In this document: one piece after another, positions 1-57,884 of the stretch
Position numbering within the stretch: position 1 is the stretch's first letter
Layout: each line of letters opens with the position of its first letter
NCBI GenBank assembly: GCA_902795065.1
Contig: CADBJR010000005.1
Coordinates: 1-57,884 of the forward strand
DNA: 57,884 bases
Direction: 5' to 3'
Origin: an uncultured Coriobacteriaceae bacterium
GTDB lineage: Bacteria > Actinomycetota > Coriobacteriia > Coriobacteriales > Atopobiaceae
The notes under the pieces: generated by a model
The model's input: only the letters and a program-made list of their open reading frames with translations
The model's database searches: none
What the model was told of the DNA's origin: nothing
Made by a program: the position numbers and the translations under genes

Positions 1-732
1 CGTCGTGCACGGAACGGAGAGGTAGTACACGTGCGGCAGCGTCGAGATGCGCCCGTTGAGCTCGAGCGCGTGGTCGACATGCATGTCGTAGGCCGCGTAA
101 TCCCTTGGATCGCGCCCGTCCGGCTCAGTCTTCAGGAACGCGGTCATGATCTTGGCCGTCACCCTGGTCCACAGCGGGACCTTCACGGCACCGGGCTTGA
201 AATCGGGATCTTCGTAGAGGTCGTACGCCGTGGTGCCGTTCAGCGGCGAGGCCAGCGCCGCGATGGTGTGGATGCGCTCGGCCATGCCGCCGACGAAGAG
301 CGGCGAGAGCTCCGACGGATCCGTCGCCGCGCGCTCCGCCTCATCGCCGTTGGCCAGAAGCTCCGAGAAGAGCCGCGCCGTCGCGCCGCCGAAGGAGTGG
401 CCGACCAGCACGAGGCGCGTGCCGTCGTCCCACGAAGGGATCAGCGGGTCGTCCGAGAAGTCGCGGCCGAAGCGCTCGTGCCCGTACTCCGCGGCGTGCG
501 CCGCACCGTAGTCGACGCGCGTCCCGGCGATCTGGGCATAGAGCTCGCAGGCACGGTCCCACGCGCTTCCCATCGGGGAGACGGACGCGGCGTAGCATGC
601 GTAGCCCTGCTCGCGGAGATGGGCCATGAGGTCGCCACCGCTCATCCCCCAGTACGGCCTGCGCGCGTACTTCTCGTCGTAGCGCCCCCAACCGGCGAGG
701 CCGTGGACGAAGACATAGGTCAGGTTGCTCAT
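1..732 (-). CDS. Secreted-lipase-type alpha/beta hydrolase (C-terminus outside window)
   Basis: At least 244 codons run off the left edge, so the C-terminus, with part of the catalytic triad, is not visible. The sequence starts near VFVHGLAGWG (residues 7-16), has a YWG segment, a WDRACELYAQ block and a DYGAAHAAEYGHERFGR block (74-90), then GHSFGG at 111-116 with Ser113 as the nucleophile. That block order is characteristic of the staphylococcal/Geobacillus lipase family (family I.5), which hydrolyses acylglycerols. Those relatives are secreted, but no signal peptide is visible here, so this one looks cytoplasmic or unconventionally exported. The ATG at 732 follows a GGGGGAG ribosome site. 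The gene is monocistronic as far as seen and lies downstream of the Cna_B gene terminator. Exact substrate (lipid or small ester) is unknown. Confidence 0.8.
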   Translation of the reverse strand, partial: MSNLTYVFVHGLAGWGRYDEKYARRPYWGMSGGDLMAHLREQGYACYAASVSPMGSAWDRACELYAQIAGTRVDYGAAHAAEYGHERFGRDFSDDPLIPSWDDGTRLVLVGHSFGGATARLFSELLANGDEAERAATDPSELSPLFVGGMAERIHTIAALASPLNGTTAYDLYEDPDFKPGAVKVPLWTRVTAKIMTAFLKTEPDGRDPRDYAAYDMHVDHALELNGRISTLPHVYYLSVPCTT

Positions 733-801
733 GGTGCCGCTCCCCCGCTCATCGATCCGACAACGCATTCAAGCATACGCGAAAAGCACCGCCATGGGAA
801 A

Positions 802-823
802 GGAGGCCCCGTCCGGAGCCTCC
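802..823 (-). terminator. Terminator after the Cna_B surface protein gene
   Basis: GGAGGC and GCCTCC form a short GC stem 50 bp past the stop codon of the Cna_B gene. On the minus strand it is followed by TTTCCC. The U tract is short, so efficiency is uncertain. Confidence 0.5.
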
Positions 824-875
824 CCTCTTTGCTCTCGTCCTATTCCGGAGGACGCTGTGTCAGCCTTCCCGCAGG

Positions 876-3638
876 TTAGTTGCGCTCCTCGCGTCCGGAC
901 TTGGCGAGGTAGACCGCGGCACCCGCGATGACGGCGATGCCCGCGACGACGCCCACCGCGATGACCGGGAGGACCGGGAATCCGGCGTCCTTGCCACCGT
1001 CGTCGGGGGTCGGGACCGTGCCGGCGATGGTGCTGGTGACCTCGAAGCCGTTGGTTCCGGCCTTCTTGGTGGAGGTGGTGTACCCCTCGATCTCGGCCGT
1101 CTGGACGGTGTAGGCGATCTCCTTGCCGTCCTTGGTGTACTTGGGCAGGTTCTCCCAAGCGCCCTTCCAGCCGGTGGCCTCGTTCAGGTCGATCGGGTTG
1201 ACGCCCTCGGCGGGCTTGCCGTCGGCGAGCAGGGTCACCTTGATGGAAGCGGGACGGATGCCTTCCTTGTCGTCGGCGTCGACCCACTTCGCGGCGACGT
1301 TGACCACGGTCTTCTCGGGCTTGTGGGCGTTGGTGATGGTGCCGCCGGACTTGGCGGAGGTGCTTGCGGCCTCGTAGCCCGCGGGAACCTTGGCCTCGGA
1401 GACGGTGTAGGCGATCTCCTTGCCGTCGGCGTACTTGGGCAGGCCGGTCCAGGTGTAGGTCCAGGTGCTGCCGTCCTTCTTGACCTCGGGCTTGGGAGCG
1501 TCGGTGCCCTTGGGCAGGCCGTTGAGGGTGAGCGCCAGGTCCTCGGGGCGCAGGCCGTCGCCGTTGTCCGCGTCGTCCCACTTCACCGTGACGGTGACGG
1601 TGACGGTGCCGGGCTTGTGGGTGTTGGTGATGGTGCCGCCCACCTTGGCCGGTGCGCCGGCGACCTCGTAGCCGGTGGGAACGGTGCCCTCGGAGACGGT
1701 GTAGGCGATCTCCTTGCCGCCGTCGAACTTGGGCAGGCCGGTCCAGGTGTAGGTCCACACGCCGCCGTCCTTCTTGACCTCGGGCTTGGGGGCGTCGGTG
1801 CCCTTAGGCAGGCCGTTGACGGTGAGCGCCAGGTCCTTGGGACGCAGGCCGTCCTTGTTGTCGGCGTCGTCCCACTTCACCGTGACGGTGATGTTGACCG
1901 ACTCGGACTTGTGGGTGTTGGTGATGGTGCCGCCGGCCTTGATGGAGGCGTAGTCCGCGGTGTAGCCGCTGGGAACCTTCTCCTCGGCGATGGTGTAGGA
2001 GATCTCCTTGCCGTCGGCGTCGGTCTTGGGCAGGCCCTTCCAGGTGTAGGTCCAGGTGTTGCCGTCCTTCTTGACCTCGGGCTTGGGCGCCTCGGTGCCC
2101 TTGGGCAGGCCGTTGAGGGTCAGCGCCAGATCCTGGGGACGCAGGCCGTCGCGGTTGTTCGCGTCATCCCACTTCACGGTGGCGGTGACATCGACCGTCT
2201 CGGGCTTGGGCGCGGGCTTCGGCTCGTGGACGTTGGTGATGATGCCGCCGGCTGCGACCGTGGCGGGGTCGGCCTTGTAGCCATCGGGGATCTTCGCCTC
2301 GGTGGCGGTGTAGGCGATATCCTTGCCGTCGGCGTCGGTCTTGGGCAGGCCCTTCCAGGTGTAGGTCCAGGTGTTGCCGTCCTTCGCGATCTCGACGTCG
2401 GGGGTGGGGGTGCCCTCGGGCACGCCGTTGAGGGTCAGCTCGAGCTTCTCCGGGCGGATGCCGTCCTTGTTGTCCGCGTCGTCCCACTTCACGATGACGG
2501 TGACGTCGACCGGCTCAGGCACGGGGGTGGGCTTGGGCTCGGGTGCGGGCTCGTGGGTATTGGTGATGGTGCCGCCGGCTGCGACCGTGGCGGGATCGGC
2601 CTTGTAGCCCTCGGGCACGCTCTCCTCGGCGACCGTATAGGCGATCTCGGCACCGTCTGCATCGGTCTTGGGCAGGCCGGTCCAGGTGTAGGTCCAGGTG
2701 CTGCCGTCCTTGGCGACCGTCGGCTCGACGCCCTCGGGCACGCCGTTGAGGGTCAGCTCGAGCTTCTCCGGGCGGATGCCGTCCTTGTCGTCGGCGTCGT
2801 CCCACTTCACGGTGACGGTGACGTCGGTCAGGTCGACGACGCTCGTGATGCTGGCGGAGAGCTGGTCGGTGGTGCTCCTGACGTAGGTGCCGCGCGCCCA
2901 GAACGACCAGACGGAGAAGTCGTCGAACTCGACCTTGTCGGCAGACGTGGCGAAGCCGCCCTTGTCATAGTGGCCGTAACCGGTGAGGAACGTGGTGTCC
3001 TTCCACTCGGTCGGGAAGTCGGGATGCTTGGCGACTGCCTCGAACATGACGATCTGCTCGCTCAGGCTGAGCTTCTCGGGCGTCCAGATGTAGAGGGTCT
3101 CGCCGCTCTTCATGGCGATGAAGCTCATCGGGGTGTCCTTGGTGTTGATCTCGAAGCCGTTCGCATCGCTCGGCTTGATCCAGATGTCGTCGTGCTCCCC
3201 TGCCTTCTCGATCTTGAGGACGAGCTCGGGGTTCTTGCGGGCGATATCGGAGAATCCCGGGATCGGGCTCTCCTCGGTCGCGAAGCTGTAGGGATGGTAG
3301 TTCCCGTCCGCGTCGCGGTAGAAGAGCGGGTCGGACTCGGAGTCCTTGAGGTCGAAGTTGTACTTCCAACCCTCTTCTCCGCTGACCTTGGCGGTGGCGA
3401 ACGGCTCGGCACCCTGGTAGAGGTCGCCTTCACGGAAGCGGTAGAGGTTCACGGTGACGGACTCGGGGCGCTCGCCCTCGCCGCCATCCCAGACCTTCGT
3501 GAACGGGACGGTGATGTCGACGGGGGTGTACTCGTCGATCTTGTCGTCCTCGGCCGCAAGAGCCTTGGTGCTGAACAGCGGGGCGGCGATGGCCACGATG
3601 GCGACGATGGCGACCATCAGCATCTTCTTGATCTTCAT
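876..3638 (-). CDS. Cna_B-repeat surface protein, membrane anchored
   Basis: A 920-residue exported protein. The start at 3638 follows GAGGAGGG and gives a clean signal peptide (MKIKKMLMVAIVAIVAIAAP, then an ALA-AE-like cleavage site). A first Cna_B-like domain lies at about residues 34-110, followed by a region of unknown fold to about 255, then six Cna_B (prealbumin-like) repeats of 80-110 residues, each beginning with a KWDDAD-type strand. The first five end in TNTH or TNVH, supplying the Lys and Asn of an intramolecular isopeptide bond, with a Glu in the YT..E strand. The sixth reads VTST instead, so its Asn is missing. Pro/Glu/Lys-rich linkers join repeats. The C-terminus is a hydrophobic helix plus SGREERN, typical of a wall-anchor tail, but no LPXTG motif precedes it. 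Probably a stalk-like adhesin or pilin-related protein; the ligand is unknown. Confidence 0.85.
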   Translation of the reverse strand: MKIKKMLMVAIVAIVAIAAPLFSTKALAAEDDKIDEYTPVDITVPFTKVWDGGEGERPESVTVNLYRFREGDLYQGAEPFATAKVSGEEGWKYNFDLKDSESDPLFYRDADGNYHPYSFATEESPIPGFSDIARKNPELVLKIEKAGEHDDIWIKPSDANGFEINTKDTPMSFIAMKSGETLYIWTPEKLSLSEQIVMFEAVAKHPDFPTEWKDTTFLTGYGHYDKGGFATSADKVEFDDFSVWSFWARGTYVRSTTDQLSASITSVVDLTDVTVTVKWDDADDKDGIRPEKLELTLNGVPEGVEPTVAKDGSTWTYTWTGLPKTDADGAEIAYTVAEESVPEGYKADPATVAAGGTITNTHEPAPEPKPTPVPEPVDVTVIVKWDDADNKDGIRPEKLELTLNGVPEGTPTPDVEIAKDGNTWTYTWKGLPKTDADGKDIAYTATEAKIPDGYKADPATVAAGGIITNVHEPKPAPKPETVDVTATVKWDDANNRDGLRPQDLALTLNGLPKGTEAPKPEVKKDGNTWTYTWKGLPKTDADGKEISYTIAEEKVPSGYTADYASIKAGGTITNTHKSESVNITVTVKWDDADNKDGLRPKDLALTVNGLPKGTDAPKPEVKKDGGVWTYTWTGLPKFDGGKEIAYTVSEGTVPTGYEVAGAPAKVGGTITNTHKPGTVTVTVTVKWDDADNGDGLRPEDLALTLNGLPKGTDAPKPEVKKDGSTWTYTWTGLPKYADGKEIAYTVSEAKVPAGYEAASTSAKSGGTITNAHKPEKTVVNVAAKWVDADDKEGIRPASIKVTLLADGKPAEGVNPIDLNEATGWKGAWENLPKYTKDGKEIAYTVQTAEIEGYTTSTKKAGTNGFEVTSTIAGTVPTPDDGGKDAGFPVLPVIAVGVVAGIAVIAGAAVYLAKSGREERN

Positions 3639-3858
3639 GTCCGGTCCCTCCTCGTTCCCTGCTGTTGCTCGGCGCAGGGTTCCGACTCTGTCTGCAGTCT
3701 TCCTGTCCCTTATACGCACCATCGTACGGGTTCGTCCCACATCCGTGGAGATAAAATATGAAACAAGTTCAGGCTTTTCGGCAGGTGGGGTACGGAATCG
3801 TTGCAGTTTTTACGGGAGATGCCCTCTGTAGGGAGCTGAAGGAGGTATCCGATAAACG

Positions 3859-3882
3859 AAAACAGGCTGCCGAAGCAGCCTG
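3859..3882 (-). terminator. Terminator of the tRNA operon
   Basis: CAGGCTGC and GCAGCCTG form a perfect 8-bp stem with a UUCG-type tetraloop (3863-3882). It is followed on the minus strand by TTTT (3862-3859), 10 bases after the encoded CCA of tRNA-Glu. This is a textbook intrinsic terminator. Confidence 0.85.
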
Positions 3883-3891
3883 CGGGGGATT

Positions 3892-3968
3892 TGGTAGCCC
3901 GTGCGGGATTCGAACCCGCGATCTCCGCCTTGAGAGGGCGATGTCCTGGACCACTAGACGAACGGGCC
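3892..3968 (-). tRNA. tRNA-Glu (anticodon CTC)
   Basis: A complete cloverleaf on the minus strand: acceptor GGCCCGT pairs with ACGGGCT (first pair G-U), the D arm is GTCT..GGAC, the anticodon loop CTCTCAA carries CUC (reads GAG), and the T loop is TTCGAAT. The 3' CCA is encoded (3892-3894). It is the second gene of a two-tRNA operon and lies 23 bases downstream of tRNA-Gln. Confidence 0.95.
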
Positions 3969-3991
3969 GTGCTCTGCGCTGAGGCGGACAT

Positions 3992-4065
3992 TGGCTGGGA
4001 TGGAGAGAGTCGAACTCCCGTTGACGGAACCAGAATCCGCTGTCCTACCACTAGACGACATCCCA
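3992..4065 (-). tRNA. tRNA-Gln (anticodon CTG)
   Basis: A complete cloverleaf on the minus strand: acceptor TGGGATG pairs with CATCCCA, the anticodon loop TTCTGGT carries CUG (reads CAG), the T loop is TTCGACT, and CCA is encoded at 3992-3994. It is the first gene of the tRNA-Gln/tRNA-Glu operon. Confidence 0.95.
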
Positions 4066-4090
4066 AGATGCCAACCGTGCGCGAGAAAAT

Positions 4091-4119
4091 AGATTACCGT
4101 AACGCTCCCGTGATTGCAA
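4091..4119 (-). promoter_or_regulatory. Promoter of the tRNA-Gln/Glu operon
   Basis: On the minus strand a -35 TTGCAA (4119-4114) and a -10 TAATCT (4096-4091) are separated by exactly 17 bp. Transcription would start about 20 bases upstream of the mature tRNA-Gln end. Confidence 0.7.
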
Positions 4120-4182
4120 GCGAGAATTCAAAAGAATCTTGCCGATTGCCGTCAGAGCGATCCGATCAGCCCGTGCGGCTTC

Positions 4183-4749
4183 CTAAGCGCGGTACTCCGC
4201 GGTGAAGCGCTCCAGCAGATCCGACGAGTTCACCAGGAAGGGTGCAAGGCGCTCGGTAAGGCGCTCCGGCGTCTCGCGCATGCCGTCGTCGATCCAGATG
4301 CGGATGATCTCGAGCAGGCCAGCGGTGTAGAAGCGCGCGATAAGCGCACGGTCCTGCAGTGCGATGTCGAGCCCCACGGAGGTCTCCTCGACCGAGCGCA
4401 TGATGTAGATGCCCAGCTCCTGCTTGAGCAGCTCGTCGATGTTGACCGAGCCCTTCGCCTGCGCGGCGCGCATCACCAGCAGGCGGTTCTCGTACATGCG
4501 CTCGAGCACGGCTTGGATCTCGGTGCGCCATCCCTCCCCGCGCACGGGCCGCACGGTCTTCATGAGCTCATGGTGCAGCGTCCACGCATGGAGGTCGTGG
4601 ATATCCCTGAAGTGGTAGTAGAACGACTGCCGCGAGATCCCGCATATCCGTGTGATGCTCGTAACACTGACCGGCTCGTTGGGATGCAGCTCGAGATACT
4701 CCAAGAGCGCCCGGGCAAGCAGTTCCTTGCGCGAATCGGATTCCGCCAT
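4183..4749 (-). CDS. TetR/AcrR family transcriptional regulator
   Basis: A 188-residue protein. The N-terminal 50 residues form a TetR-type helix-turn-helix (SVTSITRICGISRQSFYYHF), followed by a helical C-terminal domain that resembles the DhaS-like subgroup of TetR proteins with a long ligand or dimer domain. The ATG at 4749 is preferred over an upstream GTG because GGGGAGG sits 8 bases before it. The gene is divergent from the radical SAM gene at 4924, with 174 bp between them that contain inverted TGTCA motifs. The likely role is control of that neighbour and of itself. No ligand can be read from the sequence. Confidence 0.85.
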   Translation of the reverse strand: MAESDSRKELLARALLEYLELHPNEPVSVTSITRICGISRQSFYYHFRDIHDLHAWTLHHELMKTVRPVRGEGWRTEIQAVLERMYENRLLVMRAAQAKGSVNIDELLKQELGIYIMRSVEETSVGLDIALQDRALIARFYTAGLLEIIRIWIDDGMRETPERLTERLAPFLVNSSDLLERFTAEYRA

Positions 4750-4786
4750 GCCGCACACCTCCCCACCAGATGGGCCTTTTTTACAT

Positions 4787-4842
4787 TGTCATGTTCTTTG
4801 ACAGATTTGCGCAGGTGAAATGACAGCTCGGCGCATATGTCA
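4787..4842. promoter_or_regulatory. Inverted TGTCA motifs, candidate TetR operator
   Basis: The divergent intergenic region holds TGTCA (4787-4791) with TGACA (4799-4803), and TGACA (4821-4825) with TGTCA (4838-4842), as two inverted pairs with 7- and 12-base spacers. A perfect TTGACA -35 for the plus strand lies at 4798-4803, but no good -10 is visible at 17 bp. That the TetR protein binds here is inference. Confidence 0.4.
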
Positions 4843-4923
4843 AGCGAATGGCGCCCCGCGCGCTGACCGATCTGCGCGAAGGGCATCATCCCAGTGTGGC
4901 AGCCATCGATGGAAGGAGTCGTA

Positions 4924-6294
4924 ATGCAGTCGAAAATCGCCCATGCGGCGGAGCGCAAAGCGTTCGAAATCGCCGCGAACCAGCTTATCGGGAGCGCCTC
5001 GAGCCAGAATCGCGAGCAGGCCTTAGAGAAGTACCTCTCGCTGGCGATCAAGCTCATCGGGTCGAGGATACCCGGCTTCGAGAAGGGCGTCCGCACCGCC
5101 CTCTACCCTGGATCCAAATGGGAGAAGTGGCTCTTCGACCTCATCGACGAGACCGACCCGCACGTGCTCAAGACCCTCATCATGAGCGGCGGCTACGAGG
5201 CGGCGTTCCGCGGGTTCTCCGACACGGTCGAGAACGCCGAGCGCCTTGATTGCAACATCCCGTGGATCATCCTCTTCGACCCCACGAGCGCCTGCAACAA
5301 GCATTGCATCGGCTGCTGGGCCGCCGATTACGGCCATGCGCTCAACCTCACCTACGATGACATGGACCGCCTGGTGACGCAGGGTTCCCAGCTTGGCTGC
5401 CACATGTACATGCTCACGGGCGGCGAGCCGCTCGTGCGCAAGGCCGACGTGCTCAAGCTCGCCGAGGCCCACCAGGATTGCGTCTTCAACATCTTCACCA
5501 ACGCCTCCCTCGTGGACGAGGCGTTCTGCCGCGAGGTTCAGCGCCTGGGCAACATCCTCTTCTCGGTGTCGCTCGAGAGCTACGAGCCCTCCATCAACGA
5601 CGGGCGGCGCGGCGACGGGTCGTTCGAGGAGGTCATGGCCGCCTTCGACCTCATGCGCGCGCATGGCCTGGTGTTCGGCACGTCCACCTGCTACACGCGC
5701 GACAACATCGAGCTGGTCACATCGGATGAGTTCTTCGACCTGCTGGTGGAGAAGGGCTGCCGGTTCGCGTGGTTCTTCCACTACATGCCCGTGGGCGACG
5801 GGGCGAACGCCGACCTCATGCCCACACCCGAGCAGCGTGCCTACATCCTGCGGCGCATCCGCGAGGTGCGCGGGTTCGAGGGCGGATGGCCCATCTTCGC
5901 CATGGATTTCCAGAACGACGGCCAGTATGTGGGTGGATGCATCGCAGGCGGGCGTGCCTATTGCCACATCAACGCCCGCGGCGACGTCGAGCCGTGCGTG
6001 TTCATCCACTACTCGAGCGCCAACATCAAGGAGAAGAGCCTGCTCGAATGCCTGCAGCAGCCTATCTTCAAGGCGTACCGCCGGCATTATCCCTGGAACG
6101 AGAACCATCTCATGCCCTGCCCCATGCTCGAGAACCCGCAGATCCTGCCCCAGATGGTGCACGAGGCCGACGCGCCGTCCACCGACTACGTGGCCCCCGA
6201 GAGCGCAGACAGCCTCTGCGCGCGCACCACGCCCTACGCCGAGGCGTGGGCTCCCGAGGCGGCGGAGCTCTGGGAGGAGGCTCGGCTGCAGTAG
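4924..6294 (+). CDS. Radical SAM protein with SPASM-like C-terminal cysteines
   Basis: A 456-residue protein; the start at 4924 follows GAAGGAG. The radical SAM cluster motif is C124-NKH-C128-IG-C131, followed by the MLTGGEP glycine motif and a TIM-barrel-like body to about residue 330. A later cysteine set (GGC..YC..GDVEPC, then LEC and MPCP) looks like a SPASM/Twitch auxiliary Fe-S domain, as in peptide- or protein-modifying maturases and related enzymes. No precursor peptide gene is seen next to it. The upstream 110 residues are helical and not recognised. It is divergent from a TetR regulator that probably controls it. The reaction is unknown: the fold and the 4Fe-4S/SAM chemistry are known of the family, the substrate is not. 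Confidence 0.8.
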   Translation: MQSKIAHAAERKAFEIAANQLIGSASSQNREQALEKYLSLAIKLIGSRIPGFEKGVRTALYPGSKWEKWLFDLIDETDPHVLKTLIMSGGYEAAFRGFSDTVENAERLDCNIPWIILFDPTSACNKHCIGCWAADYGHALNLTYDDMDRLVTQGSQLGCHMYMLTGGEPLVRKADVLKLAEAHQDCVFNIFTNASLVDEAFCREVQRLGNILFSVSLESYEPSINDGRRGDGSFEEVMAAFDLMRAHGLVFGTSTCYTRDNIELVTSDEFFDLLVEKGCRFAWFFHYMPVGDGANADLMPTPEQRAYILRRIREVRGFEGGWPIFAMDFQNDGQYVGGCIAGGRAYCHINARGDVEPCVFIHYSSANIKEKSLLECLQQPIFKAYRRHYPWNENHLMPCPMLENPQILPQMVHEADAPSTDYVAPESADSLCARTTPYAEAWAPEAAELWEEARLQ

Positions 6295-6326
6295 CTGACG
6301 CGGGCATGGCCTGTCGATGATGCCGA

Positions 6327-6362
6327 TGTGCGCGAAGGAACGGCTCCGTCCCCTCGCGCACA
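6327..6362 (+). terminator. Hairpin after the radical SAM gene
   Basis: TGTGCGCGA and TCGCGCACA form a 9-bp stem 33 bp after the stop codon, with a further small stem in the loop. No T run follows, so it is a weak or non-canonical terminator at best. Confidence 0.35.
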
Positions 6363-6448
6363 AGGTGGGCTCTCGATGGATGTTTGCGCCAAACGCCCCT
6401 CATAGGGCTATCATGGACGTTCGCAGTGCTTATGAGGAGGGACGCGCC

Positions 6449-6919
6449 ATGGTGGAGCCATCGCCCGAGGTGGCAGCATACGCCGCAGACATACTCCGCT
6501 CGCCCGCGTTCGCGCGCGAGAAGGACGCCATCCAGCATGGCACGACCACCGTGTACGACCACTCCGTCGCGGTGGCGAACGTCTGCGTGCGCCTGGCCCA
6601 CGCGCTGCCGCTGCGCATGAGGATGCGCCCGCTCGTGCGCGCGGCGCTGCTGCACGACTACTTCCTCTACGACTGGCACGACCGCAGCACGGCACGCCCG
6701 CACCATGCCACGCACCACGGACGCTATGCGCGTGCCAACGCCGAGCGCGATTTTGGGATCACGCGGCACGAGGGCGACATCATCCAGAGCCACATGTTCC
6801 CGCTCGAGGGCTTCCCCGCCAGCCGCGAGGCGTGGCTGCTCGCGCTTGCCGACAAGGGCATCTCGCTTGCCGAGGCCCTTGCGGGCCTGCGGGCGCGGAT
6901 GGGGGTGCGTCGTGGCTGA
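6449..6919 (+). CDS. HD domain protein
   Basis: A 156-residue cytoplasmic protein; the start at 6449 follows GAGGAGG by 8 bases. It contains the H..HD arrangement of a metal-dependent HD phosphohydrolase: TVYDHSVAVAN (His38), AALLHDYFLYDWH (His69-Asp70), then HHGRYARANAERDFG and a late LADKG block. Members hydrolyse phosphate esters, often of nucleotides. This short single-domain version has no output domain and its substrate cannot be inferred. Its stop codon overlaps the GTG start of the next gene by 8 bases, which indicates translational coupling. Confidence 0.8.
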   Translation: MVEPSPEVAAYAADILRSPAFAREKDAIQHGTTTVYDHSVAVANVCVRLAHALPLRMRMRPLVRAALLHDYFLYDWHDRSTARPHHATHHGRYARANAERDFGITRHEGDIIQSHMFPLEGFPASREAWLLALADKGISLAEALAGLRARMGVRRG

Positions 6920-7739
6920 TCTCGCCAAACTTGTCGCATGCTTTGCCATCTACTCCTGCGCGGGGTGGCTCTTCGAGTCCATCCTCTGCTCGGTCTCGGA
7001 GCATCGCTTCATCAACCGCGGTTTCCTCAACGGCCCCATCTGCCCCATCTATGGGGCAGGAGCGCTGGCGGCCGTGCTCTTCTTGGGCGGGATCGGCACC
7101 ATACCTGTGCTCTTCTGCTGGGGGGCGATCGTCTGCAGCATCATCGAGTACGCGACCTCATGGCTCATGGAGAAGATCTACCACGCGCGCTGGTGGGACT
7201 ACTCCGACCGCTTCCTCAACCTCAACGGCCGCATCTGCGTCCCGGCGACCCTTCTGTTCGGGTTCTTCACCACGCTCGTCGTGAGCGTGATCCAGCCTGC
7301 GCTCACAGCACTCCTCTCCGCGCTCGACACGCGCGTGCTCGAGGGGTGCTGCGGCGCCTTCCTCGCCCTGCTCGCGCTCGATCTGCTCGTCACCAACATG
7401 GGCCTCTCGGGCTTCCGCCGCAAGATCGACGCGTACTGTGATGCGCTCACCGCCCAGGCGCAGACCATCCACGGGGTGCTCACCGAGGGCGACAACCCGG
7501 TTGCCGAGAGCTACCAGCGTCTTAAGAACAGCCCTGTGGGCCATGCCTACGTGCGCCTGCGCGAGCTCATGCCGGGACCGGTCGCCATCGAGGATATCGG
7601 CCACGACCTGGCCGTCTCGTTCTCAGCCGCCCTCACCGCGCAGGAGCGGCGCGTGATGGACGCCTTCCCGCGCATGCGCGTGAATGCGCCGAGCATATCC
7701 GACCTACGCGACAAGCTCCTCGGACCCCATCAGAACTAA
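6912..7739 (+). CDS. Putative ABC-transporter type IV membrane protein (PF06541)
   Basis: A 275-residue protein. The start is taken as the GTG at 6912, inside the end of the HD gene, because the preceding frame is shadow sequence. Five or so hydrophobic segments occupy residues 5-165, including FAIYSCAGWLFESILCSV, a GFLNGPICPIYGAGA block and a WWDYSDRFLNLNGRICV block. These are the hallmark motifs of the PF06541 (CmpB-like) family. The last 100 residues are soluble and helical. No ABC ATPase is adjacent, so a transport role rests only on the family name. It is probably coexpressed with the upstream HD protein. Confidence 0.75.
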   Translation: MADLAKLVACFAIYSCAGWLFESILCSVSEHRFINRGFLNGPICPIYGAGALAAVLFLGGIGTIPVLFCWGAIVCSIIEYATSWLMEKIYHARWWDYSDRFLNLNGRICVPATLLFGFFTTLVVSVIQPALTALLSALDTRVLEGCCGAFLALLALDLLVTNMGLSGFRRKIDAYCDALTAQAQTIHGVLTEGDNPVAESYQRLKNSPVGHAYVRLRELMPGPVAIEDIGHDLAVSFSAALTAQERRVMDAFPRMRVNAPSISDLRDKLLGPHQN

Positions 7740-7741
7740 AA

Positions 7742-7774
7742 TGGAACCTTTTCTTCCAGGAAAGAAATGTTCCA
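7742..7774. repeat. Palindromic hairpin, copy 1 of a tandem pair
   Basis: A 33-bp inverted repeat that begins TGGAACCTTTTCTTCC and ends GGAAAGAAATGTTCCA, 2 bp after the stop of the PF06541 gene. It can fold on either strand and probably acts as part of a bidirectional terminator between convergent genes. Confidence 0.7.
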
Positions 7775-7784
7775 TTTTGCAGAG

Positions 7785-7817
7785 TGGAACATTTTCTTCC
7801 AGGAAAGAAATGTTCCA
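7785..7817. repeat. Palindromic hairpin, copy 2 of a tandem pair
   Basis: A 33-bp unit identical to the copy at 7742 except for one base in the left arm (TGGAACA instead of TGGAACC), which makes its stem better. The period is 43 bp. It ends directly against the stop codon of the nucleotidyltransferase gene at 7818. Confidence 0.7.
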
Positions 7818-9197
7818 CTACAGACGCAGCAGCTCGAGCAGGGCATCGCGCGTATTGGGCACGCCGTCTTCCACCACGGCCGCAAGCAGTCCTTGGAGCA
7901 CCACGCCTACGCCGGGTCCGGGTTCGAGCCCGCGCTCGCGGATGACGTCGGAGCCGTTCACGGCCAGGTCGCGCACCGAGAGCGGCACGTGCGCCGCCAG
8001 CTCGCGACGCAGCGCGGACGACACGCCGTCGAGCTCGGAGCAGTAGCTCCAGCAGTGGCTGGCCTTGCCGAGGTCGTCGGCGCGCTTGAGGTCGAGCAGT
8101 TCGAAGGCGACCGCCTCTCCCCTGCCCGGGCAGAGCTCCTCGCAGCGCAGGACCGTACGGCGCAGCGACCTGCCCGCCTCGGTCACGGGACGGTCGTGCA
8201 GGCGGATGAGCGCGCATGCCTCGCGCACGATCTCGCCGGGAACGGCCATGCGGCGCATGATCGACGACGCCATCTTGGCGCTGAGCTCGGGGTGTCCGAA
8301 GAAGTGGCCGCGGCCCGATTCGTCCTCGCTGTAGGTCGCCGGCTTGGCGACATCGTGCAGAAGCGCCGCCCAGCGCATCGCCGCGTTCGCGCAGCCCGCC
8401 GTCACGCACTCCATGCCACGCACCACGCGCACGGTGTGCTCGTAGGAGTCATAGGCATGGTAGGGGCTGTTCTGCGCGAAGCCCACCAGGGGCTTGAGCT
8501 CGGGGATCGCCTCGACCATGACGGCGCGCTCGCGTTCGAGCGCCCAGGCCATGCGGCCCGTTGCGAAGATGCCCGTCAGCTCCTGGCCGATGCGCTCCTG
8601 CGCGATCAGCGCGAGGCGCGGGGCGAATTCCGCAAGCGCCTCATGGGTGCGCTCCTCGACGTCGAAGCCGTAGCGCGCGGCGAAGCGGACCGCGCGGAGC
8701 ACGCGCAGGGCATCCTCGTCGAAGCGCTCCCGAGCCTCGCCTACGGCGCGCACGAGGCCGGTGGCAAGGTCGTCTGTACCGCCGAACATATCGAGCAGAC
8801 CGCGCTCGGGATGGTAGGCCATGGCGTTGATGGTGAAGTCGCGGCGCGCGAGGTCCTCGCGCACGTCGCGCACGAAGCGCACGCTGTCGGGATGGCGGGC
8901 GTCGGAATAGGCGCCGTCCACACGGTAGGTCGTGACCTCCACGGGTTTGCCCTCCGAGACGGCCGTCACCGTACCGTGCTGCGTCCCCGTGCGATGGACC
9001 GCGAGACCCGCCGCCAAGAGGGCGCGCTCGCTCTCCTGCCAGGGCGCCGCCGTGCATACGTCCACGTCATGCGAGGCGCTTCCGAGCAGCGCGTCGCGCA
9101 CCCAGCCGCCCACGACCCACGCCTCGAACCCCGCGTCCTCGAGGGCGCGGAGCACGGCCGCGGCATAGGCGGGGAGCTCGGGCATTCGGCAGGCCAT
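7818..9197 (-). CDS. cca: CCA tRNA nucleotidyltransferase / poly(A) polymerase family, with HD domain
   Basis: A 459-residue class II nucleotidyltransferase. Visible motifs are VVGGWVRDALLG with DVDVC (catalytic carboxylates, residues about 28-47), RRDFTINAMAY (about 118-128), and DEDALRVLRAVRFAARYGF (tRNA-binding neck). A C-terminal HD domain follows with HDVAKP and HLxGH-like blocks. This architecture matches bacterial CCA-adding enzymes, which build or repair the 3' CCA of tRNAs. The two local tRNAs already encode CCA, so the role may be repair. An A-adding-only or poly(A) polymerase activity cannot be excluded from sequence alone. The start at 9197 follows AGAAGGAA. The gene is convergent with the PF06541 gene, with tandem hairpins filling the gap. 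Confidence 0.85.
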   Translation of the reverse strand: MACRMPELPAYAAAVLRALEDAGFEAWVVGGWVRDALLGSASHDVDVCTAAPWQESERALLAAGLAVHRTGTQHGTVTAVSEGKPVEVTTYRVDGAYSDARHPDSVRFVRDVREDLARRDFTINAMAYHPERGLLDMFGGTDDLATGLVRAVGEARERFDEDALRVLRAVRFAARYGFDVEERTHEALAEFAPRLALIAQERIGQELTGIFATGRMAWALERERAVMVEAIPELKPLVGFAQNSPYHAYDSYEHTVRVVRGMECVTAGCANAAMRWAALLHDVAKPATYSEDESGRGHFFGHPELSAKMASSIMRRMAVPGEIVREACALIRLHDRPVTEAGRSLRRTVLRCEELCPGRGEAVAFELLDLKRADDLGKASHCWSYCSELDGVSSALRRELAAHVPLSVRDLAVNGSDVIRERGLEPGPGVGVVLQGLLAAVVEDGVPNTRDALLELLRL

Positions 9198-9294
9198 CTG
9201 ATTCCTTCTCGTGGGACGTTCTCCGACGATAGCATCGAGTATACCGTGCTATGCTCGAATACGTTCGCACTTCAACCGAGATGGGAGAGAGCAG

Positions 9295-10647
9295 ATGGAT
9301 GAGAGCAGGAGCGTCACCTTCGACGACATCGCGGGCGCCCGCGAGGCCTTCCGCGAGAGCCGTGCCAGCATCATCGCCAAGAACGCCGTGACCGCGCAGG
9401 GCATCCGCAACGTCGCGCGCGTGCCCGAGGCGATGGCGGCCAACGCAATCGAGGCGTTCGACATCGAGGTCAAGCAGGGCGACCGCACCGACCAGAAGCA
9501 CAGCGGCCGCTGCTGGATGTTCGCATCGCTCAACACCTTCCGCTACCGCATCATCAAGAAGTACAACCTCAAGTCCTTCGAGCTGAGCCAGTCCTATCCC
9601 CTTTTCTTCGACAAGCTCGAGAAGGCCAACTGGTTCCTCGAGAACATCCTCGACACCTTCGGCGAGCCGCTCAACGGCCGCCTGATGGCGTACCTGCTCA
9701 GCGACCCCGTGGCCGACGGCGGCCAGTGGGATATGTTCAAGGGCCTCGTCAAGAAGTACGGCGTGGTCCCCAAGGAGATCATGCCCGAGACCGCCTGCTC
9801 CCGGAACACCCGCGAGATGGACAAGTACCTCACGCGCTACCTGCGCGGCGCCGCGAAGCGCCTGCGCGAGAGCCACTTCGCCGGCGTGAGCTACGACGAT
9901 CTGCGCGATATGAAGAAGGTCATGATGGAGGAGGTCTACAGCCTGCTCACCACCTGCCTGGGCGAGCCGCCGGCGAGCTTCGACGTGCGCCTGCGCGACA
10001 AGGACGACGAGCTCGTCCTCACGGGCACCTTCACCCCGCAGGAGTTCTTCGCCGAGACCGTGGGCATGGAGCTCGACGACTACATCTCGCTCATCTCCGC
10101 CCCCACCGCCGACAAGCCCTTCGACCGCACCTACACCGTGGGCCGTCTGGGCAACGTCCTCGAGGAGGGCACCGTCCGCTACCTCAACCTCGAGGTCTCC
10201 GAGCTCAAGCGCGTGGCGATCGCCCAGCTCAAGGATGGGCTGCCCGTGTGGTTCGGCTGCGACGTGGACCAGAGCTTCCTGCACGAAGAGGGCGTCATGG
10301 ACCTCGCGACCCTCGATCTCGACGGTCTGTTCGGCTTCCCCGTCGAGACCTGCATGGACAAGGCGGAGCGCCTCGACTACGGCGAGAGCCTGATGACGCA
10401 CGCCATGGTGCTCGAGGGCGTGAACCTCGACGCCGACGGCGACCCCGTCATGTGGAAGGTCGAGAACAGCTGGGGCAAGGACCATGGCCGCGGCGGCTTC
10501 GACACGCTCTCCGATCCGTGGTTCGACGAGTACGTCTACCAGGTGGTCGTCGACAAGAAGTACCTCACCGACGAGCAGCGCCGCATCTACGAGACCTCCG
10601 AACCGATCGAGCTCGCCCCGTGGGATCCGATGGGGTCGCTCGCGTAA
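9295..10647 (+). CDS. pepC: Aminopeptidase C (C1 family, bleomycin-hydrolase type)
   Basis: A 450-residue cytoplasmic cysteine peptidase close to the usual PepC length. The catalytic Cys73 sits in SGRCWMFA, His369 in MTHAMVL and Asn391 in VENSWG, the papain-type triad in the order seen in bleomycin hydrolases. PepC enzymes remove N-terminal residues from peptides as hexamers. The start at 9295 follows GGGAGAGAG. A possible extended -10 (TGCTATGCT, 9247-9255) lies upstream. The gene ends immediately before the left arm of the IS element, whose first bases overlap its stop codon. Confidence 0.93.
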   Translation: MDESRSVTFDDIAGAREAFRESRASIIAKNAVTAQGIRNVARVPEAMAANAIEAFDIEVKQGDRTDQKHSGRCWMFASLNTFRYRIIKKYNLKSFELSQSYPLFFDKLEKANWFLENILDTFGEPLNGRLMAYLLSDPVADGGQWDMFKGLVKKYGVVPKEIMPETACSRNTREMDKYLTRYLRGAAKRLRESHFAGVSYDDLRDMKKVMMEEVYSLLTTCLGEPPASFDVRLRDKDDELVLTGTFTPQEFFAETVGMELDDYISLISAPTADKPFDRTYTVGRLGNVLEEGTVRYLNLEVSELKRVAIAQLKDGLPVWFGCDVDQSFLHEEGVMDLATLDLDGLFGFPVETCMDKAERLDYGESLMTHAMVLEGVNLDADGDPVMWKVENSWGKDHGRGGFDTLSDPWFDEYVYQVVVDKKYLTDEQRRIYETSEPIELAPWDPMGSLA

Positions 10648-10722
10648 CACGCTCATGGGGACAGGTTGTTCGTTCCCTTTTGGCACAGAGGGACGGGGGC
10701 TTATAGGACAAAAAGTGTGTCT
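10647..10722 (+). repeat. Left inverted arm of the IS
   Basis: 76 bp matching the reverse complement of 12008-12099. It starts at the last base of the pepC stop codon and ends in AAAAAGTGTGTCT. Confidence 0.75.
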
Positions 10723-10884
10723 AATTCTGGGGCGCTGGCGCAGGTCAGCACCCCTTTTTCGTGTCTTTAAATTTGACCGAGGATTTTAAGCGCTCGGACA
10801 GAATGTGTGTCTGCGTGGGAACCGAACCTGCAGGTAGATAGCCAAAAATGGAGCCGTTAAATCTGCTTTTGAGAGGAGATGCGG

Positions 10885-12002
10885 ATGAAGACGGTTCTCT
10901 GCCCGGCCTGCGGAACCAGGATGAAGAAGAACGGCTTCACGAAAGCCGGAAGGCAAAGGTGGAGATGCGTCGGATGCGGCGGCTCCCAGACGATCAGGTA
11001 CGACGCCACGGCCGCCCGCCTCGAGGAGTTCCTGGGCTGGCTCCTGTCCAAGGACACCCAGGTCGAGATGGCCGGGCAGGGCAGGACGTTCAGGAGGAGG
11101 GCCGCCGGGTTCTGGCGCGTGTGGCCGATGCCATCCCGGACGGGGGAGCTGCACCGCGTGATCTACGTCGACGGGATATACCTCGCCCGGGACCTCGTGG
11201 TGCTGATCGCATCCACGGACACGCATATCCTCTCCTGGTACATGGCCCAGTCCGAGACCTCGCGCGCCTGGGAGGCGCTCCTCTCGCCGATACCGGCGCC
11301 GCAGGTCGTCGTCTCGGACGGGGGCCCGGGTTCCAGAAGGCCCAGAGAAGGGTCTGGCCCGGGACCAGGATCCAGCGCTGCGTGTTCCACGCGTTCTCGC
11401 AGGTGAGGCGCTACACGACGTCCAGACCGCGCCTGCAGGCGGGCATCGAGCTGTACGGCCTGGCCAAGGACCTCCTGCACGTCGAGACGCTGCACCAGGC
11501 CGAGCGGTGGTTCGAGCGCTACATGGACTGGTGCGGGTTCTGGGCGGACTTCCTCGAGGAGAGGAGCTGGCAGGACGGCAGGTACGCCTACACCCACGAG
11601 AGGATCAGGAAGGCCAGAGGCTCGCTTTCCCGCCTGGTCTCCCAGGGGACCCTGTTCACCTACCTCGACCCGGAGCTCACGCGCGAGGGCCCTCTCCCCG
11701 CCACCAACAACCGCATAGAGGGCGGGGTGAACGCGCAGCTGAGGGCCCTGCTCAGGAACCACAGGGGGATGTCTTTGATGCGACGCGTGAAGGCCGTGTT
11801 CTGGTGGTGCTATCTGCACACGGAAGAGCCTCTGCCGGCGAAGGAGGCCCTCGCCTCGATGCCTACGGACGACGACATCGACCTGCTCTACAGGACGTAC
11901 TCAGCACAGCCCAAACGGGACGACGGAGGGCCCGAGTGGGGCGACAGGGCGGTGTGGGAGGAGCTCCACCACAAGGACCCGTACCCGTTCTGGCTGGATT
12001 AG
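10885..12002 (+). pseudogene. IS1249-family (IS256-type) transposase, frameshifted
   Basis: Two overlapping reading frames together make one DDE transposase of about 370 residues. The first frame, starting at the ATG at 10885 after GAGGAG, has a zinc-ribbon (CPAC..C..CGGC), then VIYVDGIYL and VVVSDGGPG with the first two catalytic aspartates. The second frame resumes at FQKAQRRVWPG near 11331 and runs to 12002 through CVFHAF and NNRIEGGVNAQLR, which holds the catalytic Glu. The switch at about 11326-11333 needs a -1 shift. No classical slippery heptamer is seen in the right phase, so a one-base deletion in a G run is more likely than programmed frameshifting. All catalytic residues are kept, so the damage looks recent. 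Confidence 0.75.
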
Positions 12003-12007
12003 CTCAG

Positions 12008-12099
12008 AGACACACTTTTTGTCCTATAGCCCGGGACGGGTTCGTAAGCCCGTCCCTCTGTGCCAAAAGGGAACGAACAACCTGTCCCCATGAGCGTGT
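12008..12099 (-). repeat. Right inverted arm of the IS
   Basis: 92 bp forming the inverse of 10647-10722, with an extra hairpin (GGGACGGG and CCCGTCCC, about 12033-12057). It is followed by a second tandem copy of the 14-mer TGTCCCCATGAGCG, just before the yigZ stop codon. Confidence 0.75.
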
Positions 12100-12113
12100 C
12101 CCCATGAGCGGAC

Positions 12114-12788
12114 TTAGAAGTCCGAGAAGCGGGGTTCACCGGCGCGGGCAAGCTCGTCGCCAGCCGCGAACTCACGGAGCGCAGCCATGAACGGGCCCTC
12201 GTCCCCCGCATGGAACGCGCAGGTCAGCTGCACATCCTCGGCAAAGAGCGAGTCCTTCACCTTGCCGCCCGCATCCGCGATCATGCGCGTCACACGGTCG
12301 TAGGCGGAATACGGGATCTGCACCACCACGGGCACCACGAGGCACTTCTCCACGACCAGGCCGTCGCGCCGGGCTGCGGCGACCGCCTCCTGCACGGCGG
12401 CGGTGTACGCGCGCACGAGCCCTCCCGGCCCCAGCAGCGTGCCGCCGAAGTAGCGCGTGACCACCACGCTCACGTCAGCAAGGCCCGCGCCGCGGAGCAC
12501 CTCGAGGGCGGGCATGCCCGCCGTGCGCTGCGGCTCGCCATCGTCCGAGCAGCGCTCGCGGCCATCCGCGAGGATCCATGCGGGCACGTTGTGGCGCGCA
12601 TCATGGTGCAGCGCGCGGATCTCCGCGAGATGCGCTGCGGCCTGCTCCTCGCCCTCCACATGGCGGAGGCTCGCGATGAAGCGGCTCCTGCGGTCCTCGA
12701 ACTCGCCGATGGCCTCGGCACCTGCCGCGATGGTGTTGTACCTGCTTGCCGGCACGCGATGATCCTCTCCCCGGTATGTTTCATGCAT
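12114..12788 (-). CDS. yigZ: YigZ/IMPACT family protein
   Basis: A 224-residue protein with the IMPACT N-terminal domain signature: DRRSRFIASL near residue 32, then DDGEPQRTAGMPALEVL and VVVTRYFGGTLLGPGGLVRAY (about 80-127). A C-terminal ferredoxin-like (DUF1949-type) domain follows. In eukaryotes IMPACT proteins modulate GCN2. Bacterial members are usually annotated as regulators or translation-associated factors with unclear activity. The gene is divergent from the symporter and convergent with the IS. The IS right arm reaches to within 15 bases of its stop codon without damaging it. Confidence 0.9.
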   Translation of the reverse strand: MHETYRGEDHRVPASRYNTIAAGAEAIGEFEDRRSRFIASLRHVEGEEQAAAHLAEIRALHHDARHNVPAWILADGRERCSDDGEPQRTAGMPALEVLRGAGLADVSVVVTRYFGGTLLGPGGLVRAYTAAVQEAVAAARRDGLVVEKCLVVPVVVQIPYSAYDRVTRMIADAGGKVKDSLFAEDVQLTCAFHAGDEGPFMAALREFAAGDELARAGEPRFSDF

Positions 12789-12883
12789 GATTCTATCAGC
12801 CTTGCGAACGGGCGGGTGCCGAGCGGCACTGATAGCATACCGTCTCGGAATTTGGCCCCGTTTACGAAAGGCACGGCCCCACC

Positions 12884-14377
12884 ATGTTCGCGAAGATCCT
12901 CATGATGGTCGTCTTCATCGCCGCAGTTGTGGCGATCGGACTCTCCACCCGCAAGCACTCCGGCAGCGTCGAGGGATTCGTCCTCGGCGGCCGCAACGTC
13001 GGTCCCTGGCTCTCCGCCTTCGCTTACGGCACGAGCTACTTCTCCGCCGTCATCTTCGTGGGCTATGCGGGCCAGTTCGGCTGGAAGTACGGCATGTCGG
13101 CCACCTGGATCGGCGTGGGCAACGCCTTCATCGGCAGCCTGCTCGCCTGGGTCGTGCTGGGCCAGCGCACCCGCCGCGTGACGCACCGCTTGGGCGCAGC
13201 CACCATGCCCCAGTTCTTCGGCACCCGCTACGGCAGCGAGGCGCTGCGCGTGGCGTCGGCCGCCATCATCTTCGTGTTCCTCATCCCCTACACCGCCTCC
13301 GTCTACAACGGCCTCTCGCGCCTCTTCGAGATGGCGTTCGGCATCGACTACACCGTCTGCATCATCGGCATGGCCATCGTCACCTGCATCTACGTGGTGC
13401 TCGGCGGATACATGGCCACCGTCGTGAACGACTTCGTGCAGGGCATGGTCATGCTCGTGGGCATCATCGCGATCATCGCCGCGGTCATCGGCGACAACGG
13501 CGGCTTCATGGCGGCCTACACCTCGCTCTCCCAGATCTCCATCGAGGGCTCCGAGATGTCCGGTCCGCTCGCCTCGTTCCTCGGACCCGACCCCCTCAAC
13601 CTGCTCGGCGTCGTCATCCTCACCTCGCTCGGCACCTGGGGCCTCCCGCAGATGGTGGGCAAGTTCTACGCCATCAAGAACGACGAGGCGGTCAAGCAGG
13701 GCGCCATCATCTCCACGTTCTTCGCCGTCATCGTGGCCGGCGGAAGCTACTTTTTGGGCGGCTTCGGACGCCTCTACGCCGACCAGATCGCCTTCAACCC
13801 GACGACCGGCGCTCCCGTGTACGACTCGGTCGTGCCCTCGATGCTCTCCACCCTCCCCGACCTGCTCATCGGCCTCGTCATCGTGCTCGTCCTCTCTGCG
13901 AGCATGTCCACGCTCTCCTCGCTCGTGCTCACATCGTCGTCCACGATCACCATCGACCTCATCAAGGGCCGCCTGGTGAAGGACATGGACGAGAAGAAGC
14001 AGCTCCTCTGGATGCGCGCGCTGCTCGTGGTGTTCGTGGTGCTCTCTGCCGCGATCGCGCTCTGGCAGTACACCTCGCCGGTGAACTTCATCGCGCAGCT
14101 CATGGGCATCTCCTGGGGCGCGCTCGCCGGCGCGTTCCTCGGCCCGTTCATCTGGGGCCTCTACAGCAAGCGCATCTCCAAGGCAGCCGTGTGGGCGAGC
14201 TTCATCGTGGGCGTGGGCCTCACCACCGCCAACATGTTCATCGGCTTCATCGCCAGCCCTGTGAATGCTGGCGCCATCGCGATGCTGCTCTCGCTCGCCA
14301 TCGTGCCGCTGGTGTCGCTCGTGACGCCGGCCGTTCCGTTCGAGCTTGTCGAGCCGTTCGAGCCGCGAGAGCTGTAA
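12884..14377 (+). CDS. Sodium:solute symporter (SSS family)
   Basis: A 497-residue integral membrane protein with about 13 hydrophobic segments across its whole length, the usual SSS layout. The core motif region includes FVLGGRNVGPWLSAFAYGTSYFSAVIFVG, a GQFGWKYG loop and VVLGGYMATVVNDFVQGMVM, all typical of Na+-coupled carriers for sugars, amino acids or organic acids. The start at 12884 follows AAAGG. The substrate is not readable from sequence and no catabolic gene is adjacent. A strong hairpin follows at 14469. Confidence 0.88.
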   Translation: MFAKILMMVVFIAAVVAIGLSTRKHSGSVEGFVLGGRNVGPWLSAFAYGTSYFSAVIFVGYAGQFGWKYGMSATWIGVGNAFIGSLLAWVVLGQRTRRVTHRLGAATMPQFFGTRYGSEALRVASAAIIFVFLIPYTASVYNGLSRLFEMAFGIDYTVCIIGMAIVTCIYVVLGGYMATVVNDFVQGMVMLVGIIAIIAAVIGDNGGFMAAYTSLSQISIEGSEMSGPLASFLGPDPLNLLGVVILTSLGTWGLPQMVGKFYAIKNDEAVKQGAIISTFFAVIVAGGSYFLGGFGRLYADQIAFNPTTGAPVYDSVVPSMLSTLPDLLIGLVIVLVLSASMSTLSSLVLTSSSTITIDLIKGRLVKDMDEKKQLLWMRALLVVFVVLSAAIALWQYTSPVNFIAQLMGISWGALAGAFLGPFIWGLYSKRISKAAVWASFIVGVGLTTANMFIGFIASPVNAGAIAMLLSLAIVPLVSLVTPAVPFELVEPFEPREL

Positions 14378-14468
14378 CCGCCCCTCGACCGCCCACCACA
14401 TATCCGTCCGTTTACCACATACCTGTCTCGATAAACGGATAAACAAACGTTTGACCTGCCGTTTTGCA

Positions 14469-14506
14469 AATCTGCCACATACCCCCTGGGAGGTATGTGG
14501 CAGATT
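14469..14506 (+). terminator. Terminator after the symporter gene
   Basis: A perfect 15-bp stem AATCTGCCACATACC / GGTATGTGGCAGATT with an 8-base loop, followed by CTTTTATG on the plus strand. Upstream, CCGTTTA and TAAACGG (about 14407-14441) form a second weaker stem, and the CCACATACC string occurs there again. Confidence 0.8.
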
Positions 14507-14524
14507 CTTTTATGTATATCGGCC

Positions 14525-15340
14525 CTACACGTAGCGGCGGACGATCATGAGCGCCTCGTCGAGGAACCAACCCCCGAAGAGCACCGCATGAAGGAGCATC
14601 GGCGACAGCTGGTGCAACCCGACGCGCTCTCGCCATCCATCGGCGAGCGGCGACACCTCGTCGTACGCATCGAGGATGACCTGCAGGTACGGGCACCCGA
14701 ACAGCGCGAGCATGGCGAGATCGGTCTCGGCATGGCCGCCATGCGCCATGGGGTCGATGAGCGCACCTCCCGTGGCGTTGGCGGAATCGGCGTCCCAGAG
14801 GAGGTTCCCCGCCCAGAGATCGCCGTGGAGCCGCGCCGCCGTGCATCCCGATTCCCGCACGAGGAACGGTTGCGGAGCGTCCCAGACGCCCTGGCAGAGC
14901 CTCTCCGCGGTCTTCTCGAACACCGCCGCCTCGCGCGGGACGCAGTCTCCGCGGTCGACGAGCAGCCGCACATAGGCCATCACGCGGTACTCGGCATAGA
15001 ACGCGCCCCAGCTTGCGGGAGCATCGGCCTCCCCCACCGTGGACGTGGGGGTTCCGTCGATGAGATACGCGCCATCCCAACCTGCCGGAGGCGCACCCCA
15101 CCAGGGAGCTCCCGCCGCATGCGTGACCGCGAGCGCGCGGCCGATCCGCTCGGCGGCGTCACGCGTGGGAAGGCAGGTCTTGATCCGCTCCTCCACCAGC
15201 TCGTCCGCTCGTGCGGAGACCACCCGCGCGACCCTTAGACCGCCTGCGGGCTCGGCATCCGCGAGCCAACGCAAGGCGGCCGCCTCGCCGAGAAGCGATT
15301 GGCGGCCGCCGAAGTCATGCTTTGAGAAAGACGTTATCAC
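14525..15340 (-). CDS. Fructosamine/ketosamine-3-kinase family protein
   Basis: A 271-residue protein, near the family length (PF03881). The ATP-grasp/APH-like kinase motifs are clear: ARLHGDLWAGNLLWD (catalytic loop, about residues 169-183) and ALIDPMAHGGHAETDLAM (metal-binding DP and the family GH.E.DLAM block). Family members phosphorylate C3 of ketosamines such as fructosamine adducts, destabilising glycated amines for repair. The start ATG at 15340 overlaps the stop of the upstream dehydrogenase gene by 4 bases (ATGA), so the two are translated as a pair. That pairing hints at a joint route for a phosphorylated or glycated polyol/amine, but this is inference. Confidence 0.85.
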   Translation of the reverse strand: MITSFSKHDFGGRQSLLGEAAALRWLADAEPAGGLRVARVVSARADELVEERIKTCLPTRDAAERIGRALAVTHAAGAPWWGAPPAGWDGAYLIDGTPTSTVGEADAPASWGAFYAEYRVMAYVRLLVDRGDCVPREAAVFEKTAERLCQGVWDAPQPFLVRESGCTAARLHGDLWAGNLLWDADSANATGGALIDPMAHGGHAETDLAMLALFGCPYLQVILDAYDEVSPLADGWRERVGLHQLSPMLLHAVLFGGWFLDEALMIVRRYV

Positions 15341-16680
15341 GCCTCGAGCATCTTGTGGACGCGCTGCGCATACTCCTCGTCGAGGCCGAGGTCCCAGAGC
15401 AGCTGGAGCATGGTCCAGCGGGTGCGCACGTCGCGGCCGGCGAGGATCGAGTCGCAGAAGAGGTCCGCGTCGATATCAACGTCGGAGGGTTTGGCAGGCG
15501 CGCCGAGCACCTGGTAGATGCGGCGGATCTCGTCGGGCGAGGGCAGCTCGTCGTGCATCATCTGCACCATGCGCGGCCACTCGCGCTCGAGCACGTCGAG
15601 GCGGGCGTTGCGGGCCTCGATGTTGTACTTGTCGACCTTGTCCTCGAGGGCCTCGATCTCGGGCGCGGCGATCTTGTAGACGCGGCGCGTGAACTCGACC
15701 CACTTGTCCTTGTCGAACGGCTTGGCGCGGGCGGCGTCCCAGTCGATCTGCTCCTCGGCGAGCATGCGGTACATCTCGAGGCAGTAGATGAGGTCGATGC
15801 CCACCTTGGCGCCGTGGAGCACGGCCTTCTTGCCGTCGATCTGCAGGCGCATCTCCATGACGTGCGACATGTGGTGCTCGCAGCCCGACGCCGGGCGGGA
15901 ATTGCCGATCCATGCCATCGCGATGCCCGTGAGCAGCAGGCCCTCCATGACGGTGAGCACCGCCTCGGGCTCGCGGCTCGCGATGGCCTCGGCGTTGCTC
16001 GAGACCAGGTCGAGCGCCTTGCGGACGTTGTCCACGGTTGCATCGCACACGTACTCGCCGTTGACGATGCGCGAGAAGCGCCAATCGATGAGCGCCGTGT
16101 ACTTGCCCAGCACATCGCCCACGCCGGCGTTGATCATCTTGGCGGGCGAGGCGGCGAGCACGGCGGGATCGGAGAACACGGCGAGCGGGCCGTGGGTATC
16201 GATCGTGACCTTCATGTGGTTGATGATGAGCGGCGCGCCGATGGAGACCCAGCCGTCCATGGACGGCGCGGTGGCGAACACCATGTAGTCGATCTTGGCG
16301 CGGTAGCTGATGAACTTGCAGGTGTCGTTCAGCGTGCCGGAGCCCGCGCACACGATGAGGTCCGTCTCCTGCGGCATGGCGCAGAAGATCTCGCCGATCA
16401 CATGCTCGTCGGGGATGGGCTCGTCGTAGGGCAGCACGATGTGGGCGCACGCGATACCCGCGCCGCGCAGCGCTGCGTCGACGGCCTCGCCGGCCGCCTT
16501 CCAGGTGTTGAGGTCGGACACCACGAACGGGTGCGAGAAGCCCATCTCCTGGACGGTTGCCACCAGCACGTCGATGGCATCGGAACCCAGGTAGATCTTC
16601 TGCACGTCGGTGGAGTGCGTGCGCCCGCAGGTGCAGGGGATGTCGTGGCCGAGCATGCTGTCGAAGTCGAAATTGCCCAT
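15337..16680 (-). CDS. sn-glycerol-1-phosphate dehydrogenase-like (AraM/EgsA family)
   Basis: A 447-residue NAD(P)-dependent dehydrogenase of the iron/zinc alcohol dehydrogenase superfamily. It has a CTCGRTH N-terminal block typical of AraM proteins, GSGTLNDTCKF (nucleotide-binding, about residues 113-123), GVGD (metal Asp), SGCEHHMSHVMEM and LHGAKVGIDL (metal His residues). AraM of Bacillus subtilis reduces dihydroxyacetone phosphate to glycerol-1-phosphate. The start at 16680 is chosen over an ATG nine bases upstream because GGGAG is properly spaced for it. It is the first gene of a pair with the fructosamine kinase. In a bacterium the product could feed an unusual lipid or glycerol-phosphate pool; no partner gene for that is seen here. 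Confidence 0.82.
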   Translation of the reverse strand: MGNFDFDSMLGHDIPCTCGRTHSTDVQKIYLGSDAIDVLVATVQEMGFSHPFVVSDLNTWKAAGEAVDAALRGAGIACAHIVLPYDEPIPDEHVIGEIFCAMPQETDLIVCAGSGTLNDTCKFISYRAKIDYMVFATAPSMDGWVSIGAPLIINHMKVTIDTHGPLAVFSDPAVLAASPAKMINAGVGDVLGKYTALIDWRFSRIVNGEYVCDATVDNVRKALDLVSSNAEAIASREPEAVLTVMEGLLLTGIAMAWIGNSRPASGCEHHMSHVMEMRLQIDGKKAVLHGAKVGIDLIYCLEMYRMLAEEQIDWDAARAKPFDKDKWVEFTRRVYKIAAPEIEALEDKVDKYNIEARNARLDVLEREWPRMVQMMHDELPSPDEIRRIYQVLGAPAKPSDVDIDADLFCDSILAGRDVRTRWTMLQLLWDLGLDEEYAQRVHKMLEA

Positions 16681-16753
16681 GGGTATCATCTCCCGGATCG
16701 TGGTCCCGTTCTTCCTACCCCACAGTCTACTCCCCCGCCGCGTAGAACGAGAA

Positions 16754-16780
16754 CGGGGTGCCGGAAAAACCGACACCCCG
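16754..16780 (-). terminator. Hairpin between the family-3 glycosidase and AraM-like genes
   Basis: CGGGGTG and CACCCCG, extended by CGG/CCG, form a stem with an A5 (minus-strand T5) loop about 50 bp after the glycosidase stop. The T run lies in the loop rather than after the stem, so termination is uncertain. Confidence 0.5.
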
Positions 16781-16828
16781 CACAAGCGCAGCCCGCAGGA
16801 GAGATGAGCGGGCCGTGCCGGGAAGGTC

Positions 16829-19273
16829 TTAGAGCGCGAGCTGGACGGACTCGGGAGCGGTGAGCGGAGCGACCTTGGCGTAGGTTGCGACGCGCTCGTC
16901 GTCGATGACGCCCGACCAGTTGAGGCCGAAGCCGAAGTCGTAGGCGTTGCCCGCGGCATCGACATGGCACTCGAGGTCGCGCGGGACATCCTCGCAGTTG
17001 GCCTCGACGGTGTCCATGTTCGCGGGCTGCTGGAGCGGCAGCAGGCCGGAGGGCTCGACGGAGCCGGAGAGGATGTCGGCGAGCACGACGTCGGCGGCGC
17101 CGAAGTGCACCAGGATGCCCTGGACCTTGTCCTCGAACTCGGAGAAGACCATGGGGTTGGCCATGTTGATGACCACGACGACGGGCTTTCCGGCCATGAG
17201 CTCGACGGTATCGAGGATCATGTCGAGATCGCCCTCGTTGGCGGCGGTCCAGGACTGGCCCTTGTAGCCGCGGTCCTCCTTGGTGCCGTCATCGAGGATG
17301 GCGCCGGCGATGGAGTGCTCGCGCACGTTGGCGCCGTCGGCGGTGTAGGTGCGGTACTGCAGGGTCTTGGGCACGTAGGTCACGGTGCCGTCCTCGGCGG
17401 TCACGGCACCGTCGCCCGTCGCGGGGGAATCGACGAAGACCACGGCGAACTCGCAGTCGGCGACGTCGGCGGCGGTGGCGCGGGTGAGGTCGGAGTCCTG
17501 GTAGGTGGGCTGGCCGTTCTCGTCGGGGGCGCCGGAGGGATCGGCGATGGTGTCGGTCACGATGTCGAGCATGTCGGCGACCTTGGCGGCGTTGATGGGC
17601 ACGTTCATCATCGCGCCGTGGGCGGCGTTGCCGGTGGCGCCGGCGGCCTGGGCGGGCGTGAACTTGACGGGCACGTAGACCTTGGGAGCGGCGGAGCGCT
17701 CGGCGATGACGTTGCCCTCGTTCTTGAGCATGACCACGCACTTGTCGGCAGCGGCACGGCCGTTGGCGGCAAGCTCCTCGCCCTCGAGCAGGTCGAGTGC
17801 GGCGCGGGCGCTGGTGTAGGGATTCTCGACGAGGCCCGGGAGCAAGTAGGTGGCAAGGATGTGGCGGGCAGCGGTACGGATCTTGGCGTCGGCCTCGTCC
17901 TGGCCATGCTCGGCGACGAGCTGCTCGTAGGCGAGCTTCAGGTTGTCGAGGTCTGCCCCGCCGCCGATCTGGTCCATGCGGGTGTTGATGATCTTCTGCA
18001 TGCGCTCTGCGACGGTGAGCTTCTCGACGCCCCAGTTGGTCCACATGAACCCGCCCGGATCCTCGGTGACGGCCCAGTCGGAGCAGATCAGGCCGTCGTA
18101 GCCCATCTGGTCGCGCAGGATGGAGATCTTGTAATCGCTGTAAGCGGAGCCCACGAGCTCGCCGTACTCCTCGTCGTCGGAGTAGGCGATGGAGTAGCTG
18201 GTCATGACGCCGGACGCCTGCTTGGTGCTGTCGGCGAGGTTGATGCCGCCGTCGATGAAGTTGACGAGCGTGGCGGCGAAGTTATCGCCGGGATAGACGT
18301 TGTACTTGCCGGTGTCGTTATGGGACTCGCGGCCGCTCTCGCCCGCGCCGTCGCCCGGGAAGTGCTTCATCTGCGTGCCCACGGACTGGGCGCCCCAGCC
18401 GGTGTCCTTGCCGTCGACGTAGGTGGACTGGTAGCCGTCGATGGAGGCGCGGGTGAGGTCGCGCGAGAGCGCGGGATCCTCTCCGAAGGCGCCGGTGATG
18501 CGGCTCCAGCGCGGTTCGGCGCACATGTCGATCTGCGGCCCGAGCAGGCAGGTCACGCCCACAGCGCGGTAAGCGCGCGAAAGGTCGTCGGCAACGGACT
18601 TGGCGAGCGCGGGGTCGAAGCTCGCGGCAAGGGCGAGGTTGCCGGGATAGACGCCGATGTCGCGCGGGTTGGTCGAGAGGTTGAAGGGGATGCTGTTGGG
18701 CTTGGACTCGCAGTAGAGCTGGCAGGCGTTGTTCCAGTCGGACTGGCTCTTGCCGTCGCCTGCGGTCATGAAGTTGAGGACGGTGCGGATGCCCTTGTCG
18801 AACATCGCGGTCTGGCCGGAGGCCTCGAGGCCTGCGGCGTCCGCGGCGAACGTCGAGGCGTGGAGCATCAGGGGAAGCTCGTCGGCGACCTCGAGCTGGG
18901 CGGCCCAATCGGCAGCACGGTCTGCTGCAGGCTGACGCCAATCCTCGAAGAGGTCGAGCTTGCCGTTGCCGTTGAGGTCCTTGAACACATAGCCGTCGAC
19001 CTGGATGAGGGCGAGGCCGCTCTCAGGGCTGTAGGACAGCGTGGCGCCGCCTTCCTGGGTCACGAGCTTATGCTTGTCGACATCCTCCTCGGTCCACTTG
19101 GGGGTGCCGCTGCCGAGCTCCTCGGGATCGATCGGATAGGTGACCTCGCCGGCATCCGCAGGCGCGTCATCGCCAGCGGGCGCGGGAGCCGCACCGTTGC
19201 ATGCAGCGAGCATGCTGGCAGCGGCGGCGACTGCGCCGACCTTGAGGAAGTTCCTTCTCGTAAGCTTTGCCAT
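16829..19273 (-). CDS. Tat-exported lipoprotein, glycoside hydrolase family 3
   Basis: An 814-residue protein. The start at 19273 follows AAGGAG and opens with a twin-arginine signal (TRRNFLKVG), a hydrophobic stretch and a lipobox LAAC at about residue 22. It is thus a Tat-exported lipid-anchored enzyme, with an Ala/Pro/Asp-rich linker after it. The GH3 barrel is clear: MKHFPGDGAGESGRESH and GLICSDW with the nucleophile Asp at about residue 399. The second alpha/beta domain carries VVVINMANPMVF and VHFGAADVVLADILSG, with a LLPL block near the end. GH3 enzymes remove terminal beta-linked glucose, xylose or N-acetylglucosamine; which one is not decidable here. It would act outside the membrane on dietary or mucin-type glycans. 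It is divergent from the LytTR regulator. Confidence 0.88.
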   Translation of the reverse strand: MAKLTRRNFLKVGAVAAAASMLAACNGAAPAPAGDDAPADAGEVTYPIDPEELGSGTPKWTEEDVDKHKLVTQEGGATLSYSPESGLALIQVDGYVFKDLNGNGKLDLFEDWRQPAADRAADWAAQLEVADELPLMLHASTFAADAAGLEASGQTAMFDKGIRTVLNFMTAGDGKSQSDWNNACQLYCESKPNSIPFNLSTNPRDIGVYPGNLALAASFDPALAKSVADDLSRAYRAVGVTCLLGPQIDMCAEPRWSRITGAFGEDPALSRDLTRASIDGYQSTYVDGKDTGWGAQSVGTQMKHFPGDGAGESGRESHNDTGKYNVYPGDNFAATLVNFIDGGINLADSTKQASGVMTSYSIAYSDDEEYGELVGSAYSDYKISILRDQMGYDGLICSDWAVTEDPGGFMWTNWGVEKLTVAERMQKIINTRMDQIGGGADLDNLKLAYEQLVAEHGQDEADAKIRTAARHILATYLLPGLVENPYTSARAALDLLEGEELAANGRAAADKCVVMLKNEGNVIAERSAAPKVYVPVKFTPAQAAGATGNAAHGAMMNVPINAAKVADMLDIVTDTIADPSGAPDENGQPTYQDSDLTRATAADVADCEFAVVFVDSPATGDGAVTAEDGTVTYVPKTLQYRTYTADGANVREHSIAGAILDDGTKEDRGYKGQSWTAANEGDLDMILDTVELMAGKPVVVVINMANPMVFSEFEDKVQGILVHFGAADVVLADILSGSVEPSGLLPLQQPANMDTVEANCEDVPRDLECHVDAAGNAYDFGFGLNWSGVIDDERVATYAKVAPLTAPESVQLAL

Positions 19274-19331
19274 ATCTCTCTCCTTCTTCCCATGCCCCTG
19301 CGGGCATTCCTCCGGGAGCTTCCCGGCAATT

Positions 19332-19358
19332 CGGGATGAGCATATGCGCGGCATCCCG
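19332..19358. promoter_or_regulatory. Inverted repeat in the glycosidase/LytTR divergent promoter region
   Basis: CGGGATG and CATCCCG (7 bp, 13-base spacer) lie midway between the divergent starts, with further GGCAATT/GGAATTGG similarity outside. It is a possible operator, not demonstrated. Confidence 0.3.
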
Positions 19359-19505
19359 CGTATGCCGGAATTGGCGCAAACCGCGCGTTTTTGGCATCGA
19401 ATTCCCTGCCGATGCCTGCGAGCGCCAACGGTCGAGAGCATGCCCTCCGCACGAATCGCCTCGTGTAGTATCTGAATGGGCACTTGTTTCGCGCAGGGGG
19501 TGTGC

Positions 19506-20216
19506 ATGTACCGGATCGTCATCTACGAGGACACCGAGAGCGAGGCTCGGACGCTGCTCGGCCATATCGAACGTTACGGCGCCGAACACGGCGTGCAGTT
19601 CCAGACTACCTGGGAGCGCTCGGCCTTCGGCATCGGCATCGATTCGGAGCGGGCGGACCTCATCTTCATGGACATCGAGATGCCCGGCATGTCGGGCATG
19701 GACGCCGCGTCCCTGATGCGCACCTTCGATACCGAGACGCCCATCATCTTCGTCACCAACCTCGCCCAGTTCGCCGTGAACGGCTATGAGGTGGACGCGC
19801 TGGGCTTCATCGTGAAGCCCGTGAGCTACGCCGCCTTCTCCATGCGCATGGCGAAGGCGCTGCGCGTCATGCGCGAGAACCGTGAGAGCAGCATCACGGT
19901 CAAGACCCACGGCGGCATGAGGGTGCTCGGCGTCGAGGACATCACCTTCATCGAGGTCAGGGGCCACGAGCTCACCTACCATCTAGCTGACGGCGACACG
20001 GTATCCGCACGCGCCACCATCGCCGAGGCGGAGGAGCGCCTCGCGGATGTGCCCTTCGTCCGCATCTCCAAGAGCTTCCTCGTGAACATGCGCCACATCA
20101 AGGGGTTCACCAAGCAGGAGGTCGAGCTCTTCGATGGCACGCCGCTGCCCATCGGCCGCACCATGCGCGACGCGGCTATCGAGAGGATCGTAGGCTACCT
20201 CGGCGGGACGGCATAG
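19506..20216 (+). CDS. LytTR-family response regulator
   Basis: A 236-residue regulator. The start at 19506 follows AGGGGGT and begins directly with the receiver strand (MYRIVIYEDTESEA). The phosphoacceptor is Asp56 in IFMDIEMPGMSG, with FVTN and IVKPV supplying the conserved Thr and Lys. Residues about 135-236 are a LytTR DNA-binding domain (ITVKTHGGMRVLGVEDITFIE, FVRISKSFLVNMRHI). LytTR regulators of the AgrA type control secreted or cell-surface functions. The sensor gene follows after 2 bases, so the two form one transcription unit. Confidence 0.92.
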   Translation: MYRIVIYEDTESEARTLLGHIERYGAEHGVQFQTTWERSAFGIGIDSERADLIFMDIEMPGMSGMDAASLMRTFDTETPIIFVTNLAQFAVNGYEVDALGFIVKPVSYAAFSMRMAKALRVMRENRESSITVKTHGGMRVLGVEDITFIEVRGHELTYHLADGDTVSARATIAEAEERLADVPFVRISKSFLVNMRHIKGFTKQEVELFDGTPLPIGRTMRDAAIERIVGYLGGTA

Positions 20217-20218
20217 CG

Positions 20219-21505
20219 ATGGACGGAGCGCCGCTTTTCGCGCTGATCGGTCCCGCGCTGATGCTCGTGCAGATCACGGTGCCCGTCTTCGCGCTCGCTG
20301 CGAAGCTTCCGCGCCGCGGGCTTCCGCGCATCGTCGAGGGCATCGTGCCCATCGTCCTGATGCTCCCTGTCTGGCTCTTCCTCACGAGCAGATGGCAATA
20401 CTTCGCTCCCACCGATGTACCTGGAACCCTCACGACCTTCTTCATCATCCTCGCGCTTCTGGTTGCGGCGGTCATGATCGTTCACCGCGCCTCTGCATGG
20501 TCGGCGCTCTTCTGCGCATCCGCGGGCTACACCATCCAGAACATCGCCTCGAGCACCTCGACGCTCAACGGCAACGTCGCCGATCTCATCGGCATGCATG
20601 AGGTGTACGCGGAGCATATCCTCATCTACGAGCAGGTGGTTCTCGTCATCGTCTATGCGCTCGCCTTCCTGCTGTTCGTGAAGCGCATCTGGAAGACGCG
20701 GCTCGAGCTGGTCGAGGACCGCCACATGGTCCTCGCATTCGTCGCCTGCCTCTTCGCCGTGATCGGCTTCGACGTGCTCATCAAGGGGGCTGTCACCGAG
20801 GGCGTGTCGCTCGAGCTCGGATGCGGCTTGCGTGCCGTCCACATCGCCTTCTGCATCTTCCTGCTCTACTTCGACTACCGCACGCTCTCACGCAACCGCA
20901 TCGAGGCGGAGGCCGCCGTGAACCGCCACATCATCAAGGAGCGCGAGCGCCAGTACGAGGAGAGCCGCCTCACCATCGATGCAGTGAACCGGCGCATGCA
21001 CGACATCTGCCATAGCGTGGCGGAGACCGCCGTGGAGATGGGCGCCACGGGCGATCCGCGCGTGGACGAGCTCATCTCGCAGGTGCTCGACGAGGTGCGC
21101 CATTACGACACCGTCATCAGCACGGGCGATGAGCCGCTCGACACCGTGCTCACCGAGAAGGGGCTTGTGTGCGAGCGCGAGGGCATGCGCCTCTCCCCCG
21201 TCGCCGACGGCTCCGCGCTTGCGCGTCTCGAGCCTGCGGAGAAATACGCGCTCGTGGGCGGGATCATCGATACGGCGATCGAGCTCGTACGCGGCGTAGA
21301 CGATCCCGCACTGTGCGACATCTCCCTCACGATCCGCAGGCGCGGTGACATGGCGGTGATCAGCCTCGAGCACTACTTGCCCGAGAAGCACGCGTCTGCG
21401 CACCTCGGGCGCACGGCCCGGCTCATCGTGGAGCGGTATGGAGGGAACGCGATCGACCGCGAGGAGGACGGCATCCGCACCCTCACCGTCACGCTGCCCG
21501 CATAG
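20219..21505 (+). CDS. AgrC-like membrane histidine kinase with degenerate N-box
   Basis: A 428-residue sensor with six or seven membrane segments in residues 5-225, a linker coiled coil (IKERERQYEESRL) and a phosphoacceptor-like block NRRMHDICHSV with His261. The GHKL ATPase region keeps PLDTVLTEKGLVCEREG and a terminal GRTARLIVERYGGN..IRTLTVTLP block. However, the place of the N-box reads ALVGGIIDTAIELV, without the Mg-binding asparagine usual in active kinases (normally near ALFGNALDNAIEA). It may be a weak kinase or mainly a phosphatase/sensor. It is cotranscribed with the LytTR regulator upstream. No signal peptide gene (agrD-like) is visible nearby. Confidence 0.82.
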   Translation: MDGAPLFALIGPALMLVQITVPVFALAAKLPRRGLPRIVEGIVPIVLMLPVWLFLTSRWQYFAPTDVPGTLTTFFIILALLVAAVMIVHRASAWSALFCASAGYTIQNIASSTSTLNGNVADLIGMHEVYAEHILIYEQVVLVIVYALAFLLFVKRIWKTRLELVEDRHMVLAFVACLFAVIGFDVLIKGAVTEGVSLELGCGLRAVHIAFCIFLLYFDYRTLSRNRIEAEAAVNRHIIKERERQYEESRLTIDAVNRRMHDICHSVAETAVEMGATGDPRVDELISQVLDEVRHYDTVISTGDEPLDTVLTEKGLVCEREGMRLSPVADGSALARLEPAEKYALVGGIIDTAIELVRGVDDPALCDISLTIRRRGDMAVISLEHYLPEKHASAHLGRTARLIVERYGGNAIDREEDGIRTLTVTLPA

Positions 21506-21516
21506 CTGGGGACACG

Positions 21517-21882
21517 CTACCTGTCCAGATAGTTCATATTGAGCGGCTTGTTGGTGATGAAGAGCAGCTCCACGTCCTCGTTGCCCGCGCCGTGCTCCAT
21601 CTCGACGCCCTCGTCCCACCAGATGAAGTCGCCGGCGGACAGCGTGCAGTCGTCGCACACGAGCGTGCCCTTGATGACGTAGATGCCGTGGGCGGCGTCA
21701 TGCGTGTGCCAGGGGATCATGCAGCCGGCCGGGTAGACGAGCTTCTTCACGATCATGCCCGTATCGGGGTCGTCGATGTACATGCGCTGGAACATGAGCT
21801 TCTTGTTGCGCGAGTTCACGTGGCCGTACTGGGACATGTCCTCCTCTGCCGCGCGGAAGATGGTGACGCCGTCCTTTGCCAT
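21517..21882 (-). CDS. Small single-domain cupin protein
   Basis: A 121-residue cytoplasmic protein with one cupin barrel. The metal motif is IPWHTHDAAHGIYVIKG (His residues about 58, 60 and 64), with the second half GDFIWWDEGVEMEHGAGNEDVELLF. Proteins of this type bind a divalent metal and act as small isomerases, dioxygenases or binding proteins; no function can be assigned. The upstream ATG follows GGGGGGATCGACC. It is convergent with the histidine kinase gene, only 11 bases away, in a gap containing the inverted pair GGACA/TGTCC. Confidence 0.75.
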   Translation of the reverse strand: MAKDGVTIFRAAEEDMSQYGHVNSRNKKLMFQRMYIDDPDTGMIVKKLVYPAGCMIPWHTHDAAHGIYVIKGTLVCDDCTLSAGDFIWWDEGVEMEHGAGNEDVELLFITNKPLNMNYLDR

Positions 21883-22020
21883 GGTCGATCCCCCCTCGGA
21901 GTGTGCACGATCCTCGTCCTGACAGCATAATAGATGCCTTCGAGGCGCTTAGGCCATGTTTTGCGCAAGATGGCCGCATAAGCACACAACGTGTCTTTGG
22001 TTGCCGATGCAGCGGAGCTA

Positions 22021-22521
22021 CTAGCCTGCGTAGAGCTCCCGAAGAAGGGTCAGGGCATCGCTTGAGGACATCGCGGGAACAACAGCGTGTGCTAAGAGCG
22101 CTTTATCGTTTGTTACCAACAGGTCCGCCTCGCAGCGTTTCGCCGCAGCAAGCATCAGGTCATCCTCGAAATCAGGATGGATCCTGTGGCACTTCTCCGC
22201 AAACCATACGTCCTGCTCGTCGGCACCCACCAACCCCGCGAACTTGCGCACATTCTGCACGCAGCTCCAAGCGAACTGCCTCGCTACATATCCCGAAACG
22301 TCGTCGATCTCCTCACCACGTGCCCTGAGCTCCCGTTTCATGAGCGCCTCTGCCAGGTACGAAAGGTTCTGCATGACTCCCGACGAGCAGAAGATGGCGA
22401 GCTGGTTGCTCCGGAGAAGGCCGAGAAGGCCGCATGCTGTCTCGTGGCCGGGACGCGTGGGAAAGAAGAAGTCGAGCCAAACGCAGGTATCGATGAAGAA
22501 GCAGCGCGGAAGAGCGTTCAT
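22021..22521 (-). CDS. PIN-domain toxin-like ribonuclease
   Basis: A 166-residue PIN protein. Conserved acids are in FFIDTCVWLDFF (Asp11, Asp17), HPDFEDDLMLAAA and LLVTNDKAL, the pattern of Mg-dependent VapC-type RNases that cleave tRNA or rRNA. Its start overlaps the stop of the upstream RelB/DinJ-like gene by 4 bases (ATGA), the standard antitoxin-first toxin-antitoxin layout. Toxicity is inferred from fold and context. The length is longer than many VapC toxins (about 130), because of an extra helical segment after residue 60. Confidence 0.82.
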   Translation of the reverse strand: MNALPRCFFIDTCVWLDFFFPTRPGHETACGLLGLLRSNQLAIFCSSGVMQNLSYLAEALMKRELRARGEEIDDVSGYVARQFAWSCVQNVRKFAGLVGADEQDVWFAEKCHRIHPDFEDDLMLAAAKRCEADLLVTNDKALLAHAVVPAMSSSDALTLLRELYAG

Positions 22522-22880
22522 GCAAGGCCCTTCTCGTCAAGACGCTCGAGAAGCGCATCCTGCAAGAGCTCCTTATCGGATACTCCAGCATCCACGGGAG
22601 CTGCCTCGAGTCCAAGCTGCGAGAGTGCGGCAGCGTACAGGCTCTTGCCCTCCGAAAGCGGATCCCCCGCATCGAGAGCCTCAGCCCGAGGCGATGCTGC
22701 CGGAGCATCGGCCAGAAGCCTCTGCAAGGCAGCAAGATTCTGCGCACCGGATGAGGCAAGCTCCCAAAGCGCGCGAACAGCCTCCGATGCGGTGAGTCCG
22801 ATGGATGCAAGGCCGGCATCGCCGCGCTCCTTAAGCGCCGCACCCATCCGCACGTTGAGCTGCGCCCCCAATGTCTCCAT
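22518..22880 (-). CDS. RelB/DinJ-like antitoxin
   Basis: A 120-residue protein. The first 45 residues (LNVRMGAALKERGDAGLASIGLTASEAVRALWE) match the ribbon-helix-helix pattern of RelB/DinJ antitoxins. The rest is Ala/Leu-rich and would wrap the toxin. It partners with the PIN toxin, whereas RelB-like antitoxins usually pair with RelE/YafQ, so this is a mixed pairing. It is probably autoregulated through the palindrome at 22895-22913. GGGAG precedes the ATG at 22880. Confidence 0.72.
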   Translation of the reverse strand: METLGAQLNVRMGAALKERGDAGLASIGLTASEAVRALWELASSGAQNLAALQRLLADAPAASPRAEALDAGDPLSEGKSLYAAALSQLGLEAAPVDAGVSDKELLQDALLERLDEKGLA

Positions 22881-22894
22881 AGCTTCTCCCGTTT

Positions 22895-22913
22895 TGTATA
22901 TACCGTATATACA
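22895..22913 (-). promoter_or_regulatory. Perfect palindromic operator of the toxin-antitoxin pair
   Basis: TGTATATACCGTATATACA is a perfect 9+1+9 palindrome 15 bases upstream of the antitoxin start. A TATACT -10-like hexamer lies just upstream on the minus strand (about 22922-22917), so a bound protein would cover the start of transcription. This fits autorepression by the ribbon-helix-helix antitoxin. Confidence 0.7.
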
Positions 22914-23025
22914 ATCAGTATAGCATTATGGAGGAACCATCTTTCCGAAACGTAACGGTTCGTCGGTCTTCCCGCCCGCTCCCCTATCATCACATTCGTA
23001 AAACAATCGCAAGATGGGAGAAGCC

Positions 23026-23433
23026 ATGCTCGACGAGACCAACTCCATCGAAGAGGTGCGCGCGTTCTTCGGACGTGACCGCTTCGCGTCGGAAGCCTGC
23101 GGCTGCGAGGTGCTCGAGGCGTCGCACGGACACGCCGTCTGCGCCTTCACGATCGGCGCGCAGCATATGAACGCACAGGACCACGTGATGGGCGGCGCCA
23201 TCTTCACGCTGGCCGACTTCGCGCTCGCCATTGCATGCAACATGGGCGAGAACCCCACCGTGGCCATCTCCAACACCATCGAGTACTATGCGCAGCCCAA
23301 GGGAAGCCGCCTCATCGCCACGGCGGATGCCGACAAGAGCGGTCGCTCCGTGGGCTTCTACACGGTGGATATAGCCGATGAGCTGGGGACCAAGGTCGCA
23401 CGCATGACGGCGACGTGCTTCAGAAGGGCGTAG
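23026..23433 (+). CDS. PaaI-family hotdog thioesterase
   Basis: A 135-residue hotdog-fold protein. The start at 23026 is preferred to an ATG 12 bases upstream because GGGAGAAG sits before it. The family pattern is present: HMNAQDHVMGGAIFTLADFALAIACN (helix with the catalytic Asp region) and the later IEYYAQPKGSRLIATA strand. PaaI-type enzymes hydrolyse acyl-CoA or aryl-CoA thioesters in the cytoplasm; the acyl group is unknown. It is not linked to a CoA pathway here. It is convergent with the metallophosphoesterase gene. Confidence 0.82.
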   Translation: MLDETNSIEEVRAFFGRDRFASEACGCEVLEASHGHAVCAFTIGAQHMNAQDHVMGGAIFTLADFALAIACNMGENPTVAISNTIEYYAQPKGSRLIATADADKSGRSVGFYTVDIADELGTKVARMTATCFRRA

Positions 23434-23448
23434 CGGGACCGTTCCCGC

Positions 23449-24147
23449 CTACAGCTTGACGATCTCGTCGAAGACGGCGATGTGCGGGTCGTCCACGTCC
23501 GAGTCGAAGTGCAGGTGGCCGTAGTACCAGCGCTTATAGGAAAACGCTCCCTCGACATGCTCCTCGAGCCAGTCTGTCCACTCGTCCGACGGTCCCCAGA
23601 AGCCCGACCAACGCGCCCGGTAGTGGTCGTACTGGCCCGTGGGTGGACAATGCGTGAGCACATAGTCCACCGCTACGACCGCCTCGGCCGCCTCGGCGAT
23701 GTAGGCACGCTCCTCCTCGCCCGGGGCCTCCTGCTCCCACCACGTGACGTGCGGCGTGCGCCACTTCTCGTCGATCGAATGCGCACCGCCCACGCAGAAG
23801 AAGGTGCTTCCGCAGATCTCGAACGTCTCTCCGCGCATGAGATGGATCACGTGGGGTCGCACGGAATGCACGCGTCCGCCGTGCCAGCGCTCTACGGGCA
23901 GGGCTTCCAGCAGGTCGAAGTTCTCATGGTTGCCGTCGATGAACAGCGTGCTCCAGGGCTGCGCCTCGAACCAGGCGAGCAGCTCGACCTCGCGGTCGCT
24001 CGGCGGCTCGCGCCAGACCAGCCCGAAGTCGCCGAGGATGATGAGGAAGTCGTCGCGCGTGAGGCCGGCGCCCTCGCCCTCTGCGAAGGCGGGGATGCCG
24101 CCCATGTCCATGCCTCCGTGGATGTCGCCCGTCAGATAGACCGCCAT
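23449..24147 (-). CDS. Calcineurin-like metallophosphoesterase
   Basis: A 232-residue protein. The start at 24147 follows CGGGAG. Metal-binding motifs appear in order: GDIHGG (about residues 8-13), ILGDFG, DGNHENF, DYVLTHCPP and YGHLHFD. This is the complete two-metal site of calcineurin-like phosphoesterases. The family covers phosphatases and nucleotide or phosphodiester hydrolases, so the substrate is open. No signal peptide is present, so it is cytoplasmic. It is not obviously in an operon; the carbohydrate-binding lipoprotein gene ends 113 bases before its start. Confidence 0.85.
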   Translation of the reverse strand: MAVYLTGDIHGGMDMGGIPAFAEGEGAGLTRDDFLIILGDFGLVWREPPSDREVELLAWFEAQPWSTLFIDGNHENFDLLEALPVERWHGGRVHSVRPHVIHLMRGETFEICGSTFFCVGGAHSIDEKWRTPHVTWWEQEAPGEEERAYIAEAAEAVVAVDYVLTHCPPTGQYDHYRARWSGFWGPSDEWTDWLEEHVEGAFSYKRWYYGHLHFDSDVDDPHIAVFDEIVKL

Positions 24148-24200
24148 GCCGCTCCCGATCAATCGCAAGCATCTTCATCCTCCGATGATAGCGGAAGGAA

Positions 24201-24228
24201 GCGGCCCGCACGTCAGCGCGCGGGCCGC
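24201..24228 (-). terminator. Hairpin downstream of the carbohydrate-binding lipoprotein gene
   Basis: GCGGCCCGC and GCGGGCCGC form a 9-bp GC stem 31 bp past the stop codon. On the minus strand it is followed by TTCCTTCC, so it is only a partial intrinsic terminator. Confidence 0.5.
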
Positions 24229-24259
24229 AGGGAAGGAATCGCCTTTGCACCGGCAGAAG

Positions 24260-25594
24260 CTAGAACCCAGGACCGCCGAATCCGCCTCCGGGACCGCCCA
24301 TGCCGCCACCGGGACCGCCCATGCCGCCACCGGGACCGCCCATCATCATCGACTCGGTGATCTCATAGACCTGCTCGCCGTTCACATACACGGTACCGCC
24401 GTTCAGCTCCGCGCCGTAATCGAAGTCGAAGGCGAACTGCGCGCTGATGTCGACCGTGCCGCCGTTGATGTAGAGATAGCCGTTGGAATCGAGCGCGTCA
24501 GTGTCACCCTGAGCCATGGAGATGGCGATGGTGCCGCCGTTGATCTCAATCACGGGCACGCCCAGGCTGTTGCTTTTATACGAGGCGTTGATGCCGTCAT
24601 CGGTGGCATAGATGTCGATGTCGCCGCCGTTGATCTGCACGATGGTGCCCTCGATGGCCTCCGCGGCGCTGATGTCGATCGTACCCCCATCGATCTGGAC
24701 GTAGGTGGTGGCGTGGATGGCGTCATCCCCCGCCTCGATGTCGAGCGAGCCGCCGCAGATGTAGACGTAGCCCACCGAGTCGTCCTCGTCATTCTCCGCG
24801 TGGATGCCGTCCTTGGGCGTGGTGATGGTGATGTCGCCGCCCGCAATGCGCACGGAGTCGTTTGCCTCCAAGCCGTCGGAAGCGCAGTCGATGACGATGG
24901 TGCCGCCCGTGATCTTGAGGTCGTCCTTGCAGCTCACGCCGTTGTCGGTGGAGCTGATGTTGAGCGTTCCCAGGCCGTTCAGCACGAGGTCGTCGCGCGA
25001 GAAGATCACGGCATCGGTGTTGGTGTCACCATCTGCCGAGAAGGTCCCGGTGACGGAGAGCGTGTTGGTGCTGCCCTCGGTCGTGGTGACGAAGACCTTG
25101 TCTGCGGACTTCACGTAGATGCAGGGGGAATCGTCGTTGGTGATGGTTGCACCGTCCAGCACGATCTGCACTTTGTCGGTGTCGGGAGCTTCGACGGTGA
25201 TGGTGACGTTGCTTGCGGTGCCCGAGATCACGTAGACGCCCTCGGACGTGATGGCGATGTCCTGTCCGTCCTCGAGCGTGTAGTAGACGGCGCTTGAGAG
25301 GTCGGCGTTCTGCGTGAGGTCGCGCTCGGTGAAGAGGTCGGCTGCCGAGAGGATGCCCCCGGTCGCACCGGCAAGCTCGGTCACCTGCGCGGTGTAGGTC
25401 GATGAGGCAGGCGTCACGACGACGGTTTCAGCTTCCTGGTCCTGCCCTGTAGCCTCATCTACAACCACGACCGCATTATCGGTCTTCACCGTTTCCGCAT
25501 CGGTCGTGCTTGTCTCTGCAGTCCCCGAGCATCCCGCAAGGGCAAGAGCGATCCCGAGGCCCGCGATGGTTGCTTTCAGCATGTTCTTGGTCAT
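24260..25594 (-). CDS. Carbohydrate-binding domain lipoprotein (DUF4353/Cthe_2159-like)
   Basis: A 444-residue lipoprotein. The start at 25594 is chosen because the ATG nine bases upstream abuts the AAAGGAG site. The signal peptide ends at LALAGC. After a Thr/Ala-rich linker, the body (about 95-400) is a parallel beta-helix of short repeats built on GGTI-I and DGI-A motifs (SDGLEANDSVRIAGGDITI, KDGIHAENDED). This is the Cthe_2159 type, a calcium-binding polygalacturonate-binding fold. The tail is a glycine repeat (GGPGGGM, three copies). It would be exposed on the cell surface and bind plant or host polysaccharide. It is divergent from the phosphopantetheinyl transferase gene. Confidence 0.82.
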   Translation of the reverse strand: MTKNMLKATIAGLGIALALAGCSGTAETSTTDAETVKTDNAVVVVDEATGQDQEAETVVVTPASSTYTAQVTELAGATGGILSAADLFTERDLTQNADLSSAVYYTLEDGQDIAITSEGVYVISGTASNVTITVEAPDTDKVQIVLDGATITNDDSPCIYVKSADKVFVTTTEGSTNTLSVTGTFSADGDTNTDAVIFSRDDLVLNGLGTLNISSTDNGVSCKDDLKITGGTIVIDCASDGLEANDSVRIAGGDITITTPKDGIHAENDEDDSVGYVYICGGSLDIEAGDDAIHATTYVQIDGGTIDISAAEAIEGTIVQINGGDIDIYATDDGINASYKSNSLGVPVIEINGGTIAISMAQGDTDALDSNGYLYINGGTVDISAQFAFDFDYGAELNGGTVYVNGEQVYEITESMMMGGPGGGMGGPGGGMGGPGGGFGGPGF

Positions 25595-25711
25595 GTCGTT
25601 CATCTCCTTTTCCCATGACGTTGATTGAGATGATGCAACATGAACCTAAAGCGAACCGAAAGCACCCGCGGACGCGATGCGTGGTATCGTCTTGAAGCGA
25701 GGAGGTCGCCC

Positions 25712-26338
25712 ATGTCCATAACGCCGCAGCAGTTGCTCGAGAGCGCGCTTACGCGCCATCGCGGCGTGCTGAGCTGCGACATCGTCTTTGGAGATGATGC
25801 AGGGGCGTCTGTCGGCCATGATGACCGCGAGGCCCCGTTCGTGCCCGACGATGGAGATGGCGAGGAGCCGGGTTTCCTGATCAGCATCACCGACGAGGAT
25901 CCCGAGCGCCTGTGCGCCGTCGTGCGCGTGGCGGAGGATTCGGATGTGCTGGGCGTCGGCATCGACCTTGCCTCGACCGAGGACTGGACCCAGGACGAGC
26001 GCGGGGAGCGCTTCGCGGAGCTGCTGTTCACGGAACACGAGAAGGCGCTCATCTCCGCTGCGGACGGATCGGTCCCCCTGCTGCGCGCGAAGGTCTTCTC
26101 CGCGAAGGAAGCCGCCTTCAAATCGACCGCCACGGTGCTCCGCCGCTGGTACGAGTCGCACGACGAGGAGCTCTACTTCGAGGCGCGCGACTTCGAGCTC
26201 GTCTCGTGGAGCGAGTCCCGTGGCGCAGGCCGCAGGGATCGCGCCGCCATCTCCTGCGCGAAGCTGGGCATCTCCCGCATCGAGATCTCGTTCACCGAGT
26301 ACGCGGACATGGCGTTCTGCGTGGCGATCGCCTGCTGA
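25712..26338 (+). CDS. 4'-phosphopantetheinyl transferase superfamily protein
   Basis: A 208-residue protein. The start at 25712 follows GAGGAGG by 8 bases; the frame upstream has no site. The superfamily motifs are GVGIDLASTEDW (Mg-binding Asp) and LLRAKVFSAKEAAFKS (the KEA..K block), with FTEHEKALI between them. Enzymes of this fold move phosphopantetheine from CoA to a Ser of acyl or peptidyl carrier proteins. No carrier protein gene is nearby, and AcpS for fatty acid synthesis is usually shorter (about 120 residues), so this is more likely the Sfp-like type or an AcpS variant. Confidence 0.75.
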   Translation: MSITPQQLLESALTRHRGVLSCDIVFGDDAGASVGHDDREAPFVPDDGDGEEPGFLISITDEDPERLCAVVRVAEDSDVLGVGIDLASTEDWTQDERGERFAELLFTEHEKALISAADGSVPLLRAKVFSAKEAAFKSTATVLRRWYESHDEELYFEARDFELVSWSESRGAGRRDRAAISCAKLGISRIEISFTEYADMAFCVAIAC

Positions 26339-26351
26339 CGTGCGCCCATCG

Positions 26352-26422
26352 GCCCGTCTCGGTATGCATGTTCGGACACGGATGCGCCCGTTATTGTCGC
26401 AAGATGCATACCGGAACCGGCC
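26352..26422. repeat. 71-bp palindromic intergenic repeat, copy A
   Basis: The unit begins GCCCGTCTCGGTATGCATG and ends GATGCATACCGGAACCGGCC, so its ends are inverted around CGGTATGCAT/ATGCATACCG. It lies between the convergent phosphopantetheinyl transferase and yhhN genes and may serve as terminator. A copy of the same length is at 55281-55351. Confidence 0.75.
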
Positions 26423-26433
26423 GGCATCACTCC

Positions 26434-27105
26434 CTACCCCAAGAACAGCGACTGCGCGATGAGGATCTGCCCGATGTAGTAGAGCGTGAGGTTGAGCATG
26501 CGGCGCTTGAACTGCGGGTTCCCGCCGAACGTGTTGAGGATGAGGACGATGTCGCTCACGAGGAAGAACGCCGTGCCCAGCAGGAACACGAGCGACTGCG
26601 CCCCGAGGTTGTTGAAGAGCGCCGAGAGGGCCAGGAAGTTCAGCACCACGACGATGCCCACGTAGAACACGCCGATCGCCTTGAGCGCGCCCGGCGCGTC
26701 GATCTTGGAGAAGATCCAGCGCATGATGAAGAACGTCGCGACCGCGCCGATGATCACGAAGAGCCACGGGATCGCGGCGCGCGGCCACACGGCGATCGAG
26801 TAGAGCACGTGCCCCACGAGGAAGACCAGGGTGCCTGCCGCGAAGATGAGCTTGTCCCACTTCTTGTAGACGTAGCGCAGGTTGAGCAGCACGTCCGCCA
26901 CGGCGCCCACCGCGAGGCCCGCGACCACGAATCCTGCGAAGCGGGTGTCCGCCGCGCCGCGGCTCCCGAGGATGCCCAGGATCACGAAACAGAGCGACGC
27001 CGCGCCCTTGAGGGCGACGCCGGCGACCCACTTCTCACGGTACTCGGCGATGATGAACGCAGCCATGAGGACGAGGCAGAGAACGGCAAGCCAGAGATGG
27101 GACAT
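26434..27105 (-). CDS. YhhN family membrane protein (lysoplasmalogenase-like)
   Basis: A 223-residue integral membrane protein. The start at 27105 follows AAGGGAG. About eight hydrophobic segments run throughout, with the family pattern KGAASLCFVILG, a GLAVGAVADVLLN block (the Asp is part of the conserved set) and FLVSDIVLILNTF. Mammalian relatives (TMEM86) hydrolyse lysoplasmalogen vinyl ethers; anaerobic actinobacteria can contain plasmalogens, which fits, but the bacterial substrate is not established. The gene is convergent with the phosphopantetheinyl transferase gene, separated by a 71-bp palindromic repeat. Confidence 0.82.
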   Translation of the reverse strand: MSHLWLAVLCLVLMAAFIIAEYREKWVAGVALKGAASLCFVILGILGSRGAADTRFAGFVVAGLAVGAVADVLLNLRYVYKKWDKLIFAAGTLVFLVGHVLYSIAVWPRAAIPWLFVIIGAVATFFIMRWIFSKIDAPGALKAIGVFYVGIVVVLNFLALSALFNNLGAQSLVFLLGTAFFLVSDIVLILNTFGGNPQFKRRMLNLTLYYIGQILIAQSLFLG

Positions 27106-27201
27106 CGTTTCACGCTCCCTTGCTGCAGGTTTCAAACCCTGCGTTCAGTGTAGCGTGTTAACGACCGGCGGAAAGTCCGTCTCGGCGAATGCACGCCCAC
27201 G

Positions 27202-27210
27202 TGCTACAAT
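27202..27210 (+). promoter_or_regulatory. Extended -10 of rnpB
   Basis: TGCTACAAT ends 6 bases before the predicted RNA start. It is an extended -10 (TGn TACAAT); no good -35 is visible at 17 bp. Confidence 0.5.
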
Positions 27211-27215
27211 CGTCT

Positions 27216-27572
27216 GCGCGAAGCGGGCCGGACGACCGCGGGTGCTTCGGCACATGAGGAAAGTCCGGGCTCCACAGGGCAGGAAGCTGGCTAACGACCA
27301 GGCGGGGCGACCCGACGGAAAGCGCCGCAGAAAAGAAGACTCCCGCTGCCCGCGCGAGCGGGTGAGAGAAAAGCTGAAACGGTGGTGTAAGAGACCACCA
27401 GCATCCTGGCGACAGGGTGGCTTGGCAAGCCCCTTCCGGAGCAAACGCAAATAGGAGCGCCATGGTGTGGCCCGCACTGCGCTCGGGTTGCGCGCTCGAG
27501 GCCTGCGGCAACGCAGGTCCTAGATAAATGGCCGTCCACGACAGAACCCGGCTTACAGGCCCGCTTCGCACC
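27216..27572 (+). ncRNA. rnpB: RNase P RNA, bacterial class A
   Basis: The catalytic RNA of RNase P, about 355 bases. Universal blocks are present: GAGGAAAGTCCGGGCTCC (27254-27271) near the 5' end with CACAGGGCAG after it, and AGAACCCGGCTTACAGGCCC near the 3' end. The 5' GCGAAGCGGGCC pairs with the 3' GGCCCGCTTCGC to form stem P1, and the stem is followed by CACC and T6, which ends transcription. It processes the 5' ends of tRNA precursors. The length fits a type A fold. Confidence 0.95.
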
Positions 27573-27673
27573 TTTTTTCATCGGGAAACGTTTCCATCCT
27601 GCATGCATCCCTAAAATCAAATTCGAAACATGGTATCTTTTCCGTATCGACCGCGCGGCCTCAGGGGGTGCAT

Positions 27674-28564
27674 ATGGCGTTCCTCGGCGTCGACATCGGA
27701 AGCTCCACCACCAGGGCGGCCCTCATCGACGAGGACTTCCATATGCTCGCGCTGGCCAACGGCCCCACCCACATCGATGACAACTTCCAGACCACGGTCG
27801 ACGACGTCTACGCTGCCTCGCGCAAGGCGCTCGACCAGGTCGGATTCCGCTTCGGGGCCATCGATGCCATCTGCATCAGCGTCTCGGGCGTGGCCGACGA
27901 CAAGACCGGCCGCGTCTTCTCCCCCGTCCTCCACTGGATCGACCCCATGCCCGTGCGCACCATCGTGCACAGGTACGTCTCGGTTCCCGTCTTCGTATCC
28001 AACGACGCGACGGCCGCGGCCATCGGCGAGGCCCATTACGGCTCGGGCATGTCCTACGGGCGCTTCGCGCTCCTCCGCATGGGCACGCTCATCGAAATCG
28101 CCATGGCCTCCGACGGCGCGCCGTTCGAGAGCGACCTCCTGCCCGCCCAGGTCGCGACCGAGGGCGAGTTCCTCCTCGAGGCGCACGAGCTGCGCGCGCA
28201 TGAGGAGGGCGAGGACGGCATCGACCTCTCGGGCATCGACCTCTCGGGCATCGGCCTGGGCATGATCCGCTCGTCGCAGGTCACCGAGGAGGCGCGCCGC
28301 GGGAACCCCATCGCCATCGCCGCCATGGACTGGCTCGCCGAGCGCATCACCGAGGGGCTCGTCGAGACGTGCTGCGACGCCTGCCCCGAGGCTGCGATCA
28401 TCTCCGGCGCCACCCAACGCGACCAGCTGAGCCTGGGCAAGCTCATCACGCGCAAGCTCGCCGAGACGCGCTCCGCCATCGCGGGCATCCCCATCGAGTG
28501 CTCCGTGCTGGGCAACGACGCCAAGGCGTTCGGCGCGGCGATCATCGCGCTGCAGCGCTCGTAG
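27674..28564 (+). CDS. ROK family protein (sugar kinase or regulator-like)
   Basis: A 296-residue protein; the start at 27674 follows an AGGGGGT site. The N-terminal phosphate-binding loop is FLGVDIGSSTTRAALID, then ISVSGVADDKTG and SNDATAAAIGEAHYG (the catalytic Asp lies in NDATAAA). These are ROK features. The usual cysteine zinc motif CxCGxxGCxE is not visible, so it is an atypical ROK protein; a short repeat (IDLSG twice) sits around residue 190. Sugar specificity and whether it phosphorylates at all are unknown. It is the last gene before the SOS-like promoter at 28597; no terminator is obvious between them. Confidence 0.72.
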   Translation: MAFLGVDIGSSTTRAALIDEDFHMLALANGPTHIDDNFQTTVDDVYAASRKALDQVGFRFGAIDAICISVSGVADDKTGRVFSPVLHWIDPMPVRTIVHRYVSVPVFVSNDATAAAIGEAHYGSGMSYGRFALLRMGTLIEIAMASDGAPFESDLLPAQVATEGEFLLEAHELRAHEEGEDGIDLSGIDLSGIGLGMIRSSQVTEEARRGNPIAIAAMDWLAERITEGLVETCCDACPEAAIISGATQRDQLSLGKLITRKLAETRSAIAGIPIECSVLGNDAKAFGAAIIALQRS

Positions 28565-28596
28565 GCGCAGCTTCCTCCGACCGATTCAGAAATATA

Positions 28597-28651
28597 GAAC
28601 ACTTGTTCTTGTCCACCGCTTGGCCTATAGTTGCAATCGAACACGTATTCG
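28597..28651 (+). promoter_or_regulatory. Promoter with two LexA-box-like palindromes
   Basis: GAACACTTGTTC (28597-28608) is a perfect GAAC-N4-GTTC palindrome, the core of the Gram-positive/actinobacterial SOS box. It overlaps a -35 TTGTTC (28603-28608), which lies 17 bp from a -10 TATAGT (28626-28631). A second box, CGAACACGTATTCG (28638-28651), matches the CGAAC-N4-GTTCG consensus with one mismatch and covers the start of transcription. The promoter leads into the gene at 28670. Confidence 0.65.
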
Positions 28652-28669
28652 GTTGCAGGGAGGCCGGCC

Positions 28670-29653
28670 ATGGACGGAGATGCCGTACTCGCCATTGCGG
28701 ACGAGCGAGATATCAGGGGCAGGATCTACATGCTGCGCGGACGGCAGGTCATGCTCGATTCCGATCTCGCGGAGATCTACGGCTACACCACAAAAGCCTT
28801 CAACCAGCAGGTCAGGCGCAACATCGAGAAGTTTCCCGACGACTTCATGTTCCAGCTGACGGAAGACGAGCTTTCAATCCTGTCTTCAAGGTCACAAATT
28901 GTGACCTTGAATTCCTCGGGAAATAAGCGGGGCGCGAACATCAAGTACCTCCCCCACGCATTCACCGAGCAGGGCGTCTACATGCTTATGACCGTGCTCA
29001 AAGGCGATCTGGCAACGCGTCAGAGCATGGCGCTCATACGCCTTTTCAAGAACATGAAGGACTGTTTGGCGGACAGCCAGGCTTTTCTCAGCTCGCAGGG
29101 CTATCAGACGATAGTCGAGAAGCTCGAACATCATGAGCAGGTACTCGACGAGCATGGGAAAAGGCTGCTGGAACTCGAGGGCACCTTCGACGGGACCGAG
29201 GCGCGTGGCGAGCTCCTTCTGCTTCGCAACGAGCGCTTCACGGCGGATCTGGCTTTCCAGAGGATCTATGGACAGGCGCGCTCGAGCATCATCCTCATCG
29301 ATGACTACATCTCATCGAAAACGCTCCAGCATCTGGCTCATGCCACGGCAGGAATACCCGTGAGCATCATCAGCGACAACAGGGGTGCCGATAAACTGCG
29401 TCTCCTCGAGTTCCAAGACTTCTCGGCAGAGTATCCGGGACGAAGGGTCTCCTTTGCAAAATCATGCGGCATGGTGCATGACCGCTACATCGTCCTCGAT
29501 TTCGGCACCGATGCGATGCGCGTGTTCCATTGCGGAACCAGCAGCAAGGATGCTGGAAGCCGCATGACGAGCATAACCGAGCTTCGCGACACCGCAATCT
29601 ATGCGGAGGCCGTTTCCAACCTGCTCGCCAATCCCCCGCTTACCTTGAGATGA
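28670..29653 (+). CDS. ORF6N domain protein with C-terminal PLD-like segment
   Basis: A 327-residue protein; the start at 28670 follows GGGAGG. Residues about 10-110 form an ORF6N domain (RGRQVMLDSDLAEIYGYTTKAFNQQVRRN, then FPDDFMFQLT), a DNA-binding module common in phage and mobile loci. A coiled-coil-like helix follows (about 150-185). The C-terminal part has ILIDDYISSKTL and VHDRYIVLD with the H270-x-R-x4-D277 pattern of phospholipase D-like proteins (Lys changed to Arg), then FHCGTSSKDAG. It may be a DNA-damage-induced nuclease or regulator; catalysis is uncertain because of the Arg. It is the first gene of a unit with the two DNA-metabolism genes downstream; the gap to the next start is 8 bases. 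Confidence 0.75.
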   Translation: MDGDAVLAIADERDIRGRIYMLRGRQVMLDSDLAEIYGYTTKAFNQQVRRNIEKFPDDFMFQLTEDELSILSSRSQIVTLNSSGNKRGANIKYLPHAFTEQGVYMLMTVLKGDLATRQSMALIRLFKNMKDCLADSQAFLSSQGYQTIVEKLEHHEQVLDEHGKRLLELEGTFDGTEARGELLLLRNERFTADLAFQRIYGQARSSIILIDDYISSKTLQHLAHATAGIPVSIISDNRGADKLRLLEFQDFSAEYPGRRVSFAKSCGMVHDRYIVLDFGTDAMRVFHCGTSSKDAGSRMTSITELRDTAIYAEAVSNLLANPPLTLR

Positions 29654-29661
29654 GGCCGGCC

Positions 29662-31047
29662 ATGGACACCTACACCAAGCTGGGCATCCTCGCCGATGCC
29701 GCCAAGTACGACGTGGCGTGCACGTCCTCGGGCGTCGAGCGCGGACCGCAGGCGGGCAAGCTCGGGGTCGCCTCGGCGGCCGGCTGCTGCCACGCCTTCA
29801 CCGCCGACGGCCGCTGCATCACGCTGCTCAAGGTGCTCCTCTCCAACGCCTGCAGCTACGATTGCGCCTACTGCGTCAACCGCCGCTCGGCCTCCGTGCA
29901 GCGCGCCACCTTCGAGCCGCGCGAGCTCGCCGAGCTCACGGTCGGCTTCTACAAGCGCAACCTCATCGAGGGGCTGTTCCTCTCCTCGGGCGTCCTCGGC
30001 ACGCCCGACGCCACCTGCGAGCGCATGGCCGAATGCCTGCGGATCCTGCGGCAGGAGCTGCGCTTCAACGGCTATGTCCACGCCAAGGTCATCCCCGGCG
30101 CCTCCCCCGAGCTCATCGATACGCTGGGCCGTCTCGCCGACCGCCTCTCCGTCAACCTCGAGCTCCCCAGCCGGGGCTCGCTCGCCCTCCTCTGCCCCGA
30201 CAAGGACCCCGCGCAGATCGCCCGTCCCATGGCGCAGATACGCGCGGTGCGCGACGAGGAGGCCGCCCGGCTGCTCCCCGCGGGAACGGAGGCCGCCCGA
30301 AAGGCGTTGGAACGCCCCCAGAGGGCCTACGACGGCTCCGCTCCCCTGTCGCCCGGCATGCGCGGCCAGACGCTCACCCTGCGCCCGCGCGCGGCTGTGA
30401 GGGCTTCCAAGCGCGCCTTCGCCCCCGCGGGCCAATCCACACAGCTCATCATCGGCGCCACGCCCGAGGACGATAACCACATCCTCCAGCTCTCGCGCGC
30501 CCTCTACGAGCGCTACGACCTCAAGCGCGTGTTCTTCTCGGCCTACATCCCGATGATGGATGACCCGAATCTGCCCGATAGCGTCACGCCCGTGCCCCTG
30601 CGGCGCGAGCACCGCCTCTACCAGGCCGATTGGCTCATGCGCTACTACGCCTTCTCGCCCGACGAGCTCGCAACGCCCGAAGCGCCCTGGCTCGACCTCG
30701 AGGTCGATCCCAAGCTGGCATGGGCGCTCGCCCATATCGACCGCTTCCCCGTGGAGGTGATGGACGCTCCGCTCGAGCTGCTGCTGCGCGTGCCCGGCAT
30801 CGGGCCCGTGGGGGCTCGGCGCATCATACGTGCGCGCCGGGCGGGGCGCATCACGTTCGACGACCTCAAGGCGCTCAACATCACGCTCAAGCGCGCGCGG
30901 CACTTCCTCACGTGCGCCGGGAAGCGCGACCCCGCAAGCCCGCTCGACCCCGAGCTCATCAGGCGGAAGGTGGTGGAGGATGCCCAGGCCAGCGCCTACA
31001 ACAGCGCGCGAAGGCGCATCGAGGCGGCACAGCCCCGCCTCTTCTGA
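29662..31047 (+). CDS. Radical SAM DNA modification/repair protein (TIGR03916-like)
   Basis: A 461-residue protein; the start at 29662 follows a weak GATGAGG site 8 bases past the previous stop. The radical SAM cluster is CSYDCAYC with Cys64, Cys68 and Cys71, in the CxxxCxxC form. Other blocks are GLFLSSGVLGTPDATCERM and GYVHAKVIPGASPELI. The C-terminus has a helix-hairpin-helix (LLLRVPGIGPVGARRII), a DNA-binding element. This arrangement matches the family described as putative DNA modification/repair radical SAM protein, normally found beside a TIGR03915 DNA-metabolism protein, as here. Substrate lesion and chemistry are not known for the family. Confidence 0.83.
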   Translation: MDTYTKLGILADAAKYDVACTSSGVERGPQAGKLGVASAAGCCHAFTADGRCITLLKVLLSNACSYDCAYCVNRRSASVQRATFEPRELAELTVGFYKRNLIEGLFLSSGVLGTPDATCERMAECLRILRQELRFNGYVHAKVIPGASPELIDTLGRLADRLSVNLELPSRGSLALLCPDKDPAQIARPMAQIRAVRDEEAARLLPAGTEAARKALERPQRAYDGSAPLSPGMRGQTLTLRPRAAVRASKRAFAPAGQSTQLIIGATPEDDNHILQLSRALYERYDLKRVFFSAYIPMMDDPNLPDSVTPVPLRREHRLYQADWLMRYYAFSPDELATPEAPWLDLEVDPKLAWALAHIDRFPVEVMDAPLELLLRVPGIGPVGARRIIRARRAGRITFDDLKALNITLKRARHFLTCAGKRDPASPLDPELIRRKVVEDAQASAYNSARRRIEAAQPRLF

Positions 31048-31126
31048 CGCCGCGCTCGCGGCCGCCATCCTCCCCGACGGCCCCGACACGGTCGACGCCG
31101 CCGTCGCCTCCCTGCGCCGCGCATGC

Positions 31127-32056
31127 ATGAACGGCCGCAGCGCCCTGCTCGCCTGCACCTCCACGCTCGAGGGGGTGCTCGCCGCCATTGGCATCGCCTA
31201 CCTCGCCCATGTGGACGAGGAGCACGTGCGGCTCGTGGACGCCGCCTGCGCGCAGCCGCGCCTCGACGAGAACGTCGTGGGTCCCTTCCCCCTCGACGAC
31301 CGCACGCTTGCGCTCGCGGGGCGCGTATGGCGCGGCCTCAGCCTCCATGTCGCGACGGGCTGCCCCCGCTCGCGGGAGAACCGCTGCCCCGGCACCTGCG
31401 CCGGCTCGTGCGTCTCCAAGGTCGCCTACGCCTGCGCGGCCGACGACCCGTCGGTACCCGAGGCGGTGCACCGCTACGTGCGGCTCGCATTCAAGGAGGG
31501 GCCCGCGATCGCCAACATGATGTCCAACCCGGCGGTCGTGAGGCTCGACAGCCTCGCGCGCCTCGTGCTCAACGAATGCGAGCGCACACGGCAGTTCGCG
31601 CGTTTCTCTCACCTGGCCGACGGATCGTACCTCGCGTCGTTCCGACCCGCGGCGGACACCGTGCCGTTCGTGGCGGGCCATTTCGCTCAGCGCATGGGCC
31701 CCGAGCGCTTCTGCCTCGTCGACCCGGTGCACTGCGTCGCGGCCGTCCACGAGGCCGGGCAGAAGCGTTGCAGGATCATCCGCCTCGACCAGACCCTCGC
31801 CGACGAGCTCGCCGCACGCGACGACTTCGCCGCCGACGAGCAGTACGTGCGGGCCATGTGGAAGCGCCTCTACGACGGGCTCGCGCTCGACGGGCGCGGC
31901 AAGGAGGAGCGGGGCTACGACCTGCGCGCCAGCTGGATGCCCAAGCGCTTCTGGGGCGACCTGCCCGAGCTCGACCCGCGCAACGGCAATCCAGGCGCCC
32001 ATGTGCCGAAACGGTATCAGGGCGCCCGCAAGGACGCCCTGAAGGATGGGTCCTGA
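31127..32056 (+). CDS. TIGR03915-family probable DNA metabolism protein
   Basis: A 309-residue protein from the ATG at 31127. The family usually starts with a short strand like the SALLACTSTLEGVLAAIGIAYL seen here. An ATG at 30980 in the same frame abuts GTGGAGG but lies in shadow sequence within the previous gene, so the start is uncertain. The body carries VPFVAGHFAQRMGPERFCLVDPVH and YVRAMWKRLYDGLALDGRGKEERGYDLRASWMPKRFW, the conserved blocks of the DUF4130 region. Partners of TIGR03916 radical SAM proteins in many bacteria are this family, sometimes fused to uracil-DNA glycosylase, supporting a DNA-repair role. It ends in front of the palindrome cluster at 32093-32158. Confidence 0.75.
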   Translation: MNGRSALLACTSTLEGVLAAIGIAYLAHVDEEHVRLVDAACAQPRLDENVVGPFPLDDRTLALAGRVWRGLSLHVATGCPRSRENRCPGTCAGSCVSKVAYACAADDPSVPEAVHRYVRLAFKEGPAIANMMSNPAVVRLDSLARLVLNECERTRQFARFSHLADGSYLASFRPAADTVPFVAGHFAQRMGPERFCLVDPVHCVAAVHEAGQKRCRIIRLDQTLADELAARDDFAADEQYVRAMWKRLYDGLALDGRGKEERGYDLRASWMPKRFWGDLPELDPRNGNPGAHVPKRYQGARKDALKDGS

Positions 32057-32092
32057 TGGTGCCCGGGAAACGAAACGTGCGGTTTCAGCGGT

Positions 32093-32108
32093 ACGTTTCG
32101 CGAAACGT
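32093..32108. repeat. 16-bp perfect palindrome
   Basis: ACGTTTCGCGAAACGT, in the gap between two convergent genes. It shares the GAAACGTGCG motif with the larger palindrome at 32125. Confidence 0.75.
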
Positions 32109-32124
32109 GCGGGAGAAAGGAACA

Positions 32125-32158
32125 CGCTTCGTGAAACGTGCGCACGTTTCACGAAGCG
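32125..32158. repeat. 34-bp perfect palindrome
   Basis: CGCTTCGTGAAACGTGC is followed directly by its complete reverse complement, without a spacer. Could form a cruciform or a strong hairpin, between the convergent DNA-metabolism and DHHW genes. The AAACGTGCG motif recurs four times in 100 bp on the plus strand or its complement. Confidence 0.75.
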
Positions 32159-32188
32159 CGCTGATGGAGATGCAAACCTGCGACGACG

Positions 32189-33586
32189 CTACTCGCTGCT
32201 CATCCAGAGCAGGCGCTCGCCCACGGTATCGGTCGTGGCCAGCGTCATGTTGTTGATGAAGATGACGTCGTTCACGCCGTGCTCGCGCACGAACTGCGGG
32301 ATGTTGTAGTCGGAGTAGCGGCAGTCGAAGACGTAGACCGTCGAGTAATCGTCCACGAGGCACGGCACGAAGGCGCAGCCGTAGGACTCCTTGATGACGA
32401 GGCAGACCGGGCCGTCGGGGTTCGCCGGGTTGTTGATGATGGTGAGGGGCTTGTCGCCGGCAATGAACGTGGCGTACTTGGACGAGGTCGCCCAGTCGCT
32501 CACGTCGGTGATGACCTGCCAGTCGTAATGGTTGCCCTCCTCATCCCAGAACTCGAGGTCGTTGGTGCCCGATGGGATGTAGGCGTCCACGTAGTCGGGG
32601 TTGGCCTCCATCTCCCAGAGGCCGAGCGTGTCGTAGAACGAGCCCAGGAACGGCTCGAAGCGCATGTGCTCCCAATGCAGCACATCCGCCGGCTCGGTGC
32701 CCTTGACCTTGCAGAACTCAACATACGCGTAGTAGGCGCCGAGCTGCGTCCAGTGGTGGTCGGTGCGGAAGTAGAGGTACTCGTCGTTGTGCTCGCGCAG
32801 CGTGTCGTAGATGAACACGGGGTGCACGTTCTCGTCGAAGAGGCTGTTGAAGTAGCGGATAGCCTCACGCGGGTCGGTGCCGCCGAGGCCGGCGAGCTCC
32901 TCCTCCGAGAGCATGGCGCCCGAGTTGTTGGGCACGAGGATCGAGTAGACCGTTGCCTCGCCCTTGAGGTTGTCGGCGCAGGTGTTGATGGCGCGGCAGT
33001 AGGTCTCGACCGCGGACTGCACGAAGTAGTACACGCTGTAGGCTGCGCCGTCCTTCACGTAGAGGCCGCTCATGATGGAGGCCTGGATGTCCTCCTGCAT
33101 GGTCTGGGCGGTCGGCACCTCGACGGGACCGTCATCCTTACCGGGAACGCTCTGCTGAGCTGCGGTTTCTTCCTCGGGTTCGGCCGAAGTCTCACCCTCG
33201 ACCGGAAGGTCATCCGCGACCACGTTGCCGCCCACCATCTGCGTGGAGGGCTGGATGCCGTGGAGGTTGTTGAGGGCGAGGCCCGCGGCGACGAGCGGCT
33301 CGCGCAGCGGGTAGGTGTCGGAGTACCACAGGCCCAGCTCCGAGGTGAACGTACCGTCGAGGAAGCGCTCGAGGGTGAATTCGGGGAACTTGGCGAGCTC
33401 GCGCTTCTCCACCTGCGACGTGGTGGGCCGGAAGAAGAACAGCATGCCGATGACGGTGAAGATCGCGAGCAGGCCGGAGAAGCCCAGGATGGAGTAGAGG
33501 CGCATGTCCATGAGCTTGCGATGGCGTGCGCGCAGCTGGTCGGCGGGCGCGGTGCGCTTCGTGCGGGTGCGGGTGTTCTCTGCCAT
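32189..33586 (-). CDS. DHHW family protein, partner of the MBOAT acyltransferase
   Basis: A 465-residue protein with a cytoplasmic basic start, one membrane helix (LYSILGFSGLLAIFTVIGMLFFF, about residues 30-52) and a large outer domain. The signature TDHHWTQLGAYYAY (about 270) gives the family its name; YSILVPNNSG and LVIKESYGCAFVPCLVDDYSTVYVFDCR are also SGNH/AlgX-type blocks. Such proteins work with MBOAT acyltransferases to O-acylate polysaccharide outside the cell. The gene ends 15 bases downstream of the MBOAT gene and shares its operon. The acid-rich insert at about 118-150 is unusual but not disruptive. Confidence 0.85.
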   Translation of the reverse strand: MAENTRTRTKRTAPADQLRARHRKLMDMRLYSILGFSGLLAIFTVIGMLFFFRPTTSQVEKRELAKFPEFTLERFLDGTFTSELGLWYSDTYPLREPLVAAGLALNNLHGIQPSTQMVGGNVVADDLPVEGETSAEPEEETAAQQSVPGKDDGPVEVPTAQTMQEDIQASIMSGLYVKDGAAYSVYYFVQSAVETYCRAINTCADNLKGEATVYSILVPNNSGAMLSEEELAGLGGTDPREAIRYFNSLFDENVHPVFIYDTLREHNDEYLYFRTDHHWTQLGAYYAYVEFCKVKGTEPADVLHWEHMRFEPFLGSFYDTLGLWEMEANPDYVDAYIPSGTNDLEFWDEEGNHYDWQVITDVSDWATSSKYATFIAGDKPLTIINNPANPDGPVCLVIKESYGCAFVPCLVDDYSTVYVFDCRYSDYNIPQFVREHGVNDVIFINNMTLATTDTVGERLLWMSSE

Positions 33587-33601
33587 GGCGTGCCTCCCCT
33601 C

Positions 33602-35020
33602 CTAGAACTGGAAGTAGATGAACGGGTTGTAGCTCGCACCGGCGAGCGAGATGAGCGAGACGAGCAGCAGAAGCGGCGGCATGATCATCTCGAGCACGCC
33701 GAAGATGGTCAGGACGAGGTCGTTGGAACCCGCAGCAGACGACAGGCGCCCGCGCAGCCAGGAGCCGAAGCCCGTGCATGCGAGGATCGAGAAGGCCAGC
33801 AGGAAGATGTTCTGCAGGAAGACCGTGTGGATCGTGAGGTTGGTGAGGCCCGCGCCGTTGCCGCCGACCATGCCCGCGAGCACGCTGCCGAGATCGCCGA
33901 AGTCCTCGAACTTGAAGAGCACCCAGCCGAAGTAGACCACGAGCAGGGCGCACACGTGGCCGAGCAGCCTGGGCATGCGGTCCTTGATGACGAAGCGCTC
34001 GAGCAGCAGGAATCCGAGGAAGTAGAGGCCCCAGAGGATGTAATTCCAGCTCGCGCCGTGCCACATGCCCGTGAGGAACCACACGACGGCCATGTTGCGG
34101 ATGATCTCGACGTCGCTGCAACGGCTGCCGCCCAGCGGGATGTAGACGTAATCGCGGAAGAAGCTCGAGAGCGAGATGTGCCAGCGCCGCCAGAAGTCCT
34201 GGACCGACGAGCACTGGTAGGGATGGTCGAAGTTCTCGAGGTAGTGGAAGCCGATCATGCGGCCCATACCGATGGCCATGTCCGAGTACGCGGAGAAGTC
34301 GAGGTAGATCTGGAGCGCGTAGAACAGCATGCCCAGCCAGTAGCCGCTCATGACCTGCGTGGCGAGCGAGGGGCTGCCGATGGGCAGCACGCTGTCGCAC
34401 ACCGACGCGCAAGCGTTGGCGAGCACGCATTTCTTGGCGAGACCGATCGAGAAGCGGCGCACGCCCTCGTAGAGGTCGCGCTCGGAGGCGTGGCGGTGCT
34501 CGATCTCATGCGCGACCGTCTCGTAGCGGACGATGGGGCCGGCGATGCACTGGTGGAAGAGCGAGCAGTACAGCAGGAGCTTGCCGTAGTTGCGCTGCGC
34601 CGCGATGGTGCCGCGGTACACGTCGACCACGTAGCTGATGAGCTGGAACGTGTAGAACGAGATGCCGATGGGCAGCACGATCTGCGGGATGTCCGCCGGC
34701 GCGCCGAAGAGGTTGTGGGTGTTCGTGAGGATCCAGGTCCAGTACTTGAAGTAGCCGAGCAGGCCCAGCAGGCACACGAGTTCGCCGATGAGCCAGACAC
34801 GGCGCATCGTGCCCTCGGAGGACTCGATGCGAAGTGCGAAGAACCAGCTGGCGAGCGCCTCGAAGCAGATGAGGAGCACGTAGCGCGGACCGCCCCACGC
34901 GTAGAAGATGAGCGAGGAGGCGAGGAGCACCGGGTTCTTGAACTTCTCCGGGACGAGCAGGTAGGCTGCGAGATGCACCGGGAAGAAGATGAGCAGGAAG
35001 GCAAAGCTCGAGAAAACCAT
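33602..35020 (-). CDS. MBOAT family membrane O-acyltransferase (AlgI/DltB type)
   Basis: A 472-residue membrane protein. The start at 35020 follows AAAGGGGAGGG. Ten or so hydrophobic segments carry the family blocks: VLLASSLIFYAWGGP, LPIGISFYTFQLISYVVDVY, DFWRRWHISLSSFFRDYVYIPLGG and VWFLTGMWHGASWNYILWG. The last holds the catalytic His in MWHG. It transfers an acyl group across the membrane for polysaccharide or teichoic-type polymer O-acylation together with the DHHW protein downstream. The polymer is unknown; no dlt or alg genes flank it. Confidence 0.9.
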   Translation of the reverse strand: MVFSSFAFLLIFFPVHLAAYLLVPEKFKNPVLLASSLIFYAWGGPRYVLLICFEALASWFFALRIESSEGTMRRVWLIGELVCLLGLLGYFKYWTWILTNTHNLFGAPADIPQIVLPIGISFYTFQLISYVVDVYRGTIAAQRNYGKLLLYCSLFHQCIAGPIVRYETVAHEIEHRHASERDLYEGVRRFSIGLAKKCVLANACASVCDSVLPIGSPSLATQVMSGYWLGMLFYALQIYLDFSAYSDMAIGMGRMIGFHYLENFDHPYQCSSVQDFWRRWHISLSSFFRDYVYIPLGGSRCSDVEIIRNMAVVWFLTGMWHGASWNYILWGLYFLGFLLLERFVIKDRMPRLLGHVCALLVVYFGWVLFKFEDFGDLGSVLAGMVGGNGAGLTNLTIHTVFLQNIFLLAFSILACTGFGSWLRGRLSSAAGSNDLVLTIFGVLEMIMPPLLLLVSLISLAGASYNPFIYFQF

Positions 35021-35136
35021 GAAGCGCCCTCCCCTTTCCATGTTTCAGCTGCATACGAGAACCATCATACCATTCGAGAGTCGCGGAAACGGCACGGGGA
35101 AGGCATGCTCGGGCGCCTATCTTCGGGCCTTTCTCG

Positions 35137-35197
35137 TCGAGATGACACATTTGGGATAAAAGCTCGGCGAGAAACTGTCCCAAACGTGTCATCTCGA
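35137..35197. repeat. 20-bp inverted repeat with a 21-base loop
   Basis: TCGAGATGACACATTTGGGA (35137-35156) and TCCCAAACGTGTCATCTCGA (35178-35197) pair over 20 bases with one mismatch, in the 260-bp gap between the MBOAT start and divIVA stop. The rest of that gap holds the divIVA terminator and nothing else recognisable. Function unknown; a large hairpin like this may terminate or bind a protein. Confidence 0.65.
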
Positions 35198-35233
35198 GAA
35201 AGAGGGTGCTGGAAAACCGGCCGGAAAACGGGA

Positions 35234-35257
35234 ACGGCCCCGCGGAAGCGGGGCCGT
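35234..35257 (-). terminator. Terminator after divIVA
   Basis: ACGGCCCCGC and GCGGGGCCGT form a perfect 10-bp stem with a 4-base loop 25 bp after the divIVA stop. It is followed on the minus strand by TTCCCGTTTTCC. It closes the division gene cluster. Confidence 0.75.
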
Positions 35258-35281
35258 CGTTGTCGCGGTGTGCGAAGGAGC

Positions 35282-35902
35282 CTAGTCGAGATCGCCGAAA
35301 TCGCTCAGGTCGGAAACCGCGACGGGAGCGGCTGCGGGAGCCTCGTAGCGCGGGGTCTCGCGGACGGGCGCTGCGACCTTGGCGGGCTTGGACATCTGCG
35401 GGAAGACGGCGTCGGCGTCGTCGATGAAGTGCTGGAGCAGGTTCTTGTACTCGGCGCGGAACTCCTCGCGGGAGGCCTTCAGGCGATCGATCTCGTCGAT
35501 CTCGACCTGCTTCTCGGCAAGGGCCTGGCGGACGATCTCGCGGGCCTTGGCGTCGGCGTCGTTGCGGATGCGCTCGGCGTTCTCGCGGGCATCGGAGACG
35601 AGACGGTCGGCGGCCTGCTGGGCCACGATGAGGGCCTGGGAGATCTGGCGCTCGGAGGCACCGTACTCGGGCGCGGCGGGAGCCACGACGGTCTCGGTGC
35701 GGCGCTCGGAGAGCTGGGCCTGCGCGGCGGCCAGCTGATCCTCGGTGTTGTTGAGGCGCGTCTTCAGATCGGCGATCTTGTTGAGCATCGCGTCGACCTC
35801 GCCGGCGAGGAGCTCCAGGAAGTCGTCGACCTCCTCGGTGTTGTATCCCTGCTTCGCAGCGGAGAAGGCCTGCTGCTCGATGTCCTGCGGTGTGATAGCC
35901 AT
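35282..35902 (-). CDS. divIVA: DivIVA domain protein
   Basis: A 206-residue protein. The N-terminal DivIVA lipid-binding region is clear (MAITPQDIEQQAFSAAKQGYNTEEVDDFLELL), followed by a long coiled coil to about residue 165 and an Ala/Pro-rich tail. DivIVA marks negatively curved membrane at poles and septa; in actinobacteria it organises growth zones. It is the last gene of the minus-strand division cluster and ends in a strong terminator. Length fits the family. Confidence 0.92.
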   Translation of the reverse strand: MAITPQDIEQQAFSAAKQGYNTEEVDDFLELLAGEVDAMLNKIADLKTRLNNTEDQLAAAQAQLSERRTETVVAPAAPEYGASERQISQALIVAQQAADRLVSDARENAERIRNDADAKAREIVRQALAEKQVEIDEIDRLKASREEFRAEYKNLLQHFIDDADAVFPQMSKPAKVAAPVRETPRYEAPAAAPVAVSDLSDFGDLD

Positions 35903-35964
35903 GTTCGTCCCTTTCGTGTTTCGTGTGCCGTTTTAAGCGGAAGACGGCATCAACATGCCCAAAT

Positions 35965-36216
35965 CTAGAGTATATACAGAAAAACGCGCTGTACCAGCCG
36001 CAACACGACGATTGCAACAATCGGCGAGAAATCGATGCCGCTCATCGGGGGGATGAAACGCCTGAACAGCGCGAGGTAGGGCTCGACGACCATCCCGAGC
36101 GCCTCGCGGATGCGCTCGAGGACCTCGACGCCGCGGGGGAACCACGACATGATGCACCACGCGATGATCAGGAGCTCGTAGAAGTCGAAGATGCGGTACA
36201 GGGTGATGGCGAGCAT
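35965..36216 (-). CDS. YggT family membrane protein
   Basis: An 83-residue protein with two hydrophobic helices (residues about 3-25 and 62-82) around the conserved WCIMSWFPR and PYLALFRRFIPPMSGIDFSPIVAI blocks. YggT proteins are small membrane proteins of unclear role found beside sepF and proC in many Gram-positive bacteria; that is the arrangement here. The start lies 6 bases past the proC stop, so the genes are coupled. Confidence 0.88.
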   Translation of the reverse strand: MLAITLYRIFDFYELLIIAWCIMSWFPRGVEVLERIREALGMVVEPYLALFRRFIPPMSGIDFSPIVAIVVLRLVQRVFLYIL

Positions 36217-36222
36217 GCGCGC

Positions 36223-37035
36223 CTACTTCCCCGCCAGCTCGCGCGTGCGCTCGAGCGCGGCGTCGACCGCATCGGTGATCGCGTAGAAGACGTCGCCCTC
36301 CATCGCGCGCAGCGCGGCGATGGTGGTGCCGCCCGGCGAGGAGACGCGCTCCATGTAGATGCGCGGATGCTCGCCGGAATCGAGCAGCTGCTGGGCGGTT
36401 CCGCGCATGGTGGCCTCGACCATCTCGCGGCAGTCGGCGGCGGGAAGGCCCGCCTCGATGCCGGCGCGCGTGAGGCAGTCGACGAAGAACGCGAAGAACG
36501 CGGGCGAGGAGCCCGAGACCACGCCGGCAACGTCGAGCTGGTCCTCGCGCATGGGCTTGACCACGGCGACCGACGACAGCAGGTCCGCCACGAAGGCGGC
36601 ATCCTCGTCGGATACGCCGACGCCGGCGGCGAGCGCGATGGCGCCGAGACCCGCCGCGACGGGCAGGTTGGGCATCAGGCGGACGATGCGCTCGGTGGCG
36701 CAGAGGCCGTAGAGCTTCTCAAGGGGAACGCCGGCCATGATCGAGACGACGAGCCTGCCGGAGAGCGCGACGGCGAGCGGTGCGATGACCGCGGCGGCCA
36801 CCTGGGGCTTCACGGCGAGCAGCACCACGTCGGGGTCGAAGGCGGCGAGCATCTCGGAGGCATCGGGGAAGGCCGCGATGCCCATCTCGGAGAAGGAGGC
36901 GCGGGTCTGCGGCGCGGGATCGGCGACGGCGATGCGGGAGGCGTCGACGCCGCCGGAGGTGCAGATGCCGCGGGCGATGGCGCCGCCCATGGCGCCTGCG
37001 CCCACGAAGGCGATCCTGACGTTCGCGGCATCCAT
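36223..37035 (-). CDS. proC: Pyrroline-5-carboxylate reductase
   Basis: A 270-residue enzyme for the last step of proline synthesis (NAD(P)H-dependent reduction of pyrroline-5-carboxylate). The Rossmann start is VRIAFVGAGAMGGAIARGI; the C-terminal signature runs DVAGVVSGSSPAFFAFFVDCL and LSSPGGTTIAALRAME-like (VSSPGGTTIAAL). The start at 37035 is 4 bases after the sepF stop and follows AGGTAG. It is a metabolic gene within the division operon, a common arrangement. Confidence 0.92.
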   Translation of the reverse strand: MDAANVRIAFVGAGAMGGAIARGICTSGGVDASRIAVADPAPQTRASFSEMGIAAFPDASEMLAAFDPDVVLLAVKPQVAAAVIAPLAVALSGRLVVSIMAGVPLEKLYGLCATERIVRLMPNLPVAAGLGAIALAAGVGVSDEDAAFVADLLSSVAVVKPMREDQLDVAGVVSGSSPAFFAFFVDCLTRAGIEAGLPAADCREMVEATMRGTAQQLLDSGEHPRIYMERVSSPGGTTIAALRAMEGDVFYAITDAVDAALERTRELAGK

Positions 37036-37039
37036 GGCG

Positions 37040-37630
37040 CTACCTGATGATCTCGCCGTCGGCGACGAGCTTGTCGAGGTCGGTCTGGGAGAGGGTGATG
37101 CCATGCGGGAGCACGGCGAACACGCGGTCGCCCAGCTCGGAGATCTCGCCGTCGATGCCGAAGGACAGGCCGTAGCAGAAGTCGAGCACGCGCTTGGCGA
37201 TGTCGATGTTGGTGTGGCGGAAGTTCAGCACGACCGCCTGGTTGGTGCGCACGCGGCGGACGACGGTCTGCACATCCTCGTAGGACGCGGGGCGCAGCAC
37301 GTAGGGCGGCAGGTTGCCGGACGGCATGCGGAAGCCGCCGGTGGGCGTGGTGTAGGTCGAGTTGCCCACGTAGGTCGTCGCGGGCACGTAGGTGGGGTTG
37401 GGCGCGGGCTGCGTCTGGACGCCGTTGCCGGAGAGCTGGCGGCCGCTGCGCGTGTAGACCGAGACGCTCTCGGCCTCGGGGCGCGGCGTGTTGCCGAGCA
37501 GGCCCCTGCGCTCCTCGCGCGGACGCTCCTCGTAGTAGCCGTCCTCATCGCCCTCGCTGTAGTAATCGTCGTAGTAGTCGTCGTCTCCGCCGCCTGCGAA
37601 ACGCTCACGGATCGTATCGAGCAAACCCAT
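37040..37630 (-). CDS. sepF: Cell division protein SepF
   Basis: A 196-residue protein. Start at 37630 (MGLLDTIRERFAGG) gives the N-terminal amphipathic membrane-binding helix; an acidic Asp/Glu/Tyr-rich linker follows (GDDDYYDDYYSEGDEDG). The C-terminal SepF core is at about 110-196 (LRPASYEDVQTVVRRVRTNQAVVLNFRHTNIDIAKRVLDF). SepF tethers FtsZ to the membrane, and this cluster has no ftsA, so SepF is the likely main anchor. The next gene (proC) starts 4 bases on. Confidence 0.92.
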   Translation of the reverse strand: MGLLDTIRERFAGGGDDDYYDDYYSEGDEDGYYEERPREERRGLLGNTPRPEAESVSVYTRSGRQLSGNGVQTQPAPNPTYVPATTYVGNSTYTTPTGGFRMPSGNLPPYVLRPASYEDVQTVVRRVRTNQAVVLNFRHTNIDIAKRVLDFCYGLSFGIDGEISELGDRVFAVLPHGITLSQTDLDKLVADGEIIR

Positions 37631-37692
37631 CGATGACACGCCCTTCCCATCACGGCGCGGGAGCACCCGCGCGACCGAACCTTTCCAACTCT

Positions 37693-38406
37693 TTATTGTA
37701 GGACGTACGCGGGATCGAACACCGTTCGTCCCAGCCTAATTATTGTAGAGCCCTCCTCGATGGCGAGGGTGAAATCGTCGCTCATGCCGCACGAGAGTTC
37801 ACGCAGCGGTAACCCCGACGCGGCTGCGAGCGCATCGCGCAGCGCGCGCAGACCCGAGAAGGCGCGGCGGGCGGCCTCGGGATCGTGCGCCGGCGCCATG
37901 CCCATGAGGCCCGCGAGGTCGAGGTGCCCGAGCGATGCGATGGCATCGAGCCCCTCGCGCGCGGATGCGGGATCGAAGCCCGACTTGCTCTCCTCGCCCG
38001 CGATGTTGACCTCCATGAGGACGGGCATGCGGATGCCGAGCTTGGCCGCCTGCGCGTCGATGGCCTGCGCCAGATGCACCGTGTCGACCGAGTGGATGAG
38101 CGCCACGCGGCCGACGACATCCTTCACCTTGTTGGTCTGGAGATGCCCGATCATGTCCCAGCGCGCATCGGCGAGGACGGGGTGGTCGGCGGCGCCGGCG
38201 AGCTTGCGCTTGAGCTCCTGCGGGCGGTTCTCGGCGAAGGCGGCATATCCCGCCTCGCGCGCAGCGGCGACCTCCTCGATGCCGACGGTCTTCGAGACCG
38301 CCACAAGCAGGATCTCATCGGGCGTGCGCCCGCTCGCCGCGCATGCCGCCGCGATGCGCTCTTCGATCTCGGCGCGCCGCGCGCGCTGGAATGCAACGTA
38401 ATCCAT
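37693..38406 (-). CDS. YggS family PLP homeostasis protein
   Basis: A 237-residue PLP-binding protein. The lysine is in LLVAVSKTVG (Lys39); FAENRPQELKRK, WDMIGHLQTNKVKDVV, and LSCGMSDDFTLAIEEGSTIIRLGR are the family blocks. YggS/PLPBP holds pyridoxal phosphate and controls its level without catalysing a known reaction. It starts 5 bases after the pgeF stop with GGAGG before it and is usually next to sepF, as here. Confidence 0.93.
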   Translation of the reverse strand: MDYVAFQRARRAEIEERIAAACAASGRTPDEILLVAVSKTVGIEEVAAAREAGYAAFAENRPQELKRKLAGAADHPVLADARWDMIGHLQTNKVKDVVGRVALIHSVDTVHLAQAIDAQAAKLGIRMPVLMEVNIAGEESKSGFDPASAREGLDAIASLGHLDLAGLMGMAPAHDPEAARRAFSGLRALRDALAAASGLPLRELSCGMSDDFTLAIEEGSTIIRLGRTVFDPAYVLQ

Positions 38407-38411
38407 GTTGG

Positions 38412-39206
38412 TCAGGCCTCCATGATCGCGAGCGCGCCATGGCGCCCGCAGGCACCGCCGCTCGCACGGTAGCTGAAGAACCGGTCGGTGTCGGTGGTCG
38501 AGAGATGCTCGTCCACGATCGCATCGGGGGCGAGGCCGGCATCGACGAGGGCGGAGGAGATGCAGAACGCAAGGTCGAGGTTGCGCTCGCCCACGATCGC
38601 ATCGGCGCCGAAGGCGTCGGCGAACCGGGATGCGAGCTCCGCATCGACCTCGTACGCGTCCGCCGTGATGTGCGGGCCGATGTAGGCGCGCATCGTCTCG
38701 GGCGCGGCGCCGGTGATACGGGAGAGCTCCGCGACGACAGCTGCGGAGATGCGGGCATAGGTGCCCTTCCACCCCGAGTGGGCCACCGCGAAGCCGCCGT
38801 CGGCAACGACGACCACGGGGACGCAGTCGGCGAAGCACAGCAGCACGGGGACGCCCGGGACCGCGACCGCCACGGCATCGGCTCCGGCGCGGGCTGCAGA
38901 GCGGGCCTCCGCGATGGATTGGTCATCGGAGGCGGTCACGGAGACGACCGTGGCGCCATGGACCTGGCGCGGATTGATGAGCTTCGCGGAATCGGCGGAG
39001 GGCGAGAGGGCAGCGAGCGCGCGGAGGCGGTTCTCCCCCACGGATGCGGGGTCGTCGCCGCAGGAATCGCCGAGGTTCAGCGAGGCGAACGGGCCGGCGG
39101 AGACGCCTCCCGTGCGCTCGGTGAATGCGAACGTGACCCCGCCGGGACGCGTTGCGTCGCCGAGCAGGGTCACGGTGCCGACGGTATGTCTCGTCAGCGG
39201 GGCCAT
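38412..39206 (-). CDS. pgeF: Peptidoglycan editing factor PgeF (laccase-domain protein)
   Basis: A 264-residue protein. The motifs are NPRQVHGATVV, VLLCFADCVPVVVVA (metal-binding Cys), VAHSGWKGT and AYIGPHI, which are those of the YfiH/PgeF family. PgeF is reported to remove wrongly built UDP-MurNAc-L-Ser intermediates from the wall pathway; older names call it polyphenol oxidase. It stands between ftsZ and yggS in the division operon, consistent with a wall role. Spacing to ftsZ is 6 bases. Confidence 0.9.
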   Translation of the reverse strand: MAPLTRHTVGTVTLLGDATRPGGVTFAFTERTGGVSAGPFASLNLGDSCGDDPASVGENRLRALAALSPSADSAKLINPRQVHGATVVSVTASDDQSIAEARSAARAGADAVAVAVPGVPVLLCFADCVPVVVVADGGFAVAHSGWKGTYARISAAVVAELSRITGAAPETMRAYIGPHITADAYEVDAELASRFADAFGADAIVGERNLDLAFCISSALVDAGLAPDAIVDEHLSTTDTDRFFSYRASGGACGRHGALAIMEA

Positions 39207-39212
39207 CTCATC

Positions 39213-40391
39213 CTAGAGACGGCTGCGCTTGAGGAAATCGGGGATGTCGAACTCGCGGTCATTGCTGGTCATCGGGTTGCGCGCAGGTGCGGGGGCGGGA
39301 GCCGGCGCGGGCTGCGGCTGGGTGTAGGACGGCGCATAGGAGGGCGTGTAGCTGCTGCGGCGCGGCTCGGGCGCGGGGGCCTTCTTGGGCTCGGGGCGCT
39401 CGATCGTGAAGGTCGGGAGCATCTGCTGGGCATTGCCCTCGTTGAAGCCGGCGGCGATGACCGTGACGCGGACCTGGTCGCCCAGGCTCTCGTCGACGAC
39501 GGTGCCGAAGATGATGTTGGCGTCGGGGTCGACGTTGGAGGCCACGAGGTCGGCGGCGTCGTTGATCTCCTGGATGCCCAGGTCCTTGTTGCCGGCGATC
39601 GAGAGCAGCACGCGGTTGGCGCCATCGATGGAGGTCTCGAGCAGGCGGCTGGAGATCGCCTCGGTGGCCGCGTCGACGGCGCGGTTATCGCCGGAGGCGG
39701 TGCCGATGCCCATCATCGCGGTGCCGGCACCCTTCATGATGGTGCAGACGTCGGCGAAGTCGAGGTTGATGAGGCCCGGGACGGTGATGAGGTCGGTGAT
39801 GCCCTGGGTGCCCTGGCACAGCACGTCGTCGGCCATGCGGAAGGCCTCGAGCATGGTGGTCTTCTTCTCGGAGAGGTCGAGCAGGCGGTCGTTGGGGATC
39901 ACGATGAGGGTGTCGACGTTGTCGGAGAGCTCGCCGATGCCGTCGGTCGCGGAGCGGTAGCGCTTGCGGCCCTCGAAGGAGAACGGCTTGGTGACGACGC
40001 CCACGGTGAGGGCGCCCACGTCGTTCTTGGCGATGTCTGCGACGACGGGAGCAGCGCCGGTGCCGGTGCCGCCGCCCTCGCCCGCGGTAATGAAGACCAT
40101 GTCGGCGCCGGCGAGCGCGCGCTTGATCTCGTCACGGCTCTCCTCGGCTGCCTCGCGGCCGACGGACGGGTTGGCGCCTGCGCCGAGGCCCTTGGTGATG
40201 TCGGTGCCGATGTGGACCTTGATGTCGGCATCGGAGATGGCGAGCGCCTGCGCGTCGGTGTTGATGGCAACGAACTCGACGCCGCGGATGCCCTCCTCGA
40301 TCATGCGGTTCACGGCGTTGGTGCCGCCGCCGCCCACGCCGACGACCTTGATGACTGCGAGATAGTTGTTCGGAACGTCGAAAGTGCCCAT
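39213..40391 (-). CDS. ftsZ: Cell division GTPase FtsZ
   Basis: A 392-residue tubulin homologue. The start at 40391 follows AAAGGAGG. The GTP-binding glycine loop is GGGTGTG (106-112), with [14 protein letters not shown] near the start and the T7 loop [12 protein letters not shown] Pro/Ala-rich linker (about 320-375) leads to the FtsA/SepF-binding peptide [12 protein letters not shown]. It polymerises into the division ring. A 250-bp gap before ftsQ contains A/T-rich DNA with a possible promoter, so ftsZ may be transcribed on its own. Confidence 0.97.
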
Positions 40392-40639
40392 GGTCTGTTT
40401 CCTCCTTTGTAGGTGCGGCAAACTCTCAAGTTCAAGTTAAACTCGATGTCTGACGAAAAGCGCAGTATATTTGCACAAAGTCAACGAATCCGTCAAACAT
40501 TTTCACCGAGCGTACATATCCGCAGGTAAAACGCATAGGCGAACGGTTATGAAAGTCTAAAGCTAAACTTTAGAATAATGTTTTACGCATACGTGCCGAC
40601 TGCGCGGAACAGCCTTCTCCAACCCTTCCAGAGCGCGTC
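40392..40639 (-). other. A/T-rich spacer between ftsQ and ftsZ
   Basis: 248 bp without a gene. On the minus strand TTGACG (about 40499-40494) and TATACT (about 40472-40467) are present, but spaced 21 bp, so a promoter is only possible. A small perfect stem TCTAAAG/CTTTAGA (40556-40574) lies near the ftsQ side. The base composition is far lower in GC than the surroundings. Confidence 0.4.
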
Positions 40640-41629
40640 CTAGGCCCCGGATCCGGGCTGAACGGTACCGGAATCGATGCGCCGATACGCGGGCGTGGAG
40701 GGTTCGCGCACGTTCACGTAGGTGATCTCGCCGGGATACTGGTCGAGGATCTGCGTGAGCACGGCAGCCTTCTGCTCGATCTGCGTGGGGTTGCCGAGCG
40801 ACACCTCGACACCGCTCGTGAGGACGCAGGAGATGCCCTCGAGGCTCGAGGCGGAGAAGTACACGACCTGCGAGCTGATCGCCTCGGGAAGCTCCCTGCG
40901 GTAGGTATCGATGGCGAGCAGGACTTCGTCGGTCACCTCTCCGCCCGCCTGGGGATTGACGGTCGCAGGGACGTCGACGATGAAGGTCGCGCCCTTCTCG
41001 ATCGCGAGGGCCTGCGCCGCATCCTTGGCGGTCTGGCCGTCGGCGATGTCGAACGTCGCGGGCTCGAGCCACACGTTGCCCTCCCCTATATACCACGCGA
41101 AGGCGCTCGTGCTCATGAGGACGAGCGAGTCGACGGAGCGCTCGCGCACCTCGATGCCGAGCTTGTCGGGGAACTTGCGGTGCACGTGCACCTCTGCGAC
41201 CCACGGGTTGCGCATGAGGTTCTGCTCGATGACCTCCTCGTCGACCGAGAGCAGCGTCGTGCCTTCGACCACGCCCGCGAGGTTGGCGATATCCTGCTCC
41301 GAGAGGTGCTCGGTCGCCTCGGTATCGATGGAGGAGATCGTGAAGACCGGGAGGGTGCGCAGGACGCTCAGCGCGATGGCCGCCACGATGGCGAGGATGA
41401 GGGCGGCGACGGCGAGGCGGCCGATAAGCCCGATGACCTGGCCCGGGCTCACGCGCTGCGACCTGCGCGCGCGGGCGGCATCCGGTTCCGCGAGCACGAC
41501 CCGCTTGCCCCTCCCCTTGCCCGAGGAGGTGCCCTTGAGGCCCTGGGAGCCCCTCTGGGACCCCGGAAGGCCGGTCGATGTCTTCGTGGACGTGCGCGGC
41601 GTCGCGCGGCGGGAATCGTCTTTGGCCAT
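40640..41629 (-). CDS. ftsQ: Cell division protein FtsQ/DivIB
   Basis: A 329-residue protein with a basic cytoplasmic N-terminus (about 60 residues rich in Arg, Lys and Ser), one membrane helix (VIGLIGRLAVAALILAIVAAIALSVL), then a POTRA domain (VFTISSIDTEATEHLSEQDIANLAGVVEGTTLLSVDEEVIEQNLMRNPWVAEVHVHRKFPDKLGIEVRE split across about 93-165) and an outer beta domain. FtsQ holds the divisome together outside the membrane with FtsL and FtsB. It starts 2 bases past the murB stop. The length and layout fit the actinobacterial type. Confidence 0.88.
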   Translation of the reverse strand: MAKDDSRRATPRTSTKTSTGLPGSQRGSQGLKGTSSGKGRGKRVVLAEPDAARARRSQRVSPGQVIGLIGRLAVAALILAIVAAIALSVLRTLPVFTISSIDTEATEHLSEQDIANLAGVVEGTTLLSVDEEVIEQNLMRNPWVAEVHVHRKFPDKLGIEVRERSVDSLVLMSTSAFAWYIGEGNVWLEPATFDIADGQTAKDAAQALAIEKGATFIVDVPATVNPQAGGEVTDEVLLAIDTYRRELPEAISSQVVYFSASSLEGISCVLTSGVEVSLGNPTQIEQKAAVLTQILDQYPGEITYVNVREPSTPAYRRIDSGTVQPGSGA

Positions 41630-41631
41630 CG

Positions 41632-42543
41632 CTATGCCCCGAATCCCAGGAAGCGCACCTCGGGCTCGAGGGCGATGCCGTGCGTCTTGAGGACCCTGTC
41701 ATGCATCTCCTGCATGAGCGTGCAGACGTCGTCTGCCGTGGCGCCGGCCTCGTTGACGATAAAGTTGGCGTGCACCGTCGAGATGCGCGCGCCGCCCGCG
41801 GAACGGCCCTTGAGGCCGCAGCCGTCGATCAGCGAGCCTACGGAGGCGTTGCGCGGGTTCTTGAAGACCGATCCGCACGTGGGGACGCCCACGGGCTGGG
41901 TGAGGCGGCGGCGCTTGAGCAGCGCCTCCATGCGGCGGGCGATCTTGTCCTTCTCGCCGGGAACGAGGTCGAAGGTCGCCTCGAGGATGATGTCATCGGG
42001 TGCGAAGGACGCGTGGCGGTAGCCCCACTCGATGTCGGAGGCGGACAGGCGTGCGAGCCCCGTCCCGGGACGCGCCACGACCACGTCGCGCACGGCAGAG
42101 CCGATCCACTCGTCGCGGGAACCGGCGTTCATGGCGAGCGCACCGCCCACGGTGCCGGGAATGCCGCAGAGGGCCTCGAGACCCGAGAGCTCCGAGGTGA
42201 GGGCGAGGTTGACGAGCTTGGAGGTGAGCACCGCGCCGCCGCTCGTGATGGAGGTGCCCTCCACCGTGAGGCGCGCGAACTCGCGGCCGAGGCAGATGAC
42301 GCAGCCGCGGAAGCCGCGGTCGGCGACGAGCATGTTGGAGCCCTTGCCGAGCACGACCCAGGGCACGCGCTCGTGCGCGAGCACGTCGAGCGTGTGGGCG
42401 AGCGCGGTGTAGCTGTGGGCGACCACGAGCAGGTCCGCCGGACCGCCGATGCGCAGGGTCGTGCGCCGGCTCAGGGGCTCGTCGCGGTACACGTCGGCGT
42501 CGATGGCGCCCGAAAGCTGCATGTAGGCGTTGAACACGCTCAC
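41632..42543 (-). CDS. murB: UDP-N-acetylenolpyruvoylglucosamine reductase
   Basis: A 303-residue flavoenzyme that reduces the enolpyruvyl group to make UDP-MurNAc. The FAD-binding segment is RTTLRIGGPADLLVVA with VLGKGSNMLVADRGFRG; the core has GIPGTVGGALAMNAGS, and the C-terminal GCGLKGRSAGGARIS-VHANFIVN block holds a catalytic Ser region (KNPRNASVG). It is the type II MurB (short loop). Start MSVFNAYM at 42543 lies 7 bases after the murC stop; the murB gene next to murC is common in actinobacteria. Confidence 0.93.
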   Translation of the reverse strand: MSVFNAYMQLSGAIDADVYRDEPLSRRTTLRIGGPADLLVVAHSYTALAHTLDVLAHERVPWVVLGKGSNMLVADRGFRGCVICLGREFARLTVEGTSITSGGAVLTSKLVNLALTSELSGLEALCGIPGTVGGALAMNAGSRDEWIGSAVRDVVVARPGTGLARLSASDIEWGYRHASFAPDDIILEATFDLVPGEKDKIARRMEALLKRRRLTQPVGVPTCGSVFKNPRNASVGSLIDGCGLKGRSAGGARISTVHANFIVNEAGATADDVCTLMQEMHDRVLKTHGIALEPEVRFLGFGA

Positions 42544-42550
42544 CGAACCG

Positions 42551-43948
42551 TTACTCCCCCGCCTGCTGCTTGGCCTCGATGAAACGCGGGCCGATCTGGG
42601 TGATGTCGCCGGCGCCCTGCGTGATGAGCATGTCGCCGGGCTTGCAGGTGTCGACGAGCAGGTCGACCAGCGTGCGCACGTTGGGGACGTAGGCCACGTG
42701 CTTGCAGCCGCCCGCGCGCTTGACGGAGTTCACGACGGTCTTGCCCGAGACGCCCGGGATGGGCATCTCGCCGGCGGAGAACACGTCGGTGACGAGCAGG
42801 ATGTCCGCCTTGTCGAAGGCGTGCGCCCACTGCTTCTCGAGCGCCTGCGTGCGCGAGTAGCGGTGCGGCTGGAAGACGCACACGATGCGGTTGAAGTCGA
42901 GCTTGGACGCCGCCTCGAGCGTCGCGGCGATCTCGGTGGGATGGTGGCCGTAGTCGTCGATGACGGTGATGCCGTCGACGTCGCCCACGTGCGTGAAGCG
43001 GCGGCGGGCGCCCTTGAACTTCGAGAGCGCCTCGGCGGCGCGCTCGACGTCGGTCCCGAGCACGTCGGCGACGGCGATCGCGGCGGTGGCGTTGGCGAGG
43101 TTGTGCTCGCCGGGGTTGGCCTGGATCGTGAACGAGACGATCTTGCCGGACGGGACCTTGACGGTCGCCGCGCTCTGGATGCCGTGGCTCTGGCCGGGCG
43201 TGCAGCGGTAGTCGCAGCCCAGGTTGAAGCCGTAGGTCACGACGCGGCGGCCCGTGGAGCGCGCGAGCTCGACCAGATGGTCGGAGTCGCCGTACACCAC
43301 GATGGTGCCGGCGTCGCCCACGAGGCCCATGAACTTGCAGAAGGTCTTCTCGATGTTGGCGAGGCTGCCGTAGTAGTCGAGATGATCCTCCTCGATGTTG
43401 GTGACCACGACGACGTCAGGGTCGAGGAAGAGGAAGGAGCCGTCGGACTCGTCCGCCTCGCAGACGAACAGACCGCCCGAGCCGTTGCGGCCGTTGGTGC
43501 CGTAGCCCTCGACGATGCCGCCGATGAGGAACGTGGGGTCGAGGCCCATGGTGTCGAGCATGGAGGCGACCATCGACGACGTGGTGGTCTTGCCGTGCGT
43601 TCCGGCGACGGCGACGGTCACGGTGTCGAGGGAGAGGTAGGAGAGCATCTTGGCGCGCGGCCAGATGGGGATGCCCAGCTCGCGGGCGCGGATCAGCTCG
43701 GGGTTGGTCTCGGGGATGGCCGTCGAGATGACGACGACCTCGGGTGCGACGGCATCGATCGTGGGCGCCTCGTGGCCGATATGGACCTCGATGCCCGCAT
43801 CCTCGAGCTTGCGCACGTAGTTGGAGGATTTGAGGTCGGAACCCGTGACCTTGCAGCCGCGCTCGTGGAGGACGAGGGCGATGCCGCTCATGCCGGCGCC
43901 GCCGATGCCGATGAAGTGAGCGCTTCTGATCTCTTTGACGTTGTCCAT
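42551..43948 (-). CDS. murC: UDP-N-acetylmuramate-L-alanine ligase
   Basis: A 465-residue Mur ligase adding L-Ala to UDP-MurNAc. Motifs: HFIGIGGAGMSGIALVL (uridine-nucleotide domain), VAVAGTHGKTTTSSMVA (ATP loop), DESDGSFLF and DDYGHHPTEI. The start at 43948 follows GAGAGGG. A TATAGT -10-like hexamer lies 39 bases upstream, so murC probably begins a new transcript after the inserted lipoprotein gene. The downstream genes murB, ftsQ and ftsZ follow closely. Confidence 0.95.
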   Translation of the reverse strand: MDNVKEIRSAHFIGIGGAGMSGIALVLHERGCKVTGSDLKSSNYVRKLEDAGIEVHIGHEAPTIDAVAPEVVVISTAIPETNPELIRARELGIPIWPRAKMLSYLSLDTVTVAVAGTHGKTTTSSMVASMLDTMGLDPTFLIGGIVEGYGTNGRNGSGGLFVCEADESDGSFLFLDPDVVVVTNIEEDHLDYYGSLANIEKTFCKFMGLVGDAGTIVVYGDSDHLVELARSTGRRVVTYGFNLGCDYRCTPGQSHGIQSAATVKVPSGKIVSFTIQANPGEHNLANATAAIAVADVLGTDVERAAEALSKFKGARRRFTHVGDVDGITVIDDYGHHPTEIAATLEAASKLDFNRIVCVFQPHRYSRTQALEKQWAHAFDKADILLVTDVFSAGEMPIPGVSGKTVVNSVKRAGGCKHVAYVPNVRTLVDLLVDTCKPGDMLITQGAGDITQIGPRFIEAKQQAGE

Positions 43949-43986
43949 AGTCCCTCTCCATGACGAGATGCGCGCTCTCGCGCGTG

Positions 43987-43992
43987 ACTATA
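43987..43992 (-). promoter_or_regulatory. Possible -10 of the murC transcription unit
   Basis: TATAGT on the minus strand, identical to the -10 hexamers seen at mraZ and at the SOS-like promoter. No matching -35 is visible at 17 bp because a hairpin occupies that position. The call rests on the break in the cluster just upstream. Confidence 0.35.
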
Positions 43993-44010
43993 CTACTCTA
44001 CCCGAAAACG

Positions 44011-44036
44011 GTGCCCGCGGCTTCGTCCGCGGGCAC
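44011..44036. terminator. Hairpin upstream of murC
   Basis: GTGCCCGCGG and CCGCGGGCAC form a perfect 10-bp stem with a 6-base loop. On the minus strand it is followed by CGTTTTCGG; it could stop reading from the lipoprotein antisense region and isolate murC. On the plus strand no T run follows. Confidence 0.5.
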
Positions 44037-44181
44037 TTCTCGGCATCTCCGTATGGGCTGTGGCACAGGGTCGCCGCCCTCCACCGCCCATGCACGACAC
44101 CGCGCATCGGGAGTCCTCTGGCACGGGGGCTGTTCTGATACGATGGCTACAGGTTGGGCACGCCCGGCGGAGGGAGCACCG

Positions 44182-45456
44182 ATGGCACGCAGGATGAAGG
44201 CGTTCGCGATGGGAGCCCTGCTCGTGGCGATGCTCCTCTCCACCACCATCCCGCTGGCGGGCTGCGGGAGCACGCCCGACGAGTCCCGGGAGCAGCCCGA
44301 GGCCGCCGACGTCGCGCAGGAGGCGCCCTATGCCTTCGAGACGGCCGGCTGCCGCATCATGCCCGAGCGGCTCGTCACCCTGGGGCCGCTCCCCGACGAC
44401 CCCAATGAACCGACGAGCTGCGCCCTGAGCGTCCTCATCGTGGAATCGGAGATCCCCGTCTACGTCACGCCGTTCGGAGCGGTGAGCGGCTTCCGCATCT
44501 CCCTCGGAAACGGCCGCGATTCCTCGAGCGCATCCATGGTGAGGTTCGAGCCGCTCGACGGGTCGGAGGGCTACGGCGCCCGCGCGACGTTCTACTTCGA
44601 TTCCAATGTCCGCACCGACGAAGGGGGCAAGCCCGACGAGCTCTACTATGGCACGCCGCAATCGGGCACCATGGACACCTTCTTCCTCTTCGCGCTCGAA
44701 GGCGGGGGGCTGCCCTTCTCGGTGGGCGGGGCCGACTGGCCCGACGGCATCTCCACGCTGGAGGGTCTGGATGACGGTCAGCAGACGATCGCCCTCGACG
44801 GGGAGCTGGTGCTGCCGTCCGACATCTACGCGCTCCACCGCTTGATGGGCCTCCAGGTGGAGGAGCTGTTCGACGACTGCCGCAGCAAGCTGATCTCGTC
44901 CGGCGCCCTGGAAGCCCCGGGCGACGGGAGCCCCAACGGCCTCTTCGTGTTCGATGACGAGTTCAACGTGCGCTTCCTCGATGGAGAGGTGGCAGAGAGG
45001 CTCACGGCTGAGCCTGCCGCAGGGCTCGATGGCGTCATCTTCTACGAGGGCGACGACGTGGGCAACCCCGGAGGTGGCGTCCTCCTGAATCCGTTCACGG
45101 ACGAGGAGTTCCTGCAGTATCCGTGCTTCTATCCCGCCTCGTACCTGATGGATACCGACACCGGCGCGTTCGATGTGCCTCCCGAGCTGGCGGACAGGTT
45201 CGCCGATTCGCAGGACGGGTGCCGCTATGTGGTGGCCTACCTGGGGGTCATCTCGCGCGTGGACGAGGCGTACTACATGGGCGGGGCCGACCGCAGGTCC
45301 GTGACGACGCTCGTGGTGGTCATGGACCTGCGGACGCGCGAGTTCGTGCATATCCACGTCGTCGGCACCGATATCCCCGAGCCGGTGACGGAGGTGCCGG
45401 TCGGTTCCACGATGGACGCCGAGGCGCGCGCATACATGCTCGGGCTGCTCGGCTGA
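44182..45456 (+). CDS. Lipoprotein of unknown function inserted in the cell-wall cluster
   Basis: A 424-residue protein. The start at 44182 follows GGAGGGAG, giving a signal peptide ending in a lipobox (IPLAGCGS), so it is membrane-anchored outside the cell. The mature part is acidic, beta-rich and has few Lys. Internal features include an AFETAGCRIMPERLVTLG block and a GGADRRSVTTLVVVMDLRTREFVHIHVVG block near the end. I do not recognise a family. It is the only plus-strand gene inside the 20-kb minus-strand dcw cluster, lying between the MerR-like gene and murC, tail to tail with the former (10-base gap). Confidence 0.65.
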   Translation: MARRMKAFAMGALLVAMLLSTTIPLAGCGSTPDESREQPEAADVAQEAPYAFETAGCRIMPERLVTLGPLPDDPNEPTSCALSVLIVESEIPVYVTPFGAVSGFRISLGNGRDSSSASMVRFEPLDGSEGYGARATFYFDSNVRTDEGGKPDELYYGTPQSGTMDTFFLFALEGGGLPFSVGGADWPDGISTLEGLDDGQQTIALDGELVLPSDIYALHRLMGLQVEELFDDCRSKLISSGALEAPGDGSPNGLFVFDDEFNVRFLDGEVAERLTAEPAAGLDGVIFYEGDDVGNPGGGVLLNPFTDEEFLQYPCFYPASYLMDTDTGAFDVPPELADRFADSQDGCRYVVAYLGVISRVDEAYYMGGADRRSVTTLVVVMDLRTREFVHIHVVGTDIPEPVTEVPVGSTMDAEARAYMLGLLG

Positions 45457-45466
45457 GGGACCTCCC

Positions 45467-45904
45467 CTACCTGCGCCCAGCCTCCGCCTGCAGGATGCGG
45501 GCGACCTGCCCCTCGTCGCCGGAGAGGATCACGCGGCAGTGCCCGTCGTTCCAGTCGTAGGCGAAGACCGCGTCGGAGGCCTCCTCCATCTGCTTGCAGA
45601 GGAACGCGGAGAGGGCGTCGCCCTCCTTGCGCGTGGCGGGGCGGTCGATGATCGCGCACATCCTGGCCTCGTCCGGACTCTTCTGTGCAAGGTAGTCGTA
45701 GACGATGCCGAAGCGCTTGATGCGCAGCCCCTCCTTCACGAAGGGCTCGTTGAAGAACCGGTCGAGCTCCTCGGGCGTGAAGCGCCACACCCCTCCGACC
45801 TTCTCGCCGTGGAGCAGGCCCTGCTTGAGATAGGTGCGCAGCGTGCGCGTGGTGAAGCCCGTCATCTGCGCGAGCTCGTTCAGATCGTAGGTCCTCTCGT
45901 CCAT
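45467..45904 (-). CDS. MerR/excisionase-type helix-turn-helix protein
   Basis: A 145-residue protein. Residues 5-50 form a MerR-type winged helix (YDLNELAQMTGFTTRTLRTYLKQGLLHGEKVGGVWRFTPEELDRFF). The remaining 90 residues (about 55-145) are not a known effector-binding domain and contain no obvious metal cysteine set; the region WNDGHCRVILSGDEGQVARIL is the only distinctive block. A clean GGAGGAG precedes the ATG. It sits between murG and the inserted lipoprotein gene, in the place where murC would follow murG; it may regulate the inserted gene or wall genes, but that is inference. Confidence 0.75.
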   Translation of the reverse strand: MDERTYDLNELAQMTGFTTRTLRTYLKQGLLHGEKVGGVWRFTPEELDRFFNEPFVKEGLRIKRFGIVYDYLAQKSPDEARMCAIIDRPATRKEGDALSAFLCKQMEEASDAVFAYDWNDGHCRVILSGDEGQVARILQAEAGRR

Positions 45905-46001
45905 GGTCTCCTCCTGTCATCGGACGATCCGCTCTGCCAGCTTCCATGTAAGCAGGAGCGGTGGGGGGAGCGCAATTTGAAAGGCGGCGGCTTTTTCACG
46001 T

Positions 46002-46041
46002 CGGGTAGGCAAGCCCGGATCGTCCGGCCCGGGCCTACCCG
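46002..46041 (-). terminator. Hairpin at the end of murG
   Basis: CGGGTAGGC and GCCTACCCG form a 9-bp stem overlapping the last codons of murG. On the minus strand no T run follows, so it is a weak terminator or a regulatory fold, but it marks the end of the first dcw segment. Confidence 0.45.
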
Positions 46042-47138
46042 CGCGCGGCTGCCTCGACCTCGTCGGCAAGGGCCTGGGCGGCGTTCGCAGCCCCGAGCGA
46101 GCGGGCGGCGTCGCGCATGAGGGCGCGCTTCGAGGCGTCGTCGACGAGCGCGAGGAGCAGCTCGGCGAAATCGGGCGCGTCGAGCATGGAGTCGCCCAGC
46201 ATGTCAGCAGCCCCGGCATCGACGAGCAGATGCGCGTTCACGGTCTGGTGGTCGGCCGTCGCGAAGGGGTACGGGATGAGCAGCGACGGGACCGAGCGCG
46301 CCGCGATCTCGGCGACGGAGGAGGCTCCGGCGCGCGAGAGCACGCAGTCGGCAGCCGCGAGGGCGTCGCCCATGTTGTCGATGTAGGGCGCGACGGTCCA
46401 GCGCTCCCGCTGCTCGGGAGTGAGCGCGAGCGCCTCGACCACGGAGGCATGCTCGTCCTTGCCGGTGGAATGCAGGATGCGCAGGTGCGGGCGCGAGAGC
46501 AGCTCGTCCTTCAAGCCGCAGACCGCCTGGTTGATGTGGCGCGCGCCGAGGCTGCCGCCGAACACGAGCAGCAGCACATCGTCATCCGAGAGGCCCATGG
46601 CGGCGCGGGCGTCTGCGCGGGATGCCTCGATGACGCTCGAGCGGACGGGGTTGCCCGTGACCGCGATACGCTTCGCCTTGCCCGCGAAGGCGGCCTCCGC
46701 CTGCGGGAACGCGATGCAGACGGTGTGCGCCTTCTTGGCGGACACCTTGTTGGCGAGTCCGGCGACGGAGTTCTGCTCGTGGAGCAGGTAGGGCACGCCC
46801 TTCTTGGCGCACCAGCGCAGGAGCGGGAGCTCGACGTAGGCGCCGAATCCGATGGCGACGTCGGGCCTGCCCTCCTCGGCGAAATGGCGTTCGAGCGCCT
46901 TCTCGGCCGCGGCGATCTGTCGCACGGCCGTGATGAGGGTCCAGGGGTGCGAGCGGTCGAAGCCTGAGACCTCGATCGGCACGAGCGGGAAGCCCGCCTC
47001 GGGGACGAGCGTCGCCTCGAGGCGGCGCGTCTGGCCGAAGAACACGACCTCGTCGCCACGTGCGCGGAGCTCCTCGGCGAGCGCGAGGGCGGGATTGATG
47101 TGCCCGGCGGTGCCGCCGGCGGCGATTGCGACCTTCAT
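46035..47138 (-). CDS. murG: UDP-GlcNAc transferase to lipid I (MurG)
   Basis: A 367-residue GT-B glycosyltransferase that makes lipid II. The glycine loop is AIAAGGTAGHINPALALA and the donor site LLVFGGSLGARHINQAV; HEQNSVAGLANKVSA and LSRAGASSVAEIAARSVPSLLIPYPFATADHQT are family blocks. The start at 47138 overlaps the ftsW stop by 4 bases (ATGA). It is a peripheral protein on the inner membrane face. The usual next gene in the cluster, murC, is displaced by about 2 kb. Confidence 0.95.
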   Translation of the reverse strand: MKVAIAAGGTAGHINPALALAEELRARGDEVVFFGQTRRLEATLVPEAGFPLVPIEVSGFDRSHPWTLITAVRQIAAAEKALERHFAEEGRPDVAIGFGAYVELPLLRWCAKKGVPYLLHEQNSVAGLANKVSAKKAHTVCIAFPQAEAAFAGKAKRIAVTGNPVRSSVIEASRADARAAMGLSDDDVLLLVFGGSLGARHINQAVCGLKDELLSRPHLRILHSTGKDEHASVVEALALTPEQRERWTVAPYIDNMGDALAAADCVLSRAGASSVAEIAARSVPSLLIPYPFATADHQTVNAHLLVDAGAADMLGDSMLDAPDFAELLLALVDDASKRALMRDAARSLGAANAAQALADEVEAAARG

Positions 47139-48634
47139 CGGCGCTTCTTCCCCCTTTCCTTCGAGCCACCGCGCAGGCGCTCGGTGGCGCTCGGGCCGAG
47201 GTCGATGCGCGACCTGCCCGACGGCTGAGAATCCGATGCACCGCGCGAGCGCCCGGCTCCGCCCTCGACGACCCTGAACGGGCTCTGGGCGAGGTCGGTG
47301 GAATGGGCGTCGAACGCGGTCTGGGTACGTGCGCTGCGCGGCGTCGGATCGGAGACGAACGTCTCCTCCCCATGCGTGCCGCCGAAGCCCTCGACGGCGT
47401 CGAAGGCGCGGCCATCCCCCTGCTCCCGCTCGTCCACGTTCCAGCGGCCGCGGGCCTGGTCGTAGACCGTCTCGGGCAGGCGCGAGGCGCGCGAGACCGA
47501 GACCGTGAGGCCCGAGAGCAGCATGCACGTGACGATCGTGGAGCCGCCGTAGGAGATGAACGGGACGGGCTTGCCCGTGAGCGGGATCATGCCGAGCACG
47601 CCGCACACGTTGACGAGCAGCTGGATGATGATGAGCCCCGTGCAACCCGAGGCGATGAGGCGCCCGGCGAGGTCGGGGGCGTTCTTGGCGATGCGCGCGC
47701 CGGCCCAGCCGAGCAGCGCGAAGACCGCGAGCATGCCGAGCGTGCCCACCAGCCCCAGCTCCTCGCCGATCACGGCGAAGATGAAGTCGTTGTGCGCCAT
47801 CGGCAGATACGAGTACTTCTGGCGCGAGAATCCCAGGCCCACGCCGAACAGGCCGCCCGAGCCGAAGGCGTAGAAGCCCTGGATGAGCTGGTATCCGTCA
47901 CCGTAGTAGTCGCGCCAGGGGTTGAACATGGTGACGATGCGGGCACGCGAGTAGTCGTCGCGCAGCGACAGGATCAGGAATCCCACGATGCCCACGCCCG
48001 CGATGCCCAGGATGAGGTTGCGCGGCAGGCCGGCGAGGTAGCCCATCACGAGCAGCGTCGCCGCGAGCACCATCGTCGTGCCCTTGTCGGGCTGCGCGAG
48101 GATGAGGATCAGCGGGATGCCCACGCCGGCGCCCATGAGCTTGACGAAGCGGTCGAAGTCGATGGTGGCATCGTCGAAATAGCGTTGCGCGAGGTTCGCG
48201 GCCGTGAGCACGACCGTCACCTTGGCGAACTCCGACGGTTGCAGCGAGAAGGAACCGATGCCGATCCAGCGCGAGGCGCCGTACGCGCCCTGGCCCATGC
48301 TCGACGCGAAGATCGCGAGCAGCATGACGACCGTGAGGACCCAGACGCCCGTGAGGATCGAGCCCGACCACGTATGGTAGTCGATCGACGCGAGCACGAG
48401 CGCTGCGACCGTGCCCGCCGCGAGGAAGATGGCCTGGCGCTTGACGTAGTAGGCAGGGTCGAAGTTGGTGTCCGCCGAGATGAGCGAGGTCACCGATGAG
48501 GCGGAGTAGATCATGAGCAGGCCGAAGAGCGAGAGCACGACCACGCACACGCAGAAGATCAGGCGCGGCGACATGAAGCGCGCCGGTACGCCGAAGACCT
48601 CGTGCTCGCGTTTCTGAGCCTTGGTACGTGCCAT
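47135..48634 (-). CDS. ftsW: Lipid II polymerase/divisome protein FtsW
   Basis: A 499-residue SEDS protein with about ten membrane helices. Signatures include MIYSASSVTSLI, GASRWIGIGSFSLQPSEFAK, and the conserved catalytic region around ARIVTMFNPWRDYYGDGYQLIQGFYAFGSGGLFGVGLGFSRQKYSYLP. The C-terminal 100 residues are soluble and Ser/Arg-rich. FtsW polymerises lipid II at the septum with its cognate PBP. The genes around (mraY before, murG after) confirm FtsW rather than RodA. Confidence 0.94.
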   Translation of the reverse strand: MARTKAQKREHEVFGVPARFMSPRLIFCVCVVVLSLFGLLMIYSASSVTSLISADTNFDPAYYVKRQAIFLAAGTVAALVLASIDYHTWSGSILTGVWVLTVVMLLAIFASSMGQGAYGASRWIGIGSFSLQPSEFAKVTVVLTAANLAQRYFDDATIDFDRFVKLMGAGVGIPLILILAQPDKGTTMVLAATLLVMGYLAGLPRNLILGIAGVGIVGFLILSLRDDYSRARIVTMFNPWRDYYGDGYQLIQGFYAFGSGGLFGVGLGFSRQKYSYLPMAHNDFIFAVIGEELGLVGTLGMLAVFALLGWAGARIAKNAPDLAGRLIASGCTGLIIIQLLVNVCGVLGMIPLTGKPVPFISYGGSTIVTCMLLSGLTVSVSRASRLPETVYDQARGRWNVDEREQGDGRAFDAVEGFGGTHGEETFVSDPTPRSARTQTAFDAHSTDLAQSPFRVVEGGAGRSRGASDSQPSGRSRIDLGPSATERLRGGSKERGKKRR

Positions 48635-48655
48635 GGATGCCCGCGCTCCCCCGTC

Positions 48656-49687
48656 CTAGCCCAGCTGGAAGTACAGGGCGAAGCCCGCTGCGGCGAAGGC
48701 GGCGGAGACGATCCAGAAGCGGATGACGACCTTGGTCTCGCTCCAACCGAGCTTCTCGAAGTGGTGGTGGAGCGGCGCCATGAGGAAGACGCGCTTGCCC
48801 GTGCTCTTGAAGCTCACGACCTGGATGATGACCGAGAGGGCCTCGGTGATGAACAGGCCGCCCATGACGAGGGAGGTCACCTCGGTCTTGGTGAGCACGG
48901 CCAGCGCGGCGAACGCGGCGCCGAGCGCGAGCGATCCCGTGTCGCCCATGAAGATGGTCGCGGGATAGCAGTTGTACCAGAGGAAGCCGAGGCACGCGCC
49001 GCCGAACGCGGCGGCGAAGATCGCGAGGCCGAGCTGGCCGAAGCGGAACGCGACCATGGCCATGACGAGCATGACCACCATCGAGCAGCCGCCCGCGAGG
49101 CCGTCGAGGCCGTCGGTGAGGTTCACGGCGTTCGAGAGGCCGGCCATGAGCAAGAACACGAAGATGAGGTAGAGCCAGGGGATCTTGAGGAGATGCACTC
49201 CGATGGGGATCTCGGTCGTGAGCACGCCCAGATCGATCGAGAACCCGCCCGGGAAGGAGATCGTCGGCGCGATATGGCAGACGTTCACCGCGTAGAGGCA
49301 GAAGCCCACCGAGATGGCGATGAGGCCCGCCATCTTCTGGGAGGGCGTGAGGCCGAGCGAGCGCGCGTGGGCGACCGACTCGATGTCGTCGAGCAGGCCC
49401 AGGGCGCCCGTGAGCATCGTCGCCACGACGGCGAGGATGAGCTGGGGCGTCCAATCGGCGAGGATGGCGCAGGTCACGAGCACCGAGAGCAGGATGATGA
49501 GGCCGCCCATCGTGGGCGTGCCCTGCTTGGTGAGATGGCGCTGGGGGCCGTCCGCGCGGATCTGCTGGCCGACGCCCTCGCGCTTCATCAGACGGATGAA
49601 GAGCGGCATGAGGACGATCGAGAAGACGCCTGCGAGGCCGATGGCCACGAAGACCGTGTAGGTAGGATATGTCGGGCTGCCGATCAT
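48656..49687 (-). CDS. mraY: Phospho-MurNAc-pentapeptide transferase
   Basis: A 343-residue membrane enzyme that makes lipid I. Conserved blocks: GTPTMGGLIILL, DDIESVAHARSLGLTPSQKM, NAVNLTDGLDGLAGG, FMGDTGSLALGAAFA and MAPLHHHFEKLGWSETKVVIRFW, which hold the catalytic Asp residues and the HHH site. The start overlaps the murF stop by 4 bases. Length and membrane segments (ten) fit the family. Confidence 0.96.
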   Translation of the reverse strand: MIGSPTYPTYTVFVAIGLAGVFSIVLMPLFIRLMKREGVGQQIRADGPQRHLTKQGTPTMGGLIILLSVLVTCAILADWTPQLILAVVATMLTGALGLLDDIESVAHARSLGLTPSQKMAGLIAISVGFCLYAVNVCHIAPTISFPGGFSIDLGVLTTEIPIGVHLLKIPWLYLIFVFLLMAGLSNAVNLTDGLDGLAGGCSMVVMLVMAMVAFRFGQLGLAIFAAAFGGACLGFLWYNCYPATIFMGDTGSLALGAAFAALAVLTKTEVTSLVMGGLFITEALSVIIQVVSFKSTGKRVFLMAPLHHHFEKLGWSETKVVIRFWIVSAAFAAAGFALYFQLG

Positions 49688-51120
49688 GCGAGGACTCCCT
49701 TGACGAAGGCATCGAGGCCGCTGGCACGCGATGCCTTGGCGAGCACCACGTCGCCCTCACATAGTACGGGAACGAGCGCCGTAAGGGCGTCAGATACCGA
49801 ATCGAACACCAAAAGCGCGTCCTCCGAGAAGCCCACGGTGCGGGCTCCCTCGGCGATGGCGCGGGCGAGCGGGCCTCCGACGCACACGATCATGTCGAGG
49901 TCGAGCGCAGCCGCGAAGGCTCCGACGCAGGCGTGCATCTGCACCTCGTCCTCCCCCAGCTCGAGCATCTCGCCCAGGATGGCGTAGCGACGCCCCGTGC
50001 AACCCATGGAGGCGAGGACGGAGAGCGAGGAGGCCATCGAGGCGGGGCTCGCGTTGTACGTATCGTCGATCACGCGCACGCCGGACGGCGAGGTGCGCAC
50101 GTCGAGGCGCATCGCGGTCAGCTCCATCGAGGAGAGGGCTTCCGCTGCTGCGGCGGCATCGACGCCGGCGAGGCGGGCGACGCTGAGCGCGAGCATGGCG
50201 TCGAGGACGGCGCTCGTGCCGGGGATGGGCAGGTCGAGCGAGACCGTCCCGCCGTCGATGAAGGCGAGCTCGGCGTGCGTGCGCGCATCGTGGTGGATGA
50301 CCAGGTCGGTCTGGCGCACGTCGTCGGAGGGACGCGTCCCCACGGTGAGGGGCATGACGTTCGCGGGGATCGCGAACTTCCTGACGATGTAGTCGGTGTA
50401 GTCGTTCGCACTCGTGAGCACGAGCGCGGGCCCGACCGAGCCCCATGCCTCCATGCCCTCGATGATCTCCGCCTTGGCGCAGGCGATGCCCTCGCGCGTG
50501 CCCAGATACACGAGATGGCTCACACCGACGTTCGTGATGACGGCGAGCGCGGGGCGCGCGGCGCGGGACATGCGGCTGATCTGGCCGAGGCCGTCCATGC
50601 CCATCTCGAGGACGAGCGCCTCGGTGCCCTCGGGTGCGTTGAGGAGCGTGAGCGGCATGCCGATGAGGTTGTTGTAGTTGCCCTTCGTGGCGTGGGTGCG
50701 GAACGAGGGCGAGAGGGCGGCGGCGAGCATGTCCTTGGTGGTGGTCTTGCCCACCGAGCCGGTCACGCCCACCACGAGCCACTCGGGATGGCGGTCGCGC
50801 TCCCAGGCGGAGAGGTCGATCAGGAAGGACTCGCAGTCGTCGTCCGCGGCGCGCAGGAGCGCCGCTCCCCGATCCTCCGCATATGCGGAGAGCCCCTCCT
50901 CGGGGGCGTCGGAGAGCACCACGGCCGAGGCGCCCGCGTCGATGGCGGCACGCGCATAGCGGTTGCCGTCGCTGCGCTCGCCCTTGAAGGCGACGAAGAG
51001 CGCACCGGGCTCGACCTCGCGCGAATCGATGACCGTCTTTCCGGACACACGGCCGGAACCTGCGGCGATGATCTGCGCCGCTGTTGCCTGGGCAAGGTCC
51101 TTGATCGTGATGTCGAGCAT
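49684..51120 (-). CDS. murF: UDP-MurNAc-tripeptide-D-Ala-D-Ala ligase
   Basis: A 478-residue Mur ligase adding D-Ala-D-Ala. The start at 51120 begins MLDITIKDLAQATA. Motifs: DSREVEPGALFVAFKGERSDG, VGVTGSVGKTTTKDMLA (ATP loop), EMGMDGLGQISRMSRAARP and DDTYNASPASM, which is typical of MurF. It lies between the PBP gene and mraY; the murE gene that usually precedes murF is missing here. Confidence 0.94.
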   Translation of the reverse strand: MLDITIKDLAQATAAQIIAAGSGRVSGKTVIDSREVEPGALFVAFKGERSDGNRYARAAIDAGASAVVLSDAPEEGLSAYAEDRGAALLRAADDDCESFLIDLSAWERDRHPEWLVVGVTGSVGKTTTKDMLAAALSPSFRTHATKGNYNNLIGMPLTLLNAPEGTEALVLEMGMDGLGQISRMSRAARPALAVITNVGVSHLVYLGTREGIACAKAEIIEGMEAWGSVGPALVLTSANDYTDYIVRKFAIPANVMPLTVGTRPSDDVRQTDLVIHHDARTHAELAFIDGGTVSLDLPIPGTSAVLDAMLALSVARLAGVDAAAAAEALSSMELTAMRLDVRTSPSGVRVIDDTYNASPASMASSLSVLASMGCTGRRYAILGEMLELGEDEVQMHACVGAFAAALDLDMIVCVGGPLARAIAEGARTVGFSEDALLVFDSVSDALTALVPVLCEGDVVLAKASRASGLDAFVKGVLA

Positions 51121-51137
51121 TTCGGCTACCTCGTGAT

Positions 51138-52925
51138 TCAGTAGACGGGCTGCACGCCGATGTCGTTGACAGCCTCTTCCATTATGGTTGCGAACAGGTA
51201 GGACGAGGAGGCGCTCGCAAGGTAGCGGACGCCGTTGAGACCGACATAGACGAGGATCTCGGGGTCGTCCGCGTTCGCGAAACCGCAGAGCGACGCCGTG
51301 TAGTGGTAATCGGTGTATCCCTCGCCGGAGACGGACTGCTCGCCCGTGCCGGTCTTGCCGGCGATGTCGTAGCCGTAGACCTGGCCGTGGACGCCGGTGC
51401 CCTCGGTCATGACCGCGCGCATGCAGTCGATCGTCATATGGGCCGCCTCGGGCGAGATGGCGGCCTCGCCCTGCCCCCAGTCGACCGTCTCGCCGCCCTT
51501 GGCGACGAGGAAGTGCGGGGTCGTGAGCACGCCGTCGTTGGCGATGGCGCCGAATGCGCGGACGAGCTGCACCATCGGGAACGCGACGCTCTGGCCGAAC
51601 GACATGAAGCCGCAGGTGGAGCCGTCGTAATCGCGGTAGCGCGTCACGATGCCCTCCGCCTCGCCGGGGAAGTCGATGCCGGTTGTGTGGCCGATGCCGA
51701 AGCGGTCGACGCCCGCTGCGAAGCGCTCGTCGCCGATGATCGATTGGGCGATAAGGGCGGTGCCCGTGTTGTAGGACTGCGCGATGATGTCGCGCACGGT
51801 GATCGTCACGTCGTAGTCGCGGTCGATGTGCTCGGAGACGTAGTCGTCGCCGACCAGGATCGTGGGCGGGACCGTGAGCACCGTCGAGGGCGTCACGAGG
51901 CCGTTGTCGATGGCGATCGCGATGGTGAGGACCTTGAAGACCGAGCCCGGCTCGTAGGAGTCGGTCACGAGCTTGAGGTTGAGAGCCTCCGCCGAGGTGT
52001 GCTCGAGGTCGTCGACGTTGGCGAGCGGCGTGGAGCACGCGCAGTAGATCTCGCCGGTGCGCGGGTTGGTGACCATGATGGAGCCCGATTCGGACTCGTA
52101 GGTCTTGACCGCATCGGCAAGCGCCGCCTCAGCCTTCTCCTGGAGGTTGATGTCGAGGGAGATGATGATGTCGGTGCCGTTGCGCGCCTCGGTGATCTGG
52201 GATGCGCCGCCGGCGATCGGGACGCCGCCGATGCCCTGCTCGACGATCATCTGGCCGTCCTCGCCGCGCAGGATGTCGTCATAGTAGTACTCGAGGCCCG
52301 TGAGGCCGTCGCCGTCGATGCCCACCACGCCGAGGATCTGGCCTGCGGTCGCGCCGTACGGGTAGACGCGCTTGGTATCCTCGAGGAAGTAGACGCCCGT
52401 CAGGTCCTCGTCGCCAAGCTCCTTCTCGATGAGGTCGGCGACCTCCATGTCGACCTTGTGCCTGATGTAGACGAACGTGGTGTCGGCCGTAAGGTCGGAA
52501 ATATAGTCGTTGGGCGTTCCGCCGAGCCTGGATGCGAGGATCTGCGCGATGCGCGCGGGATTCTCGATATCCTGGGGGTTTGCGTAGATGGTCCTGCACT
52601 CGACGCTCATCGCGAGCACGTTGCCGTTGCGGTCGTAGATGGTGCCCCGGCGCGCATGGAGGGTCACGACGTTGGTGCGGCGGTCCTCGGCAGCCTGCGA
52701 GAGCTCGCGCGCCTGGAAGACCTGCAGCCACACGAGGCGCAGCGCCACGAACGCGAAGAGCGTCAGGAAGAGCACCTGGATGACGGAGATGCCGTGGTCG
52801 AAGCCGCCCGAGCCGGAACCGCCCGCGCGGGCGGCGCGACGGCGGTAACGCGCACGCGAGGCCTCGTCGTACGAGGCCTCGGCCATGTTCCGATTGCTTC
52901 GGTAGCTGTCGCCCTTACGCGCCAC
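51138..52925 (-). CDS. ftsI: Septal class B penicillin-binding protein (FtsI/Pbp2B type)
   Basis: A 595-residue transpeptidase with a basic 40-residue cytoplasmic start, one membrane helix (VIQVLFLTLFAFVALRLVWLQVF) and a class B dimerisation domain (RRGTIYDRNGNVLAMS). The transpeptidase triad is S328-VFK (EPGSVFK), SYN in AQSYNTG, and KTGTG (AGKTGTGEQ). It crosslinks septal peptidoglycan together with FtsW. Position after ftsL and before murF is canonical. Confidence 0.94.
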   Translation of the reverse strand: MARKGDSYRSNRNMAEASYDEASRARYRRRAARAGGSGSGGFDHGISVIQVLFLTLFAFVALRLVWLQVFQARELSQAAEDRRTNVVTLHARRGTIYDRNGNVLAMSVECRTIYANPQDIENPARIAQILASRLGGTPNDYISDLTADTTFVYIRHKVDMEVADLIEKELGDEDLTGVYFLEDTKRVYPYGATAGQILGVVGIDGDGLTGLEYYYDDILRGEDGQMIVEQGIGGVPIAGGASQITEARNGTDIIISLDINLQEKAEAALADAVKTYESESGSIMVTNPRTGEIYCACSTPLANVDDLEHTSAEALNLKLVTDSYEPGSVFKVLTIAIAIDNGLVTPSTVLTVPPTILVGDDYVSEHIDRDYDVTITVRDIIAQSYNTGTALIAQSIIGDERFAAGVDRFGIGHTTGIDFPGEAEGIVTRYRDYDGSTCGFMSFGQSVAFPMVQLVRAFGAIANDGVLTTPHFLVAKGGETVDWGQGEAAISPEAAHMTIDCMRAVMTEGTGVHGQVYGYDIAGKTGTGEQSVSGEGYTDYHYTASLCGFANADDPEILVYVGLNGVRYLASASSSYLFATIMEEAVNDIGVQPVY

Positions 52926-52945
52926 GATTCCGGGACCGCCCCGAC

Positions 52946-53512
52946 CTACAGGCCGGCGGCCAGGAGCCCCGCATCTACGACGGGCGTCGACTCGGCATCC
53001 TCGACCGCCTCATCGCCGATGGCGTCCTCGGCGGGAGCCTCCGCCTCGGGTGCAACCTCGGCCTCAGACTCGACCTCAGCCTCAGCTTCGGCCTCCTCGC
53101 CGTTGTCGATGACGATGACATCGAAGGACGCGGCGGGGACCATGCCGTAGTTCTGGGTCGCGATGCGGTCGATGCGCGTGGCGCTCGACATGAGGGAGCG
53201 CTCCACGCGGAGGTTGTTGTTGGTGGTCTCGAAATCCTCGATCTGCTCGCGCACCTCGACGTTCGAGCTGAGCTGGGCCACGGTGGCCGAGGTGAGCGCG
53301 ACGCGGAAGGTGCCGAGGATGAAGAGCATCACGGCAGCGGCGACGACCATCTTCACACGCGCAAGGAACTCGGATGAGACACCTGCGCGGACGTGGGCGT
53401 CGAGCCCACCGCCCTCTACGACCTCGAACCGGGGCTCTGCACCGAGTTCCCGCTCGGGGCGGGACTCGAGCATCTCCTCGAGCTCGAAGGCTTGTGCGTT
53501 TGCGGTCCTCAT
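52946..53512 (-). CDS. ftsL: FtsL-like septum formation protein
   Basis: A 188-residue bitopic protein: about 50 cytoplasmic residues, one membrane helix (VKMVVAAAVMLFILGTFRVAL) and an outer coiled coil (QLSSNVEVREQIEDFETTNNNLRVERSLMSS). The end is an Ala/Glu-rich acidic tail (about 140-175). The identification rests on position between rsmH and ftsI and on the fold; sequence identity in this family is low. It stabilises FtsQ and activates FtsW/FtsI in known systems. Confidence 0.7.
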   Translation of the reverse strand: MRTANAQAFELEEMLESRPERELGAEPRFEVVEGGGLDAHVRAGVSSEFLARVKMVVAAAVMLFILGTFRVALTSATVAQLSSNVEVREQIEDFETTNNNLRVERSLMSSATRIDRIATQNYGMVPAASFDVIVIDNGEEAEAEAEVESEAEVAPEAEAPAEDAIGDEAVEDAESTPVVDAGLLAAGL

Positions 53513-53553
53513 CGTCGTTCCTTGTCCGTGTGTCGTCCGTTGGTGCTTCGTCG

Positions 53554-53575
53554 ATGGTGCGTTTATGGTGCGTTT
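53554..53575. repeat. 11-bp tandem repeat between rsmH and ftsL
   Basis: ATGGTGCGTTT occurs twice in tandem in the 136-bp gap, with looser GTTGGTGCT copies on both sides. No coding signal is seen there. Confidence 0.4.
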
Positions 53576-53648
53576 CTGGTTCGTTCGTGCTGCGTTGGTG
53601 CTCGCGTGACGGGGCCTCCCCCGTTTTCGCCTGGTTCGGGTGCGCGGC

Positions 53649-54608
53649 CTAGAGCTTCTCGGCCACGCGCATGAGGGCGCTCCTCGCCCTCGGGTTGGCC
53701 TCCACCTCGTCCGCGCCGGCCACGAGGGCCTTGCGCGTGCGTACGTGGAGTATCGGCACGTTCCCGCACACGCACACCGGGAAGTCCGGCGGGCATGTGC
53801 ACCCCCTGCTCATCTCCGAGAAGACATGGGAGACGATGCGGTCCTCGAGCGAGTGGTACGAGATGACGCAGATGCGCCCTCCCGGATTCGCCCAGCGTAC
53901 CGCGGCGGTGAGTCCCTCCTCGAGCGCCTCGAGCTCATGGTTGACCTCGATGCGCAGCGCCTGGAACGTCCTCCTCGCCGGGTGCCCTCCGCGGCGCCTC
54001 GCTGCGGCGGGGATGGCGGACTTGACCAGCTCCGCCAGCTGCAGGGTGGACGTGATGGGCGCTTTGCTCCGCGCGGATACGATTCTGGCTGCGATGCGCG
54101 GAGCATGGCGCTCATCTCCATACATGCGTAGGATCCGGACGAGGTCTGCTTCGTTGTAGTGGTTTATGACCTCAGCTGCGGTTAGGGTGTTGTTATCCGG
54201 GTCCATCCGCATGTCGAGCGGGGCGTCCTCGTTGTACGAGAAGCCCCTTTCCGGGATATCGAGTTGCGGCGACGAGACGCCCAGGTCGAAGAGGAAGCAA
54301 TCGACTCCGGGGATCTCCGCCGTGGTGAGAAGGTCGTCCATCTGGGAGAAGTTCCCCTTGAGGACGAGCACCTCCGCCCCCGGCACCTCGGACGCGAGGC
54401 GCGCGGTGGCCGCTTCGAGGGCCATGTCATCCTGATCGATACCGACGAGGAGACCCTCGGGCGCGATCCTTCTCGCCAGCTCCACCGAGTGCCCGGCCCC
54501 TCCGAGGGTGCAGTCGCAGACGACCTCCCCCACCTTGGGATCGAGCTCGGCGAGCACCTGGGAAAGCATCACGGGTACGTGCCGATATTCAGCTGTCAAG
54601 TTCCCCAC
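53649..54608 (-). CDS. rsmH: 16S rRNA m4C1402 methyltransferase RsmH
   Basis: A 319-residue SAM-dependent enzyme. Start MGNLTAEYRHVPVML; SAM-binding CTLGGAGHSVELARRI, VGIDQDDMALEAA, FLFDLGVSSPQLDIPERGFS and DMRMDPDNNTLTAAEVIN are the MraW signature. C-terminal blocks GGRICVISYHSLEDRIV and FPVCVCG complete it. Position after mraZ is canonical; the gap to mraZ is 6 bases. Confidence 0.95.
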   Translation of the reverse strand: MGNLTAEYRHVPVMLSQVLAELDPKVGEVVCDCTLGGAGHSVELARRIAPEGLLVGIDQDDMALEAATARLASEVPGAEVLVLKGNFSQMDDLLTTAEIPGVDCFLFDLGVSSPQLDIPERGFSYNEDAPLDMRMDPDNNTLTAAEVINHYNEADLVRILRMYGDERHAPRIAARIVSARSKAPITSTLQLAELVKSAIPAAARRRGGHPARRTFQALRIEVNHELEALEEGLTAAVRWANPGGRICVISYHSLEDRIVSHVFSEMSRGCTCPPDFPVCVCGNVPILHVRTRKALVAGADEVEANPRARSALMRVAEKL

Positions 54609-54614
54609 GAGGAC

Positions 54615-55043
54615 CTACTCGTTGAACAGGAGGGCTGCGAAGTCCTCGTCCGTGAGGGCGTCCTGCTTCTCATCCCACGTGGTCGCGTTCCAGACCTCGA
54701 AGTGGTCCGTGTTGCCCACGACGACCACATCGCGTCCGAGCATGGCGTGGACCTTCTCGCTCATCTTGGACAGGCTGACACGGCCGGCCGAGTCGACATC
54801 GGTCATGACGGTCTGCGCGTTGATGGCGCGACGGAGCTCGTCCTGCTTGCGATTGCGGGGATCGAAGCCACCGGGGAACAGGGAATCGACGTAATTCCTG
54901 TGCTCCTCGGGCGTGAAGCCGTACACGCAATCAAGCACCTTGACGAGATAGACGGTTCCGTCGATCTGACGGCGGAAGTCGGCGGGAAGGGTGAGACGCT
55001 GCTTGGCATCCAGGGTGTGACGATAGGTGCCGGTCAGGTACAT
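54615..55043 (-). CDS. mraZ: Transcriptional regulator MraZ
   Basis: A 142-residue protein of two AbrB-like swapped-hairpin domains (GTYRHTLDAKQRLTLPADFR and DVDSAGRVSLSKMSEKV). The start at 55043 follows AAGGAGG. MraZ binds direct repeats in the promoter of the dcw cluster and represses or tunes it. The four 10-bp repeats upstream (55110-55149) are candidate sites. It is the first gene of the minus-strand cluster. Confidence 0.94.
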   Translation of the reverse strand: MYLTGTYRHTLDAKQRLTLPADFRRQIDGTVYLVKVLDCVYGFTPEEHRNYVDSLFPGGFDPRNRKQDELRRAINAQTVMTDVDSAGRVSLSKMSEKVHAMLGRDVVVVGNTDHFEVWNATTWDEKQDALTDEDFAALLFNE

Positions 55044-55098
55044 CCTCTTCCTCCTTCCGCGTCCATAGCTCTCCCAAGGGCAAAATCGCTTGCCATCT

Positions 55099-55149
55099 AC
55101 TATAGCGGTTTTGTCCGACATTTCGCGACATTTTTCCCCATTTCCCAAC
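55099..55149 (-). promoter_or_regulatory. mraZ promoter with four 10-bp direct repeats (MraZ boxes)
   Basis: On the minus strand four consecutive 10-mers read GTTGGGAAAT, GGGGAAAAAT, GTCGCGAAAT and GTCGGACAAA (55149-55110), followed by a -10 TATAGT (55104-55099). The repeats cover the -35 region. The 10-bp phase is that of known MraZ boxes, so autoregulation is likely. The rest of the 339-bp gap to xerC/D holds only the 71-bp repeat copy B. Confidence 0.6.
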
Positions 55150-55280
55150 TTTTTTGGCGAATTGCGCTGGTCGACGGCGCATGGTATCCGTTGGCATACC
55201 AGATGTAGCGGGTACGGGTGTTCGCACCACAAGAGCACTGCACGCGAACGTCACAATCGATCGTCGGCGAGCGGTTCTGC

Positions 55281-55351
55281 GCCCGTTTCGGTATGCATCT
55301 TCGGACGCGAATCGAGCGAATCGTGTCGCAACATGCATACCGGAACGGGCC
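55281..55351. repeat. 71-bp palindromic intergenic repeat, copy B
   Basis: The second copy of the unit at 26352, with the same length and near-identical arms (GTTTCGGTATGCATCTTCGG at the left, ACATGCATACCGGAACGGGCC split at the right end) and a diverged middle. It lies between the xerC/D stop and the mraZ promoter. Confidence 0.75.
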
Positions 55352-55382
55352 GAGCGGCAGGTGGCGGTGCTGAGCAGATGGT

Positions 55383-56282
55383 CTACGAGAGGTGCGCGCG
55401 CGGGTGAGCGGCGAGGTAGGCCATGCGCACGTGGGTGCGGTCGACGTGGGTGTAGAGCTGCGTGGTCGCGATGTTGGCATGGCCGAGGATCTCCTGGACG
55501 ATGCGCAGGTCCGCACCGCCCTCGAGCATGTGCGTGGCGAAGCTGTGGCGCAGCGTGTGGGGATGCAGCCCTTCGATGCCGGCGAGCCTGCCGTACCGCT
55601 CGCAGATGGCGTGCACCGACTGGCGCGAGATGCGCCCGCCCCGTACGTTCAGGAACACCGCGCCCGAGAGCCGCTTGCCCACGAGCTGCGGACGCCAGCG
55701 CACGAGGTAGTCGCCGAGCGCTGCTGCAGCGCTGCCCATGATGGGCACCACGCGTTCCTTCGACCCCTTGCCGAACACGCGCAGCATCTCGTCATCGAGG
55801 TAGACCTCGCGCTGGTCGAGGCCGCACAGCTCCGACACGCGCAGGCCGCACCCGTAGAGCACCTCGAGGATCGCACGGTCCCGCTGATCGAGGGGCGTCT
55901 CGCGGAAGGTCTGCTCGAGCAGGGCACGTGCCTGCTCGATGGAGAGCACATCGGGCAGATGCTTGGGCTTTGCGGGAAGGGGCAGGTCGGCTGTGGGATG
56001 GTTCTCGGTGATCTGGTCTGCCACCATGAAGCGGTGGAAGCCCTTGATCGCCGAGACCGCGCGCTCGACCGACGTGGGCGCGAGCCCCACGCCCGTGAGC
56101 GCGGCGATGTGGTCCTCGATAGCGGCGCGCGTGACGTCCTCGGGACGCGCGATCCCGGCGTCGGAGAGGAACGCGAGATAGCGGTCGAGATCGCGCCCGT
56201 AGGCCTCGACGGTGTTGGACGACGAGCCCCGCTCGATGGCGAGGTAGTCCAGATACTCCCGCTTCGCCCGCGCCAGATCCAC
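55383..56282 (-). CDS. xerD: Tyrosine recombinase XerC/XerD
   Basis: A 299-residue integrase-family recombinase. The catalytic set is R148 (CGLRVSEL), K175 (GKGSKER), H242/R245 (HPHTLRHSFATHML), H268 (GHANIATTQ) and the tyrosine Y277 (QLYTHV). Family members resolve chromosome dimers at dif. Length fits XerD (about 300); whether XerC or XerD cannot be told from sequence alone. It ends in front of the mraZ promoter region and follows pyrG by 9 bases, so the two share a transcript. No dif site was recognised. Confidence 0.93.
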   Translation of the reverse strand: MDLARAKREYLDYLAIERGSSSNTVEAYGRDLDRYLAFLSDAGIARPEDVTRAAIEDHIAALTGVGLAPTSVERAVSAIKGFHRFMVADQITENHPTADLPLPAKPKHLPDVLSIEQARALLEQTFRETPLDQRDRAILEVLYGCGLRVSELCGLDQREVYLDDEMLRVFGKGSKERVVPIMGSAAAALGDYLVRWRPQLVGKRLSGAVFLNVRGGRISRQSVHAICERYGRLAGIEGLHPHTLRHSFATHMLEGGADLRIVQEILGHANIATTQLYTHVDRTHVRMAYLAAHPRAHLS

Positions 56283-56291
56283 CGGCCGCTC

Positions 56292-57884
56292 CTAGCTCTC
56301 CACCTTCTCCGGCCCCACGCCGGCATCAGAGAGGACCGGGACGCCCACGACGTGCAGATCGCGCCTGTCGCGACCCTCATGGCGGGCGATCGCCGCACGC
56401 ACGAACTCGCGGAAGAGCGGTGCCGGCTCGTTGGGCCGGCTCTTGAACTCCGGATGCGCCTGCGTGGCCACGAACCAGGGGTGGTCCTCCTCAGCCAACT
56501 CTACCACCTCGACGAGCGACCCGTCGGGAGAAGTGCCGCTCACCTTGAGGCCCGCTGCCTCGAGCACCGTGCGGTAGTCGTTGTTGAACTCGTAGCGATG
56601 GCGATGGCGCTCCGAGATGCACATCGTGCCGTAGGCCTCTGCCGCGAGCGTGCCCTCGGCCAGCACGCACGGATACGCGCCGAGCCTCATGGTCGCGCCC
56701 TTGTCGGCGATGCCGCGCTGCTCGGGCATGAGGTCGATCACGGGATAGGCGCAGTCGGGCTCGAACTCGGTGGACGTGGCGCCCTCCATGCCGCAGACGC
56801 CGCGCGCGAACTCTGCGACGGCGACCTGCATGCCGAGGCAGACGCCCAGATAGGGAACCTTGCGCGTGCGGGCGAAGCCGGCTGCGGCGATCTTGCCCTC
56901 GATGCCGCGGATGCCGAATCCGCCGGGAACGAGGATGCCATCGTAGCGTCCGAGCACCTCCCCCACCTGCGCGGGATCGAGGTTCTCGCCGTCGACGAGC
57001 TCGACCTCCACGTGGCGGCCGTAGTAGACGCCCGAGTGATGGAGCGCCTCGATGACCGAGAGGTACGCATCGGGCAGGGCGGTGTACTTGCCCACGACGC
57101 CGATGCGCGTGATGTCGGTGAGCGCGTTCGCCTCGTGGAGCGCGCCGGTGAACGAGTACCACGGGCTCATGTCGCGCGTGCGCGGCTCGAGGCCGAGCAG
57201 CTCGCATACCTTGAGGTCGAAACCCTGGTCGGCCAGATGGCGCGGCACGTCGTAGATGGACGGGCAGTCGAGGTTCTGGAACACGCAGCTCTCGTCGACA
57301 TCGCAGAAGCTCGCGAGCTTGGCGCGAACGGCAGGCTCGACCTCATGGTCGCTGCGGCAGACGATGATCTCGGGCTGGATGCCCATGGAACGCAGCTCCT
57401 TCACGGAGTGCTGGGTGGGTTTGGTCTTGATCTCGTGCGCGGCGGCGATGTAGGGCACGAGGCTCACGTGGATGGCGATGGTCTCGCCCGGGCCCTTCTC
57501 CTTGCGGAACTGCCGCATGGCCTCGATGAAGGGCTGCCCCTCGATGTCGCCCACCGTGCCGCCGATCTCGGTGATCACCACGTCGGCGCCGCTCGTCTCC
57601 TCCACCGCGGCGAAGCGCGCCTTGATCTCGTTCGTGACGTGCGGGATCACCTGGACGGTACCGCCGAGGAAGTCGCCCGCGCGCTCACGCGAGATGAGCG
57701 TCTGGTAGATGAGGCCGCTCGTGAAGTTGGAATCGGCGTTGAGGCTCTCGTTGATGAAGCGCTCGTAATGGCCCAGGTCGAGGTCGGTCTCCTTGCCGTC
57801 GTCGGTCACGAAGACCTCACCGTGCTGGAAGGGGCTCATGGTGCCGGGGTCGACGTTGAGATAGGGGTCGGCCTTCTGCATCAT
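56292..57884 (-). CDS. pyrG: CTP synthase (N-terminus outside window)
   Basis: 530 residues visible, running off the right edge. The start must lie outside because the synthase N-terminus (about 40 residues with the glycine-rich P-loop) is absent before [18 protein letters not shown]. It has the amidoligase domain ([33 protein letters not shown]) and a glutaminase domain ([29 protein letters not shown] with the nucleophile Cys, and [12 protein letters not shown] with His/Glu). It turns UTP into CTP using glutamine. The extra 40 residues at the end ([17 protein letters not shown]) are unique and not in the core fold. Confidence 0.95.

Follow-up and report, generated by a model that had tools for sequence, protein, structure and literature searches.

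Two LexA boxes very probably control a predicted DNA-repair gene pair whose promoter appears to have been captured by an inserted ORF6N gene in a Coriobacteriaceae genome

Three consecutive genes of an uncultured Coriobacteriaceae bacterium, an ORF6N gene followed by the pair TIGR03916/TIGR03915, stand behind a promoter with two SOS-box-like palindromes, raising the questions of whether LexA governs the repair pair and whether the phage-like ORF6N protein belongs with it. We examined the locus within its window (the whole stretch analysed, 57,884 nucleotides), which forms the fifth contig of a draft genome of 2.24 Mb (53 contigs, 3.5% contamination). The locus sits in the middle of this 57.9-kb contig, and the end of a ROK-family gene (27668-28564) precedes the promoter, as in congener G002; a class A RNase P RNA (27220-27571, + strand) lies upstream of the ROK-family gene. 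The promoter and the genes behind it are laid out as follows.

28597-28608, unstranded: LexA (SOS) box 1, GAACACTTGTTC, 0 mismatches, overlapping the -35
28603-28608, + strand: -35 element TTGTTC, aligned in three congeners
28626-28631, + strand: -10 element TATAGT, invariant in four congeneric promoters
28638-28651: box 2 with its C/G flanks, CGAACACGTATTCG
28639-28650, unstranded: LexA box 2, GAACACGTATTC, 1 mismatch (G9 to A), after the -10
28670-29653, + strand: ORF6N gene, 327 aa, ORF6N domain (PF10543, E 3e-32) plus PLD-like C-terminal domain
29662-31047, + strand: TIGR03916, putative DNA modification/repair radical SAM protein (rSAM_link_UDG), 461 aa, 567.6 bits against a cut-off of 343.5
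30980-32056, + strand: TIGR03915, putative DNA repair protein, 126.6 bits against a cut-off of 112.25

Both palindromes and a TTGTTC/TATAGT promoter with a 17-bp spacer are present where a sequence-only reading of this DNA had placed them. Box 1 and box 2 are 42 bp apart, about four helical turns, and box 2 falls at or just past the likely transcription start; the operator thus overlaps promoter elements both in the window and in the alignment with congeners. A simple promoter scanner left this promoter unflagged because TTGTTC is a weak -35. When the 105-bp intergenic region was shuffled, 0.1% of the shuffles produced an exact box, and none of 20,000 produced one together with a second box. 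Matches with at most one mismatch numbered 21 across the window (18.8 expected), and the exact motif occurred 18 times in the 2.24-Mb genome, compared with 46 occurrences of a backwards control pattern. Over-representation was rejected as a line of evidence: exact boxes are not enriched genome-wide, and the motif alone is therefore no proof.

The genome's own SOS genes are more informative about the identity of the motif. An exact box, GAACGGTTGTTC, lies 105 bp upstream of the HMM start of recA, and a further exact copy covers the start codon of the dinB-type polymerase gene. The lexA gene (G000:C1, minus strand) has four upstream boxes with one mismatch each (GAACACGTGTTT, GAACGTGTGTTT, AAACAGTTGTTC, and GAACATTTGTTT), all of which parallel the single mismatch of box 2. 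Boxes with at most one mismatch were likewise found at 36 of 36 lexA promoters examined in the order and at 29 of 30 recA promoters, 26 of them exact. On this promoter comparison, GAAC-N4-GTTC is the LexA box of this genome, and the operator in the window matches the box at its lexA and recA, where a different box would have spoken against the original proposal. No publication dealing with SOS regulation in Coriobacteriia turned up in our literature search. As a separate observation, this genome also has an exact LexA box ahead of a HigB-like toxin gene (G000:C10:71638-71649, L009), likely an SOS-controlled toxin-antitoxin locus.

The repair pair itself scores above both curated cut-offs; the TIGR03915 gene overlaps the radical SAM gene, with an alternative start at 31123. 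Functional proof of DNA-repair activity for the pair was not found in the literature. TIGR03916 is present in 37 of 60 relatives, and we took conservation at orthologues as the decisive test of the boxes, counting those up to 130 bp upstream at the 29 other TIGR03916 loci with readable upstream DNA. An exact box occurs at 22 of these 29 promoters (0.03 expected from the same loci) and a box with at most one mismatch at 27 (1.2 expected from the same loci), with two or more such boxes at 25. An alignment of the window with its congeners places both boxes, the -35, and the -10 in the same columns: box 1 is identical in G001 and G003 and reads GAACGCTTGTTC in G002, and box 2 is aligned with GAACATGTATTC in all three.

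Because the boxes are kept at orthologous TIGR03916 promoters, the radical SAM/TIGR03915 pair very likely forms an SOS operon across the whole order, and the two boxes very probably place it under LexA control both here and in relatives. The proposal of LexA control over the pair is thus well supported, by the identity of the box and by its retention at orthologues, and loss of the palindromes from orthologous promoters, the outcome that would have counted against it, was not what we found. Induction of the operon by DNA damage would be the expected consequence. This amounts to strong comparative evidence that a poorly understood gene pair belongs to the SOS genes across this actinobacterial order.

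An alternative is that the palindromes are there by chance, or serve another regulator that favours GAAC-N4-GTTC, and the lack of enrichment across the window together with a genome-wide count below that of the backwards control would fit such an account. Against it, the same motif marks the genome's own lexA, recA, and dinB as well as lexA and recA across the order, and orthologous promoters retain it far beyond chance; we consider this alternative highly improbable.

The place of ORF6N in this operon is a different matter, on which a direct repeat around the gene bears.

28660-28675, + strand: left copy of the 16-bp direct repeat, GAGGCCGGCCATGGAC, RBS plus ATG GAC, start of ORF6N
29652-29667, + strand: right copy, GAGGCCGGCCATGGAC, RBS plus start of the radical SAM gene

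The two copies are exact and hold the ribosome site, the ATG, and the second codon; the right copy also completes the ORF6N stop codon, and the inserted unit measures 992 bp. In 2,016 control pairs of gene starts, shared runs spanning the ATG reached at most 13 nt, compared with 16 here. In congeners G001, G002, and G003, the site is empty and the same promoter runs straight into the start of the radical SAM gene; an ORF6N gene occupies this place at only one of 30 TIGR03916 loci, that of the window. Third-position GC content (GC3) is 0.73 in ORF6N compared with 0.92-0.95 in the neighbouring ROK and radical SAM genes. Terminal inverted repeats, as in an insertion sequence or transposon, were absent at 28660/29652, and no known transposase domain was found in the inserted unit. 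On sequence grounds, the ORF6N gene is horizontally acquired, and the promoter is originally that of the radical SAM gene, with ORF6N as an insertion.

Had ORF6N instead been an old operon member that relatives lost, a single mRNA for all three genes and the gap of 8 bp from the ORF6N stop codon to the start of the radical SAM gene would be readily understood. Its absence from all 29 other TIGR03916 loci, the three congeners included, its foreign base composition, and the flanking 16-bp direct repeat argue against such a history, which we regard as very unlikely. Arrival of the promoter and boxes together with the ORF6N gene could draw on the order's 27 ORF6N genes, 8 of which have an upstream LexA box (exact in 6; about 0.07 expected from the genome-wide motif rate), but congeners that lack ORF6N carry the same promoter before their radical SAM gene, making this origin extremely improbable. 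Insertion of ORF6N behind an existing promoter is the reading we retain. ORF6N is therefore associated with the repair pair through capture and does not form an ancient functional unit with it, given its occurrence at one locus in 30. The suggested link between the pair and a phage-like protein has to be read in this sense, and the suggested three-gene damage-induced unit survives in part: LexA boxes do stand on the shared promoter, but ORF6N joined late.

ORF6N genes at other loci provide a second independent case. In G061 (L223/L255, G061:C68), a LexA box and uvrA flank an ORF6N homologue (46% identity), which is preceded by a 63-bp duplicate of the uvrA leader, start codon, and first codons. 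Among 17 other uvrA genes examined, about 7 carry an exact or one-mismatch box at 84-150 bp upstream, relatives thus having boxes at a distance similar to that in G061, and the G061 gene appears to have taken over the SOS promoter of uvrA independently of the event in the window. At a Lachnospiraceae locus (L159), the beginning of ORF6N repeats, with slight divergence, the RBS and first 19 codons of the antitoxin gene that follows it. The three start duplications involve direct repeats only, of 16, 63, and about 85 bp. Thus, in two and possibly three cases, a phage-defence-type gene would have taken the promoter and start of another gene and left the target gene intact, and in two of them, the repair operon and uvrA, the captured promoter is a predicted SOS-controlled one.

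Neither feature extends to ORF6N genes in general. Clear start-codon duplication was seen at 3 of 88 ORF6N loci tested and was rejected as a rule; long repeats at L162 (tandem ORF6N), L163, L154, L176, and L213 show no clear involvement of the neighbour's start. SOS boxes were likewise rejected as a general trait, with an exact box at 1 of 76 ORF6N homologues from a scan of genome contigs, nearly all of them outside the order.

An unannotated structured leader RNA, absent from the window, was observed in 15 copies in 11 of 200 related genomes (L113/L240, L122/L244, L120/L251, L115/L245, L217/L242, L220/L253, L222/L241, L243, L246-L250, L252, and L254). It has the form GGYTG-hairpin-CCTAAC-hairpin-GGACAGCC, a three-way junction, and matches no Rfam family. 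A LexA box lies closely upstream of 14 of the 15 copies, and the genes downstream encode ORF6N, PD-(D/E)XK (PDDEXK_2) nuclease-like, MqsR-like, and other small toxin-like proteins. The CAGCC of this RNA has alternative pairings, either with the region of the ribosome site or within a terminator.

The ORF6N protein carries an ORF6N domain and is a full-length match to the PADLOC model PDC-S05, a single-gene phage-defence candidate, over residues 8-319 of 327 (E 1e-92); PDC-S05 is a phage-defence candidate by its PADLOC name only. In the AF2 model, blocks from residue 191 onward have a pLDDT of 88-97, with one block at 76, and the modelled C-terminal domain has the fold of the PLD superfamily, matching NucT, Zucchini, and PLDs with a target-normalised TM-score of about 0.5 for the single-domain ones. 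Two further features lie within the gene.

29477-29500, + strand: codons for HDRYIVLD, an HKD-like motif whose H, D, R, and last D are invariant in 33 homologues
28885-28911, unstranded: internal palindrome, TTCAAGGTCACAA-A-TTGTGACCTTGAA, perfect 13+1+13

An S-x-K-D motif downstream of HDRYIVLD is also invariant in the 33 homologues, so that the conserved pattern reads HxR(x4)D with SxKD after it; the predicted domain is termed "PLD-like" because the canonical HxK(x4)D is absent. A nuclease or defence activity of ORF6N would be consistent with these models. PDC-S05 is, to our knowledge, not known as an SOS-controlled system. The literature consulted describes neither an internal palindrome nor start-codon insertions for it.

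The internal palindrome is a general property of these genes. We compared 119 distinct ORF6N genes, drawn from viral contigs and several phyla, at the corresponding position: an inverted repeat pairing at 7 of 9 positions or better is present in 118 (25% of random segments from the same loci), and one pairing at 8 or better in 113 (4.5% of such segments); pairing is perfect (9/9) in 70. Perfect arms of at least 10 bp were found in 64 of 90 ORF6N genes and in 3 of 900 synonymous-codon shuffles, and in five genes the palindrome is read in another frame, on which counts we rejected protein conservation as its source. The arms covary (AGGTCAC, AGGTCGC, AGGTGCC, AAATCAC, GTGGTCAC, and others). The 34 unpaired cells comprise 7 G-U and 27 other mismatches, which is no G-U excess and disfavours an RNA hairpin. 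Covarying arms, the second frame, and the lack of a G-U excess therefore indicate a DNA-level site.

The commonest version of the palindrome has 16 copies in 100 related genomes, compared with none for the reversed control, and nearly all of these copies lie in or just outside ORF6N genes or their remnants. Some ORF6N genes have extra copies about 20-65 bp beyond their end or immediately ahead of their start. Loci with the internal palindrome include the window, L116, L141, L150, L198, L205, L275, L330, and others. Among the matches listed in a literature search, none dealt with palindromes in connection with ORF6N. Retention of a DNA-level palindrome across phyla and in two frames opens a direct experimental route to what this very common gene family does.

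Autoregulation by the ORF6N domain is the likeliest role for the palindrome, and a site for mobility would be the more novel one. As a layer added to the capture event and not an alternative to it, the ORF6N protein may bind the palindrome in its own gene (28885-28911) as a roadblock or autorepressor, coupling the repair genes to the ORF6N level. The family of the ORF6N domain is regarded as DNA-binding, and the near-universal, covarying palindrome in two frames without G-U excess, the extra copies just outside some ORF6N genes, and the very few copies elsewhere in the 100 genomes all favour this idea; the differing arms among homologues count against it. Alternatively, the palindrome may serve as a site of recombination or be targeted by the PLD-like domain. 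We put autoregulation forward tentatively, somewhat short of probable. A bolder possibility is that ORF6N-PLD (PDC-S05) genes are single-gene mobile elements of a new kind with an obligatory internal palindrome recognised by their own protein, which would insert at the translation starts of target genes by duplicating their 5' ends, take over promoter and start codon, and, in Coriobacteriia-like bacteria, repeatedly come under LexA; we judge this proposal unlikely.

For the locus as a whole, we hold it highly probable that both palindromes serve as LexA operators at the promoter of a putative TIGR03916-TIGR03915 DNA-repair operon, widespread in this order, and that an inserted ORF6N gene captured this promoter. 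LexA bound to box 1 would cover the -35 and LexA bound to box 2 the transcription start, and upon DNA damage RecA-stimulated self-cleavage of LexA would free the promoter. A horizontally acquired ORF6N-PLD gene would have inserted at the radical SAM start with duplication of 16 bp (RBS, ATG, and second codon), taking the promoter and start codon and leaving the radical SAM gene with a second copy of its own start. The radical SAM gene would now be second in a three-gene SOS operon, with ORF6N, radical SAM, and TIGR03915 proteins made from one mRNA.

Among known systems, the SOS-induced gene dinD of Escherichia coli offers a likeness by description: its protein is related to virus-type DNA-binding (Bro-N-like) proteins, but DinD differs from ORF6N in family and architecture, and dinD is a single gene, not inserted in a repair operon; the literature on DinD supplied background only. 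For the repair pair, the closest comparison involves COG4277, which we take to be the same radical SAM/HhH protein family as TIGR03916. The COG1573-COG4277 operon (UDG plus predicted repair protein) is reported to be SOS-regulated in Bacteroidetes, Verrucomicrobia, and Alphaproteobacteria, with a different LexA motif, e.g. CTAA-N5-TTAG in Bacteroidetes, and the text consulted does not describe an ORF6N insertion at that operon (PMC8565304). The partner of COG4277 in those phyla is UDG, whereas here it is the TIGR03915 protein. LexA control of such a repair operon is thus not new in principle, having been published for the UDG/COG4277 operon of other phyla.

The box in the window shares its GAAC-N4-GTTC core with actinobacterial and Gram-positive LexA regulons, such as that of Streptomyces venezuelae, where the LexA box is tCGAAC-N4-GNNCGa (PMC9380542). 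A radical SAM gene of that species, vnz_31145, is mitomycin C-induced and lies under a LexA ChIP peak; its product is described with thymine-lesion repair enzymes (PMC9380542). What appears new at the present locus is the insertion of an ORF6N gene exactly at the start codon of a repair gene, by which it would have captured a promoter predicted to be damage-induced.
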